64,000 nucleotides of DNA from Thiorhodospira sibirica ATCC 700588. Lineage in GTDB: Bacteria; Pseudomonadota; Gammaproteobacteria; Ectothiorhodospirales; Ectothiorhodospiraceae. A program made the translations under genes and the position numbers. Below are positions 1 to 64,000 of this stretch, in pieces; the stretch's first letter is position 1, and each line of letters opens with the position of its first letter. The notes beneath the pieces were generated by a model, which was given only the letters and a program-made list of their open reading frames with translations, did not search any database and was not told the origin of the DNA. The stretch is from positions 1,404,747 through 1,468,746 of the forward strand of contig NZ_MU255056.1 of the NCBI RefSeq assembly GCF_000227725.2, read 5' to 3'.

Positions 1-169
1 AGGGTTTAGCCTGAATGGCATCCCCAAGATAGGCGTCGACATCGAACCTGCGCTGCCCGCTGGCAGTTCGGTAAGTGGCGATCCGCCCTTCATCGGCATA
101 TTTTCGAAGTGTGTTTGCATGGAGTCCGAGTATTTTAGCGGCTTCTCTGGATGGAACATACCTGGGCAT
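1..169 (-). CDS. tnpA: IS607-family TnpA, N-terminal part (runs off the left edge)
   Basis: The reverse strand from an ATG at 169 encodes about 56 residues beginning MPRYVPSREAAKILGLHANT and continuing through a SGQRRFDVDAYL stretch. This is the MerR-like DNA-binding head typical of IS607-family serine recombinases. In that family the catalytic serine domain follows the head, and it would lie beyond the window edge. The family cuts and joins DNA through a phosphoserine intermediate and moves the element without a fixed terminal repeat. The gene reads away from rnfG, so the element's left end lies between this start codon and about base 234. Whether the recombinase is complete cannot be judged. 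The head alone could in principle be a MerR/excisionase-like regulator, but the fit to IS607 heads is close. Confidence 0.85.
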   Translation of the reverse strand, partial: MPRYVPSREAAKILGLHANTLRKYADEGRIATYRTASGQRRFDVDAYLGDAIQAKP

Positions 170-234
170 GTGTGCTCCGCGTTTACTTAAGAATGTAAGC
201 AAAAGTTAGTATACTAAAACCTAGATGTCAACTC
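1..234 (-). mobile_element. IS607-family insertion element, left end
   Basis: The stretch upstream of tnpA (170-234) is AT-rich and carries the palindrome ttagtatactaa (205-216), a plausible recombinase-binding site. Read on the minus strand, the 40 bases from GAG at 234 inward match one end of the three ~298-bp repeats of this window at 27 of 40 ungapped positions. That match places the element boundary at about 234. The boundary lies inside the reading frame of rnfG, whose last six residues (ELTSRF) and stop codon are then supplied by the element. The right end and any tnpB are outside the window. Confidence 0.7.
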
Positions 235-1041
235 GTGAGCGGGTTCAGGGGGCAGCGTGTCAGATTCTGCCGCAGGCATATTCACCATTCCCGGCGGACC
301 GGGCACAATCTCTGCGGGAACGGGCTCATGTACCGGCGGCACAACGGCAAACAGTGGCCACTGATCGACCAGTTGGGGCAAGACGGTTGCCGCGCTGTCG
401 TTGAGCATACGCCCGATGGCATTGGCAGAGATGGTGGCTCCGCTGATGCCGTCAATCTGCCAGGGGTGTTCCTTGGTATTGGGACGTACCGTGACGATGG
501 CATTGGCCAGACGCTCCCGGGCGAGATCCAGGCGCGCATCCAGGGCCTCAAAATTGGCTAGAAAGCGCGCATCGGTTTCGATTTTATCGCCCAGCCCTGG
601 GGTTTCCTTGCTCTCCAGTACCTTGATGCCGATGATGCACTGGCACTGCGGGTCATAGCCATACAGCACCCGGATGATGTCGGCATAGCCGCGTGCTGCC
701 GCTTCCAGGGCAACGCCCTTAAACTGCCCCTCGGCATCATAACCGGCATAAATGCGCCGTGCCCCGCTGGGTACCGCCCCCTCCAGCACCGCCACACCAT
801 CGCTGCCGAGCACAAAATCATAGCGCTGGGTGGCCCCCGGAATCACTTGCAATACGGCGGCTTCCAGCGCCAGACGCTGGTTTTCCACAATATAGGGGCG
901 GGTCAGCTCTACCACGCTGACCACCAAGAGCCCGGAAAACAGGGCAATCAAGCCCAGGGTGGCAATCAGCCTGCTGCTGGCGGTAGGGCTGGAGGCAGCC
1001 AGTGGGGCTTGTGGGGTTGAGGTCGTCGTATCGGAGCTCAT
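214..1041 (-). CDS. rnfG: Rnf electron transport complex subunit G
   Basis: This is the membrane-anchored, periplasm-facing flavoprotein subunit of the Rnf complex, which passes electrons between ferredoxin and NAD while pumping Na+ or H+. One membrane segment lies at residues ~26-46. The FMN_bind motif DGISGATISANAI (S200-G-A-T203) carries the threonine that binds FMN covalently. At 275 residues it is longer than E. coli RsxG (about 206); the excess is a Pro/Glu-rich tail after residue ~225. Its start overlaps the rnfD stop by four bases (ATGA), so the two are translationally coupled. The final residues ELTSRF and the stop appear to come from the IS607 left end, so the native C terminus has been replaced. 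In other genomes rnfE normally follows; here the element separates the gene from whatever lies beyond. Confidence 0.93.
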   Translation of the reverse strand: MSSDTTTSTPQAPLAASSPTASSRLIATLGLIALFSGLLVVSVVELTRPYIVENQRLALEAAVLQVIPGATQRYDFVLGSDGVAVLEGAVPSGARRIYAGYDAEGQFKGVALEAAARGYADIIRVLYGYDPQCQCIIGIKVLESKETPGLGDKIETDARFLANFEALDARLDLARERLANAIVTVRPNTKEHPWQIDGISGATISANAIGRMLNDSAATVLPQLVDQWPLFAVVPPVHEPVPAEIVPGPPGMVNMPAAESDTLPPEPAHELTSRF

Positions 1042-2135
1042 GCCCCCTCCTTGCCAGGGGCGGCTGGGCGGCGGTCTTTGGGTTTAAGGCGCTGGCGCAA
1101 CGCGCTCAACGCATCGCGCAGACGCGGCGGCGGGCGCTTGCCGTAGGGGCGCGGCTGGGTCAGGTGATCAATCAACGGTGAGGCGGCATTGCCCAATAAA
1201 ATGGCATACATGATGCCCTCCGGCAGTCCACCAAACAGGCGGATGATCACCGTGAGAAAGCCGATCAGCAGGCCATAAATCCACACCCCCCAGGGCGTCA
1301 CCGGTGAGGCGACCATATCGCTGGCCATGAAAAAGGCCCCGAGCATCAAGCCGCCGGATAACAAGACAAACCACGGCGAGGGGTAATAGGCCGGGTCCAG
1401 CAGATAAAATACGCCAGCGGTCAGAAAGGCCCCGCCCAGCACCGCTGCGGGCAGACGCCAGTTAATCAACCGCCGCACCACCAGATACATGCCGCACAGA
1501 AAAATCAACAGTGCCGAGGTTTCACCCACCGAGCCGGTGGTCAGCCCCAGGAGCAGATCCGTGGTTTCGGTAAACATCCCTTCAAATTTCCACTGCGCCA
1601 GCGGGGTTGCCCCGGTGTAGGCGTCCACCGATGGCGGGGTGGTAAAGGGCATGGTCAGGGTTGAGGGCAAGACCTCGGTAAAACGATCCGGATGACCGGG
1701 CACCGTCCAGGTGGAAATCGCCCCCGGAAAGGCCGCCTGGGCAAAGGCCCGCCCGACCAGCGCCGGGTTGAAGGCATTAAAGCCCATGCCACCGAACAGC
1801 ACTTTCCCCAGGCTCATGCCGATAAAGGCCGAAACCGCCGCCATCCACAAGGGAAAAGCCGGTGGCAGGGTCAGCGCCAGAAGAATGCCGGTGATGATGG
1901 CGCTGTAATCCGACAGGGAATTTTCGCGCCGCCCAAGACGGTTAAACAGGTGTTCAGTGGCCACGCAGGTGAGCGTGGTGGTCAGAATCAACAGCAGCGC
2001 GCTCAGCCCGAAGTGATAGATCGAAAAGGCGCAGATCGGCAGCAGGGCATACACCACGTTGCGCATGATGTGCTCAACACTGCCCGCTTGCTTGAGATGC
2101 GGCGAGGTTTTTAGTTCGATGCGTAAAGGTTTCAC
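1038..2135 (-). CDS. rnfD: Rnf electron transport complex subunit D
   Basis: This integral membrane subunit of the Rnf pump, 365 residues, is related to NqrB. About nine or ten hydrophobic segments are visible, starting at residue ~28. The motif DAYTGATPLA (T174-G-A-T177) is the site at which FMN is attached through a phosphoester bond in RnfD/NqrB. A Pro/Lys/Arg-rich cytoplasmic tail closes the protein. The start codon is GTG at 2135 with only a weak upstream Shine-Dalgarno, and a 102-base gap separates it from the rnfC stop. It overlaps rnfG by four bases. Translation may depend on coupling or on a modest ribosome site. The identification is firm. Confidence 0.95.
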   Translation of the reverse strand: MKPLRIELKTSPHLKQAGSVEHIMRNVVYALLPICAFSIYHFGLSALLLILTTTLTCVATEHLFNRLGRRENSLSDYSAIITGILLALTLPPAFPLWMAAVSAFIGMSLGKVLFGGMGFNAFNPALVGRAFAQAAFPGAISTWTVPGHPDRFTEVLPSTLTMPFTTPPSVDAYTGATPLAQWKFEGMFTETTDLLLGLTTGSVGETSALLIFLCGMYLVVRRLINWRLPAAVLGGAFLTAGVFYLLDPAYYPSPWFVLLSGGLMLGAFFMASDMVASPVTPWGVWIYGLLIGFLTVIIRLFGGLPEGIMYAILLGNAASPLIDHLTQPRPYGKRPPPRLRDALSALRQRLKPKDRRPAAPGKEGA

Positions 2136-2237
2136 AGGCTCAATGACAAAAGTGTATTAGATGTGGACGCGCTTCCGGGGGGCGGCATCATCCCGATGCC
2201 GCTTGAAAACCAGCGAACGCAAGAGGCGTGTGCTACA

Positions 2238-3584
2238 TTACAGCAAGCGCTCGCGGTTGACCGATTTGGCAATCCGGAAATACTGCACCAGCGGGATATT
2301 CGAGGGGCAGACATAGCTGCAGCAGCCGCATTCAAAGCAGTCATGAAGATGAAAACGCGCCTGCATCATCGCATATTCGCGTTTAACCGCCAGGCGGCCC
2401 AGCTCGCAGGGGTTGAGATTGACCGGACAGGCTTCCAGGCAGCGTCCACAGCGAATGCACGGATGTGTCTTGCCTGCCGGTTTGCTTTGCGTGGCCAGTT
2501 CGGGCAAGACAATCACCCCCGAGACGCCTTTGGTCACCGGAACATCCAACGAGGCCACGGTATTGCCCATCATCGGTCCGCCGAGAATGATATGGCTGGC
2601 ATCCCCGGCATAGCCGACCTGTTCGAGCAGATAGCGCAGCGGGGTGCCGATGGGTACCCGATAATTGCCGGGCTTTTTGACCCCCGGCCCGGCGACGGTT
2701 ACCACGCGCTCAATGATCCCCTGACCGTTGGGCAACAACTCGCCCATCTGGCTTAAGGTACTAACGTTATTGACCACCACGCCGATCTGATAGGGATACC
2801 CCCCGGAGGGCACCTCGCGCTTTAACAGCGCCTTGATCAGCAGTTTTTCCGAGCCTTGCGGATATTTGGTGCGTACCGTCTGCACGCTGATCGGGTCATG
2901 GGGTGACAGGCAGGCACGCAGCGCTGCTACGGCATCGAGCTTGTTATCTTCCACCCCAATCACGGCGCGCTGGGCCTTGAGCGCCCGCATCGCCAGGCGG
3001 ATGCCCAGCAACAGGGTCGCGGTGTGTTCCAGCATGATGCGGTGATCTGCGGTCAGATATGGCTCACATTCGCAGCCATTCACCACCAGGGTATCAATGG
3101 GATGGCCGGCCGGAACCTCCAGCTTTTTGTGGGTGGGAAAGGCCGCCCCACCGAGTCCCACTAATCCGGCGGCCTGTACCGCCTGAATGATCCCGGCGCT
3201 GGAGAGGCTGTTGACATCACGCGGCGTACCCCAGCGCACCACCTGGCTATCGGCGGCGAGGGTACGGATCACAATGGCCTCGCTTTTGGGGCCACGCGCC
3301 GTGGGCATTAACTGGATGCCCTCAACGGTGCCGGTGACCGGGGCATGCATCGCTACCGACAGATCTCCGTTAGCCACCGCAATGGGTTGGCCGCGCACCA
3401 CTTCCTGCTGGGGGCGTACCAAGGGAATGGCCGGTTCGCCAAAATGCTGCTGCAAGGGGATGATCATGCGCGGCGCAAAGGGTAGCCGACGAATCGCCTG
3501 ATCACGGGTTGCCTCCTTGAACTCCGGCGGATGTACGCCGTGCGGGAAGGTCAAGCTGCTCAGAAAAGAAAATAATCGGGTCAT
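2238..3584 (-). CDS. rnfC: Rnf electron transport complex subunit C
   Basis: This peripheral cytoplasmic subunit of Rnf, 448 residues, contains the NADH/FMN site and two 4Fe-4S clusters. The N-terminal RnfC barrel is followed by the glycine-rich GLVGLGGAAFPTHKK stretch (residues ~140-154), the NGCECEPYLTADH segment (~169-181), an SLBB-like region, and two cluster motifs: CIRCGRCLEACP from C376 and CFECGCCSYVCP from C416. It lacks the long repetitive C-terminal tail of E. coli RsxC (740 residues) and so is the short form seen in many anaerobes. The ATG at 3584 follows the oxidoreductase stop by 154 bases; that gap holds a shortened palindromic repeat. Confidence 0.95.
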   Translation of the reverse strand: MTRLFSFLSSLTFPHGVHPPEFKEATRDQAIRRLPFAPRMIIPLQQHFGEPAIPLVRPQQEVVRGQPIAVANGDLSVAMHAPVTGTVEGIQLMPTARGPKSEAIVIRTLAADSQVVRWGTPRDVNSLSSAGIIQAVQAAGLVGLGGAAFPTHKKLEVPAGHPIDTLVVNGCECEPYLTADHRIMLEHTATLLLGIRLAMRALKAQRAVIGVEDNKLDAVAALRACLSPHDPISVQTVRTKYPQGSEKLLIKALLKREVPSGGYPYQIGVVVNNVSTLSQMGELLPNGQGIIERVVTVAGPGVKKPGNYRVPIGTPLRYLLEQVGYAGDASHIILGGPMMGNTVASLDVPVTKGVSGVIVLPELATQSKPAGKTHPCIRCGRCLEACPVNLNPCELGRLAVKREYAMMQARFHLHDCFECGCCSYVCPSNIPLVQYFRIAKSVNRERLL

Positions 3585-3688
3585 GAAAAAAGCCTATGGC
3601 CAGTGAATGCACATCGCCAAACGCATGGAGCGCCGCTCACCCGCGCGGCATGAAAAACATGCCACGCTAGTGCGTGACGCTCCCCAAA

Positions 3689-3727
3689 GCGACGGCTGCC
3701 TGCCTGCCGCAGGGAAGCCGCCGCCAC
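3689..3727. repeat. Shortened palindromic repeat between the oxidoreductase gene and rnfC
   Basis: The arms aagcgacggctgcctgc and cagggaagccgccgcca match, in reverse complement, the arms of the repeat at 13605-13656, with the central loop missing here. It lies in the 154-base gap upstream of rnfC, where it would form a stem in the operon transcript. It may influence message stability or the ratio of the flanking products. Confidence 0.5.
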
Positions 3728-3738
3728 GCGATGACCAA

Positions 3739-6700
3739 TTACCACTTGGTACCGGGGTGGATACAGCTCACCGGACAACGATCCGCCGCCCGCTTGATCT
3801 GCTCATAGCTGGCGCCCTTGGGATTGATCACGACAATCTGCTGCTTGTTGTCGTAGGCAAAGACCCCAGGCGCAACCTCCAGGCAATCGCTACAGGCATT
3901 GCATTCCGGACTTTCCACCCACACCGCTTCATATTCCACCGCAGTGGCCGCAGCGCTCACGCTGGGGCTGGGGGCTACTGAAGCCGCGGGGATGGCCTGT
4001 TTGACTTTTCCCGGTTGCAATAAGGCGCCAAGCTCGGAACTGCTGCCGCTGGCCAGGGCCAACAGCGAGCTGGTCAGTTGCTGGGCCATATCCAGGCGGG
4101 TTTGCTGAGCCACCGCCTCGACATCCACCTGTGGCTGATCCAGCCCCAACAGCCCCTTGAGCTGACGCCAGAAGGCTTGACGCTCTTCGGTGGAGCGCAC
4201 CAGTTCCTCAGACACCAGTACCCGCCCTAGCTGGTTTTGCTTGTCCACCACCCAGATGAAGGGGAAACGGCCAACGCGCTCGTCTTCAGACAGCCCCAAA
4301 AAGTCTGCCAGCGGGATCATGCGATCATCCCAGGTTTCCACCGGGGCCTTCTTGAAGTGCTTGCGGAAACGCCCTTCGGTGACGGCAAAGTCGGCAAAGG
4401 TCATGGGCACTTTCAGCTTGGCCTCGGTGCCATCCGCCTCCTGATAGTTCAGGGTGTACACCGGCCAATCCTTATCCAGCGAAGGATTGCCTTCCAGGGT
4501 GCAACACTCGCGGAAGGTCACGCCCTTGTCGGGGTTATAGCGGAACAAGGGATAGGCGCGGGACTCCACCGCCATACGCGACTGATTGAAGGCCACATCA
4601 TCGCCCACGCCGTGCTCTGGCGGGCAGACCGCATAGACATTAAACAAGGCCGGACGGCGGCTGTTCAGCCCTTCGATATAGCTTTCCAGCAGATGCCCGA
4701 CGTTGGAGATAGCGCCCTGCATCACATAGCTGGTGCGATGTGCCAGCCCGATCAGGCTGATCTCCTTGCGCACTTCTTCCTTGCCCTTCCAGGCCACCCC
4801 ATAGGGGGCCATATCCGAGACCTGACTGATAAAGCCCGAGGTACAGGCCTGGCCACCGGTATTGGAATACACCTGGGTATCCAGCACCATCACCTTGATC
4901 GGCATTCCCGACATCAGGGCCCGTGAGAGATTCTGGAAACCGATGTCATACATCGCGCCGTCACCGCCCACACTGACCACCGGCGGACACAGCAGGAATT
5001 CCTCATCGGAGAACTGCTCCCAGTTAAACTGGGCAAAGAAGGGCTCATGCTCTGCCGGGTTGTAGCGCCCACTCAGCTCAAGCTCAGCCATGCGCACTGC
5101 CTTGAAGCCCTCGGCCATCTTGGCCATGTGTCCTTCAAAAATCCCCATCGCCACCGACGGGCTGTCCTGGAACAAATGGCTGCTCCACGGGAAGGGATAA
5201 GGGTTGAAGGGGAAGGTGCCGCCCCATACCGAGGTACAGCCGGTGGCATTGATCACGCCCATGTCCGAACGGCCACGCCCGGTGGGGCCTTCACGATAGC
5301 GCCATTGCAGATCCTTGAGCGCGCTCAATACGCCGGTGATCCACTGCAACCAGTCCGGATCGACCGGCTCGGCGGCCTGGTTCTTTTCCAGCTCCGTCGT
5401 CAGTCGCGCCAGGGTCAGATCCTTGTCGGCATGTTCCTTGATCGCCTGGGTCAGCGCCTGGGTATCGGACAGGTTCATGCCATTGGCCAGCTTCAGGCGG
5501 ATATGCTGCTCCAGCCGCTCAATGAGCTGTGCCAGCTGGCTCAGATGCTTTTCCACCCGCGACTGCATCAGTGCCGTGACGGTGGCGGTGAACAGGTGCA
5601 TGGCGGTTTTTTCACCGCAGCCCAGACAGGCGCTATCCCCGCAGTTCATCGAGCTGTACGCGCGCTTGTCCAGCAACAGGGTTTCCAGCGCGCCGATGCC
5701 CTGATCCAGGTCTTTGACGCGGATATAATCCGGGCGCGTGGTGGGCAGATCCTGCCAGAAGGCCCAATCCGTGCGCAGTTTTTCCACCCGCTCCGGGGTC
5801 TGCTCGACCACTTCGAGGGCATCAAATTCACAGGCACTGACGCATTCCATACAGCCTTTGCAGGTGTAGGGATTTACTGTCAGCGAAAACAGACCGCCGC
5901 TGCCCTTGGCGCGTTTTTCCAGGGCATGGAAATACGGCTTGGCCACGGCAAACTTAAAGCCGCCGAGGTTTTCCTTAAACCAGCCAAATTCGGTTTCCAG
6001 CGCGACCTTGTCTTCACCGGTCAAGGGACTGTCCGCCAAGACCTGCGCCATCGCCAGCTCAAGCTCGGTGTTGACATCGGCATGTTGGCCGCCTTCGACC
6101 AGGGCCGGACGCAGACGTTTTTCCAAATCACGCACCGCCCGACGCAGCTGGCGGGTGACCCGGCCGGTGTTTTCGATGCGACGGATAACCGTCTCAAAGA
6201 CCTCGCCGACGGTGTTGACCAGGCCGGGAATGGCGCTGTCTGGGCAGATCGCGTAGCAATCACCGCAGGCAGTACACTTGTCGGCCAGCCAGTTGGGATA
6301 TTCAAAGCGAATCTGGGTCATATCGCGATACACGCCGGTGGAGGCAGGAATCAGCGACAAGCCCATGAAGGGGTCTACCAGATTGTCATTGCCCTGGCCC
6401 GACAGATAAAAGCTGCCGGTTTGCTCCCAGAAACGGTGAATATCGGACAGCGGAGCCTGCGACTGTGGCAGACGCTTGAGCATGGTCGGCAGGGCCGGTG
6501 CACTGATCGCCGCCGTAATCAGGGCGGTGGTATTGAGGGGCTTGTCAACGATTTCGACCGTTTCCTCAAAGCCCCGACGCACCACCCGCAGATTGTCCTC
6601 GACCACACGCGCGCCCTTGGCTCCGAATTTTTCCTGCAACTGGTCTTCAATCGCCCTGAACAGGCTGTCTTCATCCAGATTCTTTTTCGCCATCACTGGT

Positions 6701-8679
6701 GAGGTGGCAAAAAACGCGCCCTGGAAGGCAATGCCCTGCATCCGGAATTGCAGGTCAGAATCGGAAGCCTCATCACGGGCAATGCGGAAAGCGTCGATAT
6801 AAAAGACGCGGATTGCGTTGTCCACAATGTAGCGCTGCGCACTCGGTGGAAAGCTCGCCCACACCGCCTCGGGGGATTCCAGCGATGCCTGGATGACAAA
6901 CACCCCGCCTTTGGACAGACCGGCCAAGGGATTGGAATGCTCAAAGACATTGGGATCGGGGGAGAGCACTACATCAACATGCTTTAATTCGCTGTTGACG
7001 CGGATCGGTTCGGGGGCGGCGGCGAGATAATAGGTGGTGGGCTGGCCCTTTTTCTCAGAGCCATATTTGGGGTTAGCCTTGATGTGATAATCCAGCAGAT
7101 CAAACAAGGTCATGGCCAGATTTTTGCCGGTGGTCATGGCGCCCCAGCCACCGACCGAATGCAGGCGCAAGGCAATGGTGCCCTCCGGCATCAGCGGTGG
7201 ATTTTCCGAGCCGCGCACCGCCATCTCACGAATATGCGGATAAGCCTCCAGCAGGGTCTGCTGTTGCAATTCCTGCTTGGGCGAGGCGGGGGTATCACGG
7301 ATAAATTCCACCGACAGATAGAAAAAGCGCCGCTTGGCCCCATCGTCGAGCATATTTTCCACTGCACCGATCAAGGCCTCGGCCTGCATATCGCGTGAGC
7401 CCAGACCATATACCCCGGAATACAGACGCGGCATGTCGCTCATGCGATAACTGGCATACTCCGGATACGGCAGTGCCGAGTGGCCGTTTTGCTTGGCAGT
7501 GCGATCTTTGCTCTCAGCCGCAATGCCGTTTTCCAGACACTTGCTCAATGTGGCCCGTGTCTCGCGCATCAAGGGCAGATCCTCGGCCAGCGGCTGATCG
7601 GTGCGCTCCAGTACCGCAACGCCCTTGCGCCCTTTGAGCGCCGCGCCCAGCAAATCCCCCGGGAAGGGACGGAACATGGTCAGACCCACCACGCCGACCT
7701 TGAGCTTGCGGGTGGCACGCAGATGATCCGCCACCGCCTCTGCCATGGCAATCATGCTGCCTTGACCGACAATCACATACTCTGCATCGTCCATCAGGTA
7801 CTGCTGGATGCGCCCATAGCGCCGTCCGGTGAGTTCGTAATACTCCTGCGCGCACTGGTCAAACAGGGCCTTGATATGCGCAAAGAAATACGGACGCTGG
7901 GCCGCCACCTGCTGCATGTAGGCATCCTGGTTTTGCAAAGACCCCGACAGCATCGGATTATCCACGTCCCAGATGGCGGGAATACGGCGGCGCTTCTCGC
8001 CATAGAGCATCTTTTGCGCCGGTGTCGGGGTGTCAATCAGGTCATCCGGACGGCCCAGAAACTGCGCAATGAGCTCGCGTTCCGGCAACGACACCGACTC
8101 CACCAAATGGGTGGTTAAAAAGCCATCCTGCCCCACAATGCCGGGATTAAGCGCCAGTTCGGCGACCTTGTGCGCAATCAGGTTGAGATCCGCCGCTTCC
8201 TGGGCATTTTTCGCCATCACCTGGAAAAAGCCGGTGTCATCGACGCAGTGATAATCATCATGGCTGGCGTGGACGTTAAGCGAGGCCTTGGTAATCGCCC
8301 GGCAGCCGATATTGAGGATATAGGGCAGGCGCTTGCCGGTGGCGGCATACAGCGACTCATGCATGAAGGCCACGCCCTGGGCCGAGGAGAAGTTGATCGC
8401 CCGCAGGCCGGTCATCGCCAGTCCGGCCGTCACCGCCGCTGCGGCATGTTCGGATTCCGGCTCAATAAATACCAGCGAACGTCCGGAGATATTGATATGA
8501 CCGCGTGAGACCTCCTCTGCCCACAGCTCCCCCATCTGCGTCGATGGAGTAATCGGATACGCACCAGCCGCATCCGAGGCCTCACGTTCGCAATGAATGA
8601 TGGCGGTATTGCCATCGACTGCCGCACGAATGCCGGTATATTTAAAAGTCTTTTGCAATGGAGTGCGCTTTTGCAACAT
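3739..8679 (-). CDS. nifJ: Pyruvate (2-oxoacid):ferredoxin oxidoreductase, giant form with fused C-terminal ferredoxin
   Basis: Oxidises pyruvate and CoA to acetyl-CoA and CO2 with reduction of ferredoxin, using thiamine diphosphate. At 1646 residues it is far longer than common single-chain enzymes (~1170-1200). Order of parts: alpha-type N-terminal domain (~10-430, with AYPITPSTQMGE and SSAQGVAFMHE); gamma-type domain (~495-735, HSVGGWGAMTTGKN); a two-cluster ferredoxin domain with CTACGDCYAICP from C802 and CKGCMECVSAC from C940, separated by an unusually long coiled-coil-like insert of ~127 residues; the TPP domain (CGDSACLGCGEK ~1013, GGDGAMYDIGFQN ~1238, NTGGQ ~1273) with a second helical insert (~1035-1130); a Pro/Ser/Ala linker; and a terminal ferredoxin module (C1593-x2-C-x2-C, then C1635). 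The ATG at 8679 has GGAG nine bases upstream. It sits between rnfB and rnfC on the same strand, which suggests direct coupling to Rnf. The substrate could be another 2-oxoacid. Confidence 0.9.
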   Translation of the reverse strand: MLQKRTPLQKTFKYTGIRAAVDGNTAIIHCEREASDAAGAYPITPSTQMGELWAEEVSRGHINISGRSLVFIEPESEHAAAAVTAGLAMTGLRAINFSSAQGVAFMHESLYAATGKRLPYILNIGCRAITKASLNVHASHDDYHCVDDTGFFQVMAKNAQEAADLNLIAHKVAELALNPGIVGQDGFLTTHLVESVSLPERELIAQFLGRPDDLIDTPTPAQKMLYGEKRRRIPAIWDVDNPMLSGSLQNQDAYMQQVAAQRPYFFAHIKALFDQCAQEYYELTGRRYGRIQQYLMDDAEYVIVGQGSMIAMAEAVADHLRATRKLKVGVVGLTMFRPFPGDLLGAALKGRKGVAVLERTDQPLAEDLPLMRETRATLSKCLENGIAAESKDRTAKQNGHSALPYPEYASYRMSDMPRLYSGVYGLGSRDMQAEALIGAVENMLDDGAKRRFFYLSVEFIRDTPASPKQELQQQTLLEAYPHIREMAVRGSENPPLMPEGTIALRLHSVGGWGAMTTGKNLAMTLFDLLDYHIKANPKYGSEKKGQPTTYYLAAAPEPIRVNSELKHVDVVLSPDPNVFEHSNPLAGLSKGGVFVIQASLESPEAVWASFPPSAQRYIVDNAIRVFYIDAFRIARDEASDSDLQFRMQGIAFQGAFFATSPVMAKKNLDEDSLFRAIEDQLQEKFGAKGARVVEDNLRVVRRGFEETVEIVDKPLNTTALITAAISAPALPTMLKRLPQSQAPLSDIHRFWEQTGSFYLSGQGNDNLVDPFMGLSLIPASTGVYRDMTQIRFEYPNWLADKCTACGDCYAICPDSAIPGLVNTVGEVFETVIRRIENTGRVTRQLRRAVRDLEKRLRPALVEGGQHADVNTELELAMAQVLADSPLTGEDKVALETEFGWFKENLGGFKFAVAKPYFHALEKRAKGSGGLFSLTVNPYTCKGCMECVSACEFDALEVVEQTPERVEKLRTDWAFWQDLPTTRPDYIRVKDLDQGIGALETLLLDKRAYSSMNCGDSACLGCGEKTAMHLFTATVTALMQSRVEKHLSQLAQLIERLEQHIRLKLANGMNLSDTQALTQAIKEHADKDLTLARLTTELEKNQAAEPVDPDWLQWITGVLSALKDLQWRYREGPTGRGRSDMGVINATGCTSVWGGTFPFNPYPFPWSSHLFQDSPSVAMGIFEGHMAKMAEGFKAVRMAELELSGRYNPAEHEPFFAQFNWEQFSDEEFLLCPPVVSVGGDGAMYDIGFQNLSRALMSGMPIKVMVLDTQVYSNTGGQACTSGFISQVSDMAPYGVAWKGKEEVRKEISLIGLAHRTSYVMQGAISNVGHLLESYIEGLNSRRPALFNVYAVCPPEHGVGDDVAFNQSRMAVESRAYPLFRYNPDKGVTFRECCTLEGNPSLDKDWPVYTLNYQEADGTEAKLKVPMTFADFAVTEGRFRKHFKKAPVETWDDRMIPLADFLGLSEDERVGRFPFIWVVDKQNQLGRVLVSEELVRSTEERQAFWRQLKGLLGLDQPQVDVEAVAQQTRLDMAQQLTSSLLALASGSSSELGALLQPGKVKQAIPAASVAPSPSVSAAATAVEYEAVWVESPECNACSDCLEVAPGVFAYDNKQQIVVINPKGASYEQIKRAADRCPVSCIHPGTKW

Positions 8680-8819
8680 GTCGTTGATCTCCGGCCCTGT
8701 GGAGGGCTTATTTTGGTTTTAAGCGGCTCATCCCAAAGCCGGTTTTAGTGTAGAACAGGCCGCAGCACGCCTTGGGTGTGGCACGCTGTGGCAACATCGC
8801 AAACAACTCGCCGCTGTAC

Positions 8820-9713
8820 TCAGGCACGCGGTAAAGGCTCCATACGCGGCAAAGGTTCTTTGCGGGTCACTTTCCGGGCGCGCACCCCTTTGTCAGGACG
8901 CGCACCTTCCAGCCAGACAATGGCGCCGGTGGGGCAGCGTTGTATCGCCACCCGCGAGGCCAGTGCATTCTTGCCATAATCAATGACCGCGAGATTGGCC
9001 TGCATGGTAATCAGGCCCTCCGGGGCATCAACGGCACATCGTCCACAGGCAGTACATACCACCTCGCAATGTGCCTGCGCCTCGTCCTGGGGATCCTGAT
9101 TTTTGCAGTTGATCCACAGACGGTGGCTTTCTGGCTGGATTGAAAACAAATCTTTGGGGCAGATATCCACACAATCGCCACAGGCGGTGCATTTGTCGAT
9201 GTCCACCTTGGGCAGGCCGTAGCGATCCAGGGTGATGGCATCAAAGCTGCACACCACCTCACAATCGCCCAGCCCCAGACAGCCCCAGGTACAGCCTTTG
9301 CCACCGCCAGAGACCAGCGCGGCAGCGCGACAGGATTTCAATCCCTTATACAGCGCCCGCGTCGCCGCCACATGCGAGCCTCCCGCGCAGGCCAGACGGG
9401 CCAGCTGACGCTCCCGCCGGGTGAGTTTTACCCCCAGCAAATCGGCAATCGTCCGGTTCATCTCCACCGCATTGACGGTGCAGCGCGAGGGTTCTGTGCT
9501 GCCTTGAATCAGGGCCTCGGCAAAAGGCCGACAGCCCGGTGAACCGCAGGCCCCGCAGTTGGCCTTGGGGAGCAAATCTTCGATCTGGTCAATGCGCGGG
9601 TCTTCATAGACATACAAACGCCGGTTAGCCAGGGCCAGCACCATCGCCAGCATGACCCCCAGCAAGGCCATAAAGCCGCTGGCCAGGGCAATGTTTAACA
9701 GGGAATCAGACAT
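8820..9713 (-). CDS. rnfB: Rnf complex subunit B, iron-sulfur protein (anaerobe-type, with altered C-terminal cluster motifs)
   Basis: Membrane-anchored polyferredoxin thought to accept electrons from soluble ferredoxin. The start is set at ATG 9713, giving 297 residues that begin with a membrane helix (~6-30); a longer frame to 9899 adds a non-conserved leader. A PF04060-type cluster motif C53-x2-C56-x4-C61-x16-C78 follows, then GCLGLGDCEVVC (C141-C155) and CTACGDCVDICP (C175-C185). The next motif, CTACGRCAVDAP (220-231), has Ala where the fourth Cys is expected. The last (KNALASRVAIQRCP, 248-261) keeps only one Cys. The extended layout resembles RnfB of Clostridia and Bacteroidetes rather than the short E. 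coli RsxB. It is the first rnf gene seen in this direction, 140 bases before the oxidoreductase, and rnfA does not precede it. Confidence 0.9.
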   Translation of the reverse strand: MSDSLLNIALASGFMALLGVMLAMVLALANRRLYVYEDPRIDQIEDLLPKANCGACGSPGCRPFAEALIQGSTEPSRCTVNAVEMNRTIADLLGVKLTRRERQLARLACAGGSHVAATRALYKGLKSCRAAALVSGGGKGCTWGCLGLGDCEVVCSFDAITLDRYGLPKVDIDKCTACGDCVDICPKDLFSIQPESHRLWINCKNQDPQDEAQAHCEVVCTACGRCAVDAPEGLITMQANLAVIDYGKNALASRVAIQRCPTGAIVWLEGARPDKGVRARKVTRKEPLPRMEPLPRA

Positions 9714-10140
9714 AAATTTTGCCCTTGCAAAAAATACAGGGAGGTATTTTGTCCCCCAGACCGTTGACAGCGCGCTGTAATGCGCCATCCCGTCTCGAGG
9801 GCGTATTAAAAAGACCCGCACTGTGAAGCGATGTGTGCCGTGATAAATCCGTTTTATAGTGCAGTGCATCATTTTTATTGATCGAAGTCTATGCGTCAAT
9901 AAAGCATTTGATCCAACAATTATTTCAATCCTTAATATTGAATTTAATAATAGTTAAATATTCGCAGGTGTTCACACAGCGCACCGATTCACGCGTGAAA
10001 AGCTTGTATTGCGCGCCTAAAAGGCGGTAATGTGCGTCTTGCAATTTGCGTGTTATAAAAACGAAAACAAACCCCTGTGCCGGTACGCAGGCAGCAGCAG
10101 GTTTGTCTCAACCTAACCCCATTGCAGGAGAAGCTTGATA
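9714..10140. promoter_or_regulatory. Divergent intergenic region between rnfB and the TRAP transporter
   Basis: This 427-base non-coding stretch lies between two divergently read operons, so promoters for both should lie here. The segment 9860-9965 is markedly AT-rich compared with the neighbouring genes and is the likeliest promoter zone. I see no clear operator palindrome. AGGAG at about 10126-10130 serves the transporter start at 10141. Confidence 0.5.
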
Positions 10141-11139
10141 ATGATGCAAAGATTTCTACGCGGCCTATTGATTGGCCTTGCCGCCAGCGCACTGGCTGTC
10201 GGCAGTGTCCAGGCCCAGGATCGCACCGGCTGGCCCAACTCGGCCAAGATCGGCACCGCTTCCCAGGGCGGCACCTTTTTTATTTACGGGGCTGGCTGGG
10301 GGGGGCTGGTACAGCAGTCTACCGGTGTGAACATGACCGCCGAGGTCACCGGCGGCCCGGCGCAGAATATGGTGCTGGTGCATACCGGCGAGCTGCAGTT
10401 TGGCATGACCACGATGGGCCCGGCCTATGCGGCCTGGACGGGGACGCTGGAAGTAGCCCCTGGTCTGAAAACCGATAATGTGCGGGCAATGTTTCCGATG
10501 TACATGACGCCCTTTCAGGTCGTCGCGCTGAAAAGCTCCGGAATCGCCTCCATGGCCGATTTAAACGGCAAGCGGGTTGGCGTTGGGCCACAGGGTGGCA
10601 CTGCCAGTGTCTACTGGCCGAAGTTTTTCCAGGATCTGGGTATCCGGGTACGCCCCCAGTTTGGTGGGGCCTCTGACCAGGTCGGCCAGGTGCAAGATGG
10701 TCTGATTGATGCCTTTGCCTTTGCCGCCGGAGTACCGATCTCCGCCTTCAGTCAGATTGAGGCACAGCAGGCAGTTAACATCTTCTCCTTTAGCGAAGAA
10801 GAACTGCAGACCATTCTGAGCAAAAATCCCTCGGTGAGTCGCTTTGATGTGCCCGCTGGCACCTACCGCAGCGTGGCCGAGCCGCAAAGCACGGTCGCCA
10901 TGTGGAATTTCACCGTCGCCAACAAGAATATGCCGGCCGACTTCGTGTATGAAGTCATGAAGACGGTGCTGGATAACAACGAGCAGATGCTGCGCGTTCA
11001 CAGTTCGGCCAGCGAAACCCTGAGCCAGAACATGGTGAACAACACCTTCATGTGGTTCCATCCGGGTGCTGTTCGCTATTACAAGGAAAAAGGCATTGAG
11101 GTGCCAGAGCACCTGATTCCGCCGGAATATCAAGACTGA
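10141..11139 (+). CDS. TAXI-family TRAP transporter solute-binding protein
   Basis: Periplasmic binding protein of a tripartite ATP-independent periplasmic transporter, 332 residues. A Sec signal peptide spans residues 1-~24 (hydrophobic LIGLAASALAVGS, then VQAQD). The mature part opens with IGTASQGGTFFIYGAGWGG, the hallmark of the TAXI (TRAP-associated extracytoplasmic immunogenic) family, followed by the conserved GPAQNMVLVHTGELQFG segment. Members of this family often bind dicarboxylates or amino acids such as glutamate, but the ligand cannot be read from sequence. The start ATG at 10141 follows an AGGAG. The gene is followed by a strong hairpin and then by the fused permease, so the binding protein is probably made in excess. 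Confidence 0.9.
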   Translation: MMQRFLRGLLIGLAASALAVGSVQAQDRTGWPNSAKIGTASQGGTFFIYGAGWGGLVQQSTGVNMTAEVTGGPAQNMVLVHTGELQFGMTTMGPAYAAWTGTLEVAPGLKTDNVRAMFPMYMTPFQVVALKSSGIASMADLNGKRVGVGPQGGTASVYWPKFFQDLGIRVRPQFGGASDQVGQVQDGLIDAFAFAAGVPISAFSQIEAQQAVNIFSFSEEELQTILSKNPSVSRFDVPAGTYRSVAEPQSTVAMWNFTVANKNMPADFVYEVMKTVLDNNEQMLRVHSSASETLSQNMVNNTFMWFHPGAVRYYKEKGIEVPEHLIPPEYQD

Positions 11140-11148
11140 TCCATCCCC

Positions 11149-11195
11149 GCCAACGCGCTTTGCAAGCTCCCCCTTCAAGGCGCGTTGGCATTTTT
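11149..11195 (+). terminator. Intra-operon hairpin with T tract after the TRAP binding protein
   Basis: GCCAACGCGC (11149-11158) pairs perfectly with GCGCGTTGGC (11180-11189) and is followed by atttttg, giving a rho-independent-type structure. It sits between the binding-protein gene and its permease, so it probably acts as a partial terminator or mRNA-stabilising hairpin that favours the binding protein. Confidence 0.75.
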
Positions 11196-11270
11196 GTCCC
11201 TGACTGACCAGCCGCCTGCAAGGCATTGCGGGTCTGCTTATTTCCCAGAACCTGATGAAGGCGCAAACAG

Positions 11271-13424
11271 ATGACGAGTTCATCCGATAGCGGACGCATT
11301 GAAATCTCAGGGATTGACAAAGAAGAAACCTACACCGCACAACGTCAATTGACACACTGGCAGGGCGCACTGTTATTCGCCGTCTGCGTGGCCTTTACCC
11401 TGTTTCATCTCGGGGTCCTCAATATTGTCCCGCTGGAAACCTGGACCTTCCGCATTATCCACGTCGCTGGAGCCTTGTTTATCGGCTTTGCCCTGGTGGC
11501 GGTCTGCGCCCCGGTACCCCGCAGCCTTGCCCGTTCAGTGTTTTGGCTGGAACTTGGGCCATTGCTGATCGGCGTGGCCCTGATGCTATACGCCACAGGG
11601 CTGATCGTCAGCGCCTATGTGATGCGCCATCTCTATGCACTGCACAACCCCCCGGCCTGGATGTTTGAGCACTTTGGCCCGGTATTATGCGCCGCAGTGG
11701 TCATTGCCATCCTCTCGGCCTGGACCTTTCGCCCACGCAACCACCGCATCGGCTGGTATGACTGGATTTTAATGATCGCCAGCCTGTGCGTCGCCGCCTA
11801 TCTGATCTTCAACCTCAATCTGCTGCAATTTCGCGCTGGCGTCATGCCCACCAGTGCCGATTTCTGGGTCAGCGTCGCCGGCATCCTGCTGATTTTGGAG
11901 CTGACCCGACGGGTGGCCGGTCTGGCCCTGGTCATCATTGCCGCCGTATTCATCCTCTATGGCTTTGTGGGACCTTACCTGCCCGGCTTTCTGGAACACA
12001 GCGGCTATCGCATGGAGCGCTTTTTTACCTACCTCTACACCGTCAACGGCATTCTCGGCCCGACCACCGCCGTCTCTTCCACCTACATCGTCTTGTTCAT
12101 CACCTTCGCCGCCTTCCTGCAAGCCTCGCGCGTAGGCGATTATTTTGTGAATTTCGCCTTTGCCGTGGCGGGACGGGCGCGGGGTGGTCCGGCCAAAGTC
12201 GCGGTATTTGCCAGTGGCCTGATGGGCATGATCAATGGCACCTCCGCAGGCAATGTGGTGGCCACCGGCTCGCTAACCATTCCCTTGATGAAGCGCGTCG
12301 GCTACAAACCGCGCAGCGCCGGGGCCATTGAAGCCGCCGCCTCAACCGGTGGTCAGATCATGCCGCCAGTGATGGGCGCCGGGGCCTTTATCATGGCGGA
12401 AGTCACCGGCATTCCCTACACCGAATTGATCATCGCCGCCCTGATTCCAGCCATTTTGTATTTCGCTTCGGTCTATTTCATGGTGGACATGGAGGCCTCG
12501 CGCACCGGAATGCGCGGCCTGCCCGCCAATGAATTGCCCAAAGTCGCCGAACTGATGCGCCAGATCTTTTTGTTCTTGCCGATCATCATCCTCATCGGCG
12601 CTTTGTTCATGGGCTACTCGGTGATTCGCGCCGGAACCCTGGCCCTGGTCAGTGCGGCCGTGGTCAGCTGGTTTACCCCCTATCGCATGGGGCTTAGAAG
12701 CACGCTGGGCGCACTCAACCAGGCGGCGCGCATGTCCATTCAGCTCATCGCCGTGTGCGCCTGCGCAGGCATTATCGTCGGCGTCATCAGCCTTACCGGC
12801 GTGGGATTGCGCTTCTCCTCCATGCTGCTGACGGTTGCGGCCAACAGCCAGTTGCTGGCCTTGCTGTTTGCGATGGCCATCTCGATACTGCTCGGCATGG
12901 GCATGCCCACCACCGCCGCCTACGCCGTCGCCGCCTCCGTCGTTGCACCCGGCCTAATCCACATGGGCGTAGAACCGCTGGTCGCCCACTTCTTCGTCTT
13001 CTATTACGCCGTGATCTCCGCCATCACCCCGCCAGTAGCCCTCGCCGCCTATGCGGGTGCCGCCATTGCCGGGGCAGAACCGATGCGCACCTCGATCACC
13101 GCCTTCAAGATCGGCCTGGCAGCATTTATCGTGCCCTTCATGTTCTTCTACCATCCCTCGCTGCTGATGATCGGAGAATGGAGCATCATCGGACTCAACC
13201 TCGCCACCGCCTTACTGGGCGTGTTCATGCTCGCCGCTGCAGCACAAGGCTGGTTCTTCGGCAAAGCCGCCGTGCTGACCCGAATCTTATTATTCGGCGC
13301 GGCCTTGCTCATGATCTCCGGCGACCTGCTCACCGACGCCCTGGGCATCGGGCTTGGCGCGCTGCTACTGCTTTCTCAACGCAAATCCAACCCCCGCGTC
13401 CCCGACACGGTAAAATCCCCCTAA
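11271..13424 (+). CDS. TRAP transporter permease, fused small (4TM) and large (12TM) subunits
   Basis: A 717-residue integral membrane protein that uses an ion gradient to import the ligand delivered by the TAXI binding protein just upstream. The N-terminal part (~25-190) contains the membrane helices corresponding to the small DctQ-type subunit. The rest is the DctM-type large subunit with the conserved segments MINGTSAGNVVATGS, AAASTGGQIMPPVMGAGAF and LLGMGMPTTAAYAVA. Fused permeases are the norm for TAXI systems. It starts 131 bases after the binding-protein gene. The downstream region at 13425 is a cluster of palindromic repeats, which may terminate or stabilise the transcript. Confidence 0.93.
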   Translation: MTSSSDSGRIEISGIDKEETYTAQRQLTHWQGALLFAVCVAFTLFHLGVLNIVPLETWTFRIIHVAGALFIGFALVAVCAPVPRSLARSVFWLELGPLLIGVALMLYATGLIVSAYVMRHLYALHNPPAWMFEHFGPVLCAAVVIAILSAWTFRPRNHRIGWYDWILMIASLCVAAYLIFNLNLLQFRAGVMPTSADFWVSVAGILLILELTRRVAGLALVIIAAVFILYGFVGPYLPGFLEHSGYRMERFFTYLYTVNGILGPTTAVSSTYIVLFITFAAFLQASRVGDYFVNFAFAVAGRARGGPAKVAVFASGLMGMINGTSAGNVVATGSLTIPLMKRVGYKPRSAGAIEAAASTGGQIMPPVMGAGAFIMAEVTGIPYTELIIAALIPAILYFASVYFMVDMEASRTGMRGLPANELPKVAELMRQIFLFLPIIILIGALFMGYSVIRAGTLALVSAAVVSWFTPYRMGLRSTLGALNQAARMSIQLIAVCACAGIIVGVISLTGVGLRFSSMLLTVAANSQLLALLFAMAISILLGMGMPTTAAYAVAASVVAPGLIHMGVEPLVAHFFVFYYAVISAITPPVALAAYAGAAIAGAEPMRTSITAFKIGLAAFIVPFMFFYHPSLLMIGEWSIIGLNLATALLGVFMLAAAAQGWFFGKAAVLTRILLFGAALLMISGDLLTDALGIGLGALLLLSQRKSNPRVPDTVKSP

Positions 13425-13553
13425 AACCCAAGCGGCGGCTACCGGGAGCGCGGAGCACTCGCTCCGCACCAGGGTGGGAGCGCCGAGTTGCACTCGGCGA
13501 GTCGGGACAAGGAGTTAAAAATAAGCCGAGTACAACTCGGCGATCCAGATAAA

Positions 13554-13602
13554 CACCCCGGCGCTACGCGCCACCCCTCCTTAAAAAGGAGGGGAGTTTT
13601 TG
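13554..13602 (+). repeat. REP-like unit, copy 1 (pairs with 18348-18394)
   Basis: The segment carries accccggcgc, gcgccacccctcctt and a second hairpin cctccttaaaaaggagg followed by gagttttt. The same order of motifs occurs at 18348-18394 downstream of yebC. The terminal hairpin plus T run could act as a terminator for the TRAP operon. Confidence 0.6.
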
Positions 13603-13618
13603 ACTTGGCGGCGGCTTC

Positions 13619-13650
13619 CCTGCCTGCGCCGCGCGCGTCGCAGCAGGCAG
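13619..13650. repeat. REP-like palindrome, copy 1 (pairs with 14055-14085)
   Basis: CTGCCTGC (13620-13627) pairs with GCAGGCAG (13643-13650) around a GC-rich core ccgcgcgcgtcgc. The same palindrome with a slightly changed core lies at 14055-14085, inside the loop of a different hairpin. Its outer flanks match, in reverse complement, the shortened copy at 3689-3727. Confidence 0.65.
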
Positions 13651-13705
13651 CCGTCGCTTTTTTATGCGGCATCAGGATGATGCCGCTACGTTGGCCAGAT
13701 TATTA

Positions 13706-14003
13706 CTGATCGAGTTTCGCTAACAAACGTTAGCGCGCACCCTCAAGTGAGGATGGGCCGATCCGCCAAAGCCAGATGAATAAACATCTAGCGCTAAGTT
13801 CTTGAGTACGCTTTAGGTTTTACATCTGAGACTTGCCCAGATAACCGCAAACCTAAACTCATTAAAGAACTAGAACAGCCCTTGGTTCTCGGGCTAAGGC
13901 CATAGCAGGGTATGCTAAAGCGTATGTAAACCCTATTTCTAACTGAACTTTCTAGGAGGGTTTGTCTGTAAATGTTAGCGAATCGAAACCTAGGTATAAG
14001 CTC
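13706..14003 (+). repeat. 298-bp structured non-coding repeat, copy A
   Basis: Runs from ctgatcgag to taagctc and is nearly identical to 39658-39955 (opposite strand) and 52753-53049. Many internal complementarities are visible: CGCTAAC/GTTAGCG (13718-13735), CCTCA/TGAGG (13741-13752), CCAGATG/CATCT (13772-13790), TACGCTTTAG (13807-13816) with CTAAAGCGTA (13915-13924), the competing ttaggttt (13813-13820) with aaacctaa (13849-13856), and AGCCC/GGGCT (13877-13895). The right end, read inward on the minus strand, matches the IS607 left end at 234-195 (27 of 40 positions). I infer a non-autonomous IS607-type element that carries a structured RNA. No conserved protein spans it: copy C loses the frame present in copies A and B. 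Confidence 0.75.
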
Positions 14004-14029
14004 TATGTCCCAAGCCTTCAACTGCTTCA

Positions 14030-14330
14030 TAACTTGACATCCTCCCCGCCCTACCTGCCTGCGCCGCGTGCGTCGCGGCAGGCAGGAAGGACGGGGATTC
14101 CCGGCATTGCTGCTGAGCGCTTTCTGCTTCGCCGAGACCTGCCAAATGCCTCAAAGAGACACCGGACTTACAGTTTCTCCACAGACTAACCCGCCAGCCC
14201 GGCGGTTAAAATGAAGATAGCATCCATGTATAAAGAGAGCCAGCTACCAAAGAGGAGGTCTCGGAAACAGGAGCACGCTTTGCGTGCTGCGCTATCCCTC
14301 CCCGGCCTTGCGGCCGGGGTTTCCCGCGCA
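14030..14330. mobile_element. IS200/IS605-like hairpin-ended remnant without a transposase
   Basis: The left side has ttgacatcctccccgccct (14034-14052) closing on aaggacggggattcc (14087-14101), an imperfect hairpin of the kind found at ends of IS200/IS605-group elements. The loop contains a complete unrelated palindrome (14055-14085). The right side has cctccccggccttgcggccggggtttcc (about 14287-14314). Between them lie ~190 bases without a convincing gene. A transposase-less DNA segment bounded by such hairpins fits a palindrome-associated miniature element or a decayed tnpB element. The exact ends are uncertain. Confidence 0.5.
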
Positions 14331-14351
14331 AACTGATGAAGATTTAAAATT

Positions 14352-14541
14352 TAGGTAGTCCTGCAAATGGTAGTGTTGAATGTGGTAAGATGTAGAGGTG
14401 ATGGGTTCTAAAGAGTAAAAAACCATGCAGTGTCCTTCGTGTCATTCAGAGAATGTGATTAAAAATGGCCGTATCCATAACCACAAGCCGAAATTCGCGT
14501 GCAAGGCGTGTGGTCGGCAATTTATCGAGAATCCTCAGATA
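14352..14541 (+). pseudogene. IS1-family InsA fragment
   Basis: Starts with an inverted-repeat-like ggtagtcctgcaaatgg (14354-14370). From ATG 14425 it encodes the zinc-ribbon head MQCPSCHSENVIKNGR followed by CKACGRQF, typical of InsA-like first frames of IS1-family transposases. Homology stops near 14538 (IENPQ). After that comes DNA ending in aaatgtcccctttt and aactgtcccc, which looks like the end of the neighbouring ISNCY-type element. The gene is therefore truncated, and no catalytic frame remains. Confidence 0.7.
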
Positions 14542-14618
14542 GGACTTACGCAATGTCAACCCAATTCAGAAATGTCCCCTTTTGTGCAAAGCAGAACTGT
14601 CCCCAGTAGAATGCGTGG

Positions 14619-15182
14619 TTATGGTGTTTGGGCTGGTGCCGGAGTGATGTTGCCCCGGCCTCTCCAAGGGTGGTCCGGCGCCGGTTTGTAGGTTAGCTTG
14701 GCGGTCTGTCTTGCCTTGGCCTGGTCGACGCGGTAGTGGACGCTTTTTTCATCATCAAGCGGTGTGGGCGGTTCGCCCTCGGCCAATAGCCGGTAGGGTA
14801 TGGCCTGTCCCTTGTGCAGGAGGGTAATGGTGCCGTCGAAGGCCTCACAGACAGTAAGGGTGGCGCCCCGCAGGCGATAGCCCTTGCCCTGTCCCTGGAG
14901 CGGATATTCCCGGTTCTTGAACGGGAGGCAAAGGTTCTTGGAGCGCTTGCGGGCATGGTGCCGGCAAAGGATGAGTGCCTGTTCCTCGGGGCTGTGCAGC
15001 CCCGGTCGGTGGGCATCCTGAGGGCTTTGTGGCGCGATGGCGAAGCGGGCGTTGTCGTCGGCCATGAAGATGGGGAGGAAGGCGTTGGCGGCGTCGATGT
15101 CCGAGATCTCACGCAGGCGCAGCGCCTTGACCAAACGGTCTTGCAGGGTCTGGTTGGCCCGCTCCACACGCCCCTTGGCCTG
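14619..15182 (-). pseudogene. ISNCY-family (IS1202-like) transposase, C-terminal part only
   Basis: The minus-strand frame reads AKGRVERANQTLQDRLVKAL at its upstream limit and continues for about 185 residues to NITPAPAQTP. This is the end of the DDE catalytic domain and the C-terminal region of ISNCY-type transposases. The N-terminal two thirds are missing: the frame runs straight into the inverted repeat of an IS5-family element at 15182. On the far side of that element lies DUF2835, not the missing half, so simple insertion is not enough and a deletion or recombination must have followed. Confidence 0.75.
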
Positions 15183-16013
15183 AGAACCTGTTCAAAGTCT
15201 CTTAAGAAGTCTCTTAAGCAAGATGCCCAGGAAGGCCAGGTGAATAAATGGTAAGCTCGTGTTGAGCGTGCGCTCAGCGTTTTTCCAAAGTCGCCGGTGC
15301 TTTTCCAGCCAGGCGAAGCTGCGCTCTACCACCCAGCGCGTGGGGATGACCTTGAAGGTATGCAATTCGCTGCGCTTGGCAATTTGTACGGTCACGTGCT
15401 CGCCCAGGGTCTTTTGCACCGGCTCAGCAAAGGGTCGGCCGGGATAGCCACCGTCGGCCAGCACGCTTGGCACACAACCCAACCCCGTCTTGCAGCGCGC
15501 CAAGGCTTGCACGGCGCCTTGGCGATCTGTGACCTCGGCTGTTGTCACCGCCACGGCATGGGGTAGACCTTGTGTATCCACCGCCACAGGGCGTTTGATG
15601 CCTGAAACCTTCTTGCCCGCATCATAACCTTTGTGTTCTGCGGTGTCTGCGTTCTTGACGCTTTGTGCGTCCACGATTAACCGCGTGGGACTGGCATTGC
15701 GCCCCTGTTTTTTGCGGGCTGCGCTCACCTGATTTTTTTAAAGCCTGCTCCAGCAGGCTGCCGCCTTCGCGCGGCTCACTCCAGATCGTGAAAGAGTGAT
15801 GCACTGTGCGCCATTTCGGAGCGTCGCTTGGCAAGGCTCGCCACTGACAACCCGTACGTAGCAGATACAGCACCGCACAGAACACGTCCTTCTTGCGACC
15901 ACTTTCCAGTAATCCACGGATATGCTCGAACGGCTCTCGACGGAGGTCACTGGGATAGGTATGTCTCATCTTGCTATTGTCGGCTATTTTTAGAAGACTT
16001 TGAACAGGTTCTT
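15182..16013 (-). mobile_element. IS5-family element (IS427-like), complete with inverted repeats
   Basis: The terminal inverted repeat GAACCTGTTCAAAGTCT is seen at 15184-15200 and, reversed, ends at 16011. Length is about 830 bp. The transposase is in two overlapping frames. The left flank is the interior of an ISNCY transposase and the right flank is the stop codon of the DUF2835 gene; the flanks show no matching target duplication. This suggests that the sequence formerly on one side was lost after insertion. Confidence 0.85.
15192..15969 (-). CDS. IS5-family transposase, two overlapping frames joined by frameshifting
   Basis: The first frame (15969 down to 15622) begins MRHTYPSDLRREPFEHI and contains the DUF4096-type head with RTGCQWRALPSD. 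The second (15728 down to 15192) contains the DDE core with VDAQSVKNAD, VLADGGYPG and RWVVERSFAWLEKHRRL. A run of seven A on the coding strand (15733-15739) lies where the frames overlap. Reading into the second frame there needs a +1 (or -2) shift, as is common in this IS group by programmed frameshifting or slippage. All expected parts are present, so the enzyme may be active. It could account for rearrangements around this island. Confidence 0.85.
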
Positions 16014-16233
16014 AGTTCATGCGTTCCAGGGAGATCATGCGGTTGTTGTGGTCGATGGTCATGCAGAATTTTCCGTGGATGCCGTTGATGGCGACGAATT
16101 TGCGCAGGTGGCGGGCGGGGAAGGAGAGGCGTTGGCCGTTGTGGGTGTAGACCAGGACTTTGGCGGCTTCGCCACGGTAGTAGCGCAGGTATTCATCGGC
16201 GCTGATGCTGAGGCTGAAGTAATAACGCTGCAT
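16012..16233 (-). CDS. DUF2835 family protein
   Basis: A small protein of about 73 residues, MQRYYFSLSISADEYLRYYR..., with the family pattern YYF-L-I-A-EYLRYYRG, then LSFPARHLRKFV and GIHGKF-MTIDHNNR. The family is restricted largely to gammaproteobacteria and its function is unknown. The ATG at 16233 is preferred over the in-frame TTG at 16242; the gene follows ligA by 17 bases and is probably co-transcribed with it. Its stop codon abuts the end of the IS5-family element. Confidence 0.8.
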   Translation of the reverse strand: MQRYYFSLSISADEYLRYYRGEAAKVLVYTHNGQRLSFPARHLRKFVAINGIHGKFCMTIDHNNRMISLERMN

Positions 16234-16250
16234 CTGAGTCAATCCGGGCG

Positions 16251-18392
<2,142 letters not shown>

Positions 18393-18394
<2 letters not shown>

Positions 18395-19130
18395 AAGACA
18401 GCGCCTCATCGGGGAAATCGGCATTGGTGTAGACGTTTTGCACGTCATCGAGATCATCCAGCATCTCCAATAACTTGAGCACGGTCGGAGCTTGCTCCAG
18501 CTCGACCGGACTGCTGGTGCTGGCGCGCATGGTCAGTTCGCTGTGTTCGGGTTTGAGCCCGGCCTGCAACATCGCGGCGCGTACATTTTCGTAATCATCC
18601 GGGCCGGTGAGTACTTCCAGCGAGCCATCATCATTGACGACCACATCCTGAGCGCCCGCCTCTAAAGCCGCTTCCATCACCTGCTCTTCATGAGTGCCGG
18701 CGGGGTAGTTCAGCACGCCGAGGGCTTCAAACAGGTAGGCCACTGAGCCATCCGTGCCCAGATTGCCGCCGCATTTGCTGAAGGCATGGCGCACTTCCGA
18801 GACGGTGCGGTTGCGGTTATCGGTCATGCAATCGACCATGATGGCGACCCCGCCGGGGCCGTAGCCTTCATAGCGGATGTCTTCATAATTCACTCCATCA
18901 AGCTCCCCGGCACCGCGCTTGGTGGCCCGCTCGATGGTGTCTTTGGTCATGTTGGCATCCAGGGCCTTGTCCACCGCCTGGCGCAGACGCGGGTTGGCAT
19001 TGATGTCTGAGCCTCCCATGCGCGCTGCTACGGTGATTTCCTTGATCAATTTGGTAAACAATTTGCCGCGTTTGGCATCCTGGGCGTTTTTACGATGCTG
19101 GATATTGGCCCATTTACTGTGTCCGGCCAT
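18393..19130 (-). CDS. yebC: YebC/PmpR family protein
   Basis: A 245-residue protein beginning [25 protein letters not shown], the invariant start of the YebC/TACO1 family, with the conserved [10 protein letters not shown] and DGSVAYLFE segments. Members have been described as DNA-binding regulators and, more recently, as translation factors that relieve ribosome stalling. Full length for the family. The ATG at 19130 is unambiguous. The gene lies between prmB and ligA on the same strand; the usual companions ruvC and ruvAB are not here. Confidence 0.95.
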
Positions 19131-19179
19131 AAGCTTTGATCTCTATAATAGGCTTTAAAAATCAATAAAATATATAAGG

Positions 19180-20088
19180 TCAGTCAATCACACACTGCGC
19201 CAGCTGCCGGGCTTCGATGATAAACACCCCGTGTCCGCCACGGGCAAATTCCAGCCAGGTAAACGGTACATCCGGCAGGCGCTGCACCAAAGCCTCGGCG
19301 CTGTTGCCGACTTCGCCGATCAGCACCCCGTGCGGGCTGAGATGCGCACAGGCCCCTTTGAGAATGCGTAAAATCACCGCCAGCCCATCGTCCCCGGCGG
19401 CCAGCCCCAGCACCGGCTCATAGCGAAACTCTTCACTGAGGGCGGCCATATCGTGGGCATCCACATACGGGGGGTTGGTGATGATCAGATCATACATCGC
19501 CTTACCCAGTGTGCTGTAAACATCCGATTGACAGGCCCGGACGCGGTGGGCGAGCTGGTGGCGCTGGATGTTTTTCTCTGCCACGGCCAGGGCATCAGGA
19601 GAGATGTCCACCAGATCGACCTGGGCGTGGGGGAAGGCATAGGCGCAGGCAATGCCAATGCAGCCACTGCCGGTGCCAATATCTGCAATGCGCTGCACCT
19701 GCTCGGGCTTGACCCAGCTCTCCAGACCCTGCTCAATGAACTCGGCCAGCGGCGAGCGGGGGATCAATACCCGTTCATCCACATAAAAAGACAGGTTGGC
19801 AAAATAGGCCTCATGTGTAATATAGGCCACCGGCTTGCGCGTGTGGATGCGCAGCAGCAGCCGATCCATCACCAAACGGCGCTCGGCACTGCTGAGGCGA
19901 CAATCCAGCCAGGCCCCGTCAAGGTCTGTGGGCAGGTGCAGGGTATGCAATACCAGCCAGGCGGCCTCATCCAGGGCGTTATCGGTACCATGCCCATAGC
20001 ACAGCCCGGCCTCGGTGAAGCGGCTGGTGCCCCAGCGGATAAAATCACGCACGGTCAGCAGGTCTTGGGTTACATTAAGATAGGTCAA
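19180..20088 (-). CDS. prmB: Ribosomal protein L3 N5-glutamine methyltransferase
   Basis: Transfers a methyl group from S-adenosylmethionine to a glutamine side chain of ribosomal protein L3. 302 residues. The Rossmann SAM site is IADIGTGSGCIGIACA, and the substrate-binding catalytic loop is TNPPYVDAHD, the NPPY motif of glutamine and adenine methyltransferases. The N-terminal helical domain with RDFIRWGTSRF is characteristic of PrmB rather than of PrmC. The start at 20088 is TTG. It is read divergently from psd across a 136-base gap with a near-palindrome. Confidence 0.93.
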   Translation of the reverse strand: MTYLNVTQDLLTVRDFIRWGTSRFTEAGLCYGHGTDNALDEAAWLVLHTLHLPTDLDGAWLDCRLSSAERRLVMDRLLLRIHTRKPVAYITHEAYFANLSFYVDERVLIPRSPLAEFIEQGLESWVKPEQVQRIADIGTGSGCIGIACAYAFPHAQVDLVDISPDALAVAEKNIQRHQLAHRVRACQSDVYSTLGKAMYDLIITNPPYVDAHDMAALSEEFRYEPVLGLAAGDDGLAVILRILKGACAHLSPHGVLIGEVGNSAEALVQRLPDVPFTWLEFARGGHGVFIIEARQLAQCVID

Positions 20089-20159
20089 TGAAGCACTCTC
20101 GACAAGTCGTTGTATCGTGTCCCGCTGGATTGCCAGCGCAGCCGGTTAACACCGTGCCA

Positions 20160-20186
20160 AGCGGTTTTGCACGCGTGCAAACCGCT
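20160..20186. other. Near-perfect palindrome between prmB and psd
   Basis: agcggttttgcacg and cgtgcaaaccgct form an inverted repeat interrupted only by one extra T. It lies 39 bases upstream of psd in a divergent promoter region, so it could be an operator or a hairpin in the psd leader. No known regulator site is recognised. Confidence 0.4.
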
Positions 20187-20224
20187 ACGCACGCCCCCAA
20201 TCATAACGTCTAATAGCCATTCGC

Positions 20225-21100
20225 ATGACTGAAAACAAAGCAAGTTTTTTGGATTATCTGAAAGCGTGGCCCTTGTATCTTCTGCCACAGCATCTGATCT
20301 CCCGCCTGGTCTACCGGCTGACACGCTGGCGCACCCGGCTCAAAGACCCCGTGGTACGCTGGTTTATCCGCCGTTATCAGGTGGAGATGAGCGAGGCCAT
20401 GCAGCCCAACCCGGCGGCCTATCAAAGTTTTAATGAGTTTTTTACCCGGGCGCTGAAACACGGTGCCCGCCCGGTGGTCAAGCGCCTCAATGCCCTGGCC
20501 TGTCCGGCAGATAGCGCCGTCAGCCAGTTCGGGCGCATTCAAGAGGGGCGTATCATACAGGCAAAAGGGCATGATTACAGCGTCCTGGAGCTTTTGGGCG
20601 GCGATGAGCAGCGCGCTCAAGCCTTCCATAATGGCCATTTTATCAATCTCTACTTGTCACCACGCGATTATCACCGCATTCATGCCCCCTGGGATGTGCG
20701 CCTGCTGGAAACCGTTTATATTCCAGGGCGGCTGTTTTCCGTGGCCCCGCATACGACCCGCGCCATTCCGCGTCTGTTTGCCCGCAATGAACGTCTGGTG
20801 TGCCTGTTTGAGAGCAGTCTGGGGCCCCTGGCCGTGGTCCTGGTGGGGGCGATTAACGTCGGCAGCATCGAAACCGTCTGGGGCGGCGAAGAAACCCCGC
20901 GCAAACCGCGTGCCTTGAGCGTCAAAAATCACCGCACCCAGCGCATCAGTCTGCGCAAAGGGGCCGAGCTTGGGCGTTTCAATCTGGGTTCGACGGTGAT
21001 CCTGCTTTTGCCGGATGTGCCCTTTCACTGGGCGCATTCACTGGAAAACGGCCAAAAGCTGCGCATGGGCGCAGAGATTGGCCTGTTGGACAAACATTGA
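20225..21100 (+). CDS. psd: Phosphatidylserine decarboxylase proenzyme
   Basis: Converts phosphatidylserine to phosphatidylethanolamine at the inner membrane. It is a 291-residue proenzyme that cleaves itself at the LGST motif (L254-G-S256-T). The serine becomes the pyruvoyl cofactor of the small alpha chain. Other conserved segments are FNEFFTRALKHGARP, CPADSAVSQFG, YHRIHAPWDV and LVGAINVGSIETVWGG. The length matches bacterial type I enzymes. The gene reads divergently from prmB and is followed closely by a lipoprotein gene on the same strand. Confidence 0.96.
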   Translation: MTENKASFLDYLKAWPLYLLPQHLISRLVYRLTRWRTRLKDPVVRWFIRRYQVEMSEAMQPNPAAYQSFNEFFTRALKHGARPVVKRLNALACPADSAVSQFGRIQEGRIIQAKGHDYSVLELLGGDEQRAQAFHNGHFINLYLSPRDYHRIHAPWDVRLLETVYIPGRLFSVAPHTTRAIPRLFARNERLVCLFESSLGPLAVVLVGAINVGSIETVWGGEETPRKPRALSVKNHRTQRISLRKGAELGRFNLGSTVILLLPDVPFHWAHSLENGQKLRMGAEIGLLDKH

Positions 21101-21131
21101 TTTTCTGGATTCTTTGCCAAAGGTGTCTCCC

Positions 21132-21731
21132 TTGAAGAAAAAACCTTTATATCTGTTTGTACTTGGCCTGGGCGCGTTATGGCTGGCCGGTTGTTCGCCC
21201 AATGTCATCGAAAGTGGCGAATTTTATACCCAGTGGGATCGCCAGGGCGGCTGTCAATCCGGAGATACCACCCCCTGGGGGCCTGCCGTGACCGGAGAGC
21301 CGGTCAGCGCCTGTCAGTTTCCGGGGCAGTATGTGTGGGTCTTCTATGGCGCCAAATGGTGTACCAGCAGCAACCGGCAAACCCCGGCGTTTGTGCGCTT
21401 CACTAAAGAGGCCGCAGAAAACACGGTCTATCTGAGTGTCGTCACCGGTGGACCGAAAGTGTTTACCCAGCCCACTCAGGAAGACATTGCCTCCTGGGCC
21501 AGGCATTACGGCCTGCCGCCGGAGCGGGTGGTTGCCGAGCTGTCGGATTACACCATCCCCGGCACCAATTACCAGCCGGGCCGGGTGGTACCGCAACACG
21601 CCTTGATCGGTCCACAGGGCAACACCTTGTTTCGTTATTTAGGGCGGCTTTCACAGGAGGAAATGCGCGACATTCTCGCCGATTTCCAGCAAGGTCGGCG
21701 CACGCCCACCCTGGCCAGTCCCAGTACCTGA
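21132..21731 (+). CDS. Thioredoxin-fold lipoprotein with CxxS motif
   Basis: A 199-residue protein with a lipoprotein signal (KKKPLYLFVLGLGALWLAGC, lipobox LAGC at about residue 20). The start is set at TTG 21132, eight bases after AAAGG. A thioredoxin-like region follows, with WVFYGAKWCTSSNRQTPAF, where the usual CxxC is Cys-Thr-Ser-Ser; then TIPGTNYQPGRVVPQHALIGPQGN with the expected cis-Pro region. A single active cysteine would suit glutathione- or disulfide-trapping chemistry rather than dithiol reduction. Extra cysteines occur at CQSGD and SACQF. It follows psd by 31 bases. I do not recognise a named family member, so substrate and partner are unknown. Confidence 0.7.
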   Translation: MKKKPLYLFVLGLGALWLAGCSPNVIESGEFYTQWDRQGGCQSGDTTPWGPAVTGEPVSACQFPGQYVWVFYGAKWCTSSNRQTPAFVRFTKEAAENTVYLSVVTGGPKVFTQPTQEDIASWARHYGLPPERVVAELSDYTIPGTNYQPGRVVPQHALIGPQGNTLFRYLGRLSQEEMRDILADFQQGRRTPTLASPST

Positions 21732-21737
21732 ACGGAT

Positions 21738-21770
21738 GCGGCGAACCCTTGGCGTTTAGCGGTTCGCCGC
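21738..21770 (+). terminator. Strong hairpin between the lipoprotein and response-regulator genes
   Basis: GCGGCGAACC (21738-21747) pairs perfectly with GGTTCGCCGC (21761-21770) around a 13-base loop. No T tract follows, so it may be a stabilising stem or a weak terminator. It separates the two genes on this strand. Confidence 0.5.
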
Positions 21771-21804
21771 CCGTGGCCCCGCTTTGATTAAAAGGATCCC
21801 CGTT

Positions 21805-23166
21805 GTGACGCCTTCTCAGCCCATTCCCTGTATTCTGGTGGTGGATGACGAACCTGATATCCGCGAGCTTTTGGAAATCACCCTGCAGCGCATGGGCCTG
21901 CATACGCTGTCTGCCGGCACCCTGCGCGAGGCCCACGCCCTGCTGGCGCAGCAGTCCTTTAACCTGTGTCTGACCGATATGCGCCTGCCCGATGGTGATG
22001 GCATTGAACTGGTTGAGCACATCCAGCGTCACTGGCCCTATCTGCCTGTGGCCGTGATCACCGCCTATGGCAGCGTTGATACGGCGGTGCAGGCGCTCAA
22101 GGCCGGAGCCTTTGATTTCATCTCCAAACCGGTAGAGCTGGGCATGTTACGCGACCTGATCAGCGGGGCCTTGAGTCTGGGCCTGCCGGAGGATAAAGGC
22201 AACACGGCGGCCGAGGATGCGGATGCCACGCATCCCCAAGGGCTTTTGGGGGAATCAGCCTGCATGCAAAAGCTCAAGCAGATGCTGTACAAACTGGCGC
22301 GCAGTCAAGCGCCGGTGTGCATTCTGGGGGAGTCAGGCTGTGGCAAGGAGCGCGTCGCTCGCGAGATCCACCGTCTCGGCCCACGGGCCAAACATCCCTT
22401 CGTGCCGGTCAACTGTGGTGCCATCCCCACAGAACTGATGGAAAGTGAATTTTTCGGACATCGCAAAGGCAGTTTTAGCGGTGCGCTGAGCGACAAGCCC
22501 GGCCTGTTTCAGGCCGCCCACGGCGGCACCCTGTTTTTAGATGAAATCGCCGAGCTGCCCTTGCACATGCAGGTCAAATTACTGCGGGCGATTCAGGAGC
22601 GTGCCGTCAAACCCATTGGCGCTGCCACCGAGGTGGCGGTCGATGTGCGCCTGCTGTCGGCGACCCACAAAGACCTTGGCGAATTAGTGACGCAGGGGCG
22701 CTTTCGGCAGGATTTATACTATCGTATCAATGTCATTGAACTGCATGTGCCGCCCTTGCGCGAACGGCTCGAAGACCTGCCCCTGCTGGCCCAGCATATC
22801 CTGCAGCGCATCGCCACCCGCGGCCAGGATCGCCGCAAAGGCCTCAGCGAGGCCGCACTCTTGCAGCTGCAAAGCTATCGCTACCCCGGCAATGTCCGCG
22901 AACTTGAAAACATCCTGGAGCGCGCCTGCGCCCTGTCTGACGATGCCCTCATCCGCCCCACTGACCTGCAGCTCCCGGAACGCCTCAATGTCCCCCTGTC
23001 AGCCAAAGAACCCAGCCTGGATGCACAGCTCGACGCCGTAGAAAAACACAGCCTGCTAAACGCCTTAAGCCAGCACAACGGCAACCATGCGCTGGCTGCC
23101 CAAAGCCTGGGCCTTAGCCCCCGCCAGTTCGCCTACCGCCTGCAGCGTTTTAAGCTCAACGCCTGA
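21805..23166 (+). CDS. Sigma54-dependent response regulator (NtrC family)
   Basis: Two-component regulator that activates sigma54 promoters by ATP hydrolysis. 453 residues from GTG 21805, with AAAAGG nine bases upstream; a TTG at 21784 is the alternative. Receiver domain residues ~1-125: acidic pair VDDEPD and phospho-acceptor aspartate in CLTDMRLPDGDG. AAA+ domain: Walker A GESGCGKE, Walker B GTLFLDEIAEL, sensor LREPxPL-like PPLRERLEDLPLL. The sigma54-contact loop reads GSFSGA instead of the canonical GAFTGA. A Fis-type helix-turn-helix closes the protein (NHALAAQSLGLSPRQFAYRL). No histidine kinase gene is adjacent, so the partner is elsewhere and the regulated genes are unknown. Confidence 0.92.
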   Translation: MTPSQPIPCILVVDDEPDIRELLEITLQRMGLHTLSAGTLREAHALLAQQSFNLCLTDMRLPDGDGIELVEHIQRHWPYLPVAVITAYGSVDTAVQALKAGAFDFISKPVELGMLRDLISGALSLGLPEDKGNTAAEDADATHPQGLLGESACMQKLKQMLYKLARSQAPVCILGESGCGKERVAREIHRLGPRAKHPFVPVNCGAIPTELMESEFFGHRKGSFSGALSDKPGLFQAAHGGTLFLDEIAELPLHMQVKLLRAIQERAVKPIGAATEVAVDVRLLSATHKDLGELVTQGRFRQDLYYRINVIELHVPPLRERLEDLPLLAQHILQRIATRGQDRRKGLSEAALLQLQSYRYPGNVRELENILERACALSDDALIRPTDLQLPERLNVPLSAKEPSLDAQLDAVEKHSLLNALSQHNGNHALAAQSLGLSPRQFAYRLQRFKLNA

Positions 23167-23179
23167 GGGCTGACCGGTC

Positions 23180-23617
23180 CTACAGATTCAGCGCGGTCAT
23201 TTGTTGCTGGGCAATAAAATGGCCGTCTCTGGCGGCGCGGCAAATCCATGATAATCCCAGATGTTCGTCCTGGGGCAGGGCGTGACCTGCGATATAGCCG
23301 CGTCCCAGCCAGTACATGGCATCCGTACAGCCCAGATCGGCGGCAGATTGCAGCCAGGGTAAGGCCCGCTCAGCGTGCTGATAGCCCATAAACAGCAAGG
23401 CCACCTCGTGTTGCGCCTCCGCTTCGCCTTGATCTGCCCGCAGAATTGATGCGATATCTGTTGCACTCAGCGGCACCGGAATATCCTTGAGCACCAGCTC
23501 CAGGGCAATCCGGTTGCGGTGCGGGCTTTTGAGGGCACCTTGAGCAATCCGTCGCCACAGGGTACGTCGGCTCAAACCGGTCAGACGCTGTGCGCTATGG
23601 AAGGTGATCAGGTGCAT
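23180..23617 (-). CDS. Helix-turn-helix protein with Sel1-like repeats
   Basis: A 145-residue protein of unknown role. The first ~30 residues (HSAQRLTGLSRRTLWRRIAQG) look like a small MerR/excisionase-type helix-turn-helix. Residues ~60-140 contain two Sel1-like helical repeats (AEAQHEVALLFMGYQHAERALPW; DAMYWLGRGYIAGHALPQDE), which usually mediate protein contacts. No signal peptide is present, so it should be cytoplasmic. It reads toward the response regulator gene, whose end lies 13 bases away, and starts 43 bases after the M48 protease stop, with which it may share a transcript. Confidence 0.6.
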   Translation of the reverse strand: MHLITFHSAQRLTGLSRRTLWRRIAQGALKSPHRNRIALELVLKDIPVPLSATDIASILRADQGEAEAQHEVALLFMGYQHAERALPWLQSAADLGCTDAMYWLGRGYIAGHALPQDEHLGLSWICRAARDGHFIAQQQMTALNL

Positions 23618-23660
23618 TCACTATCCGGCCTGCCCAGATGGCCTTGCCCGAAGGCGGGTT

Positions 23661-24998
23661 TTAACGCCACTGTTGCAGGCGCTGGCGGGCGTATTGTGCC
23701 TGTGGTGTACCGCTGGCCAGTTGCAGATAGCGGGCATAGTAATCGCTGGCCGCCCGGGCATTTTGCATACTTTCATGCGCGACCCCTTGTAAAAACAGCG
23801 TATTGGGGTTGCCGGGCAAGACCCGTGCGTAGCGGTTAAACTCTGCCAGGGCGGACTCAGGGCGGTTGAGCGCCAGTTGATTGATGCCGCTTAAATGCAG
23901 GGCCTTACCTTCTTCAGGATAAGCCGTCTTGGCGCGCTCCAGAAAAGACTGCGCCTCGCGGTGTTTGCCTTGCGCCGCCAGCGCCTGCGCCATCAGCACC
24001 AGGCCTGGATAATCATTGGGCGCATGACGTAAAGACTGGGCAAATTTTTGCTCGGCCGGGGCATAACGATTGCGCGCCATATCCGATTCCCCTGACTGCT
24101 GTGCCTTGATGGCCGGTTTAAGGCGACGCAGGTTGGCTGTGTGATCCATATAGCGCTCTTGCGAGGTACGCCGGTTCAGGTGATCGCCATAGCGGCTGCG
24201 GGTTTCGCGCTGCGCGGTCTGAAAGCGTTCGCTGCTCATCGGATGCGTGGAAAACATCAGCTCCAGGGCATTGGGATCGCGCTCAGACAGGCCCTGCAGC
24301 ATGGCCATCAAATCCACCATGCCTTGCGGGTTATGACCGGCATTGACCATATATTCAAGCCCAAGGGCATCCGCCTCGCGTTCATTGGCGCGGCTGTAAC
24401 TGGCCAACAGCGCGGTGGCCCCCACCGCGCCCAAGCCGTAGATCATATTGCTATAACCCGACAGGCGCTCTGATTGCGCGGCGGCAATAGCGACACCGCC
24501 CAGCACCAGCGAGGCGATCATCGCCTGCGTCTGACGGCGGGCGGTATGGCGGGCATTGACATGCCCAGCCTCATGCCCCAACAGACCCGCCAACGCGGCC
24601 TCGTTGTCCATATCCACCAGAATGCCGCGAGTACAGGCCATGGTGCCACCGGGAAAGGTATAGGCGTTGACATGATTGGCATTGACCGCATGAAAGGCAT
24701 AGGGCATGTGCGGGCGATGCGAAACCCGGGTAATGTCATTGCCAACCTGGGTTAAATAACGCTGCAGGCCATCATCCCGCACCCGCCCATAGTCATTGGA
24801 AAACTGATGCGGGGCATGTTGTTTATCAATCGCAATCTCATCGGCCTCCGACATCAGCATGACACGCTGCTGTCCGGTCACCGGATCAGTGGCGCAGCCT
24901 GCAAGCGTGCCGCTTAGGGTGGTCGTCGCTGTGGTTGCGCTGACCAACCAGATAAAATCACGGCGGCTCATGCGCCGTTTCCAGATACCATCGTGCAT
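23661..24998 (-). CDS. M48-family metalloprotease with TPR tail, Tat-type lipoprotein
   Basis: Zinc metalloprotease resembling BepA (YfgC), which acts in outer-membrane protein quality control. The N terminus carries a twin-arginine motif (MSRRDFIWL) followed by a hydrophobic stretch and the lipobox LAGC, so export through Tat and lipidation are predicted. The zinc site is GHEAGHVNARHTARR (HExxH), with the third ligand region in NEREADALGLEYM. From residue ~270 to the end, TPR-like repeats are visible (PNDYPGLVLMAQALAAQGK; PESALAEFNRYARVLPGNP). The start is put at ATG 24998, five bases after GAGGT; GTG 25010 and ATG 24971 are alternatives. Tat targeting is unusual for BepA, which normally has a Sec signal. 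Confidence 0.85.
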   Translation of the reverse strand: MHDGIWKRRMSRRDFIWLVSATTATTTLSGTLAGCATDPVTGQQRVMLMSEADEIAIDKQHAPHQFSNDYGRVRDDGLQRYLTQVGNDITRVSHRPHMPYAFHAVNANHVNAYTFPGGTMACTRGILVDMDNEAALAGLLGHEAGHVNARHTARRQTQAMIASLVLGGVAIAAAQSERLSGYSNMIYGLGAVGATALLASYSRANEREADALGLEYMVNAGHNPQGMVDLMAMLQGLSERDPNALELMFSTHPMSSERFQTAQRETRSRYGDHLNRRTSQERYMDHTANLRRLKPAIKAQQSGESDMARNRYAPAEQKFAQSLRHAPNDYPGLVLMAQALAAQGKHREAQSFLERAKTAYPEEGKALHLSGINQLALNRPESALAEFNRYARVLPGNPNTLFLQGVAHESMQNARAASDYYARYLQLASGTPQAQYARQRLQQWR

Positions 24999-25010
24999 TG
25001 CACACCTCAC

Positions 25011-25279
25011 GTCCGATCAAGCCAATCATGGCATCTTAGCCCTCACCCCGGCTTTTTTCCAGACGCATCGGCATTTTGGCATTACATGGAGAATCACGGT
25101 GGCCTTGAACGCGCCGGGATGCGGCGTTAAACCCCATCGTGGGCGAGGCGTCAATCCATGCAGCAGCGGGTGATGGCACTGTTTTGCTACGCTTTTTGCT
25201 GAAATATCATGAATAATTGTGTATCTTGCGCAGTTTCCTACAGGTTTTTGTCTGTCAATAAAGGCTAACGTCGTTTCCC
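25011..25279. promoter_or_regulatory. Divergent intergenic region, M48 protease / suhB
   Basis: A 269-base non-coding stretch between divergently read genes, so it should contain both promoters. The last 90 bases before suhB are AT-rich. I see no clear operator or RNA structure. Confidence 0.4.
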
Positions 25280-26062
25280 ATGCATCCTATGCTCAATATC
25301 GCGGTGAAAGCCGCACGCGCCGCCGGGCAAGTGATTGTCCGCCATGTGGGGCGCATTGATACGCTGACCATCACGAATAAGCGCCCGAATGATTTTGTCA
25401 CCGAGGTCGATCGCATGGCCGAGGCAGAGATTATCCGCGTGTTGCAACGCGCCTATCCTGATCATGCCTTTATGGCAGAAGAAAGCGGTATTCACGGGGA
25501 TAACCGGGAATATGTGTGGATCATTGACCCGCTGGATGGCACCACGAATTTTTTGCATGATCTATCGCATTTTGCGGTGTCCATTGCCCTGCGTTATCGC
25601 GACCGGATTGATCAGGCGGTGGTGTATGATCCAGTCCGGGAGGAATTATTCACCGCCTCACGCGGTGGCGGGGCGATGCTCAATAACCGGCGTATTCGCG
25701 TCAGCCCGCGCAAGGAGTTGCAGGCCGCGCTGCTGGGCACCGGGATTCCCTTTCGTGCTGATCAAGACCTTGAGTATTATTTGAAGACGCTGGGCGCCTT
25801 GTTGCCGGAAACCGCCGGGGTGCGCCGCTGTGGCTGTGCGGCGCTGGATCTGGCCTATGTCGCCGCCGGGCGGCTGGATGGTTTTTGGGAGATGGGGCTG
25901 CGCGAGTGGGATATGGCCGCCGGGGTGTTGCTGGTGCAGGAAGCCGGCGGGCTGGTGGGTGATCTGCAGGGCGGTGAGCATCATTTCAAGACCGGCAATG
26001 TGGTGGCCGCTAATCCCAAGCTGTTTAAGGCGATGTTGCAACGCCTGCACAGTGTAAGCTAA
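25280..26062 (+). CDS. suhB: Inositol-1-monophosphatase family protein SuhB
   Basis: Mg2+-dependent phosphatase of inositol phosphates. In E. coli SuhB also binds the transcription machinery and helps ribosomal RNA antitermination. 260 residues. Metal-binding motifs are MAEESGIHG (Glu) and WIIDPLDGTTNFLHD (DPLDGT), and the second signature is EWDMAAGVLLVQEAGG. The start ATG at 25280 and the overall length fit SuhB. It is followed by a LysR-type regulator 51 bases downstream. Confidence 0.93.
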   Translation: MHPMLNIAVKAARAAGQVIVRHVGRIDTLTITNKRPNDFVTEVDRMAEAEIIRVLQRAYPDHAFMAEESGIHGDNREYVWIIDPLDGTTNFLHDLSHFAVSIALRYRDRIDQAVVYDPVREELFTASRGGGAMLNNRRIRVSPRKELQAALLGTGIPFRADQDLEYYLKTLGALLPETAGVRRCGCAALDLAYVAAGRLDGFWEMGLREWDMAAGVLLVQEAGGLVGDLQGGEHHFKTGNVVAANPKLFKAMLQRLHSVS

Positions 26063-26113
26063 GAGTGCGACTTATGCGGCATCAAGAGGATGCCACCACA
26101 CGGTGATGATCAT

Positions 26114-27055
26114 GTGAGCAATCCGGCGAATATTTATTACAAGCAGAACCGGCTCAAGCAGCTGCGCGCCTTTTGCCGGACGGCACGCTTTGGCAGTATT
26201 TCCCTGGCGGCGGAGTCGTTGTTTTTAAGCCAGCCGTCGGTGTCTTTGCAGATTCAGGCTCTGGAGCGTGAGTTTGGCATTTCCCTGTTTGAGCGGCGTG
26301 GGCCGATGATCAAGCTGACCCCGGAGGGCGAGGCGCTGTATAAGCTGGCCGATCCTTTGGTTGAGGGGGTGGACAAGCTGCATGAGACCTTTGCGGCGCG
26401 GTTTGGGCGTCTGGAGTCGGGGGAGATCAATATTGCCGCCGGGGAATCGACCATTTTGTATGTGCTGCCTGCGCCGGTGCGCAGCTTTTGCCAGACCTAT
26501 CCGGGGATTAAGCTCAAATTGCACAATGTCACCGGGCGCGATGGTCTGGCGATGGTGCATCGTGATGAGGTGGATTTTGCGGTGGGGTCGATGCTGGAGA
26601 TCCCCGACGGGATTTTTTACAAACCGGTGGTGACCTATAACCCGACCCTGATCACCCCGCTCAATCATCCGCTGGCGGCCAAGGGTCTGAATGTCACGCT
26701 GGATGATATCAGCCCCTATGGCCTGATCCTGCCGCCCCGGCATTTGTCCACCTGGCGGATTGTGGATTTGGTGTTTAATCAGAATAAGGCCAGCTATCGG
26801 GTTTCTTTGGAAGCGGGGGGCTGGGAGGTCATCAAGAAATATGTCGAACTGGGTCTGGGCATTTCCATTGTCACCGATGTCTGTCTGACCGGCAATGAGG
26901 CGCTGTGTCGCATCCCGCTCAATCGCTTTTTCCCCCAGCGCAGTTATGGCATCGTCATGCGTCAGGGACGCCACCTGTCACCGCAGGCCAAGCGCTTTAT
27001 CGCCATTTTAGAGATGGCCTACGACGCCGAAGCGCATACCGGCCTGGTGGATTGA
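26114..27055 (+). CDS. LysR-type transcriptional regulator, CysB-like
   Basis: About 313 residues from GTG 26114; an upstream ATG at 26090 lacks spacing to a ribosome site. The N-terminal winged helix contains RFGSISLAAESLFLSQPSVSLQIQALEREFG. The effector domain (~95-300) has IAAGESTILYVLPAPVRSF, resembling the sulfate/acetylserine-binding fold of CysB. A second CysB-type gene lies at 29278, and the two bracket metG. They share the helix-turn-helix layout but differ strongly in the effector domain, so they probably read different signals. The target genes are not evident; sulfur metabolism is a reasonable but unproven guess. Confidence 0.8.
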   Translation: MSNPANIYYKQNRLKQLRAFCRTARFGSISLAAESLFLSQPSVSLQIQALEREFGISLFERRGPMIKLTPEGEALYKLADPLVEGVDKLHETFAARFGRLESGEINIAAGESTILYVLPAPVRSFCQTYPGIKLKLHNVTGRDGLAMVHRDEVDFAVGSMLEIPDGIFYKPVVTYNPTLITPLNHPLAAKGLNVTLDDISPYGLILPPRHLSTWRIVDLVFNQNKASYRVSLEAGGWEVIKKYVELGLGISIVTDVCLTGNEALCRIPLNRFFPQRSYGIVMRQGRHLSPQAKRFIAILEMAYDAEAHTGLVD

Positions 27056-27126
27056 CGGCTTTTATGTGGTGAACGCAGCTTGCGTTCGCTGAAGCGACAT
27101 TTTTCCCTATGTTAGGATTTTAATCT

Positions 27127-29166
27127 GTGAGTACTTCTTCGCGTGATATGTTGGTCACCAGTGCCCTGCCGTATGCCAACGGCTCGATTCATCTGGGGCA
27201 TCTGGTGGAATATATTCAAACCGATATCTGGGTGCGTTTTCAGCGGCTGCGCGGTCATCGCTGTATCTATGTCTGCGCCGACGATGCCCATGGTACGCCC
27301 ATCATGCTTAAGGCGCGCGCCGAGGGAATCAGCCCAGAGGCCCTGATTGAGCGCATCGGGGTGGAGCATCGTGCCGATTTTGCCGATTTTCATATCGAAT
27401 TTGATCAATATCACAGCACCCATTCCACCGAAAACCAATATTTTGCCGAGCTGATTTATACCCGTCTGCAAGACGGCGGCCATATCGCCAAGCGCACCAT
27501 TTCCCAGGCCTATGACCCCAAGGCCGAGATGTTTTTGCCGGATCGCTTTATCAAAGGCGAGTGTCCCAAATGCGGCGCGCCGGATCAGTACGGGGATTCC
27601 TGCGAGGTCTGCGGGGCGACTTATGCGCCCACCGATCTGAAAAATCCGATCTCGGCGATTTCCGGCGCAACGCCCATTGCCAAGGATTCCGAGCATTATT
27701 TTTTCAAACTGGCGGATTTTCAGCCGATGCTGACGCAATGGACGCAATCTGACAGCCTGCAAGCCGAGATTCGCAACAAACTGGCTGAATGGTTCAAGGC
27801 CGGTCTGGCCGATTGGGACATCTCCCGCGATGCGCCTTACTGGGGTTTTGAGATTCCGGATGCGCCGGGCAAGTTTTTTTATGTGTGGCTGGATGCGCCG
27901 ATTGGCTATATGGCCAGCTTTAAGCACTATTGCGAGCGCCAGGATCTGGATTTTGAGGCGTGGTGGTCGCCGCATTCGCCCACCGAGCTTTATCACTTCA
28001 TCGGCAAAGACATTGCCTATTTTCATACCCTGTTTTGGCCGGCGATGCTGCATGGCGCCGGTTTTCGTACCCCCACGGCGGTGTTTTGTCATGGCTTTCT
28101 GACGGTCAATGGCCAGAAGATGTCGAAATCACGCGGCACCTTTATCCGCGCCCGCACCTATCTGGATCATCTGGACCCGGAATACCTGCGCTATTATTTT
28201 GCCGCCAAGCTGGGCTCCGGGATCGAAGATATCGACCTGAATCTGGACGATTTCATGGCACGGGTAAATAGCGATCTGGTGGGCAAGGTGGTCAATATTG
28301 CCTCGCGCTGTGCCGGCTTCATTCACAAAGGCTTTGCCGGAATGCTGGCGACCGAGTTACCGGCACCGTCCCTGTATGCGCACTTTGTAGACACCGGGGA
28401 GCGCATTGCCCAGCTGTATGAACGGCGCGAATTTGCCCAAGCGATGCGCGAGATCATGGCCTTGGCGGATCAGGCCAATCAATACATCGACGAGCAAAAG
28501 CCCTGGATATTGGCCAAGCAGCCCGCGCGAGCCACCGAGGTGCAGGCGGTATGTACGCAGGGGCTTAATCTTTTTGCCCTGTTGATGACCTATCTCAAGC
28601 CGGTTTTACCGGCGATGGCACAACGGGCCGAGGCCTTTTTAAACCTGGAAGATGCCGGGCTGGATTTTGTTACCCTGCACCGCCCCTTGCTGGGACGCAC
28701 CATCAACGCCTTTACGCCGCTGCTGACCCGCATTCAGCCGGAGGTCATTGAAGCGGTGCTGGCAGCCTCGCGGGAAAGTCTTGCACCGACTGCCGCCACG
28801 CCAGCGGCGGCAAAAAGCGCACAGGCCGAACCCATCAGCGCCGAGATCAGCTATGAAGACTTTGCCCGCATTGATTTGCGCATTGCCCGCATTGTCGATG
28901 CCCAGCCCGTGGAGGGGGCGGATAAACTCTTGCGTCTGACCCTGGATCTGGGCGGCGAACACCGTCAGGTACTGGCGGGTATAAAATCCGCCTATGCCCC
29001 CGAAAGTTTGCCAGGGAAACTGACGGTGATGGTCGCCAATCTGGCACCGCGTAAAATGAAATTCGGCGTCTCGGAGGGGATGGTGCTGGCGGCTGGGCCG
29101 GGCGGTGATGCGCTGTTTTTGCTTGAACCAGATGCCGGTGCCACGCCGGGAATGCGGGTTAAATAG
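27127..29166 (+). CDS. metG: Methionine-tRNA ligase
   Basis: Charges tRNA-Met, including the initiator. 679 residues. The class I signatures are both visible: GSIHLGHL (HIGH-type, ~19-26) and GQKMSKSRG (KMSKS). A zinc knuckle [18 protein letters not shown] lies between them. The C-terminal ~105 residues (from [17 protein letters not shown]) form the EMAP-type tRNA-binding, dimerising domain of the long bacterial form, after an Ala/Pro-rich linker. The start is GTG at 27127 after a weak AGGA. It is probably monocistronic, flanked by two LysR genes. Confidence 0.97.
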
Positions 29167-29277
29167 CGATCCGGCAGGCCGCCCCATCCCCTGCCGATCC
29201 GCCTCAAGCGCCACCGTTGTGGTGGCCTGTATTTCTTCCCCGGAAGCATGCCGGGGTGTTGCGGGATCTCTTTAAAA

Positions 29278-30249
29278 ATGAAATTACAACAACTGCGCTA
29301 TCTGAAAGCGATTGCCGATAATAACCTCAATATTTCCGAGGCGGCGCAACGCATGGAGACGTCTCAGCCAGGCGTTAGCAAACAGATTCGCCTGCTCGAA
29401 GAGGAGTTGGGCGTGCGCCTGTTTCACCGCAATGGCAAGCATTTAAGTGCGCTCACCCCGATTGGTCAGCAGGTTCTGGCACGGGTGGAGCGCATCTTAA
29501 GTGAGGTGAGCAACATCGAACACCTCACCGGGGAGGCCCGTCATGAAAACATCGGCCAGTTGCGCATCTCCACCACGCATACTCAGGCGCGCTATGTGCT
29601 CCCCGCCGTGATTGATCTATTTCGCCAGCGCTACCCCGAGGTGCGCCTGCAACTGCATCAAGGCACCCCGCGCCAGATTGTGGATATTGCCCAATCCGGG
29701 GCGGTGGACTTTATCATTGCCACGGAGGCGCCCACCTTTCCGGGGCAGTTTGTGATGTTACCGGCGTATCGCTGGGCGCATTGCGTGATCATGCCCAAAG
29801 ATCATCCGCTGGCGACACAGACGCCGTTGAGCTTGGCGGAGCTGGCCACCTATCCGATCGTCACCTATCTGGAAGGCTTTACCGGCCGGGGTCGCCTGGA
29901 TGATGATTTCAAGCGGCATGGACTGAGCCCGGATATCGTCTTGACCGCCGCCGACGCCGATGTCATCAAGACCTATGTGCGCCACGGCCTGGGGCTTGGC
30001 ATCATCGCGCACATGGCCTTTGATCCCCAGGAAGATCATGACCTGGTGAAATGTCCGGTGGAGCCGGCCTTTAGCGGCAGCATCACCCGCATTGGTTTTC
30101 GCCAGGATGCGTGGCTACGCAGCTATATGTATGCCTTTTTAGAGCTGTTTGCACCGCATCTGACCCGTGCGCGGGTGGATGCAGCGGCAGCGGCCCCGGC
30201 TGAACAGATTGACGAGGTTTTTGCGTCGGTTCGTGTGCCGACTCACTGA
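29278..30249 (+). CDS. cysB: CysB-type transcriptional regulator
   Basis: LysR-family activator of sulfate assimilation and cysteine synthesis genes; in the known system N-acetylserine is the inducer. 323 residues from ATG 29278, where the protein begins MKLQQLRYLKAIADNNLNIS as in CysB/Cbl; the longer frame to 29248 has no support. The helix-turn-helix is ISEAAQRMETSQPGVSKQIRLLEEELG, and the effector domain contains ISTTHTQARYVLPAVI, a hallmark of CysB. It precedes mtnC by ten bases, so a methionine-salvage gene may share its transcript, a sensible link within sulfur metabolism. Confidence 0.92.
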   Translation: MKLQQLRYLKAIADNNLNISEAAQRMETSQPGVSKQIRLLEEELGVRLFHRNGKHLSALTPIGQQVLARVERILSEVSNIEHLTGEARHENIGQLRISTTHTQARYVLPAVIDLFRQRYPEVRLQLHQGTPRQIVDIAQSGAVDFIIATEAPTFPGQFVMLPAYRWAHCVIMPKDHPLATQTPLSLAELATYPIVTYLEGFTGRGRLDDDFKRHGLSPDIVLTAADADVIKTYVRHGLGLGIIAHMAFDPQEDHDLVKCPVEPAFSGSITRIGFRQDAWLRSYMYAFLELFAPHLTRARVDAAAAAPAEQIDEVFASVRVPTH

Positions 30250-30259
30250 GTTTTCCCCC

Positions 30260-30943
30260 ATGATTAAGTCCATCCTGACTGATATTGAAGGCACGACCTC
30301 CAGTCTGGCCTTCATTCGTGACGAGTTAGCGCCCTACTCATACCTGCATCTGCGCCGCTTTGTCCAACAGCACCGCGAAGATCCCGACATCAAGCGGCTG
30401 TTGGCCGATATTCGTGCCTATGCCGGGCGCGAGCTTAGCGATGAGGCCTTGGTAGCGCGGATGCTGGCCTGGATTGAGGCCGATCAACGCATCACCCCGC
30501 TCAAGGCGCTGGAGGCGCTGATCTGGGAGGAAGGCTATCGCTGTGGCGATCTGCAGGGGCATGTGTATGCAGACGCCGCTCACCATTTGCAAGCCTGGCA
30601 TGACCAGGGCATCGCCTTGTATGTCTTTTCCAGCGGCTCGGTACATGGCCAGGGCCTGCTGTTTCGCCATACCCCCTTTGGGGATTTGCGCCGCGTCTTT
30701 CGCGAGCATTTCGACACCCGCATCGGCGGCAAAAAGGATGTCGGGGCCTATAAAAGCATCCTGATGCATACGGCGACCAATCCCGAGGAGATGCTGTTTA
30801 TCTCGGCGGGCTGCAAAGAGCTCGACGCGGCCGCCAGCGCGGGCATGCACACGCTGGCCATTGCCCGTGATCCCCAGGCCGGGCCGTTTGGCAGCCATCG
30901 GGTGATCCAGTCTTTTGATGAGATTTCCTTGCCGATTGATTGA
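30260..30943 (+). CDS. mtnC: Enolase-phosphatase E1 (methionine salvage)
   Basis: HAD-family enzyme that enolises and dephosphorylates 2,3-diketo-5-methylthiopentyl-1-phosphate in the methionine salvage pathway. 227 residues from ATG 30260. Motif I is LTDIEGTTSSLAFI, with the conserved DIEGTT of E1 enzymes; the motif II region is YVFSSGSVHGQGLLF; the lysine region is IGGKKDVGAYKSIL; motif III acidic residues follow in FISAGCKELDAA, where the usual SD of motif III is replaced by SA. It follows cysB closely. MtnD, MtnB and MtnA are not in the window. A RuBisCO-like protein of the same metabolic area lies 2 kb downstream. Confidence 0.93.
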   Translation: MIKSILTDIEGTTSSLAFIRDELAPYSYLHLRRFVQQHREDPDIKRLLADIRAYAGRELSDEALVARMLAWIEADQRITPLKALEALIWEEGYRCGDLQGHVYADAAHHLQAWHDQGIALYVFSSGSVHGQGLLFRHTPFGDLRRVFREHFDTRIGGKKDVGAYKSILMHTATNPEEMLFISAGCKELDAAASAGMHTLAIARDPQAGPFGSHRVIQSFDEISLPID

Positions 30944-30988
30944 ACCATCCTGCCCCGGTCGCTGCCGGGCACGCTGCGGAGGAAGAAC

Positions 30989-32005
30989 ATGAACGCACAA
31001 TGGCAGTCCTTTTTAACCCATGCCGGCGCCGAATGGACGGATGCGCAGGTGGCGCATTTTGGTAATCCCGAGCAGGAGCAGCAGATTGTCGGTAATACCG
31101 AAACCCTCTGCGACCTGTCGCAGTATGGCCTGCTGGCGGTTGAGGGGCACGATGCCTTGAGCTTTTTGCAGGCGCAATTGACCCAGGATCTGCGCGATCT
31201 GGAGTCAGGCCAAAGCCGCCTCAGTGCGTATTGCAATGCCAAAGGGCAGGTCTTGGCAATCTTTCGGGTATGGCATCACGCCGATGGCGGGTATCTGTGG
31301 ATGCCCCGCTCCCTGCTGGAGAGCGTGCAGCAAACCCTGAGCCGCTATATCCTGCGCGCCGCAGTGCGGCTGCATATCCCGCAGGAAGGCGTTACGATGG
31401 GCTTCGCCGGGACCAAGGCCGCACAACAGTTAACCCAGTGTCTCGGCGTATCCCTCCCGGCCCTCGAGGGTCTGATACAGCACGAGGCATTCACCGTGCT
31501 GGCCCTGCCGGGAATATTGCCGCGCTATGTGATACACGGCCCCGTACCGGCCATGCAAAGCCTGTGGCAAAGCTTGCTTGTCAATGCCGTGCCGGTGGGG
31601 GCCAATGGCTGGCGCTTGCTGGATATACGCAGCGCGCAGCCGTGGATTTATCCCGATACCAGCGGCGTCTTCCTCGCCCAGATGTTGAACCTGCACAGCC
31701 TCAATGCCATCAGCTTTACCAAGGGCTGCTATCCGGGGCAGGAGATCATTGCGCGGCTACAGTATCGCGGTACGCTCAAACAGCAGCTCTATCGCATACA
31801 CCTTGACACCCAGGCAGCGGTGATGCCCGGCAGCTTGATCTTTGCCGCTAAAGCGGCTCAGAATAGCGGCCAGATCATTGAGGCGGCACCCAGTCCTGAC
31901 GGCGGGGTGGTAGCTTTAGCGGTGATGGACACCAAAGCGGCCGAACAGCCGCTGACACTGCACGAGGCACACGGGCCGCGCATTCATCAGCTTGAGGCCG
32001 TGTAA
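30989..32005 (+). CDS. ygfZ: Folate-binding YgfZ family protein (CAF17-like)
   Basis: Tetrahydrofolate-dependent protein that helps assembly or repair of certain iron-sulfur enzymes such as MiaB. 338 residues, with a clear ribosome site (GGAGGAAGAAC before ATG 30989). The signature KGCYPGQEIIARLQYRG (~250-266) contains the conserved cysteine of YgfZ. Earlier segments LSQYGLLAVEGHDALSFLQAQLTQDL and YCNAKGQVLAIFRVW are typical of the aminomethyltransferase-like fold. With Rnf, PFOR and LigA-neighbourhood iron-sulfur proteins in this genome, such a maintenance factor is expected. Confidence 0.94.
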   Translation: MNAQWQSFLTHAGAEWTDAQVAHFGNPEQEQQIVGNTETLCDLSQYGLLAVEGHDALSFLQAQLTQDLRDLESGQSRLSAYCNAKGQVLAIFRVWHHADGGYLWMPRSLLESVQQTLSRYILRAAVRLHIPQEGVTMGFAGTKAAQQLTQCLGVSLPALEGLIQHEAFTVLALPGILPRYVIHGPVPAMQSLWQSLLVNAVPVGANGWRLLDIRSAQPWIYPDTSGVFLAQMLNLHSLNAISFTKGCYPGQEIIARLQYRGTLKQQLYRIHLDTQAAVMPGSLIFAAKAAQNSGQIIEAAPSPDGGVVALAVMDTKAAEQPLTLHEAHGPRIHQLEAV

Positions 32006-32084
32006 CTGTCAAACCACGACACACGCCCGGCGCCGCCGATCCCATTTCACCACGTCGGGCATGCAAGCCCAGCAGGGCCCTATC

Positions 32085-32240
32085 ATGCGATTTTTGTTTT
32101 TTCTCTTCGTGATCATTTTACTGTCGCTATGGGCGGCCTTTTACAGCCGCCCCTATCGACGGACCTTATCGAATTGGCTGTATGCAATTGCAGCCGTGAT
32201 GAGCCTGTTATTTATCGCCGGCTATTTGCGTTTTGTCTAA
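32085..32240 (+). CDS. Small two-helix membrane protein
   Basis: A 51-residue peptide MRFLFFLFVIILLSLWAAFYSR... from ATG 32085 with two hydrophobic segments (residues ~3-18 and ~31-47) joined by a basic loop RPYRRTLSN. The longer frame from 31992 is Arg/Thr-rich and unlikely. It sits 18 bases upstream of the ydjM-like gene on the same strand. I do not recognise a family. Confidence 0.5.
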   Translation: MRFLFFLFVIILLSLWAAFYSRPYRRTLSNWLYAIAAVMSLLFIAGYLRFV

Positions 32241-32258
32241 TCTCAACCGAGCATCCCC

Positions 32259-32972
32259 ATGGCAGACTTTAATACCCATGTCGTTGTCGCTGCGGCGGCG
32301 AGCGGTCTTGCGACGACCTTGCTGGTCATCAGCGGTATCGCCTCTCCCGGCATTGTGGTGACCTGTTTTATCCTTGGGGTTGCCGGGGGGCTGTTACCCG
32401 ATATCGACTCACCCACCTCGGTGCCCATTCGCATTGCCTTTGCGCTGGTGTCGGTGATCACAGGCTTTGCGATTGTCTTTACCTTCGGCCATCAATATTC
32501 CTTGCTTGAATTGATCTTGCTGTGGATTGGCAGCTTCGTGCTGATTCGCGGCCTGTTTGGCCTGATCAACCGCTTCAGCGTCCATCGCGGCCTGATCCAC
32601 TCCATTCCTGCCGGGGTGATTTTTGGCTTGCTGACCACGGTGTTTATGTTTTACGGCCTCAAGCTCTCCGCGGTAGAAGCCTGGCTGTGCGGCCTGTTTT
32701 TAATCATGGGTTTTCTGGTGCATCTGCTGCTGGATGAACTCTACAGCGTCAACTTATACGGCAAACACCTGCGCTTTAAACGCTCCTTTGGCACTGCGTT
32801 CAAGGCCGGCAAACTCAACCGCCCCTATTCCACGGTGGCCTTATATCTGATAGTGATTGGCCTGCTGGTCTTAAGCCCCTCACCCAAGCCCCTGGCAGAC
32901 ACCGTATTCAACGGCGATGTCTACCGCCAGATCCAGCAGCGCCTGATCCCCTATCAAATGTCGGGCCTTTGA
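32259..32972 (+). CDS. YdjM-family membrane-bound metal-dependent hydrolase
   Basis: A 237-residue inner-membrane protein with about six hydrophobic segments. It has the family's metal-ligand-like motifs: NTHVVVAAAAS near the start, GGLLPDIDSPTS (~46-57), SVHRGLIHSIPAG and HLLLDELYSVNLYG. In E. coli YdjM is under LexA control, but no LexA box is evident here. The physiological substrate is unknown. It is probably transcribed with the small membrane protein upstream and stops 40 bases before the RuBisCO-like gene. Confidence 0.85.
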   Translation: MADFNTHVVVAAAASGLATTLLVISGIASPGIVVTCFILGVAGGLLPDIDSPTSVPIRIAFALVSVITGFAIVFTFGHQYSLLELILLWIGSFVLIRGLFGLINRFSVHRGLIHSIPAGVIFGLLTTVFMFYGLKLSAVEAWLCGLFLIMGFLVHLLLDELYSVNLYGKHLRFKRSFGTAFKAGKLNRPYSTVALYLIVIGLLVLSPSPKPLADTVFNGDVYRQIQQRLIPYQMSGL

Positions 32973-33012
32973 TCCCGCCGCTCAAACACCACCACCGCCG
33001 CAGCAGACGCCT

Positions 33013-34113
33013 ATGCAACGATTTCGGGTGAGGTATCAGGTCAAGGCCAGTGCCGCCAACATTGAAGCGCGGGCGCAAGCGCTTGCCATTGAACAAAGCG
33101 TCGAAATGCCGCTGTCGGCCATTCACGACGCCGAGCTTATGCACACCGTCGTCGGGCGGGTGGAAACGATTGCGCCCACAGATGCGCAGCATTTTGCCGT
33201 CACCCTCAGTCTGGCGCCGGAAACCACCGGCTTTGAGATTGGCCAGTTGCTGAATATGCTGTTTGGCAACAGCGCCTTGCATGAAGACCTCCGGCTGGAG
33301 GACATCGAACTGCCCGAGGCGATGCTGGCGCGGTTTCCCGGCCCGGCCTGTGGGATTGCCGGACTGCGGGAACAGCTCAACGCTCCCCAGCGCCCGCTGA
33401 CCTGTACCGCACTCAAGCCCCAGGGGCTGCCTCCGCAGGCCCTTGCCCAACTGGCGGCGCGCTTTGCGCAGGCGGGCATTGATCTGATCAAAGACGACCA
33501 CGGTATCGCCGAACAGCACTTTGCCCCCTTTGCCCAACGTGTCCCCCTGATTCAAGCGGCGGTGGCACAGGCCAATGAGCGCCACGGCACCCGCAGCCTG
33601 TATGTGCCGAATCTCACTGGAGGGCCTGCACACCTGTTGGAGCAGATGCGCATTGCAAAGGATGTGGGCATCAAGGCCGTCATGGTGGCCCCGATGATCA
33701 GCGGCATCAGTGTGCTGTCCACCCTTCGCGAACACGGCTTTATCGTCCTCGCTCACCCGGCGCTGCTCGGCATTGCCCGCATGGATCCGGCCTTAGTGCT
33801 GGGCAAACTGTTTCGCTTAGCGGGCGCGGATGCCGTGATTTATCCTAACCACGGTGGCCGTTTTGGCTTTTCTCCGGCCTGCTGTCAGCGCATCGCCACC
33901 TTCGCCCGCGCACCCTGGGGACTGCATAAAGCCATCTGCCCGGTGCCCGCCGGGGGCATGCATCCTGACAGACTCGCCGAGGTGATCGCCTTTTACGGCC
34001 CTGATGTGATGCTGCTGATCGGTGGCGCCTTGCTGGATGCGCCTGATATGGATCGTGCGGCGACCGATTTTGTCCAGCGGGCCGCACACCTAAGCCCGGC
34101 ATACACGCCTTAA
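33013..34113 (+). CDS. RuBisCO-like protein (form IV)
   Basis: A 366-residue member of the RuBisCO large-chain superfamily that cannot fix CO2. The substrate loop is TALKPQGLP (RuBisCO Lys177 position replaced by Gln). The metal-binding loop reads GIDLIKDDHG: the carbamylated lysine (K160) and aspartate are kept, but the usual glutamate is His. Loop 6 lysine is not evident. In Rhodospirillum rubrum a RuBisCO-like protein isomerises 5-methylthioribulose-1-phosphate and works with a neighbouring cupin that releases methanethiol and makes 1-deoxyxylulose-5-phosphate. Here too a cupin gene follows directly (46 bases). The alternative is the enolase role of the MtnW type, which is less likely given the KDDH motif and the presence of MtnC. 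Confidence 0.88.
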   Translation: MQRFRVRYQVKASAANIEARAQALAIEQSVEMPLSAIHDAELMHTVVGRVETIAPTDAQHFAVTLSLAPETTGFEIGQLLNMLFGNSALHEDLRLEDIELPEAMLARFPGPACGIAGLREQLNAPQRPLTCTALKPQGLPPQALAQLAARFAQAGIDLIKDDHGIAEQHFAPFAQRVPLIQAAVAQANERHGTRSLYVPNLTGGPAHLLEQMRIAKDVGIKAVMVAPMISGISVLSTLREHGFIVLAHPALLGIARMDPALVLGKLFRLAGADAVIYPNHGGRFGFSPACCQRIATFARAPWGLHKAICPVPAGGMHPDRLAEVIAFYGPDVMLLIGGALLDAPDMDRAATDFVQRAAHLSPAYTP

Positions 34114-34158
34114 ACCTCCCACGCCCTGTTTCCTTAAATCATCCAGGACCATTCACCC

Positions 34159-34668
34159 ATGAGCACCGTTTGCGCACAGCTCCAGCAAGGCTCCGGCCAG
34201 TTTCACAAACACCATCCGCACCCGTGCAGCGGAGACGGAGAAACCGTATTTCATCAAAGCTGGGAGGGCATTGAGCGACTGGCCTACAAACAGGAAGGCA
34301 GCGCCCCCTTTCGGGACATCACCCGCCAGCTCCTGTTTCGCCGCCCAGGGCTTGACTGTGAACTGCGCTATTTCGAGATTCAGCCCGAAGGGCATTCCAC
34401 CTTGGAGCGCCACGAACACGAACACGCCGTGATGATTCTCTCGGGGCGGGGCATGTGCCTGATTGAGCGCACGCTGTATACCGTCGCCCCCTTTGACCTG
34501 ATTCATGTTCCAGCCCATGCCTGGCATCAGTTTCGCGCCATCTGCGGCCACCATCTGGGCTTTTTGTGCATGGTCAACACCGAACGTGACCGCCCCCAGT
34601 TGCCCGATGCCCAGGCCCTGGCCATACTGCGCACTGACCCCGAGATTGCCGCATTCATCCGGGCGTAA
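34159..34668 (+). CDS. Cupin protein, probable methylthioxylulose-5-phosphate methylsulfurylase
   Basis: A 169-residue single-cupin protein. The metal-ligand motif is RHEHEHAVMILSGRG, and the second cupin motif is DLIHVPAHAWHQF. A conserved N-terminal SWEGIERLAYKQEG and PFRDITRQLLF segment precedes the barrel. Its position right after the RuBisCO-like gene matches the R. rubrum methylthioadenosine-isoprenoid shunt, in which a Mn-dependent cupin splits 1-methylthioxylulose-5-phosphate into 1-deoxyxylulose-5-phosphate and methanethiol. It is not an acireductone dioxygenase (MtnD): the glutamate of the HxHx3-4E motif is absent. Function is inferred mainly from neighbourhood; a generic metal-binding cupin remains possible. 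Confidence 0.7.
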   Translation: MSTVCAQLQQGSGQFHKHHPHPCSGDGETVFHQSWEGIERLAYKQEGSAPFRDITRQLLFRRPGLDCELRYFEIQPEGHSTLERHEHEHAVMILSGRGMCLIERTLYTVAPFDLIHVPAHAWHQFRAICGHHLGFLCMVNTERDRPQLPDAQALAILRTDPEIAAFIRA

Positions 34669-34704
34669 AACGCCCTCAACCCTCTGGCCCTGTACAATGC
34701 ATCT

Positions 34705-35727
34705 ATGAAATATCAGGATCATAAAAAGCGCAGTGCTGAACTGCTCCGTCTGGTCATCCCCAAGATGTCCCAGCATGATGCACCGTTTGATCCGATCAGC
34801 TACGCTGTCTGGTATGAGTATTGTGCCGGTCATAACAAAGGCCTGACGGATGCCCTTGATGACCTGTTAAACCAGCATGAGATATTAAGCGCCGAACAGA
34901 TCGAAAACCTGTTTCGCCGTCATATCTATGACTGCGACATCGACGCCATGCGCCTGCTGCAAGAGCGCATGCGCCAGGTCGTGCGCGATGTGATTGGCAA
35001 TACCAGCCAGACCACTCAGCACGCCAGCGGCTTTTCGGCGGTTTTAAAATCGCACACCAGCCAGCTGGATGCCCACATCTCCCCCGAGGCCCTCAAAGGC
35101 ATTGTCAATGCCGTGCTGGATGAAACCCAGCAGATGTCGATGGCCATTGACAGCCTGCAACACCGCCTGCACAGCAATGCCCAGGAGATTGAGCAGTTGC
35201 GCATGGAACTGCGCCGGGTACGCGAAGAATCCATGCGCGATGCCCTGACCGGTCTGGTCAATCGGGGCGGCTTTGATAAGTCCCTGGACGAGGCCATGCG
35301 TGACAGCGACCACCACCAAACACCGCTGGTACTGGCTTTGATTGATATTGATTTTTTCAAGAAAATCAACGATACCCACGGACATATTCTCGGCGACCGG
35401 GTGATTCGCCACATTGCCGGCATCATCCGCCAGCAGGTGCGCGAAACCGACACCGCCGCCCGCTATGGCGGCGAGGAATTTGCCCTCCTGCTGCCGCATA
35501 CCGCGCTTCCTGAGGCCGAGGCGCTGGCGCAAAAAATCCGCAGCGTGGTTGAACACACCCGCCTCAAACGTTTGGATAATCACGCCGAGATCGGGCGCAT
35601 CACCCTCTCCGCCGGACTGGCCCTCTACCAAAACGGCGAAACCGCCCGCGATCTGTTACAACATGCCGACGAGGCCCTGTACCAATCCAAACGCACCGGC
35701 CGAAACAAAGTCACGGTTTATCAATAA
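34705..35727 (+). CDS. Diguanylate cyclase (soluble, GGDEF)
   Basis: Makes cyclic di-GMP from two GTP. 340 residues, with no membrane segment. The N-terminal ~165 residues are helical, with a coiled-coil like stretch (SLQHRLHSNAQEIEQLRMELRR). The GGDEF domain follows: DALTGLVNRGGF at its start, DIDFFKKINDTHGH, active-site RYGGEEF, and the closing ADEALYQSKRTGRN. An RxxD product-inhibition motif is not obvious. The N-terminal half resembles the sensory region of diguanylate cyclases in which SiaD/YdeH-type functions are not evident, so the signal is unknown. Confidence 0.93.
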   Translation: MKYQDHKKRSAELLRLVIPKMSQHDAPFDPISYAVWYEYCAGHNKGLTDALDDLLNQHEILSAEQIENLFRRHIYDCDIDAMRLLQERMRQVVRDVIGNTSQTTQHASGFSAVLKSHTSQLDAHISPEALKGIVNAVLDETQQMSMAIDSLQHRLHSNAQEIEQLRMELRRVREESMRDALTGLVNRGGFDKSLDEAMRDSDHHQTPLVLALIDIDFFKKINDTHGHILGDRVIRHIAGIIRQQVRETDTAARYGGEEFALLLPHTALPEAEALAQKIRSVVEHTRLKRLDNHAEIGRITLSAGLALYQNGETARDLLQHADEALYQSKRTGRNKVTVYQ

Positions 35728-35772
35728 AGCTAGCCGCCGCTTCCACAGACTGCCCTGGAATCCACAACGCTC

Positions 35773-36279
35773 ATGCACGACCATTCTTTATTTGATTTTC
35801 AACAGGCCAAGGCCCTGCACACCTTTCGCCCGATTCATGATGTCGTCATGGGCGGCCTGTCCGAGGGTGGCCTACAAGACAGCGACGCCCAGACGGCCAT
35901 ATTTCAGGGCACCGTATCCCTGGAAAACGGCGGCGGTTTTGCCTCGGTGCGCGCACCGCTGGAAACCATCGACCTCAGCGCCTGGCAAGGTCTGCGCCTC
36001 AAGGTCTGCGGCGACGGTAAACGCTACAAATGCACCCTGAAAACCGACGCCGCCTTTGATGGCCTGGTCTATCAAGCCGCCTTCACCCCAGCCGCGCAGC
36101 AATGGAGTGAACACTGGCTGCCCTTTGACGCCTTTCAACCCACCTTCAGGGGCCGTGTACAAACACATGCCCCCGCACTCAACCGCCAGCACATCCACAG
36201 CCTGGGCCTGATGATCTCGGAAAAACAAGCCGGTCCCTTCCGCCTGGAAATCGCCCACATCCTCGCCAGCAACCCATAG
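35773..36279 (+). CDS. CIA30 family protein
   Basis: A 168-residue protein matching the complex I intermediate-associated protein 30 family. Key segments are FRPIHDVVMGGLSEGGLQ (the DxVMGGxS signature), GTVSLENGGGFASVRAP, and LPFDAFQPTFRGRVQ. The fold is a galactose-binding-like beta sandwich. In mitochondria CIA30 assists complex I assembly; in bacteria the role is unknown and proteins of this family occur in varied contexts. No signal peptide. It follows the diguanylate cyclase by 45 bases. Confidence 0.85.
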   Translation: MHDHSLFDFQQAKALHTFRPIHDVVMGGLSEGGLQDSDAQTAIFQGTVSLENGGGFASVRAPLETIDLSAWQGLRLKVCGDGKRYKCTLKTDAAFDGLVYQAAFTPAAQQWSEHWLPFDAFQPTFRGRVQTHAPALNRQHIHSLGLMISEKQAGPFRLEIAHILASNP

Positions 36280-36480
36280 CCGCCTGGGAGCGCGGAGCAC
36301 CCGCCCCGCATCATGGAGCGCCGCTCTATGTATCAACGCCAAGTATCTCTGCGGCCTGTTTGGTTGAGAGGCGTGTGCGCATAGGCCTGACATTTTTAGC
36401 GCGTTCGCAAAAACGTTAGGCTTTTGAAATGTCGCTAAGCGATGTTGGCGCTAAATGAAAGCACCATCTGGCAGTAACGC

Positions 36481-36509
36481 AACAAAGCCGGGGAGTGCCC
36501 GGCTTTGTT
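36481..36509 (-). terminator. Terminator hairpin downstream of katG
   Basis: AACAAAGCCGGG (36481-36492) pairs perfectly with CCCGGCTTTGTT (36498-36509) around a five-base loop. A second perfect stem, GTGAGGGC/GCCCTCAC (36519-36536), lies closer to the katG stop. Both follow katG in its reading direction and would also stop transcripts arriving from the CIA30 side. Confidence 0.75.
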
Positions 36510-36548
36510 GGTTTGAGGGTGAGGGCGTGCCCTCACGGCATGGGGGGA

Positions 36549-38879
<2,331 letters not shown>

Positions 38880-38899
38880 TTAAGCCCTAAAAAACAATT

Positions 38900-38934
38900 C
38901 TATTATTTCAATAGATTTGATAGTTTTAGGCTAT
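38900..38934. promoter_or_regulatory. Candidate OxyR-like operator between katG and the endonuclease gene
   Basis: The segment has the pattern CTAT-N7-ATAG-N5-ATAG-N7-CTAT, of which ATAGTTTTAGGCTAT (38920-38934) fits the ATAG-N7-CTAT half-site spacing of OxyR. It lies 171 bases upstream of katG in an AT-rich divergent region, and 20 bases before the endonuclease start. The remaining consensus positions match only in part. Confidence 0.4.
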
Positions 38935-38954
38935 TACTTCCTTCAAGGTGATTT

Positions 38955-39653
38955 ATGTCAAACAATGCCTCTGCCTTGTTTTTGGTCTACGAGCGATTAT
39001 TCGCCCATTATGGTCCACAACATTGGTGGCCGGCGCAAACGCCTTTTGAGGTGATGGTGGGCGCGGTGCTGACGCAAAATACCGCATGGAGTCGGGTCGA
39101 GCGGGCAATCGCGGCGCTTCGACAGCATGGCAGCCTGAGCGCAGAGGCGCTGTTGGCGCTGGAACCACAAACCTTGGGCGAGTTGATTCGCCCAGCCGGG
39201 TATTACACGATCAAAACCCGGCGTTTACAGGCATTATGCCAGTGGTATCTGGCGCAGGGCGGCTTTGCTGCGCTGCAAGGCTGGGAGACCCCGCGACTGC
39301 GGACGGAATTGCTGGCGATTCACGGCGTTGGCCCGGAAACGGCAGATGATATCCTGTTATATGCCTTTGAGCGTCCAGTGTTTGTGATTGATGCCTATAC
39401 CCGACGCATCGGCTCACGCCTGGGCCTCCTTGAGGCCAAGGCACCCTATGAAACCTTGCGCCAACAGTTCGAGCAGGCGCTGGGGCTGGATACGGTGTTG
39501 TTCAAAGAATACCATGCCTTGATCGTGGCCCATGCCAAGGCCTTTTGTCGGGTGCGTCCACGCTGTCAGGGGTGTATGCTGGTGCAATATTGCGCTGTTT
39601 TATGTCACTGTGGTGAGCGACCCCTCGGCGAAGCCGGAGCAGCGATTGATTAG
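38955..39653 (+). CDS. Endonuclease III-like DNA glycosylase
   Basis: A 232-residue helix-hairpin-helix GPD base-excision enzyme. The N-terminal PFEVMVGAVLTQNTAW and the hairpin LLAIHGVGPETADDILLYAF are followed by the aspartate of VIDAYTRRI. The hairpin lysine of E. coli Nth is replaced (GPETAD), which suggests a monofunctional glycosylase. The 4Fe-4S ligands are present as C-x6-C-x2-C-x5-C (CRVRPRCQGCMLVQYC). It resembles the endonuclease III-related HP0602-type 3-methyladenine glycosylase group more than Nth itself. AAGGTG precedes the ATG. Its stop codon lies four bases before the 298-bp repeat copy B. Confidence 0.85.
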   Translation: MSNNASALFLVYERLFAHYGPQHWWPAQTPFEVMVGAVLTQNTAWSRVERAIAALRQHGSLSAEALLALEPQTLGELIRPAGYYTIKTRRLQALCQWYLAQGGFAALQGWETPRLRTELLAIHGVGPETADDILLYAFERPVFVIDAYTRRIGSRLGLLEAKAPYETLRQQFEQALGLDTVLFKEYHALIVAHAKAFCRVRPRCQGCMLVQYCAVLCHCGERPLGEAGAAID

Positions 39654-39657
39654 CCGT

Positions 39658-39955
39658 GAGCTTACACCTAGGTTTCGATTCGCTAACATTTACAGACAAA
39701 AACTCCTAAAAAGTTCAGTTAAAAATAGGGTTTACATACGCTTTAGCATACCCTACTATGGCCTTAGCCCGAGAACCAAGGGCTGTTCTAGTTCTTTAAT
39801 GAGTTTAGGTTTGCGGTTATCTGGGCAAGTCTCAGATGTAAAACCTAAAGCGTACTCAAGAACTTAGCGCCAGATGTTTGTTCATCTGGCTTTGGCGGAT
39901 CGGCCCATCCTCACTTGAGGGTGCGCGCTAGCGTTTGTTAGCGAAACTCGATCAG
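39658..39955 (-). repeat. 298-bp structured non-coding repeat, copy B
   Basis: The reverse complement of this segment matches copies A (13706-14003) and C (52753-53049) over its full length with few differences. In this copy the third hairpin is a perfect eight-base stem (GCCAGATG with CATCTGGC), supporting selection or origin as a folded RNA. It lies four bases after the endonuclease stop codon and 20 bases before the next gene, and its flanks differ from those of the other copies immediately outside ctgatcgag and taagctc. No target duplication is apparent. Confidence 0.75.
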
Positions 39956-39975
39956 TATTCCTTGATAATCCGCGC

Positions 39976-40599
39976 ATGACTGATTCTTTTTCTACGGCAT
40001 CACAGCGCACGGTACGGTTGCGCATGTATTTTGGTTTCGGGCTTACGCTGATGGCGATGCTTGTGGCCATGCCTGTTCAGGCACACCGCGTTATCCTTTC
40101 TGTCTGGACCGAAGGTGAGCAGATTGTCGGCGAGGTGATGTTTTCGACCGGCGCTCCTGCCCCGCCAGATACGCTGATTGAGATCTCCGCCCCCGATCAA
40201 AGCCCGTTGGGACAGACGCATGTAGCGCAGGAGGGGCTCTTTCGCCTTACTCCCGAACAGGCGCTGGATCATCATTTTTTTGTCGATTTAGGTGCCGGTC
40301 ATGTGGCCCGGACAACCCTGGCTACCTCGGCTTTGCCGCCCCGCCTGGGGTATGGCGTGTCCACAGCGGCCGCAGATACCGCCACTCATGCCTTGCCAGA
40401 AAGTACAGCCGAGTTGCAGATTCTGCTGGCCGAGACGTTGCGCCGGGAATTGCAACCCCTGCAGCAACGTCTTGCCGAGTATCAACAGCAAACCACCCTG
40501 CATCTCACGCTGGGGGCGATTGGCTATATCGTCGGTATTTTTGGGCTGCTGTTTTATCTACGGGCGCGCCAGCAGCTTAAACACGCTGGTCCACGCTAA
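39976..40599 (+). CDS. Exported or membrane-anchored protein of unknown function
   Basis: A 207-residue protein. A signal-like hydrophobic segment spans residues ~17-36 (MYFGFGLTLMAMLVAMPVQA, then HRV). A beta-rich middle follows (VILSVWTEGEQIVGEVMFSTGAPAPPDTLIEI), reminiscent of DUF4198 or carboxypeptidase-regulatory-like domains found in accessory proteins of nickel/cobalt uptake systems. A predicted coiled coil (~135-165) leads into a C-terminal membrane helix (~172-192). No metal-transport genes are adjacent, so the nickel/cobalt link is only a guess. It directly follows repeat copy B. Confidence 0.6.
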   Translation: MTDSFSTASQRTVRLRMYFGFGLTLMAMLVAMPVQAHRVILSVWTEGEQIVGEVMFSTGAPAPPDTLIEISAPDQSPLGQTHVAQEGLFRLTPEQALDHHFFVDLGAGHVARTTLATSALPPRLGYGVSTAAADTATHALPESTAELQILLAETLRRELQPLQQRLAEYQQQTTLHLTLGAIGYIVGIFGLLFYLRARQQLKHAGPR

Positions 40600-40630
40600 A
40601 CGGCGCGGTGATTAAAGAGCCCGCCCGTTG

Positions 40631-42019
40631 TCAGCCAGCGGCGGACTGCGCCAAGGCGTTGAGCACGCGTTGATGCAGTCCGCCAAAGCCACCGTTGCTC
40701 ATGATGAGGAAATGATCGCCGGGTTGCGCAAGCCTGAGCAGATGCTGCACCAGTGCCTCCAGGTCTTCTTTGGCCTGGGCTTTGTCTCCTAGGCGCTGGA
40801 TCACCGGGGTAATATCCCAGCCCAGCTCTGGCGGTGTGTAGATCAATACCCGATCGGCCTCTGCCAGTGAGTTAGCAAGGCTTTCCTGGTGAATCCCCAT
40901 GCGCATGGTATTGGAGCGCGGTTCCAGGATGGCGATGATACGGGCAGTGGGGCCAACGCGGGCGCGCAAGGCTTGGAGAGTCAGGGCGATGGCGGTGGGG
41001 TGATGGGCAAAATCATCATAGACCGTGATGCCAGCGACACAGCCACGCACCTCCATGCGCCGCTTGACCCCGCGAAACTGCGCCAGGGCCTCCAAGGCCA
41101 CCGCGACTGGGACACCCACATGCTGTGCGGCAGCGAGCGCTGCCAGGGCATTGGCCACGTTATGCCGTCCATACTGTGACCACTGGCATTCCCCGCTGGG
41201 GGTGCCGTCAATGCTGAGTGCAAACTGCTGGCCATCGGCACGCAACAGGCGGGCTGCAAACCCCTCGCTCGCTGCCTTATCCTGATCCTGAGAAAAATAC
41301 TTCACGGGCGTCCAGCAACCTTTGGCCAACACCCGCGCCAGCGCCTCATCATTGCGATTACAGACAATCAGGCCCTGACTGGGCACGGTGCGCACCAGAT
41401 GATGAAGTTGCTGCTCAATTGCCGCCAGATCGGGGAAAATATCGGCATGATCGTATTCAAGATTATTCAGAATCAGGGTGCGCGGCCGGTAGTGTACACA
41501 TTTGGAGCGCTTGTCAAAAAAGGCGGTATCGTATTCATCCGCCTCAATGACAAAAAACGGGCTGTTGCCCAGCCGGGCCGATACCCCAAAATTTTCAGGA
41601 ACCCCACCGATCAGAAAGCCGGGTTCCAGCCCGGCATATTCCAGAATCCAGGCCAGCAGGCTGGCGGTCGTGGTCTTGCCGTGCGTGCCCGCCACCGCCA
41701 GCACCCAGCGGTCTGCCAAAATGTTTTCATAGAGCCACTGTGGCCCGGAGGTATAGCGCAAGCCCTGATTAAGCACCTGCTCCACCGCAGGATGTCCGCG
41801 CCGCATCACATTGCCCACCACCACCGTATCCGGCGGCGGCTTCAGATAGGCTGCCTCATGTCCGGGCCAGATGACAATGCCCTGACTTTCCAGCAGAGTG
41901 CTCATCGGTGGATAGACCTGCTCATCACTGCCGGTCACACGATAGCCCGCTGCCCGCGCCAGCAAGGCCAGCCCGCCCATAAAGGTGCCACATATGCCCA
42001 GAATATGCAGATGCTTCAT
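40631..42019 (-). CDS. mpl: UDP-MurNAc:L-Ala-gamma-D-Glu-meso-DAP ligase (peptidoglycan recycling)
   Basis: Attaches recycled murein tripeptide to UDP-N-acetylmuramic acid. 462 residues. The family start HLHILGICGTFMGGLALLARAAG, the ATP loop AGTHGKTTTASLLAW and the segment RPRTLILNNLEYDHADIFPD are characteristic of Mpl, distinguishing it from MurC. The Mur-type C-terminal domain with DDFAHHPTAI is also present. The start overlaps the stop of the upstream membrane-protein gene by one base, so the two form an operon whose promoter region has been hit by an IS5-type element. Confidence 0.95.
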   Translation of the reverse strand: MKHLHILGICGTFMGGLALLARAAGYRVTGSDEQVYPPMSTLLESQGIVIWPGHEAAYLKPPPDTVVVGNVMRRGHPAVEQVLNQGLRYTSGPQWLYENILADRWVLAVAGTHGKTTTASLLAWILEYAGLEPGFLIGGVPENFGVSARLGNSPFFVIEADEYDTAFFDKRSKCVHYRPRTLILNNLEYDHADIFPDLAAIEQQLHHLVRTVPSQGLIVCNRNDEALARVLAKGCWTPVKYFSQDQDKAASEGFAARLLRADGQQFALSIDGTPSGECQWSQYGRHNVANALAALAAAQHVGVPVAVALEALAQFRGVKRRMEVRGCVAGITVYDDFAHHPTAIALTLQALRARVGPTARIIAILEPRSNTMRMGIHQESLANSLAEADRVLIYTPPELGWDITPVIQRLGDKAQAKEDLEALVQHLLRLAQPGDHFLIMSNGGFGGLHQRVLNALAQSAAG

Positions 42020-42546
42020 CAGCGCGCCATCCCGATAATCACCAGCTCTGAAGCCGCTGCTGACAAAATGATCAGGACAATGGCCAAGGCCACACCCGGC
42101 GCCAGCCCTTGAAAATTCATCGCATGGCGCAGGATATGCCCATAAACCCCGAGTAACCAGCCTAAAATCAGCAGATAGGTCAAACTGGCCAGCGCCGGGA
42201 TCTGTTCGGTGCTACGCGCCTCCGCCCCCAGCAGCGAATACACCAGGGGCAATGTCAGCAGCCCAAGCAACACCCCCGCCCCGCTAAATGCCGTCAAGGT
42301 TTGGGTAAAGCGTGCCGCCATGCCGCGCAGGCGCAGCAAAAGCCACACCAGCAAGGCCAGCAGACTGACCTCCAGCACGCTTTGTACGATCGCCTGCTGC
42401 AAACCATAAAACGGCGAGGCAATCACAATTCCCAACAAGATATACAGCAATAAACACAGGGCTAGCAAAGCCCTGGATGCGGGTAAATCCTGTGGCCCCT
42501 GGCGTAGAAAAATGATCTCGAAAAAAGGTCTGATTAAGGCAGTCAT
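42019..42546 (-). CDS. Five-helix membrane protein upstream of mpl
   Basis: A 175-residue hydrophobic protein with about five membrane segments (ALLALCLLLYILLGIVIASP, VSLLALLVWLLLRL, VLLGLLTLPLVYSLL, LTYLLILGWLLGVYG, VALAIVLIILSAAAS). The arrangement resembles Yip1-like membrane proteins, but no motif proves it. Function is unknown; coupling to mpl hints at the cell envelope. The start at 42546 is only nine bases from the end of an IS5-type element and no Shine-Dalgarno is visible, so its native leader was probably lost. Confidence 0.7.
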   Translation of the reverse strand: MTALIRPFFEIIFLRQGPQDLPASRALLALCLLLYILLGIVIASPFYGLQQAIVQSVLEVSLLALLVWLLLRLRGMAARFTQTLTAFSGAGVLLGLLTLPLVYSLLGAEARSTEQIPALASLTYLLILGWLLGVYGHILRHAMNFQGLAPGVALAIVLIILSAAASELVIIGMAR

Positions 42547-42554
42547 CGCGTTAA

Positions 42555-43428
42555 GGAACTTCTGATTAAGTGATCTCGGGTGGCTGGCGAATGCACATCA
42601 AGGACGACATGTCGTTTACTCGGTCAATTGGGGTCTGGATTTCCAGTTCTTTTGAACGATTCGGGCCTATTCACGGCCCACGGCGTAGCGCCCCTTGGTA
42701 TATCCAAACTGGCGCTTGATGACCCGAAACGGGTGCTCCACGCGTGCCCGAGGCGGGGACAGGCGATGATTGATCTCGTGCGTGTCCTCGGGCCGTTCCC
42801 GGCCCTCACGCGCTTGAACGGGAAACACCACCAGCGGAGTGCTGGCCGGATCACTCGCCAAGCGGTTGCGCTCCCGCCCTTGTCCCCATGTACTTGCTGC
42901 TCCTCGCCGTGCAGCAGGGGAGCGGTGAGCTTGACGTCCGGCACCTTCGCTGCCGTGCCCACCACCGTGTGCACCAGGCCATGGGCCGTATCCACACCCA
43001 TAGGGGCCTTCATGCCCAAGTACCACGGCTTGCCCTTCTTCGTCGAACGCATCTGCGGATCGCGCTCGCCCTTGGCGTTGTTCGTGGAGCTCGGGGCAGC
43101 CATCCGGGTGGCATCAACCCTTGTGCCCTGGCGCAAGATCAGGCCGCGCTCGCCCAAAAGTCCGTATGACGTGGATGCGCCGCATCCTCTCAAGCCCGAT
43201 CGGGCGGCGTCCATTGCCTGCCTTGGGAGAGTCGGGATCGATCAAGGCCACCCGCCCGGACCGGGCACCACCTCGTTCATCTCGGCCAGAAACGGTGCCT
43301 TGCGGGTCTTCTTGGCGTGCTTTACAAAGCCCGAATCGTTCAAGCCCAACTGTTTCATCGTGTGCTCTGTTGCTCCGTGAGGTGGGTTCAGTGTTTATCC
43401 CAGGCGGCGGGACTTAATCAGAGGTTCC
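42555..43428 (-). mobile_element. IS5-family element with TTAA target duplication, inserted upstream of the mpl operon
   Basis: Inverted repeats GGAACTTCTGATTAAG (from 42555) and, reversed, GGAACCTCTGATTAAG (ending 43428) bound an 874-bp element. TTAA flanks it on both sides (42551-42554 and 43429-43432), matching the YTAR target of the IS5 group. Its inner end is nine bases from the start of the membrane-protein gene. The transposase inside is broken. Confidence 0.85.
42624..43380 (-). pseudogene. IS5-group transposase, frameshifted
   Basis: Fragments in at least two frames add up to an IS5-type DDE transposase. One frame gives GTRVDATRMAAPSSTNNAKG and QMRSTKKGKPWYLGMKAPMGVDTAHGLVHTVVGTAAKV. 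The end, ARVEHPFRVIKRQFGYTK, lies in a different frame (about 42670-42840). At least one frameshift breaks the C-terminal third, and the N-terminal part before 43214 is also out of frame. It should not make an active enzyme. Confidence 0.8.
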
Positions 43429-43522
43429 TTAATATTCGGTTGGTTTTGCCTGAGTGCTGCATAAAATAGCCGCGCAAGTGTAGCAAACCGCCAAGCAAAT
43501 GGCCATGCAAGGCCCGCCATCA

Positions 43523-44683
43523 CAGGGCGATCGCGCTATCAGGGTATTGACAATCATCAGTTGAGCAGGTGATCGAGGTGCCTTTTGTCGCGATGCCTGA
43601 GCTGCCGATGTCTCCGAAATTGTCAGATCCCCGTGCGTACTTTGCTGATCTTGCCGATCCACGTCGCAAGACGCGCAACACGTTGCACGCCCTGCACGAC
43701 ATACTGATGATTGTGCGGTGTGCCGTCCTCAGCGGCATCGAGGACTGGGTGGGCATGGAAACCTTTGGCAAGGAGAAGGAAGCGTGGTTGCGCACCTTTC
43801 TCACGCTGGCCAACAAAATTCCCTCGCACGATACCTTGAGCGATGTGATCGGTCGACTCAACCCGGACACCTTTGCCGAGGCGTTCCAGGCCTGGGCCAC
43901 AGCAGCCCTGGCTGGGTTGTCCGGTGAGCCGGTGTGTGTGGATGGCAAGACGTTGCGTGGCAGTCGCGATGGGGCAACGCCTGGCGTGCACCTCATCAGT
44001 GCCTTCACGAGCCGTACCCGTTGGGTGTTGGCCCAGCAAAAGGTCGGAGAGAAAACCCATGAAATCACGGCGATTCCGGATCTCCTCGGGCTCCTGGATC
44101 TACACGGAGCGACCGTGAGCCTGGATGCCATGGGCTGCCAAAAAGCGATTGCCCGCACCCTCGTGCAAGGTGGGGCCGACTACGTCCTGGCGTTGAAAGA
44201 TAACCATCCGAGGCTGCACGCGGAAGTGACGCAGTGGCTCGATCATGAAACGGCTCGTCCTCAGCGAGCGCATTGAATGGCTTGAGGAGCGCGCCGCGTG
44301 GGCCGGACTCAAGGCGGAGGGACGGGTGGAGTCCACCCGCCTTATCGGCGATCACTCCAGCACCGAAACATGCGAATTCCTCTGCGCATTCACGGATCTG
44401 CCGCGCTTCGCCGCCGCGGTGCGCCAGCATTGGAGTATCGAGAATCAACCGCATTGGATCCTGGATGTCCAGTTTGGCGAAGAGGCCTGTCGCACCCGCC
44501 GCGACCATAGCCCCGAGAATCTGGCCCTGCTGCGTCGTATGGCGCTCAACCTCTTGAGCCACAATGGGCCACCGAAGGACAGTCTGCGCCAGCGAAAACT
44601 GCGCGCCGCGCTCAACGACAACTACCGGCTGGAGCTACTGCTCGGCGAACACAATAGGGAAACTACATAGCCCGATCGCCCTG
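43523..44683 (+). mobile_element. ISAs1-family element, first of a tandem pair
   Basis: Inverted repeats CAGGGCGATCGCGCT (43523-43537) and, reversed, CAGGGCGATCGGGCT (ending at 44683) enclose a damaged ISAs1-type transposase; length 1161 bp. Only ten bases (atattaaccc) separate it from the next ISAs1-type element. No target duplication is seen at the outer flanks. Confidence 0.8.
43569..44670 (+). pseudogene. ISAs1-family transposase with internal deletion and frameshift
   Basis: The first frame (43569-44276) contains DPRRKTRNTLHALHDILMI, VDGKTLRGSRDGATPG and LDAMGCQKAIARTLV, the front two thirds of an H-repeat-type ISAs1 transposase. The rest continues in another frame (44245-44670) with EGRVESTRLIGDHSST, RQHWSIENQPHWILDVQF and LALLRRMALNLL. 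The segment that should hold the DHGRIE motif is missing at the join near 44265, so a short deletion plus frameshift has inactivated it. Confidence 0.85.
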
Positions 44684-44693
44684 ATATTAACCC

Positions 44694-45904
44694 CAGGGCG
44701 AGCGCGTATAAAAGTTTGCAAATAGATGCAGTTGCGGCAATCTATCGAGAAACAACCGCAGGAGTTTCTCATGGCGGCCCGTTTGACAGAGTGCTTTGCC
44801 GGTCTGCGCGACCCCGGGTGGAGCGCAACCGATTGTATCCTCTCATGGAAATTTTGCTGCGGGTGATTTGTGCAACGTTGAGCGGTGCACAAGGCTGGGA
44901 AGCGATGGAGGACTTTGGCAAAGCGAAGCTTGATGGGTTACGCAAGTTCGCGCCCTTTGCCAACGGCATTCTCTCGCATGATCGCATCGCCCCTGTGATG
45001 TCGCGCTTGAATCCCAAAGCCTTTCAACAGGTGTTTCTCACGTGGACCCAAGCGGTCACTGAGGCCACCGAGGGCGATGTCATTGCCGTCGATGGTAAGC
45101 GCGTGCGCGGGTCTGGAGATCGGCGCAAAGGCAAAGCGGCGCTGCACAGGGTCAGTGCTTGGAGCCATCGCAACCGCTGGGTGCTGGGCCAAGAAGCCAC
45201 CGAGGAGAAATCCAATGAAATCACAGCCATTCCCAAACTGCTGGAATTGTTGGCGCTGAAAGGCTGCATTGTGACCCTCGATGCGATGGGCTGTCAGACC
45301 AAGATCGCTGAGCAGATCATTGATCAGGGCGGCGATGATGTTCTCGGACTCAAGGGCAATCAGAGCACGCTGCACGAGGAGGTCAAAGACTTCTTCGAGA
45401 CCGCACGCGCCGGGGAGTTTGCCCATGTTCCCCATGACTTCATTGAGGAGATCGACAAGGATCATGGGCGTCTTGAGGTGCGCCGTTATTGGATCACCGA
45501 AGAATTGGGCACGCTCTCACAGACCGAACGTTGGAAGGGGCTACGCAGTATCGGCAGGGTGGAGCGGGAATGCTGGATCGAGGAACGCCACAGCATCGAA
45601 CGGCGGTTTTTCATCACGTCCATCCCGGCCCAGGCCGAGCGCTTCGCCCACGCCGTGCGCGGGCACTGGGGCGTGGAGAATCTCCTGCACTGGCGCTTGG
45701 ATGTGGTGTTTCGCGAAGACGCGACCCGCATCCGCAAAGGCAACGCCCCGGCCATCCTGACCTCCATCCGACATCTCTGCATGAACCTGTTGGAACGAGA
45801 TCCTTCCACGCTGCGTATGTCCAAGAAACGCCGCAAGGCCACCTGGGATGATGACTACCGCGCTAAGGTTCTATTTGGCTAAGGATTTATACGCGCTCGC
45901 CGTG
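44694..45904 (+). mobile_element. ISAs1-family element, second of a tandem pair
   Basis: Inverted repeats CAGGGCGAGCGCGTATAAA (44694-44712) and, reversed, CACGGCGAGCGCGTATAAA (ending 45904) bound a 1211-bp element. The repeats and transposase differ clearly from those of the first copy, so these are two distinct elements and not a duplication. One inserted directly beside the other. Confidence 0.8.
44771..45882 (+). pseudogene. ISAs1-family transposase, nearly intact, one-base frameshift near the start
   Basis: From ATG 44771 the frame gives MAARLTECFAGLRDP. At 44811-44818 one base appears to be missing in a run of C (accccgggtg), after which the protein continues in the other frame as RVERNRLYPLMEILLRVI and runs to 45882 with VDGKRVRGSGD, LDAMGCQTKIAEQI, DKDHGRLEVRRYW and GHWGVENLLHWRLDVVF. 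All catalytic parts are present downstream. The defect may be real or a sequencing error in a homopolymer. If translated from an upstream start in the second frame, a protein with a foreign N terminus could still form. Confidence 0.8.
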
Positions 45905-46059
45905 CGAGCGGATGGGCAGTCGCTTATCCACTGGGCTATGTTATGATAAGCGGCTGTATTTTCGTGATGCGGGTGTATAGATTAACCGCTGTCTGCGGTG
46001 TTACTGGTGCGGCCCGTGTCTGATTAATGTCTTGATAATTAAATTTTTGGAGTGATTGC

Positions 46060-46491
46060 ATGTCTGTTGAACGTACCTTGTCCATCATCAAGCCCGATGC
46101 TGTGGCTAAAAATGTGATCGGTCAGATTTATAGCCGTTTTGAGCAGGCCGGTTTGCAGGTGGTGGCTGCCAGGATGATGCATTTGAGCCGGGAGCAGGCT
46201 GAGGGTTTTTATGCGGTGCATCGTGAGCGTCCTTTTTTTAAGGATTTGGTGGATTTCATGATCACCGGGCCGGTGATGGTGCAGGTGCTTGAAGGTGAGG
46301 GGGCGATTGCCAAAAACCGTGAGTTGATGGGCGCGACCAATCCCAAAGAGGCCGCTCCAGGTACTATTCGTGCCGATTTTGCCGCCAGTATTGATGAAAA
46401 TGCGGTGCATGGTTCCGATGCGGTCGAAACGGCGCAGCAGGAAATTGCTTTTTTCTTCAAGCCTGAAGAGCTGTGCCCGCGCACCCGCTGA
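46060..46491 (+). CDS. ndk: Nucleoside diphosphate kinase
   Basis: Transfers the gamma phosphate from ATP to other nucleoside diphosphates through a phosphohistidine. 143 residues. It begins [20 protein letters not shown], contains the [18 protein letters not shown] loop, and has the active-site histidine in [13 protein letters not shown]. The start ATG at 46060 follows a GGAG-type site. It heads the rlmN-pilW-rodZ-hisS-yfgM-bamB-der cluster and is separated from rlmN by six bases. Just upstream lies an ISAs1 element. Confidence 0.97.
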
Positions 46492-46497
46492 GTTTGC

Positions 46498-47685
46498 GTG
46501 GCTAGCGACGTGATGGCGATGAGCCACGGCGAGATGGCACCTGCGCTGGCGGCAGAGACTGAGCCGACTGTGAATCTGTTGGGGATGACCCAGGCAGAGC
46601 TGGGCGCTTTTTTCCAGTCGCTGGAGGAAAAGCCGTTTCGGGCAGTGCAGGTGATGAAGTGGATTCATCAGCGCGGTTGCGATGATCCGGCGCAGATGAC
46701 GGATCTGGCCAAGACCTTGCGGGCGCGCTTGCCGCAGGTGGCCTGTATCCGTGCGCCCGAGGTGTTGCTGGCGCAAACGGCCAGGGATGGTACGCGCAAG
46801 TGGCTGTTGGGGCTGGCGGATGGCAATGCGGTGGAGATGGTGTTCATCCCTGAGCAGGGGCGCGGCACCTTATGTGTGTCCACTCAGGTGGGATGCGCTT
46901 TGCAATGCAGTTTTTGCGCCACTGCCCGGCAGGGCTTTAACCGCAATCTCAGCAGCGCCGAGATCATCGCCCAGCTATGGCTGGCCAGTCGGGTCTTGCA
47001 GCCTGAGGGTGGCCAAAGCCGGGTCATCAGTAATGTGGTGTTGATGGGGATGGGCGAGCCTTTGCTGAATTTTGAGGCCAGTGTGGCGGCGATGGAGCTG
47101 ATGCTGCATGATCACGCCTATGGTCTGAGCAAGCGCCGCGTTACCGTGAGCACGGCAGGGGTGGTACCGGCCATTGATCGGCTGCGTGACACGCTGGATG
47201 TCTCTTTGGCCATCAGTCTGCACGCCCCGGATGATGCCTTGCGTGATCAGCTAGTGCCGCTCAATCGTAAATACCCGATTCGTGAATTACTGGCGGCCTG
47301 CAAGCGTTATGTGCGTGAGGGACGCCATCATCAGCGCATCACGGTGGAATATGCCCTGATCAACGGGGTTAATGATGCCCCGCAGCAGGCGCAGGCTTTG
47401 GCCAGGTTATTGCGCGATCTGCCCTGTAAGCTCAATCTGATCCCCTTTAATCCCTTTGCGCAAAGCCCTTATGCCGCCCCCACCGAGGCTGCCGTGGCGC
47501 GTTTTCAGGATGTTTTAACGCAGGCGGGTTATACCACGGTGATCCGGCGTACCCGAGGCGATGAGATTGATGCCGCCTGTGGGCAATTGGTCGGCAAGGT
47601 GATGCCACGGCTTGCCAGAAGGCATGAGGCTGCCCTCAAAGGCCCGGTGAGGCCGGCAGATATGCCATCCAGGGAGGCGATATAG
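46498..47685 (+). CDS. rlmN: Dual-specificity 23S rRNA A2503 / tRNA A37 C2-methyltransferase
   Basis: Radical-SAM enzyme that methylates C2 of adenosine in 23S rRNA and certain tRNAs. 395 residues. The radical-SAM cluster motif CxxxCxxC appears as CALQCSFCATARQGF, and VLMGMGEPLLN is the SAM-binding GGEPL-type segment. The C-terminal catalytic cysteine lies in DEIDAACGQL. The start is GTG 46498; an ATG lies five codons later and neither has a strong ribosome site. The last bases overlap the leader of pilW, which starts immediately after its stop codon. Confidence 0.95.
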   Translation: MASDVMAMSHGEMAPALAAETEPTVNLLGMTQAELGAFFQSLEEKPFRAVQVMKWIHQRGCDDPAQMTDLAKTLRARLPQVACIRAPEVLLAQTARDGTRKWLLGLADGNAVEMVFIPEQGRGTLCVSTQVGCALQCSFCATARQGFNRNLSSAEIIAQLWLASRVLQPEGGQSRVISNVVLMGMGEPLLNFEASVAAMELMLHDHAYGLSKRRVTVSTAGVVPAIDRLRDTLDVSLAISLHAPDDALRDQLVPLNRKYPIRELLAACKRYVREGRHHQRITVEYALINGVNDAPQQAQALARLLRDLPCKLNLIPFNPFAQSPYAAPTEAAVARFQDVLTQAGYTTVIRRTRGDEIDAACGQLVGKVMPRLARRHEAALKGPVRPADMPSREAI

Positions 47686-48453
47686 GTGTCTGCAGGCTAT
47701 CTTTACAGCGCGGCCATCAGTTTTTTTATGCTGATTGGGCTGGGGGGCTGTGCGAGTATCCCAGGGAATGTCTCCAGTCGTGATCAAAGCGCCGCCGAGG
47801 TTTATGTGAACCTGGGTCAGGCTTATTTGCAGCGTAATAATCTGCGCGAGGCCAGGACGGCGCTGGAGCGTGCCCTGTCGCTGAACCCCCACAATTCCAC
47901 GGCCCATCTGCTGTATGCTATTTTGCAAGAGCGTATTGAACAGCCGCAGATGGCGGATCAAAGTTATCGCCAGGCGGTGCGTCTAGCCCCAGAGGAGGGC
48001 GAGATCCGCAATGCCTATGGCGCTTTTTTATGCCGTCAGCAACGCTTCAGTGAGGCCGATCAGAGCTTTGAAAAAGCCTATCGCAATCCCTTCTATGAAG
48101 CCCCCGAGCGTGCCCTGACCAATGCCGGGGTCTGTGCCCAGGAAGCGGGTGATCAAACACGAGCCGAGCAGTTATTTCGCCGCGCCCTGGAGCGCAATCC
48201 GCAGTATGCCCCGGCGCTGTTTGAGATGGCCGAGTTAAGCCTGATGCAAAAAAATTATCTGGCCACCCGCGCCTACCTGCAACGCTTTACGGCGATTGCG
48301 CCACACACCCCGGAAACGCTCTGGATGTGTTATGAGGCGGAACGTGCGCTAAATCATCACGCGGGCTTTACCCACTGCGCAATGCGTCTTAAAAATGATT
48401 TTCCGACGGCTTCGCAAACCGTTCGACTGCTGGAGATTGAGCGTGTTGAATAA
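47686..48453 (+). CDS. pilW: Type IV pilus biogenesis lipoprotein PilW/PilF (TPR)
   Basis: Outer-membrane lipoprotein that helps secretin assembly for type IV pili. 255 residues with a lipoprotein signal (FFMLIGLGGCAS) followed by about six TPR-like repeats from residue ~38 (AAEVYVNLGQAYLQRNNLREA; ARTALERALSLNPHNSTAH). The start is GTG at 47686 with GGGAGG upstream inside rlmN. Its end overlaps the rodZ start by a few bases, so the genes are tightly coupled. The position between rlmN and rodZ is the classical gammaproteobacterial location. Confidence 0.92.
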   Translation: MSAGYLYSAAISFFMLIGLGGCASIPGNVSSRDQSAAEVYVNLGQAYLQRNNLREARTALERALSLNPHNSTAHLLYAILQERIEQPQMADQSYRQAVRLAPEEGEIRNAYGAFLCRQQRFSEADQSFEKAYRNPFYEAPERALTNAGVCAQEAGDQTRAEQLFRRALERNPQYAPALFEMAELSLMQKNYLATRAYLQRFTAIAPHTPETLWMCYEAERALNHHAGFTHCAMRLKNDFPTASQTVRLLEIERVE

Positions 48454-49483
48454 AAATGAACCCTTCAACCCGGAAGGCGATTTACCTAAATCGGCAAGCG
48501 GTGCAGCGGCAGGCTTTGGCACGTTGCTGCGCGAGGCACGCGAAAAGGCGGGAATCAGTCAGGCCGATTTATCCAACCGTCTGCATCTGCGCATGGATGT
48601 TGTGCGCGCCCTGGAAGCGGAGCGTCTTGCAGATTTACCTGAGCCGACCTATGTGCGTGGCTATTTACGCGCCTGTGCGCGGGTTTTTGAGATCAGCCCA
48701 CAGGCTTTCTTAGAGGCCTTTGAACGGCAAACCTCGACAGCGGCACCCACGCCGGTGATACCTGTCCCGACAACGCCAGCCGCCGAGACGCTAAAACCCG
48801 CCCCCCCAGCGGCGGCCAAGCCAGTGCCTGCGGTGGCAGAGAAAGCCCCGCCTGCAGAAACTGCTCCTGGCCCCTCACCGAGCCTGAAGATTCGCAAAGA
48901 ATGGCGCATCAATCCGTATCTGATCGGCGCGGTGCTGTTGCTGGCGATTATTGTGCTGGTGATCTTTGGTTTTTCTGGAAAAAGCGAGCCGCCAGACAGC
49001 GTGCTTGATACTCCGGAAGCGACGGCTGATGAGGCGGAACGGCCTGCACCGCTGGCTTTACCCTCGCCCGGTATCGGTGTAGCTCCGTCGCTGCCAGCGC
49101 TGCCTACGCCAGCCCCTGCACCGGTGGCGCCAGCGCCCACTGCCAGTCCAGAAGCACCCCCAGCGGCAGCGCCAGCCACAGAGGCGGTGACCCCAACACC
49201 CGCACCCGCCGCTGCAACGCCAGGCCCGGCACCAGGACAGGCGCGGATTCGTTTACGGTTTAGTGAGGATTCCTGGGTGGAGATTCGTGATTCCGCCGGT
49301 AACCGGGTTTTGGTCGGTTTGATGCGTGCCGGTCAGGAACGCAATCTTGAAGCAGCCTTGCCCTTGCGTTTTGTGCTGGGCAATACCCCTGGGGTACAGA
49401 TGGAACTCAATGGCAAAGCCTATGATCTCGCCCCGCATCGTCGCAGTGGCGATAGCGTCGCCCGTTTTACCCTGGAGCGTTGA
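48443..49483 (+). CDS. rodZ: Cytoskeleton protein RodZ
   Basis: Bitopic membrane protein that links MreB to the wall-synthesis machinery and sets cell shape. About 346 residues from GTG 48443 (TTG 48446 is the alternative), overlapping the pilW stop. The cytoplasmic helix-turn-helix domain is FGTLLREAREKAGISQADLSNRLHLR (~25-50), followed by YVRGYLRACARVF. A Pro/Ala-rich linker leads to a basic patch and one membrane helix (PYLIGAVLLLAIIVLVIFGF). A long Pro/Ala periplasmic linker follows, then the DUF4115 domain (IRLRFSEDSWVEIRDSAGNRV). In most relatives ispG follows rodZ; here hisS follows directly. Confidence 0.93.
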   Translation: MLNKNEPFNPEGDLPKSASGAAAGFGTLLREAREKAGISQADLSNRLHLRMDVVRALEAERLADLPEPTYVRGYLRACARVFEISPQAFLEAFERQTSTAAPTPVIPVPTTPAAETLKPAPPAAAKPVPAVAEKAPPAETAPGPSPSLKIRKEWRINPYLIGAVLLLAIIVLVIFGFSGKSEPPDSVLDTPEATADEAERPAPLALPSPGIGVAPSLPALPTPAPAPVAPAPTASPEAPPAAAPATEAVTPTPAPAAATPGPAPGQARIRLRFSEDSWVEIRDSAGNRVLVGLMRAGQERNLEAALPLRFVLGNTPGVQMELNGKAYDLAPHRRSGDSVARFTLER

Positions 49484-49486
49484 TGG

Positions 49487-50758
49487 ATGGCTAAGGGCAT
49501 TCAATCCATTCGTGGTATGCACGATATCCTTCCCAGTGAAGCCCCGGCCTGGCAGTGGCTGGAGATGCACATTGCCGGGCTGTTGCAGCGCTACGGGTAT
49601 CAGCAGATCCGCTTGCCCATTGTGGAACGCACCGAGCTGTTTGCCCGCTCCATCGGTGAGGTCACCGATATTGTGGAAAAGGAGATGTACACCTTTGAGG
49701 ATCGCAACGGCGACAGCCTGACGCTGCGTCCTGAAGGCACCGCCGGTTGTGTGCGTGCCGGCATTGAGCACGGCCTGCTGCATCATCAGCAACAACGGCT
49801 GTGGTATAGCGGCCCGATGTTTCGCCATGAGCGCCCACAAAAAGGCCGTTACCGCCAGTTTCACCAAATCGGCGTGGAGAGCTTTGGCATGGATGGCCCG
49901 GATATTGATGCCGAGCTGATCATCATCACCGCCCGCCTGTGGCGCCTGTTGGGTCTAACTGATGTGCGTCTGGAGATCAACACGCTAGGCTCTGCTGAGG
50001 CACGCGCTCAGTACCGCGAGGTCTTGGTGGCCTATTTCAAGGCCCATCTTGCCGATCTGGATGAGGATGCCCGGCGCCGTTTGGACAGCAATCCGCTGCG
50101 TATTCTCGACAGTAAAAATCCGGCCATGCAGGCCGTGATTGCGCAGGCCCCCAGTTTTATGGACTATCTGGACGCGGATTCACAGGCGCATTTTCAGACC
50201 TTGCAGACGCTGCTGGATGCCGCCGGAATTGCCTATCAGATCAATCCGCGTCTGGTGCGTGGGCTGGATTATTACGGTCGCACGGTATTTGAATGGATCA
50301 CCGATTCGCTAGGCGCACAAGGCACGATCTGCGCCGGGGGGCGCTATGATGCCCTGGTCAGTCAACTGGGAGGACAGGCCACCCCGGCGGCCGGTTTTGC
50401 CTTGGGCGTGGAGCGGCTGCTGGCCTTGCTGGAAGCACAGGCAAAACTCCCGCCGCCGCCGCTGCCCCAGGTCTATCTGGTACTGGCCGGTGAGGCGGTG
50501 CAATCCGCCGGGTTGGCCCTGGCCGAGCGCCTGCGTGAACAACTGCCGCACATGGCCCTGGTGGTCAACTGTGGTGGTGGCAGTCTGAAGGCACAGATGA
50601 AACGTGCCGATCGCAGCGGGGCAGCCTGGGCCTTGATTCTGGGTGAGCAGGAATGCGACCGCCAGAGCGTACAGATCAAATCCCTGCGCGATACCCAGAG
50701 CGCGCAACAGTGCGTACCCTGGGAGCAACTGGCCGCACATCTGGCCCCCTTGCTGTAA
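49487..50758 (+). CDS. hisS: Histidine-tRNA ligase
   Basis: Class II synthetase that charges tRNA-His. 423 residues. Motif 1 region [19 protein letters not shown], motif 2 [20 protein letters not shown], the histidine-specific [13 protein letters not shown], and the motif 3 arginine in [13 protein letters not shown] are all visible. The C-terminal ~95 residues form the anticodon-binding domain. The ATG at 49487 lies three bases after the rodZ stop, so translation is coupled. Confidence 0.96.
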
Positions 50759-50820
50759 CCGCTGGATTTAATTGATTCGGCGCACGCATGGCGTGTGCCT
50801 TTGCTTTGAGGAATGTTGGG

Positions 50821-51573
50821 TTGAGTACCTATAGCACTGATGAAGAACGCGTGGAGGCCATCCGCCGCTGGTGGCATGCCAACGGTGCGGCTGTTATTGT
50901 GGGACTGCTGCTGGGGATTTCGGCGCTGGTGGGCTGGAAACTCTGGACCGATTATCGTCAGGCCCGTGCAGAAAATGCCTCACAGATTTACATGGCAATG
51001 GTTCAGGCCACTACCCAGGAGCAGGCGGAGCGCGCCGAAGGCTATGCCCGCCAGTTACTGGAAGAATACCGCAACACCCCGTATGCCGCCTCTGCCGCCT
51101 TTGAATTGGCGCGCCAAGCCGTGGTCAACGATGATCTGCCAGTGGCCCAGGCGCATTTAAACTGGGTTTTGGCCCAGGCCAAACGCCCGGATACCCAACA
51201 GATTGCCCGTCTGCGTCTGGCGCGAGTGCTGATTGCCTCTGGCGATGGCACCCAAGCCCTGTCGGTATTGAGCAGCGACTTTGATCGCGGTTTTAGCGCG
51301 CTGGTCGAAGAACTGCGCGGCGATGCCTATCGCCAGCTAGGGCAGCTGGAACAGGCCCGGGCGGCTTACGACCGGGCGATTGCGGCGCATTTCGGCATTG
51401 CTGATTTTGTGCAGATGAAACGTGATGCCCTGCATCTTGCCAGCAGCACCACTGACGCAGCCTCTCCGGTAGAAGCAGAAAGCAGCGCCCCAGCCGAGTC
51501 ACCAGCGCCTGCATTACCTGCAGAAACGAGCGCGGCTGATGTCAACGATCCTAACCCCGTCATTACAGAATAG
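50821..51573 (+). CDS. yfgM: YfgM-type ancillary SecYEG/periplasmic chaperone protein
   Basis: Inner-membrane-anchored protein with periplasmic TPR domain that in E. coli contacts SecYEG and PpiD. 250 residues from TTG 50821 (GAGG upstream), starting LSTYSTDEERVEAIRRWWHANG, the typical YfgM head. One membrane helix (~21-40) is followed by TPR-like helices (~55-205), then a Pro/Ala/Glu-rich tail of about 40 residues. It sits between hisS and bamB as usual. Confidence 0.9.
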   Translation: MSTYSTDEERVEAIRRWWHANGAAVIVGLLLGISALVGWKLWTDYRQARAENASQIYMAMVQATTQEQAERAEGYARQLLEEYRNTPYAASAAFELARQAVVNDDLPVAQAHLNWVLAQAKRPDTQQIARLRLARVLIASGDGTQALSVLSSDFDRGFSALVEELRGDAYRQLGQLEQARAAYDRAIAAHFGIADFVQMKRDALHLASSTTDAASPVEAESSAPAESPAPALPAETSAADVNDPNPVITE

Positions 51574-51579
51574 CCCTCT

Positions 51580-52737
51580 ATGAAACCCCAGGCCCTCTTG
51601 CTTGCCGTTTTGCTCGCCCTGCTGCTGAGCGGCTGTGGCTTGTGGAATCGCGATACCAGCGAATCCCCGGCGCTGCTGCCAGAAATCACGGCGACCCAGC
51701 CCATGAAGACCCTCTGGGAGCGCAACACCGGAGGCGGCAGCGGACGCTTTTATGTGCAGCTCAAGCCCTTTCTGGATGGCGAGGCCATCTATGTCGCGCA
51801 GGCGGATGGTGGGGTCAGCGCCTATGCCCTGGCCGATGGGGCACCGCGCTGGGCCGTGCGGCTGGGCGAGCCGTTGACCGGCGGTGTGAATGGGGGCGGC
51901 GAGATTGCGGTCGTGGGGACTGCCAATGGTGAGGCGGTGGCCTTGCTCAAAGACTCCGGCGGTGAACTCTGGCGCACGCGCCTAAGCAGCGAGGTCATGG
52001 CCTTTTCCAACGCCAGCCGTGACCTTGTGGTCGCTCGTACCCACGACGGACGCCTGCATGCCCTAGATACCCAGACCGGCGCGATGTTGTGGGTCATCTC
52101 GCGTACCACGCCGCCATTGAGTTTGCGCGGTGTCAATGCGCCCTTATTACTGCCTGGGCGCGTGCTGGCTGGTTTTGATAATGGCCGGGTGGCGATGTTT
52201 AGCGTGGCGCGTGGCCAGCTTTTATGGGAAACCTCGCTGGCCATACCCTCCGGGCGCACGGAACTGGAACGCATGGTCGATGTGGACGGCTGGATGATCG
52301 CCACCCCACAAGCCATTTTTGCTGTGAGTTATCAGGGACGGGTAGCCGCACTCAATACCAACGATGGGCGGCTCTTCTGGGAACGTCCCTTTTCCTCTTA
52401 TCGCGGTCTGGATGCTGCCGGGCGTGAACTCTATCTGACGGATGCCTTCGGACATCTGTGGGCCTTGGATGCCCAAAACGGCGCTACCCTCTGGCAGCAG
52501 GACGCCTTACGGCTGCGTCGTGCCACCGCCCCGGTGGTCTGGGGTAATTATGTCGCCGTGGGTGATTATCAAGGCTATATCCATCTGCTGGATCGGGAAG
52601 ATGGCAGCCTGCAAGGACAGATCCGCGCCGATTCTCGCGGAATTGAGGCCCGCCCGGTCGTGCATGAAGATATCTTATATGTGCTGGGCAAAAGCGGGCG
52701 TCTCAGTGCCATTGCCCAGCCAGAGCTACGGCCCTAA
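51580..52737 (+). CDS. bamB: Outer membrane protein assembly factor BamB
   Basis: Lipoprotein of the BAM complex that folds beta-barrel proteins into the outer membrane. 385 residues with signal and lipobox LLSGC at ~19-23. The mature part is an eight-bladed beta propeller with recurring W-rich blades (GAPRWAVRLGEPLTGGV; GGELWRTRLSSEVMAF; GQLLWETSLAIPSG; GATLWQQDALRLRR). The blade sequence GRTELERMVDVDG matches the BamB loop that contacts BamA. It ends 15 bases before repeat copy C, which now separates it from der. Confidence 0.95.
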   Translation: MKPQALLLAVLLALLLSGCGLWNRDTSESPALLPEITATQPMKTLWERNTGGGSGRFYVQLKPFLDGEAIYVAQADGGVSAYALADGAPRWAVRLGEPLTGGVNGGGEIAVVGTANGEAVALLKDSGGELWRTRLSSEVMAFSNASRDLVVARTHDGRLHALDTQTGAMLWVISRTTPPLSLRGVNAPLLLPGRVLAGFDNGRVAMFSVARGQLLWETSLAIPSGRTELERMVDVDGWMIATPQAIFAVSYQGRVAALNTNDGRLFWERPFSSYRGLDAAGRELYLTDAFGHLWALDAQNGATLWQQDALRLRRATAPVVWGNYVAVGDYQGYIHLLDREDGSLQGQIRADSRGIEARPVVHEDILYVLGKSGRLSAIAQPELRP

Positions 52738-52752
52738 AACATCCATGTTTTT

Positions 52753-53049
52753 CTGATCGAGTTTCGCTAACAAACGTTAGCGCGCACCCTCAAGTGAGGA
52801 TGGGCCGATCCGCCAAAGCCAGATGAACAAACATCTAGCGCTAAGTTCTTGAGTACGCTTTAGGTTTTACATCTGAGACTTGCCCAGATAACCGCAAACC
52901 TAACTTATTAAAGAACGAAAACAGCCCTTGGTTCTCGGGCTAAGGCCATAGTAGGGTATGCTAAAGCGTATGTAAACCCTATTTCTAACTGAACTGTCTA
53001 GGAGGGTTTGTCTGTAAATGTTAGCGAATCGAAACCTAGGTGTAAGCTC
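52753..53049 (+). repeat. 298-bp structured non-coding repeat, copy C
   Basis: Full-length copy in the same orientation as copy A, 297 bp. Differences cluster in the middle (52907-52921 against 13859-13873), where a one-base loss and substitutions destroy a short reading frame present in A and B. The paired segments tacgctttag/ctaaagcgta, cgctaac/gttagcg and agccc/gggct are all kept. The element lies between bamB and der; its end is 66 bases upstream of the der start and supplies an accidental in-frame extension of the der frame. Confidence 0.75.
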
Positions 53050-53115
53050 TGTTACGCATCGCCGCTCATTGACCTGTCCGCTACGGGCAGGGTGGGTCGG
53101 CCCAGGAGTTTACCA

Positions 53116-54519
53116 GTGAGTGCCGTCATTGCCCTCGTGGGCCGTCCCAATGTGGGCAAATCCACCCTATTCAATCAATTAACCCGCTCTCGCGATGCCC
53201 TGGTCGCCGACTTACCGGGCCTGACCCGGGATCGTCAATATGGCATCGGCAAGGTCGGTGATTTTCCCTACATGGTGGTCGATACCGGCGGGCTTTCCGG
53301 TGAGGCCGAGGTCATGGATCAGCTCATGGCGGCACAGACTCGTCAGGCCATCGCCGAATCCGATCTGGTATTGCTGATGCTGGATACCCGTGAAGGGCTT
53401 AACAGCGTTGATGAAGCGATTGCCGAACAGTTGCGGCGCAGCGCCAAGCCGGTGCTGGTGGTGGCCAATAAAAGCGATGGTCTGGATGTCACCCAGGCCA
53501 CGCTGGAATTTCACGCCCTGGGTTTTGGTGCGCCTTACGCCATTGCCGCAGTGCATGGACGCGGCATTGCCGGGCTGATGGCCGAGGTCAAACAGCGCCT
53601 GCCGCAGGCTGCGGTGGTATCCACCGAGTCGCAGGCGCTGGATATGGACTGGCCGGGGATTCGCATTGCCCTGGTCGGACGGCCCAATGTGGGTAAATCC
53701 ACCCTGCTTAATCGCATCCTCGGCGAGGAGCGGGTGCTGGCCTGTGATCTGCCGGGTACCACCCGCGACAGCATTTTTGTACCCTTTGAGCGCGATGGCC
53801 AGGATTACACCCTGATTGATACCGCTGGTGTGCGGCGCCGCGCCCGGGTTCACGATGGCATTGAAAAATTCAGTGTGATCAAGACACTGCAAGCCATTGA
53901 AGCGGCGCATGTGGTGATCATGCTGGTGGATGCCCATCAGGGTATTGTGGAGCAGGATGCCCATCTGCTCGGGCTGATTCTGGAGGCCGGGCGGGCGGTG
54001 GTGGTGGCCATCAATAAATGGGATGGCCTAAGTCCTGATGCCCGCGAACGCCTGCGCGACGATCTGGGCCTGCGCTTAGGCTTTATGGACTTTGCCGAGC
54101 AGCGCTTTATTTCCGCTTTGCACGGCACCGGGGTGGGCGATTTGTTTGGGAGCGTACAGCGGGCCTATGCCAGCGCCCAGCTCAAAGTGTCCACCGCTGA
54201 GTTGACCCGGCTGCTGGAAATGGCCCTGGTGGAACATCAGCCTCCCTTGGTACGCGGGCGGCGCATCAAATTACGCTATGCCCATCAAGGCGGGCAAAAT
54301 CCCCCCCTGATCGTGATTCACGGCAAACAGACCGAATCCCTGCCGGGGGCCTACAAACGCTATCTGAGCAATCACTTCCGTCAACAGCTGCGGCTGGTCG
54401 GTACCCCGCTTCGTTTGGAATTTCGCACCGGCGAGAATCCCTATGCCGGACGGCGCAATACCCTCACCCCGCGTCAGCAATACAAACGCAAGCGCATGTT
54501 GCGCCATCTGAAAAAATAG
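53116..54519 (+). CDS. der: Ribosome biogenesis GTPase Der (EngA)
   Basis: Tandem-G-domain GTPase needed for maturation of the large ribosomal subunit. 467 residues from GTG 53116, with AGGAG seven bases upstream. The frame extends back to 53008, but those codons belong to the 298-bp repeat and are rejected. G1 motifs GRPNVGKST occur twice (residues ~8 and ~186). The G3 motifs DTGG and DTAG, and the G4 motifs NKSD and NKWD, follow in each domain. A KH-like C-terminal domain ends in [10 protein letters not shown]. Insertion of repeat copy C upstream means der probably relies on a promoter inside or after the repeat. Confidence 0.96.
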
Positions 54520-54564
54520 ATCAGCCGCTTGCCTTATTTCCCCAAACGCCGTGACCTTTTTGCC

Positions 54565-55113
54565 ATGAAACGCACCGTATACCGATTGATCTTGCTCTGC
54601 TGGTTTTCTGTGATATTAGGCGGCTGCGATGCCTTGATCACCCCCACTCCCCCGATGGCCACGGTGAGCACGGTGGATCTTGAGCGTTTTATGGGGGATT
54701 GGTATGTCATGGCGAATATCCCCAGCCTCTTTGACGAAGGCGCGTTTAATGCGATCAAGCGCTACCGTCTACGCGAGGATGGGAGCGTGGAGGTGTTGCT
54801 GAGCTTTCGTGAAGGCGGCGTTACGGGCATCCCCAAGCACCACAAGGCCCGCGCCTTTATTCAGGATGACAGTGGTGCGCAATGGCGGATTCGCCCGCTT
54901 TGGCCCAGCCGCTTTGAATACCTGTTGATCTACCTGAGCGACGACTATACCCACGCCGTCATTGGGCGCAGCAAACGCGACCATGTATGGATCCTCTCAC
55001 GCAGGCCGGTCCTTGCCGACAACGAATATCAACGCATTCTGGCGATTCTCGATGAACACGGCTACGACACCCAGCAGGTTCAAAAAATCGGCCAAAGCTG
55101 GCCGGAACGCTAG
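54565..55113 (+). CDS. blc: Lipocalin-family outer-membrane lipoprotein
   Basis: A 182-residue lipoprotein of the bacterial lipocalin (Blc) type. Signal with lipobox LGGC (~18-21). The lipocalin signature is LERFMGDWYVMANIPSLFD (GxW motif), with GSVEVLLSFREGG and YLLIYLSDDYTHAVIGRSKRDHVWILSRRP following, matching the TDY/R structural motifs. Such proteins bind lysophospholipids or fatty acids in the periplasm. The start ATG 54565 is chosen because it begins the signal peptide directly; an upstream start at 54529 is unlikely. Confidence 0.9.
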   Translation: MKRTVYRLILLCWFSVILGGCDALITPTPPMATVSTVDLERFMGDWYVMANIPSLFDEGAFNAIKRYRLREDGSVEVLLSFREGGVTGIPKHHKARAFIQDDSGAQWRIRPLWPSRFEYLLIYLSDDYTHAVIGRSKRDHVWILSRRPVLADNEYQRILAILDEHGYDTQQVQKIGQSWPER

Positions 55114-55150
55114 CATGACCCCGCTCCCTTTCCTCCGATAAGCTGCCTCA

Positions 55151-57115
55151 ATGCGCTTTCAGACCGTGGTGCGTTTGGCAAGCCTGGCCTTGTTATCCAT
55201 TTTTTTGCTCATCGGCTGGGTCAGCGTACAATTCGGTCAGCGCCAATTGAACGCCGAGATTGAACAAGAAATCGTCCGCGCCCAGACGGCATATACCGTG
55301 TTGCAAAATGAGCTGGGGCAAATGCTGCTCTCCATTGCCGACCTGATCGCCTCTGATGCCCAGATCAAGCAATTGATCTGGGAAGGTCGTAAACACCTGC
55401 ACGCTGAAGGTGGGGGACGGGGTGGGCCACAAACGGCCATGATCCGCGCCCTGCTGATTCAGCGCATGATTGCGCAATGGGAGCGCATGGAACGTGACAT
55501 CGACTTGCGCCAGCTGCATTTTCATCTTGCCCCGGAAGGCGTGTCCTTTGTGCGCATGATTGCCCTGGAACATTTTGGTGATGATTTGCTGGGTGTGCGT
55601 CCACTGGTGGCTGATGTGCAACGCGATGGCATGGCGCGCACCGGCTTTGAAATTGGCCCCAGCTTTGCCGGATTGCGCGCCGTCGTCCCCATCCGGGCAC
55701 CGGCCTACAGCCTTCAAGAAGCATTTGAAGTTGTCGGCTCCATCGAGGTTGGCCTGTCGATTGCTGGGCATATCAAGCGCCTGAGCGCATCTACCCAGAT
55801 AGGCTACGGTGTATTGCTCAATACTGACAGTCGGGCAAGCAACATGCAGGAAGGCTATCAGCCGCCGCGCATTGGAGATCATTATCTTCTGGCCGCCTCG
55901 CGCCGGGAACTGCAGGACTGGCTACACCAGCAAAGCTTGCCGGAATATGCCCAGCGTTGGCAGCAGTTTCGTATCAGCCAAGAGAACCAGACCTTTGAAG
56001 TGGTGCGCTTTCCCTTATACGAATATACCGCGCACTCCAAAGCCAGCGGCTTGCCGGCCGGCTCGGTGATCTTGTGGATAGAAATCAGCCCCTATCTGCA
56101 AGAATTTCACACCTCGCGCCGCTACACCCTGGTTCTGGTTGCAGCGGGCTATCTAGTGACCCAGATCATGCTGTTTTTGCTGCTCAACCACTCGCGTCAA
56201 GAATGGCAGATACAACTGGATGAAAGCACCCAGGCCATCCGCCATTTATCACAGCAACACGCCTTGCTGCTCAATACCGTCGGTGAAGGGATCATCGGCC
56301 TGAATCGCCACGGCAAAGTCACCTTCGCCAATCCCAGCGCACTGTCTATCCTGAAATATGAGCACAGCGCGCTGCTTGGAAAAGATCATCGTCACACCTT
56401 CCACCGCCTGCACCCACCCCACGAATGTGCGATTTTGCAATCACTCGCCGATGGTCAGACACGTCAGGCGGAAGATCAGTTTATGACCGCAGATAGCTTA
56501 ATGCTTTCCGTGCTGGTCACCGTGGCGCCGATGGAACAAGGCCACTGCCGTACCGGCGTGGCGCTGGTGTTTCGTGATATTAGCGAAATGAAGGCCAAAG
56601 AGGCCCGCTTGATTGAAATGGCCACGACCGATGCTTTAACCGGGGTCGCCAATCGACGCTGTTTTATGGATCAACTAAAAACGCAATACGAGCGCCTGAT
56701 TCGCCTGCACGAACCCTGCGCCGTCATCATGGCCGACCTGGATTTCTTCAAACGCATCAACGACATCTACGGCCACGCAGCCGGTGATACCGTATTACAG
56801 CAATTTAGCCGCATCACCCAAAGCAACCTGCGCAAGATGGACCTGCTCGGACGCATCGGCGGCGAAGAATTTGCCATCCTCATGCCTGGCAAAACCGTCG
56901 AAGAAGCCCTCCCTGCCGCTCAGCGCATTCGCGACGCCGTCGAACAGGCACACATCCATGCCGACGGCCAACCGCAGCCCATCCAGATCACCGTCAGCAT
57001 GGGAATCAGCGCCGTCAGCCCCCGCGATACCACCCTCGACGCCGTGCTCAAACGCGCCGATGATGCGCTCTACACCGCCAAGCAAAACGGACGCAACCGC
57101 ATCGAATGCGCCTAA
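55151..57115 (+). CDS. Membrane sensor diguanylate cyclase (periplasmic sensor, PAS, GGDEF)
   Basis: A 654-residue signalling enzyme that makes cyclic di-GMP. An N-terminal membrane helix (~8-26) and a second (~325-345) enclose a ~300-residue periplasmic sensor rich in helices, resembling double-Cache-like domains (MIRALLIQRMIAQWERMERDIDLRQLHFHL). A PAS domain follows (LLNTVGEGIIGLNRHGKVTFANPSAL), then GGDEF with DALTGVANRRCFM, DLDFFKRINDIYGHAAGD and active-site RIGGEEFAIL. The catalytic site appears intact. No EAL domain. The ligand of the sensor cannot be guessed. Confidence 0.92.
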   Translation: MRFQTVVRLASLALLSIFLLIGWVSVQFGQRQLNAEIEQEIVRAQTAYTVLQNELGQMLLSIADLIASDAQIKQLIWEGRKHLHAEGGGRGGPQTAMIRALLIQRMIAQWERMERDIDLRQLHFHLAPEGVSFVRMIALEHFGDDLLGVRPLVADVQRDGMARTGFEIGPSFAGLRAVVPIRAPAYSLQEAFEVVGSIEVGLSIAGHIKRLSASTQIGYGVLLNTDSRASNMQEGYQPPRIGDHYLLAASRRELQDWLHQQSLPEYAQRWQQFRISQENQTFEVVRFPLYEYTAHSKASGLPAGSVILWIEISPYLQEFHTSRRYTLVLVAAGYLVTQIMLFLLLNHSRQEWQIQLDESTQAIRHLSQQHALLLNTVGEGIIGLNRHGKVTFANPSALSILKYEHSALLGKDHRHTFHRLHPPHECAILQSLADGQTRQAEDQFMTADSLMLSVLVTVAPMEQGHCRTGVALVFRDISEMKAKEARLIEMATTDALTGVANRRCFMDQLKTQYERLIRLHEPCAVIMADLDFFKRINDIYGHAAGDTVLQQFSRITQSNLRKMDLLGRIGGEEFAILMPGKTVEEALPAAQRIRDAVEQAHIHADGQPQPIQITVSMGISAVSPRDTTLDAVLKRADDALYTAKQNGRNRIECA

Positions 57116-57534
57116 GGCTTAAACGGGGTGTTCGCAGTCGCAGGGTTCAGAACGGATGTTGTGAGGTGGCGAGGAGCAAAAAACAGTTCTTGATTTTTTC
57201 TTCATTCTTCATCAAAATTCCCTACTGTAGATAGGTTATCTACAAGCGCGAAGGTTTCGCGTTCCATGGTCGGGGTCGAAGTCGAATCGCAAAGTTGTTC
57301 TCTGTTCAGGATGAACGCCGAGGCCACTTTTATGGCGCAAGCTGGGTTTCGACGGCTGAAACCGCCCATGTTGCCGGTGTTGACCGGCCATTCGGTTGGG
57401 ACTGCTCAACCAGGACTCCAGTTGCTCGCCCGCAAGGGTGTTATCAACGGAGAGCGAAGTGCCTAAAAATCGCATAAGCAACTTTGTTTAGGTTTTTAGG
57501 AGCAGGCATATCAGATACATCTGAAGATAAAGGC
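57116..57534. other. Non-coding stretch before the tRNA terminator
   Basis: About 420 bases without a gene I can support. Short frames exist (for example 57266-57466), but none has recognisable protein character, a ribosome site or a likely start. The composition resembles a decayed sequence, possibly an old insertion-sequence fragment, but I find no inverted repeats to prove it. Confidence 0.5.
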
Positions 57535-57567
57535 GAAAAAAAAGGTGCCGACGAGGGCACCTTTTTT
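57535..57567 (-). terminator. Rho-independent terminator of the tRNA operon
   Basis: GGTGCC (57544-57549) and GGCACC (57556-57561) form a stem flanked by A and T runs (aaaaaaaa on one side, tttttt on the other). Read on the minus strand it follows tRNA-Asp directly with a long T tract. Confidence 0.85.
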
Positions 57568-57571
57568 AATT

Positions 57572-57648
57572 TGGCGGAGTGGACGGGACTCGAACCCGCG
57601 ACCCCCGGCGTGACAGGCCGGTATTCTAACCAACTGAACTACCACTCC
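57572..57648 (-). tRNA. tRNA-Asp (GTC)
   Basis: The minus strand gives a 77-base cloverleaf starting GGAGTGGTAGTTCAGTTGG and ending in an encoded CCA. The anticodon is GTC within CCTGTCACG, and the T arm reads GGTTCGAGTCC. It lies 17 bases after tRNA-Val on the same strand and before a terminator, so the two are processed from one transcript. Confidence 0.97.
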
Positions 57649-57665
57649 AGAAACTTTGATGCACT

Positions 57666-57741
57666 TGGTGGGTGCTGAGGGGATCGAACCCCCGACATTC
57701 GCCTTGTAAGGGCGACGCTCTACCAGCTGAGCTAAGCACCC
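57666..57741 (-). tRNA. tRNA-Val (TAC)
   Basis: The minus strand gives a 76-base cloverleaf starting GGGTGCTTAGCTCAGCTGG and ending in an encoded CCA. The anticodon is TAC within CCTTACAAGG, and the T arm reads GGTTCGATCCC. It lies between hupB and tRNA-Asp. Confidence 0.97.
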
Positions 57742-57772
57742 AAGTTGCAGCTAGCGAATTAAGGCGCAAATA

Positions 57773-58087
57773 TTACTTCTTTTTGGCGCCTTTGGCAAGC
57801 TTTTTTTCCTCCTGCTTGTTCACGGCATCCTTGATATTCTTGCCAGGCTTGAAGGCCGGGACTTTTTGCGCAGGGATGGTGATTTCTTCGCCAGTGCGGG
57901 GATTACGACCGGGGCGGGCCTCACGGCTGCGCACCAGGAAGGTGCCAAAGCCGACGATGGTGACCTGCTCACCTTTGGCCAGTTCTTCGGTAATGGCGCC
58001 AATCATGGCATCCAGGGCGCGGGCGGCAGCGGTTTTGGGCAGATCGGCGGAGGCGGCAATCGCTTCTACAAGTTCAGTTTTGTTCAT
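57773..58087 (-). CDS. hupB: DNA-binding protein HU
   Basis: Small histone-like protein that bends and compacts DNA. 104 residues from ATG 58087, with AAGGA upstream. It begins [21 protein letters not shown] and has the DNA-binding arm signature [21 protein letters not shown]. The C terminus carries an extra basic tail ([14 protein letters not shown]) beyond the usual ~90 residues, which may add DNA or RNA affinity. It follows lon on the same strand, as in many gammaproteobacteria. Confidence 0.95.
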
Positions 58088-58437
58088 CAATAGTTATCCT
58101 TGAGGTTTGGGTTTCAACGCACTGCGACCAATGGTGTCTGGCAACTTAAGGCGAAAAAGCGCAGCACTGAAAAGATACGATCCCTTTATCAGCGCCAAAG
58201 CAGCGGCGCGGGGCGTTGGTGTGCTTATGGTTTTTGCAAAACCGGCGAACCCATTGTACGCTGCTTTGTTGCTATGCCATAAAGCCCCTGAGATGTAAAA
58301 ATCTCGGGCTACAGCCGTTTCCTGCGCTTTATACCAATTCAGTTCAAAAACTGTCAACAACTTCCTGACAATCAATTGCTCTAACATACGGTTTTTATTG
58401 AATCCCTCCCACCGCACACGCTGCGGGAGAGATTATT
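58088..58437. promoter_or_regulatory. Intergenic region between lon and hupB
   Basis: 350 bases without a credible gene. Promoters for hupB should lie here. A weak hairpin ccgcacacgctgcgg (about 58411-58425) just after the lon stop could end the lon transcript. I see no small RNA signature. Confidence 0.4.
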
Positions 58438-60888
58438 TCAATGATGGTGTACCCGGCTGCGGCGAGGTTTGGGGGGTTCTTTGGTGGTGCTGGCAGGCGC
58501 TTTTGCTGCACCGCCATCATCGACCGCCGGGCTGGCGGTTGGCATGGTAACCAGCGCAATTTCAAGCACTTGGTCAATCCAGCGCACCGGCTTGATGGTC
58601 AGTTTGCCCTTGATGTTTTTGGGGATTTCCGCCAGATCCTTTTCATTTTCTTGCGGGATAATCACCGTTGCGATGCCGCCGCGGTGCGCTGCCAATAATT
58701 TTTCTTTGAGACCGCCGATCGGCAGGACTTCGCCGCGCAAGGTGATCTCGCCGGTCATGGCGACATCTGAGCGGACCGCGATGCCGGTCAATGCCGAGAC
58801 GATGGCAGTACACATGGCAATCCCGGCACTCGGGCCGTCTTTGGGGGTTGCGCCTTCCGGGACGTGGATATGAATGTCTTTGTTTTCATGAAAATCAGCT
58901 TGAATCCCTAAGACATGCGCCCGGCTGCGTACTACGGTGGCAGCGGCCTGAATGGATTCTTGCATGACATCACCGAGTTTGCCGGTTTGCAGGAATTTTC
59001 CTTTGCCGGAAACGACGGCGGATTCAATGGTTAACAGTTCGCCGCCCACTTCGGTCCAGGCAAGGCCAGTGACCTGGCCGATACGATCCTGTTCCTCGGC
59101 CACACCGTAGCGAAACCGGCGCACACCCAGGTATTTTTCCAGGGTTTGCGGGGTGATTTTGGTTTTGCTTTCGCTGTCTTTTAGCAGATGTTGCTTGACC
59201 ACCTTGCGGCAGATTTTGGAAATCTCGCGCTCCAGATTACGCACCCCCGCCTCGCGGGTGTAATAGCGGATAATGTCGCGGGTGGTGGCCTCGCTAATGA
59301 GGATTTCTTCTTCCCGCAGGCCATTGTTTTTGATCTGTTTGGGGGTCAGATAATTTTGCGCGATGCTGGTTTTTTCATCCTCGGTATAGCCGGCCAGGCG
59401 GATGACTTCCATGCGGTCGAGCAAGGGGCCGGGGATGTTCATGCTGTTGGCGGTGGCGACAAACATGATCTCGGAGAGGTCAAAGTCCACCTCCAGATAG
59501 TGATCATTGAAGGTGTGGTTTTGTTCGGGATCCAGCACCTCCAGCAAGGCAGAGGCCGGGTCGCCGCGAAAATCCATCGCCATCTTGTCGATTTCATCAA
59601 GCAAAAACAGCGGGTTACGGGTGCCGACCTTGGCGAGATTTTGCACAATTTTGCCGGGCAGGGCGCCAATGTAGGTGCGCCGATGGCCGCGAATTTCGGC
59701 CTCATCACGCACCCCGCCTAGGGACATGCGGGTGAATTTGCGGTTAGTGGCCCGCGCAATGGAACGTCCCAGGGAGGTTTTGCCCACCCCTGGCGGGCCA
59801 ACCAGGCATAGAATCGGGCCTTTGAGCTTGCGTACCCGCTGCTGTACGGCGAGATATTCGAGAATGCGCTCCTTGACTTTCTCCAGGCCATAATGGTCTT
59901 CATCGAGCACGGTCTGTGCCTTGGCAATATCGCTGCTGACCTTGGTGCGCTTTTTCCAGGGAACGCTGACCAGCCAGTCAACGTAGTTGCGCACGACGGT
60001 GGCCTCCGCCGACATCGGTGACATCATTTTCAGCTTGTTGAGTTCGGCAGTGGCTTTTTGTTTGGCGTCCTTGGGCATACCGGCTTTTTCGATCTTGCGC
60101 GCCAGTTCTTCGACCTCATTGGGCGCGTCTTCCAGATCGCCTAATTCCTTTTGGATCGCCTTCATCTGCTCGTTGAGATAATACTCGCGCTGGCTTTTTT
60201 CCATCTGCTGCTTGACGCGCCCACGGATGCGCTTTTCAATCTGCAGGATGTCGATCTCGCCTTCAATCAGGGAGAGCAGGTGTTCCAGGCGGGCCTGCAC
60301 ATCTTCAATTTCCAGCACCCGCTGTTTTTCATCCAGGCGCAGTGACATATGTGCGGCGATGGTATCTGCCAGCCGGGCAGGGTCTTCGATACCCGCCAGC
60401 GAGGTCAAAATCTCCGGCGGGATCTTTTTGTTGAGCTTGACGTATTGATCAAACAACCCCAGCACGGAGCGGGTCAGTACATCGACCTCACGCTCATCGA
60501 GCGATGGTGGCGGTTCTAAAAGCTGGATATGCGCGGCGAAATATTCCTGATCGCGGATCAGATCGACAATACGGGCACGCTCTACGCCTTCTACCAAAAC
60601 CTTGATGGTACCGTCGGGCAGTTTCAGAAGCTGCAGGATGGTCGAGAGGGTACCGATCCTGTGCATCTGTGAGGAGTTAGGATCATCAACCTCGGCGCTT
60701 TGCTGGGCGACCAGCAGGATTTGCTTGTCGCTGGCCATCGCAGCATCCAGGGCACGCACGGATTTTTCCCGTCCGACAAACAGCGGGATCACCATGTGCG
60801 GATAGACCACGACATCACGCAATGGCAAAACCGGCACTGCTTGCATGGGTTGTTCAGTGGCAGGACGTTTTTTCTTGGGGGTATCCAT
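58438..60888 (-). CDS. lon: ATP-dependent protease Lon
   Basis: Homohexameric serine-lysine protease that degrades misfolded and regulatory proteins. 816 residues. The N-terminal LON substrate domain begins [25 protein letters not shown]; the AAA+ domain has Walker [14 protein letters not shown] and [10 protein letters not shown]; the protease domain carries the catalytic serine in [14 protein letters not shown] and the lysine in [14 protein letters not shown]. The C-terminal tail is Pro/Ala/Lys-rich and ends HHH, longer than in E. coli Lon (784). It lies 41 bases after clpX. Confidence 0.97.
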
Positions 60889-60929
60889 TTAAGTGACCTT
60901 CAGCGGTTAGATGCCACGCAGGCACGATC

Positions 60930-62213
<1,284 letters not shown>

Positions 62214-62446
62214 CAGCAGACTCCTTCGGTCTTTTTTCGCACCTTGCCTTGTTTTTAGGCAAGATGCAAGCACCTCGAATGCTTGGGTCTTAGGGATCGC
62301 TTAACGCGGTAAGTGAATGCGCCATCGCCCCGGTCATGAACCACTGGGAGAGGCTGCTTTTCCTGCGGCGGCAGTGTGGCCTATGCGCAACGCCGAGTGC
62401 AGGTTTCAACATGGGGTGCTTGCCAGGCTTATTCAAGGCTTAGGGC

Positions 62447-63091
62447 TTATTTTGATTTCTTCTCAGGCTCTGCCCGGCTGGTCAGAATCTGGTCAATCAG
62501 GCCGTAATCCAGGGCATCTTGCGGACTCATAAAACGATCCCGATCGGTGTCGTTTTCAATGCGCTCAATGGATTGCCCGGAATGCTTTGCCAAAATTTCA
62601 TTGAGCTGCGCCCGGATTTTTAAAATCTCGCGGGCATGGATGTCAATATCACTGGCCTGTCCCTGAAAACCGCCCAGCGGCTGATGAATCATGACGCGGG
62701 AATGGGCCAGGCAATAGCGCTTGCCCTTGGCGCCGCCCGATAATAACACGGCGCCCATACTGGCCGCCTGACCGATGCACAGCGTGCTGACATCGGGCTT
62801 GATGAATTGCATGGTGTCATAAATCGCCAGTCCGGCGGTGACGGCCCCACCGGGCGAATTGATGTAAAGCGAAATGTCTTTGTCCGGATTTTCTGATTCA
62901 AGAAACAAAAGTTGTGCCACGATGAGATTGGCCATGTGGTCTTCTACCGGGCCTACCGCAAAGACCACACGCTCTTTGAGCAGGCGTGAGTAAATATCAT
63001 AGGCACGTTCGCCGCGAGCCGTTTGTTCTACGACCATCGGGACAAGGTTCAGTGCCTGGGTTGCTAATGCACCGTGGTGTGTTGAGGTCAT
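62447..63091 (-). CDS. clpP: ATP-dependent Clp protease proteolytic subunit ClpP
   Basis: Serine peptidase that forms the barrel of ClpXP. 214 residues from ATG 63091; the frame continues to 63313 but that leader is non-conserved. The catalytic serine is in [11 protein letters not shown], the histidine in [12 protein letters not shown], and the aspartate in [14 protein letters not shown]. The processing region [21 protein letters not shown] is conserved. It lies between tig and clpX in the standard order. Confidence 0.96.
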
Positions 63092-63314
63092 GGGTTTTCT
63101 CCACAAGCGCCTGTCGGGTTTGACAGGAGTTAAGACTGCAATCGGATCAGGAAACGCGGCAAGGCAGGGCTGGCGTATTGCCGCCAGTGGGGATAGGGTT
63201 AAAAGACGGAGTGTTTTAGCCTTTGCCCATGCCGGGCCAACATCTTTAAGACGATGGGCAAACAGGCATCGCCTCAAAATCAGGGATGGCGTATGCCGCA
63301 ATAAGGCATACATA

Positions 63315-63354
63315 CCCTGCCACCCGGTGATGTGATATGACCGGGTCAGCAGGG
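63315..63354 (-). terminator. Hairpin between tig and clpP
   Basis: CCCTGC (63315-63320) plus ACCCGGT (63322-63328) pair with ACCGGGT (63340-63346) plus GCAGGG (63349-63354). The stem lies just after the tig stop codon. It lacks a T tract, so it may act as an mRNA stability element or partial terminator. Confidence 0.45.
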
Positions 63355-63364
63355 CCGCATCAAC

Positions 63365-64000
63365 TCAGCGCATTTTTTCAATGACCTCATTGAAGGTGGT
63401 CGGCTCATCGACCACCTTGCAGTGCGTGAGCAACGTGTCTACAAAGATCCGCTTGGCCAGGCCTGCCTTGATATTTTCCAGGGTTTTTTGTTCATGACCG
63501 CTACGCACATGCTCAATAAAGCTTTGCGGGTCTTCGTATTCTTGCGCAAGCTTTTCCAGCTCCGCATCGACGGCCTCTTCCGTGACGGTGAGATCAAATT
63601 TTTCCGACAGTTTTTCACGAATCAGCTCATCTTTGAGTTGCTTGCGTGCCGTATCGGTAAACATTGACGCAGGCAGCCTATCTTCTCCCATGATCGCCTG
63701 CCCATCCAGTTTGAACATGCGCTGGAAATGCTTGAACATGCGCTCTGCTTCGTACTCAACCAATCCAGGCGGAACTTCAATCTCATGGGCATCACCCAAG
63801 GCCGCCTGCATCTGCTCATACATCAGCCGGTAGGACGCATCCTGTAAGGCCTTCTCCATGGTTTTACGCACCTCGGCGCGCAAGCCTTCTACAGTCTCAT
63901 CCTTGAGGTTGAGGCTTTGCAGGAATTCGGGATCATCCAGGGCAGGCAATTTGGCCTCTGCCACAGCGTGAATACTCACCCGGGCAAACAGCTTGCGCCC
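63365..64000 (-). CDS. tig: Trigger factor, C-terminal part (5' end beyond the right edge)
   Basis: Ribosome-associated chaperone and peptidyl-prolyl isomerase. About 211 residues of the C-terminal, substrate-cradling domain are present. The frame is open to the window edge (GRKLFARVSIHAVAEAKLPALDD...), continuing the isomerase-domain linker, and runs to VVDEPTTFNEVIEKMR. Characteristic segments are VPPGLVEYEAERMFKHFQRMF and EDPQSFIEHVRSGHEQKTLENIKAGL. Its position upstream of clpP and clpX confirms the call. The ribosome-binding head lies outside the window. Confidence 0.93.
   Translation of the reverse strand, partial: GRKLFARVSIHAVAEAKLPALDDPEFLQSLNLKDETVEGLRAEVRKTMEKALQDASYRLMYEQMQAALGDAHEIEVPPGLVEYEAERMFKHFQRMFKLDGQAIMGEDRLPASMFTDTARKQLKDELIREKLSEKFDLTVTEEAVDAELEKLAQEYEDPQSFIEHVRSGHEQKTLENIKAGLAKRIFVDTLLTHCKVVDEPTTFNEVIEKMR

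Follow-up and report, generated by a model that had tools for sequence, protein, structure and literature searches.

A giant homologue of pyruvate:ferredoxin oxidoreductase (PFOR), carrying a ferredoxin fused to its C-terminus, is encoded inside an rnf operon of Thiorhodospira sibirica, and because dozens of genomes share its gene order and architecture, the arrangement is not a matter of chance. We consider it fairly probable that the giant PFOR and Rnf form a dedicated, reversible electron-transfer unit, which in this organism would more likely than not serve mainly for pyruvate synthesis powered by Rnf.

The giant PFOR and its operon in Thiorhodospira sibirica

The window analyzed here is a stretch of 64,000 nucleotides from the genome of T. 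sibirica ATCC 700588. An earlier note on this DNA had placed rnfB, PFOR, rnfC, rnfD and rnfG in that order on one strand, and the open reading frames and profile matches agreed with this; rnfE and rnfA were located beyond the window. The full operon on this single strand reads rnfB-PFOR-rnfC-D-G-(TnpB)-E-A, followed by the PEP synthase gene (ppsA), such that all six Rnf subunits (RnfA, B, C, D, E and G) are encoded at the PFOR locus. The intergenic gaps around the giant gene are 140 and 154 bp. The cysteine map of the long-type RnfB comprises the FeS domain, two 4Fe-4S motifs and a C-terminal CxxCxxC...C motif that is single-cluster-like. Elsewhere, the genome contains a separate canonical rnfABCDGE set and split rnfA-B and rnfG-E pairs, and its canonical RnfB measures 180 aa compared to 297 aa for the long type. 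It was noted that the genome also encodes Photo_RC reaction-centre genes, RuBisCO, nifH, its own pyruvate dehydrogenase (PDH) and isocitrate lyase.

Table 1. Features of the PFOR-rnf locus, in window coordinates unless another contig position is given.
Feature	Position	Strand	Evidence or remark
rnfB, long type	8820..9713	-	297 aa, ATG at 9713; PF04060 and Fer4; PRK07118-type NCBIfam and TIGR01944
Giant PFOR homologue with fused ferredoxin	3739..8679	-	intact ORF, 1646 aa
POR_N, N-terminal TPP/pyruvate domain with conserved Thr44, Glu77, Arg127	7888..8580	-	profile match; residues invariant in 34 members
PFOR core domain II	7540..7785	-	PF17147
POR (gamma-type) domain	6565..7152	-	PF01558
First 4Fe-4S motif, C802-C812	6244..6276	-	invariant in giant PFORs, sister clade and canonical PFOR
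Insert 1, between the two cluster motifs	5863..6243	-	127 residues; helical in model
Second 4Fe-4S motif, C940-C950	5830..5862	-	invariant in giant PFORs, sister clade and canonical PFOR
Insert 2, TPP domain, proximal-cluster Cys1021 to Cys1148	5239..5616	-	126 residues; long helices
TPP-binding GDG...N motif, beta-type domain	4840..4986	-	invariant in giant PFORs, lost in sister clade
Pro/Ser/Ala-rich linker, residues 1546-1580	3940..4044	-	pLDDT about 32-42 at core
Fused single-cluster ferredoxin, residues 1581-1646	3742..3939	-	Fer4_13 E=1.8e-9
rnfC	2238..3584	-	TIGR01945 E=1e-149
rnfD	1038..2135	-	TIGR01946 E=5.6e-94
rnfG	214..1041	-	TIGR01947 90.5 bits (just below cut-off 102) and FMN_bind
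TnpB-type ORF, 5' end	1..159	-	inserted between rnfG and rnfE
rnfE, rnfA, intein-bearing ppsA	beyond window, G000:C4 about 1398060-1403233	same strand	downstream of TnpB-type ORF

The domains of the PFOR superfamily (POR_N, PFOR_II, POR, Fer4 and TPP_C) are all present and in order. Across an alignment of 34 members, the Thr/Glu/Arg residues of the pyruvate site, the GDG...N motif and the ligands of three 4Fe-4S clusters (proximal, medial and distal) were found to be invariant. Thr44, Glu77 and Arg127 were assigned through alignment with the D. africanus PFOR, and we take their roles to be those established for the pyruvate site of that enzyme. From these residues and the neighbouring ppsA, we infer that the giant protein acts as a pyruvate:ferredoxin oxidoreductase or pyruvate synthase. 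Its score of 379 bits misses the cut-off of the canonical PFOR equivalog TIGR02176 (911 bits), and on sequence grounds it is a divergent clade rather than a member of that equivalog. The distance from the cut-off could also be read as a sign that another 2-oxoacid is the substrate and that the enzyme is not pyruvate-specific. We regard this as very unlikely, since the equivalents of the D. africanus pyruvate-site residues are invariant, the adjoining ppsA uses pyruvate, and the KOR-rnf operons described below employ a separate, ordinary 2-oxoacid oxidoreductase.

The giant shares its domain order, TPP site, pyruvate-site residues and three-cluster ligands with canonical single-chain PFORs (NifJ; D. 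africanus 1b0p, Moorella thermoacetica 6cin; TIGR02176). However, it is about 450 residues longer through two helical inserts and the tethered ferredoxin, and it is encoded within rnf, whereas the canonical members examined are not near rnf genes. The closest solved folds to the predicted structure of residues 451-1646 (pLDDT 84.5) are the PFORs 6cin and 1b0p, with modest TM-scores of about 0.5, and both inserts are helical in this model. The extra length between the two cluster motifs reported earlier as a 127-residue insert is real, but 127 residues is the total C812-C940 spacing; compared to the 45-46 residues of 17 canonical PFORs, the net insert is about 80. The equivalent stretch measures about 61 residues in the split relatives and 123-129 in the sister clade. 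The helical insert expected in the TPP domain was also recovered, with 126 residues between C1021 and C1148 compared to 24 in 17 canonical PFORs. The insert sequences are less conserved than the PFOR core.

The C-terminal single-cluster ferredoxin and its Pro/Ser/Ala linker were confirmed by the Fer4_13 match and by four cysteine ligands in a CxxCxxC...C arrangement (1593/1596/1599/1635). This domain matches D. africanus ferredoxin I (E=8e-11; 1dax/1fxr), which has the same four-Cys single 4Fe-4S domain, free there and covalently tethered here. In the model, the linker is disordered and the ferredoxin beyond it folds as a domain of its own, not as an internal element of the CoA or TPP domain, the placement that the earlier note had set against its own proposal. 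Compared to its relatives, the T. sibirica protein appears shortened at the C-terminus (it ends HPGTKW); no obvious hidden frameshift was seen there in three frames, and the four ferredoxin cysteines are present.

Distribution of the rnfB-PFOR-rnfC arrangement

The near relatives of the giant PFOR belong to Ectothiorhodospira and Halorhodospira, with 75-77% identity to Ectothiorhodospira-type relatives and 58-66% to other members of the class. This is in keeping with a host that is probably a purple sulfur bacterium of the Ectothiorhodospiraceae. Within the order, the giant form was found in 11 of 47 genomes, all in three of the five genera. Across the class, 97 of 369 genomes matched at E<=1e-30, mostly through canonical PFORs or short subunits, and about 20 carried the giant form. 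A wider scan of genome contigs yielded at least 582 relatives, of which the best-scoring 80 were examined, with remote members lying outside this sample. These 80 include Chromatiaceae, Sedimenticola, Rhodocyclales, Gallionellales, Shewanella and Bryobacteraceae, as well as Calditrichota, Verrucomicrobiota, Kiritimatiellae and Hydrogenedentota records. The phyla represented are Pseudomonadota, Acidobacteriota, Calditrichota, Verrucomicrobiota/Kiritimatiellae and Hydrogenedentota, though many of the relatives are MAGs for which single taxon assignments may be wrong.

The gene order and the fusion that the earlier note proposed to look for in other genomes were both found. With neighbour positions set by tblastn, and counting loci with at least 1 kb of contig among these best 80 of at least 582 relatives, the gene next to the PFOR is rnfB on the upstream side in 70 of 71 and rnfC on the downstream side in 66 of 66. 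The complete C-D-G-E-A order follows the PFOR in 45 of 51 loci. A second sample of 26 whole-genome loci, from organisms overlapping the first, gave comparable counts (rnfB 20/21, rnfC 21/22). The exceptions are one locus without rnfB upstream (L159), one in which rnfB has been relocated behind rnfA and an FNR-like gene (L062), and a contig-edge fragment with rnfC absent downstream (L069). The ferredoxin motif was detected in 75 of the 80 relatives. Of the five without the exact motif, two are cut off by the contig edge and two have all four cysteines but differ slightly in the tail; the last is the copy of the Solemya symbiont, which appears frameshifted ahead of the ferredoxin.

Among the loci examined, the long PFOR occurs essentially only in rnf operons, contrary to the possibility, raised earlier, that it is found mainly away from them. 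As a control, none of 20 canonical PFORs of about 1200 aa had rnf genes within the 11-17 kb inspected. A set of split alpha-gamma/beta relatives (L079-L081), the closest catalytic relatives by local identity, served as a contrast; these lie away from rnf, and the long inserts and the ferredoxin are absent from them as they are from the canonical PFORs. Other neighbours were also recorded. An FNR-like gene (PetH/BoxA-type), whose product could divert electrons to NADPH, lies behind rnfA at 27 of 51 loci, ppsA adjoins in 7 of 51 (5 of 19 in the second sample) and is accompanied by its regulator in some, and a divergent LysR regulator is present at 19 loci.

Pairwise distances of the PFOR correlate with those of RnfB/C/D at 0.83, compared to 0.81-0.84 among the Rnf subunits themselves (66 loci), which suggests that the operon has moved and evolved as a single unit. 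Co-regulation alone could also explain why the operon is conserved. On such a reading, PFOR and Rnf would be expressed together merely as two ferredoxin users, and the fused ferredoxin would act as an intramolecular electron store or supply electrons to any partner, such as nitrogenase. This would fit the 140 and 154 bp gaps, which are not tight coupling, the presence of nifH in the genome, and the fact that no fusion of PFOR with RnfB or RnfC was seen among the loci collected, where the longest PFOR frame is at most 1738 aa. However, it leaves unaccounted for the insertion of the PFOR at one and the same point, between rnfB and rnfC, in several phyla, the co-variation of its distances with those of Rnf, and a sister clade that has retained only the electron-transfer parts within rnf operons, and we consider it unlikely.

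A sister clade in KOR-rnf operons

A second giant protein (about 1290-1600 aa), about 30% identical to the PFOR family of the window, was encountered in a different rnf operon with the order korA-korB-P840-rnfB-giant-(sucC-sucD)-rnfC-D-G-E-A. The korA-korB-P840-rnfB-giant core was present in all 10 distinct loci, and rnfC-A in eight of these; the stretch examined at L078/L192 and L190 does not show rnfC-A. The korA and korB genes encode ordinary 2-oxoacid oxidoreductase subunits. The P840 neighbour is a degenerate copy of the C-terminal half of PFOR with a ferredoxin of the same type at its end, although the open reading frame called at L074 stops early and does not cover this ferredoxin. The predicted structure of this 840-aa partner is of low confidence (pLDDT 57, from five sequences only). 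Both operons were found together in several genomes (G393, G212, G263 and G386). A search of the phylum with the second giant at E<=1e-60 matched 3 of 399 genomes and returned only the window-type family. In the tree, its clade is sister to the window family, a placement for which long branches call for caution.

Thr44, Glu77, the GDG/N motif and the four proximal-cluster cysteines have all been lost from the second giant, with Arg127 remaining in five of six sequences. The eight cysteines of the other two clusters are present in 6/6, and insert 1 (123-129 residues) and insert 2 (124-127 residues) are both retained. With nearly all of the catalytic residues checked being absent, this protein is, to judge by its sequence, one that has lost catalysis. 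The natural reading is that catalysis would have been handed to KOR and the electron link to Rnf kept. With its electron-carrying parts maintained, this clade offers the strongest indirect support for the view that inserts, clusters and ferredoxin are there to serve Rnf. As a natural experiment parting catalysis from electron delivery, it supports a dedicated electron link to Rnf, as far as conserved and lost residues can indicate.

Electron transfer, its direction and known systems

In the mechanism that we propose, the TPP site of the PFOR would interconvert pyruvate plus CoA and acetyl-CoA plus CO2, with electrons running along the PFOR clusters to the C-terminal ferredoxin on its flexible linker. 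The ferredoxin may then swing to those clusters of the long-type RnfB that accept electrons from ferredoxin and, being tethered, would make free ferredoxin unnecessary; the two helical inserts probably aid docking on Rnf. Electron exchange between Rnf and NAD(H) would take place at RnfC and be coupled to ion flow, and the whole system would be reversible. RnfB is a likelier dock than RnfC, since it is the C-terminal Fe-S domain of RnfB that is known to receive cytoplasmic ferredoxin, and RnfC contains the NAD site (PMC12174285). Physical docking, RnfB as the partner, channelling and direction are what we infer from this anatomy. Our observations suggest that Rnf and ferredoxin-dependent carboxylases share a dedicated, possibly direct electron link. 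A bolder idea, put forward tentatively as somewhat short of probable, is that they form direct supercomplexes: the PFOR version would act through the tethered ferredoxin on RnfB, powered or drained without free ferredoxin, and a second version would use the degenerate PFOR as an Fe-S connector of 2-oxoglutarate:ferredoxin oxidoreductase to Rnf.

The earlier note took pyruvate as the driver of the pump, and we find the reverse at least as likely. The likelier main direction here would be for NADH and the ion gradient to reduce the tethered ferredoxin via Rnf and so drive the pyruvate synthase, with the pyruvate feeding the adjacent PEP synthase. We lean toward this reductive direction in T. sibirica, and in phototrophs the PFOR-Rnf unit is probably often an Rnf-powered pyruvate synthase. 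An alternative that differs in direction only is that pyruvate oxidation drives the pump, the tethered ferredoxin feeding Rnf to give NADH and an ion gradient. We hold this to be possible but less probable. The anatomy is the same in both cases, and weight is lent to oxidation by the FNR-like gene, which at 27 of 51 loci could add NADPH output, and by isocitrate lyase in this genome, through which pyruvate synthase is not the sole route for acetate. However, ppsA (in some cases with its regulator) adjoins in several loci including this one, and the host already has a PDH. Phototrophs can also generate ion-motive force from light. Oxidation was proposed for the Solemya velum symbiont by Dmytrenko et al. 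2014 (PMC4287430). On the other hand, the Kentron authors argued that in related sulfur bacteria a highly expressed PFOR runs in the carboxylating direction (PMC6593406), and this proposal, together with the adjacent ppsA and the host PDH, favours Rnf-driven pyruvate synthesis.

The Rnf complexes (RnfABCDGE) of A. woodii, C. tetanomorphum and A. vinelandii have the same six subunits, but here the order is B-[PFOR]-C-D-G-E-A, RnfB is long, and a separate canonical rnfABCDGE set is retained in the genome. A. vinosum possesses three rnf clusters, and the role of Rnf there was called 'entirely unclear' (PMC3368242). In the Solemya velum symbiont, PFOR has been described as lying between rnfB2 and rnfC2, and pyruvate was considered a possible donor (PMC4287430); its PFOR (locus L137) has the same gene order and belongs to the same family as the window PFOR. 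The passage on this locus covers that position and possible donor, and not the architecture, tethered ferredoxin, generality or degenerate paralogue. In tubeworm symbionts, rTCA clusters were reported to contain Rnf, and korAB was found together with TCA genes (PMC6315080, PMC11636981). Here too, ferredoxin-dependent carboxylases are linked to Rnf in related sulfur oxidisers; the main text describes Hdr-Flx-KorABCD, and the passages on these genes do not mention a PFOR-derived degenerate giant with a ferredoxin partner. Searches of the open-access full-text literature (subscription journals were not covered) yielded no account of the tethered ferredoxin, of how general the arrangement is, or of the degenerate paralogue. 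The gene order itself had been noted once, in the Solemya symbiont.

For purple and sulfur-oxidising bacteria whose reaction centres are of type II, or which have none, it is a standing question how ferredoxin becomes sufficiently reduced to drive pyruvate or 2-oxoglutarate synthase. The PFOR-rnf operon offers a concrete, genetically testable answer. If the contact is real, it would represent a new class of respiratory supercomplex and a ready module for CO2 fixation powered by an ion gradient. If both supercomplex versions are real, Calvin-cycle phototrophs and sulfur oxidisers could run both reductive TCA carboxylations on ion-motive force. The operon is present in culturable genera, namely Ectothiorhodospira, Allochromatium, Marichromatium, Thiocapsa and Sedimenticola, and in Shewanella atlantica.

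Genes within and around the host rnf operon

Within the host rnf operon, rnfG and rnfE were found to be separated by a co-oriented TnpB-family gene, which may influence the expression of rnfE-rnfA-ppsA. The PEP synthase encoded by ppsA reaches 1237 aa owing to an intein-like insert of ~403 residues, whose junctions (GGRT/C...NN/CHAAI, slashes marking the boundaries) adjoin the catalytic His loop. It was also noted that the TAXI-type and TRAP permease-like genes are divergently oriented relative to rnfB.

Features of the host rnf region (G000:C4, host contig; L049, host locus extending beyond the window)
Feature	Position	Strand	Remark
TnpB-family gene	window 1-159 and G000:C4 1403259-1404905 (= L049:8260-9906)	as rnf operon	IS200/IS605-type RNA-guided nuclease
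PEP synthase gene	L049:3061-6774		beyond window, downstream of rnfA
TAXI-type substrate-binding protein and TRAP permease-like genes	window 10135-13424	+	named by eye from sequence
Two overlapping IS5-family transposase-like ORFs	window 15192-15969	-	likeness judged by eye

KOR-rnf operons

The KOR-rnf operons (L072-L078, L188-L190) encode a giant PFOR predicted from its sequence to be catalytically dead, together with an 840-aa degenerate TPP-domain protein carrying a terminal ferredoxin. In several of these operons sucCD is placed upstream of rnfC, and in L189 an mdh-like gene follows rnfA.

Additional rnf genes and the symbiont PFOR

Orphan rnfA-rnfB and rnfG-rnfE pairs lie widely separated on the host contig, at ~74 kb (L195) and ~2767 kb (L194), the latter adjoining a cation/proton antiporter-like gene; together they look like a fragmented third rnf set. 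A Calditrichales contig (L161) carries two rnf operons on one strand with a few kb between them, and the giant PFOR is confined to the second. The Solemya velum symbiont PFOR (L137) contains an apparent frameshift in the linker, upstream of the ferredoxin, which may be a real lesion or a sequencing error.
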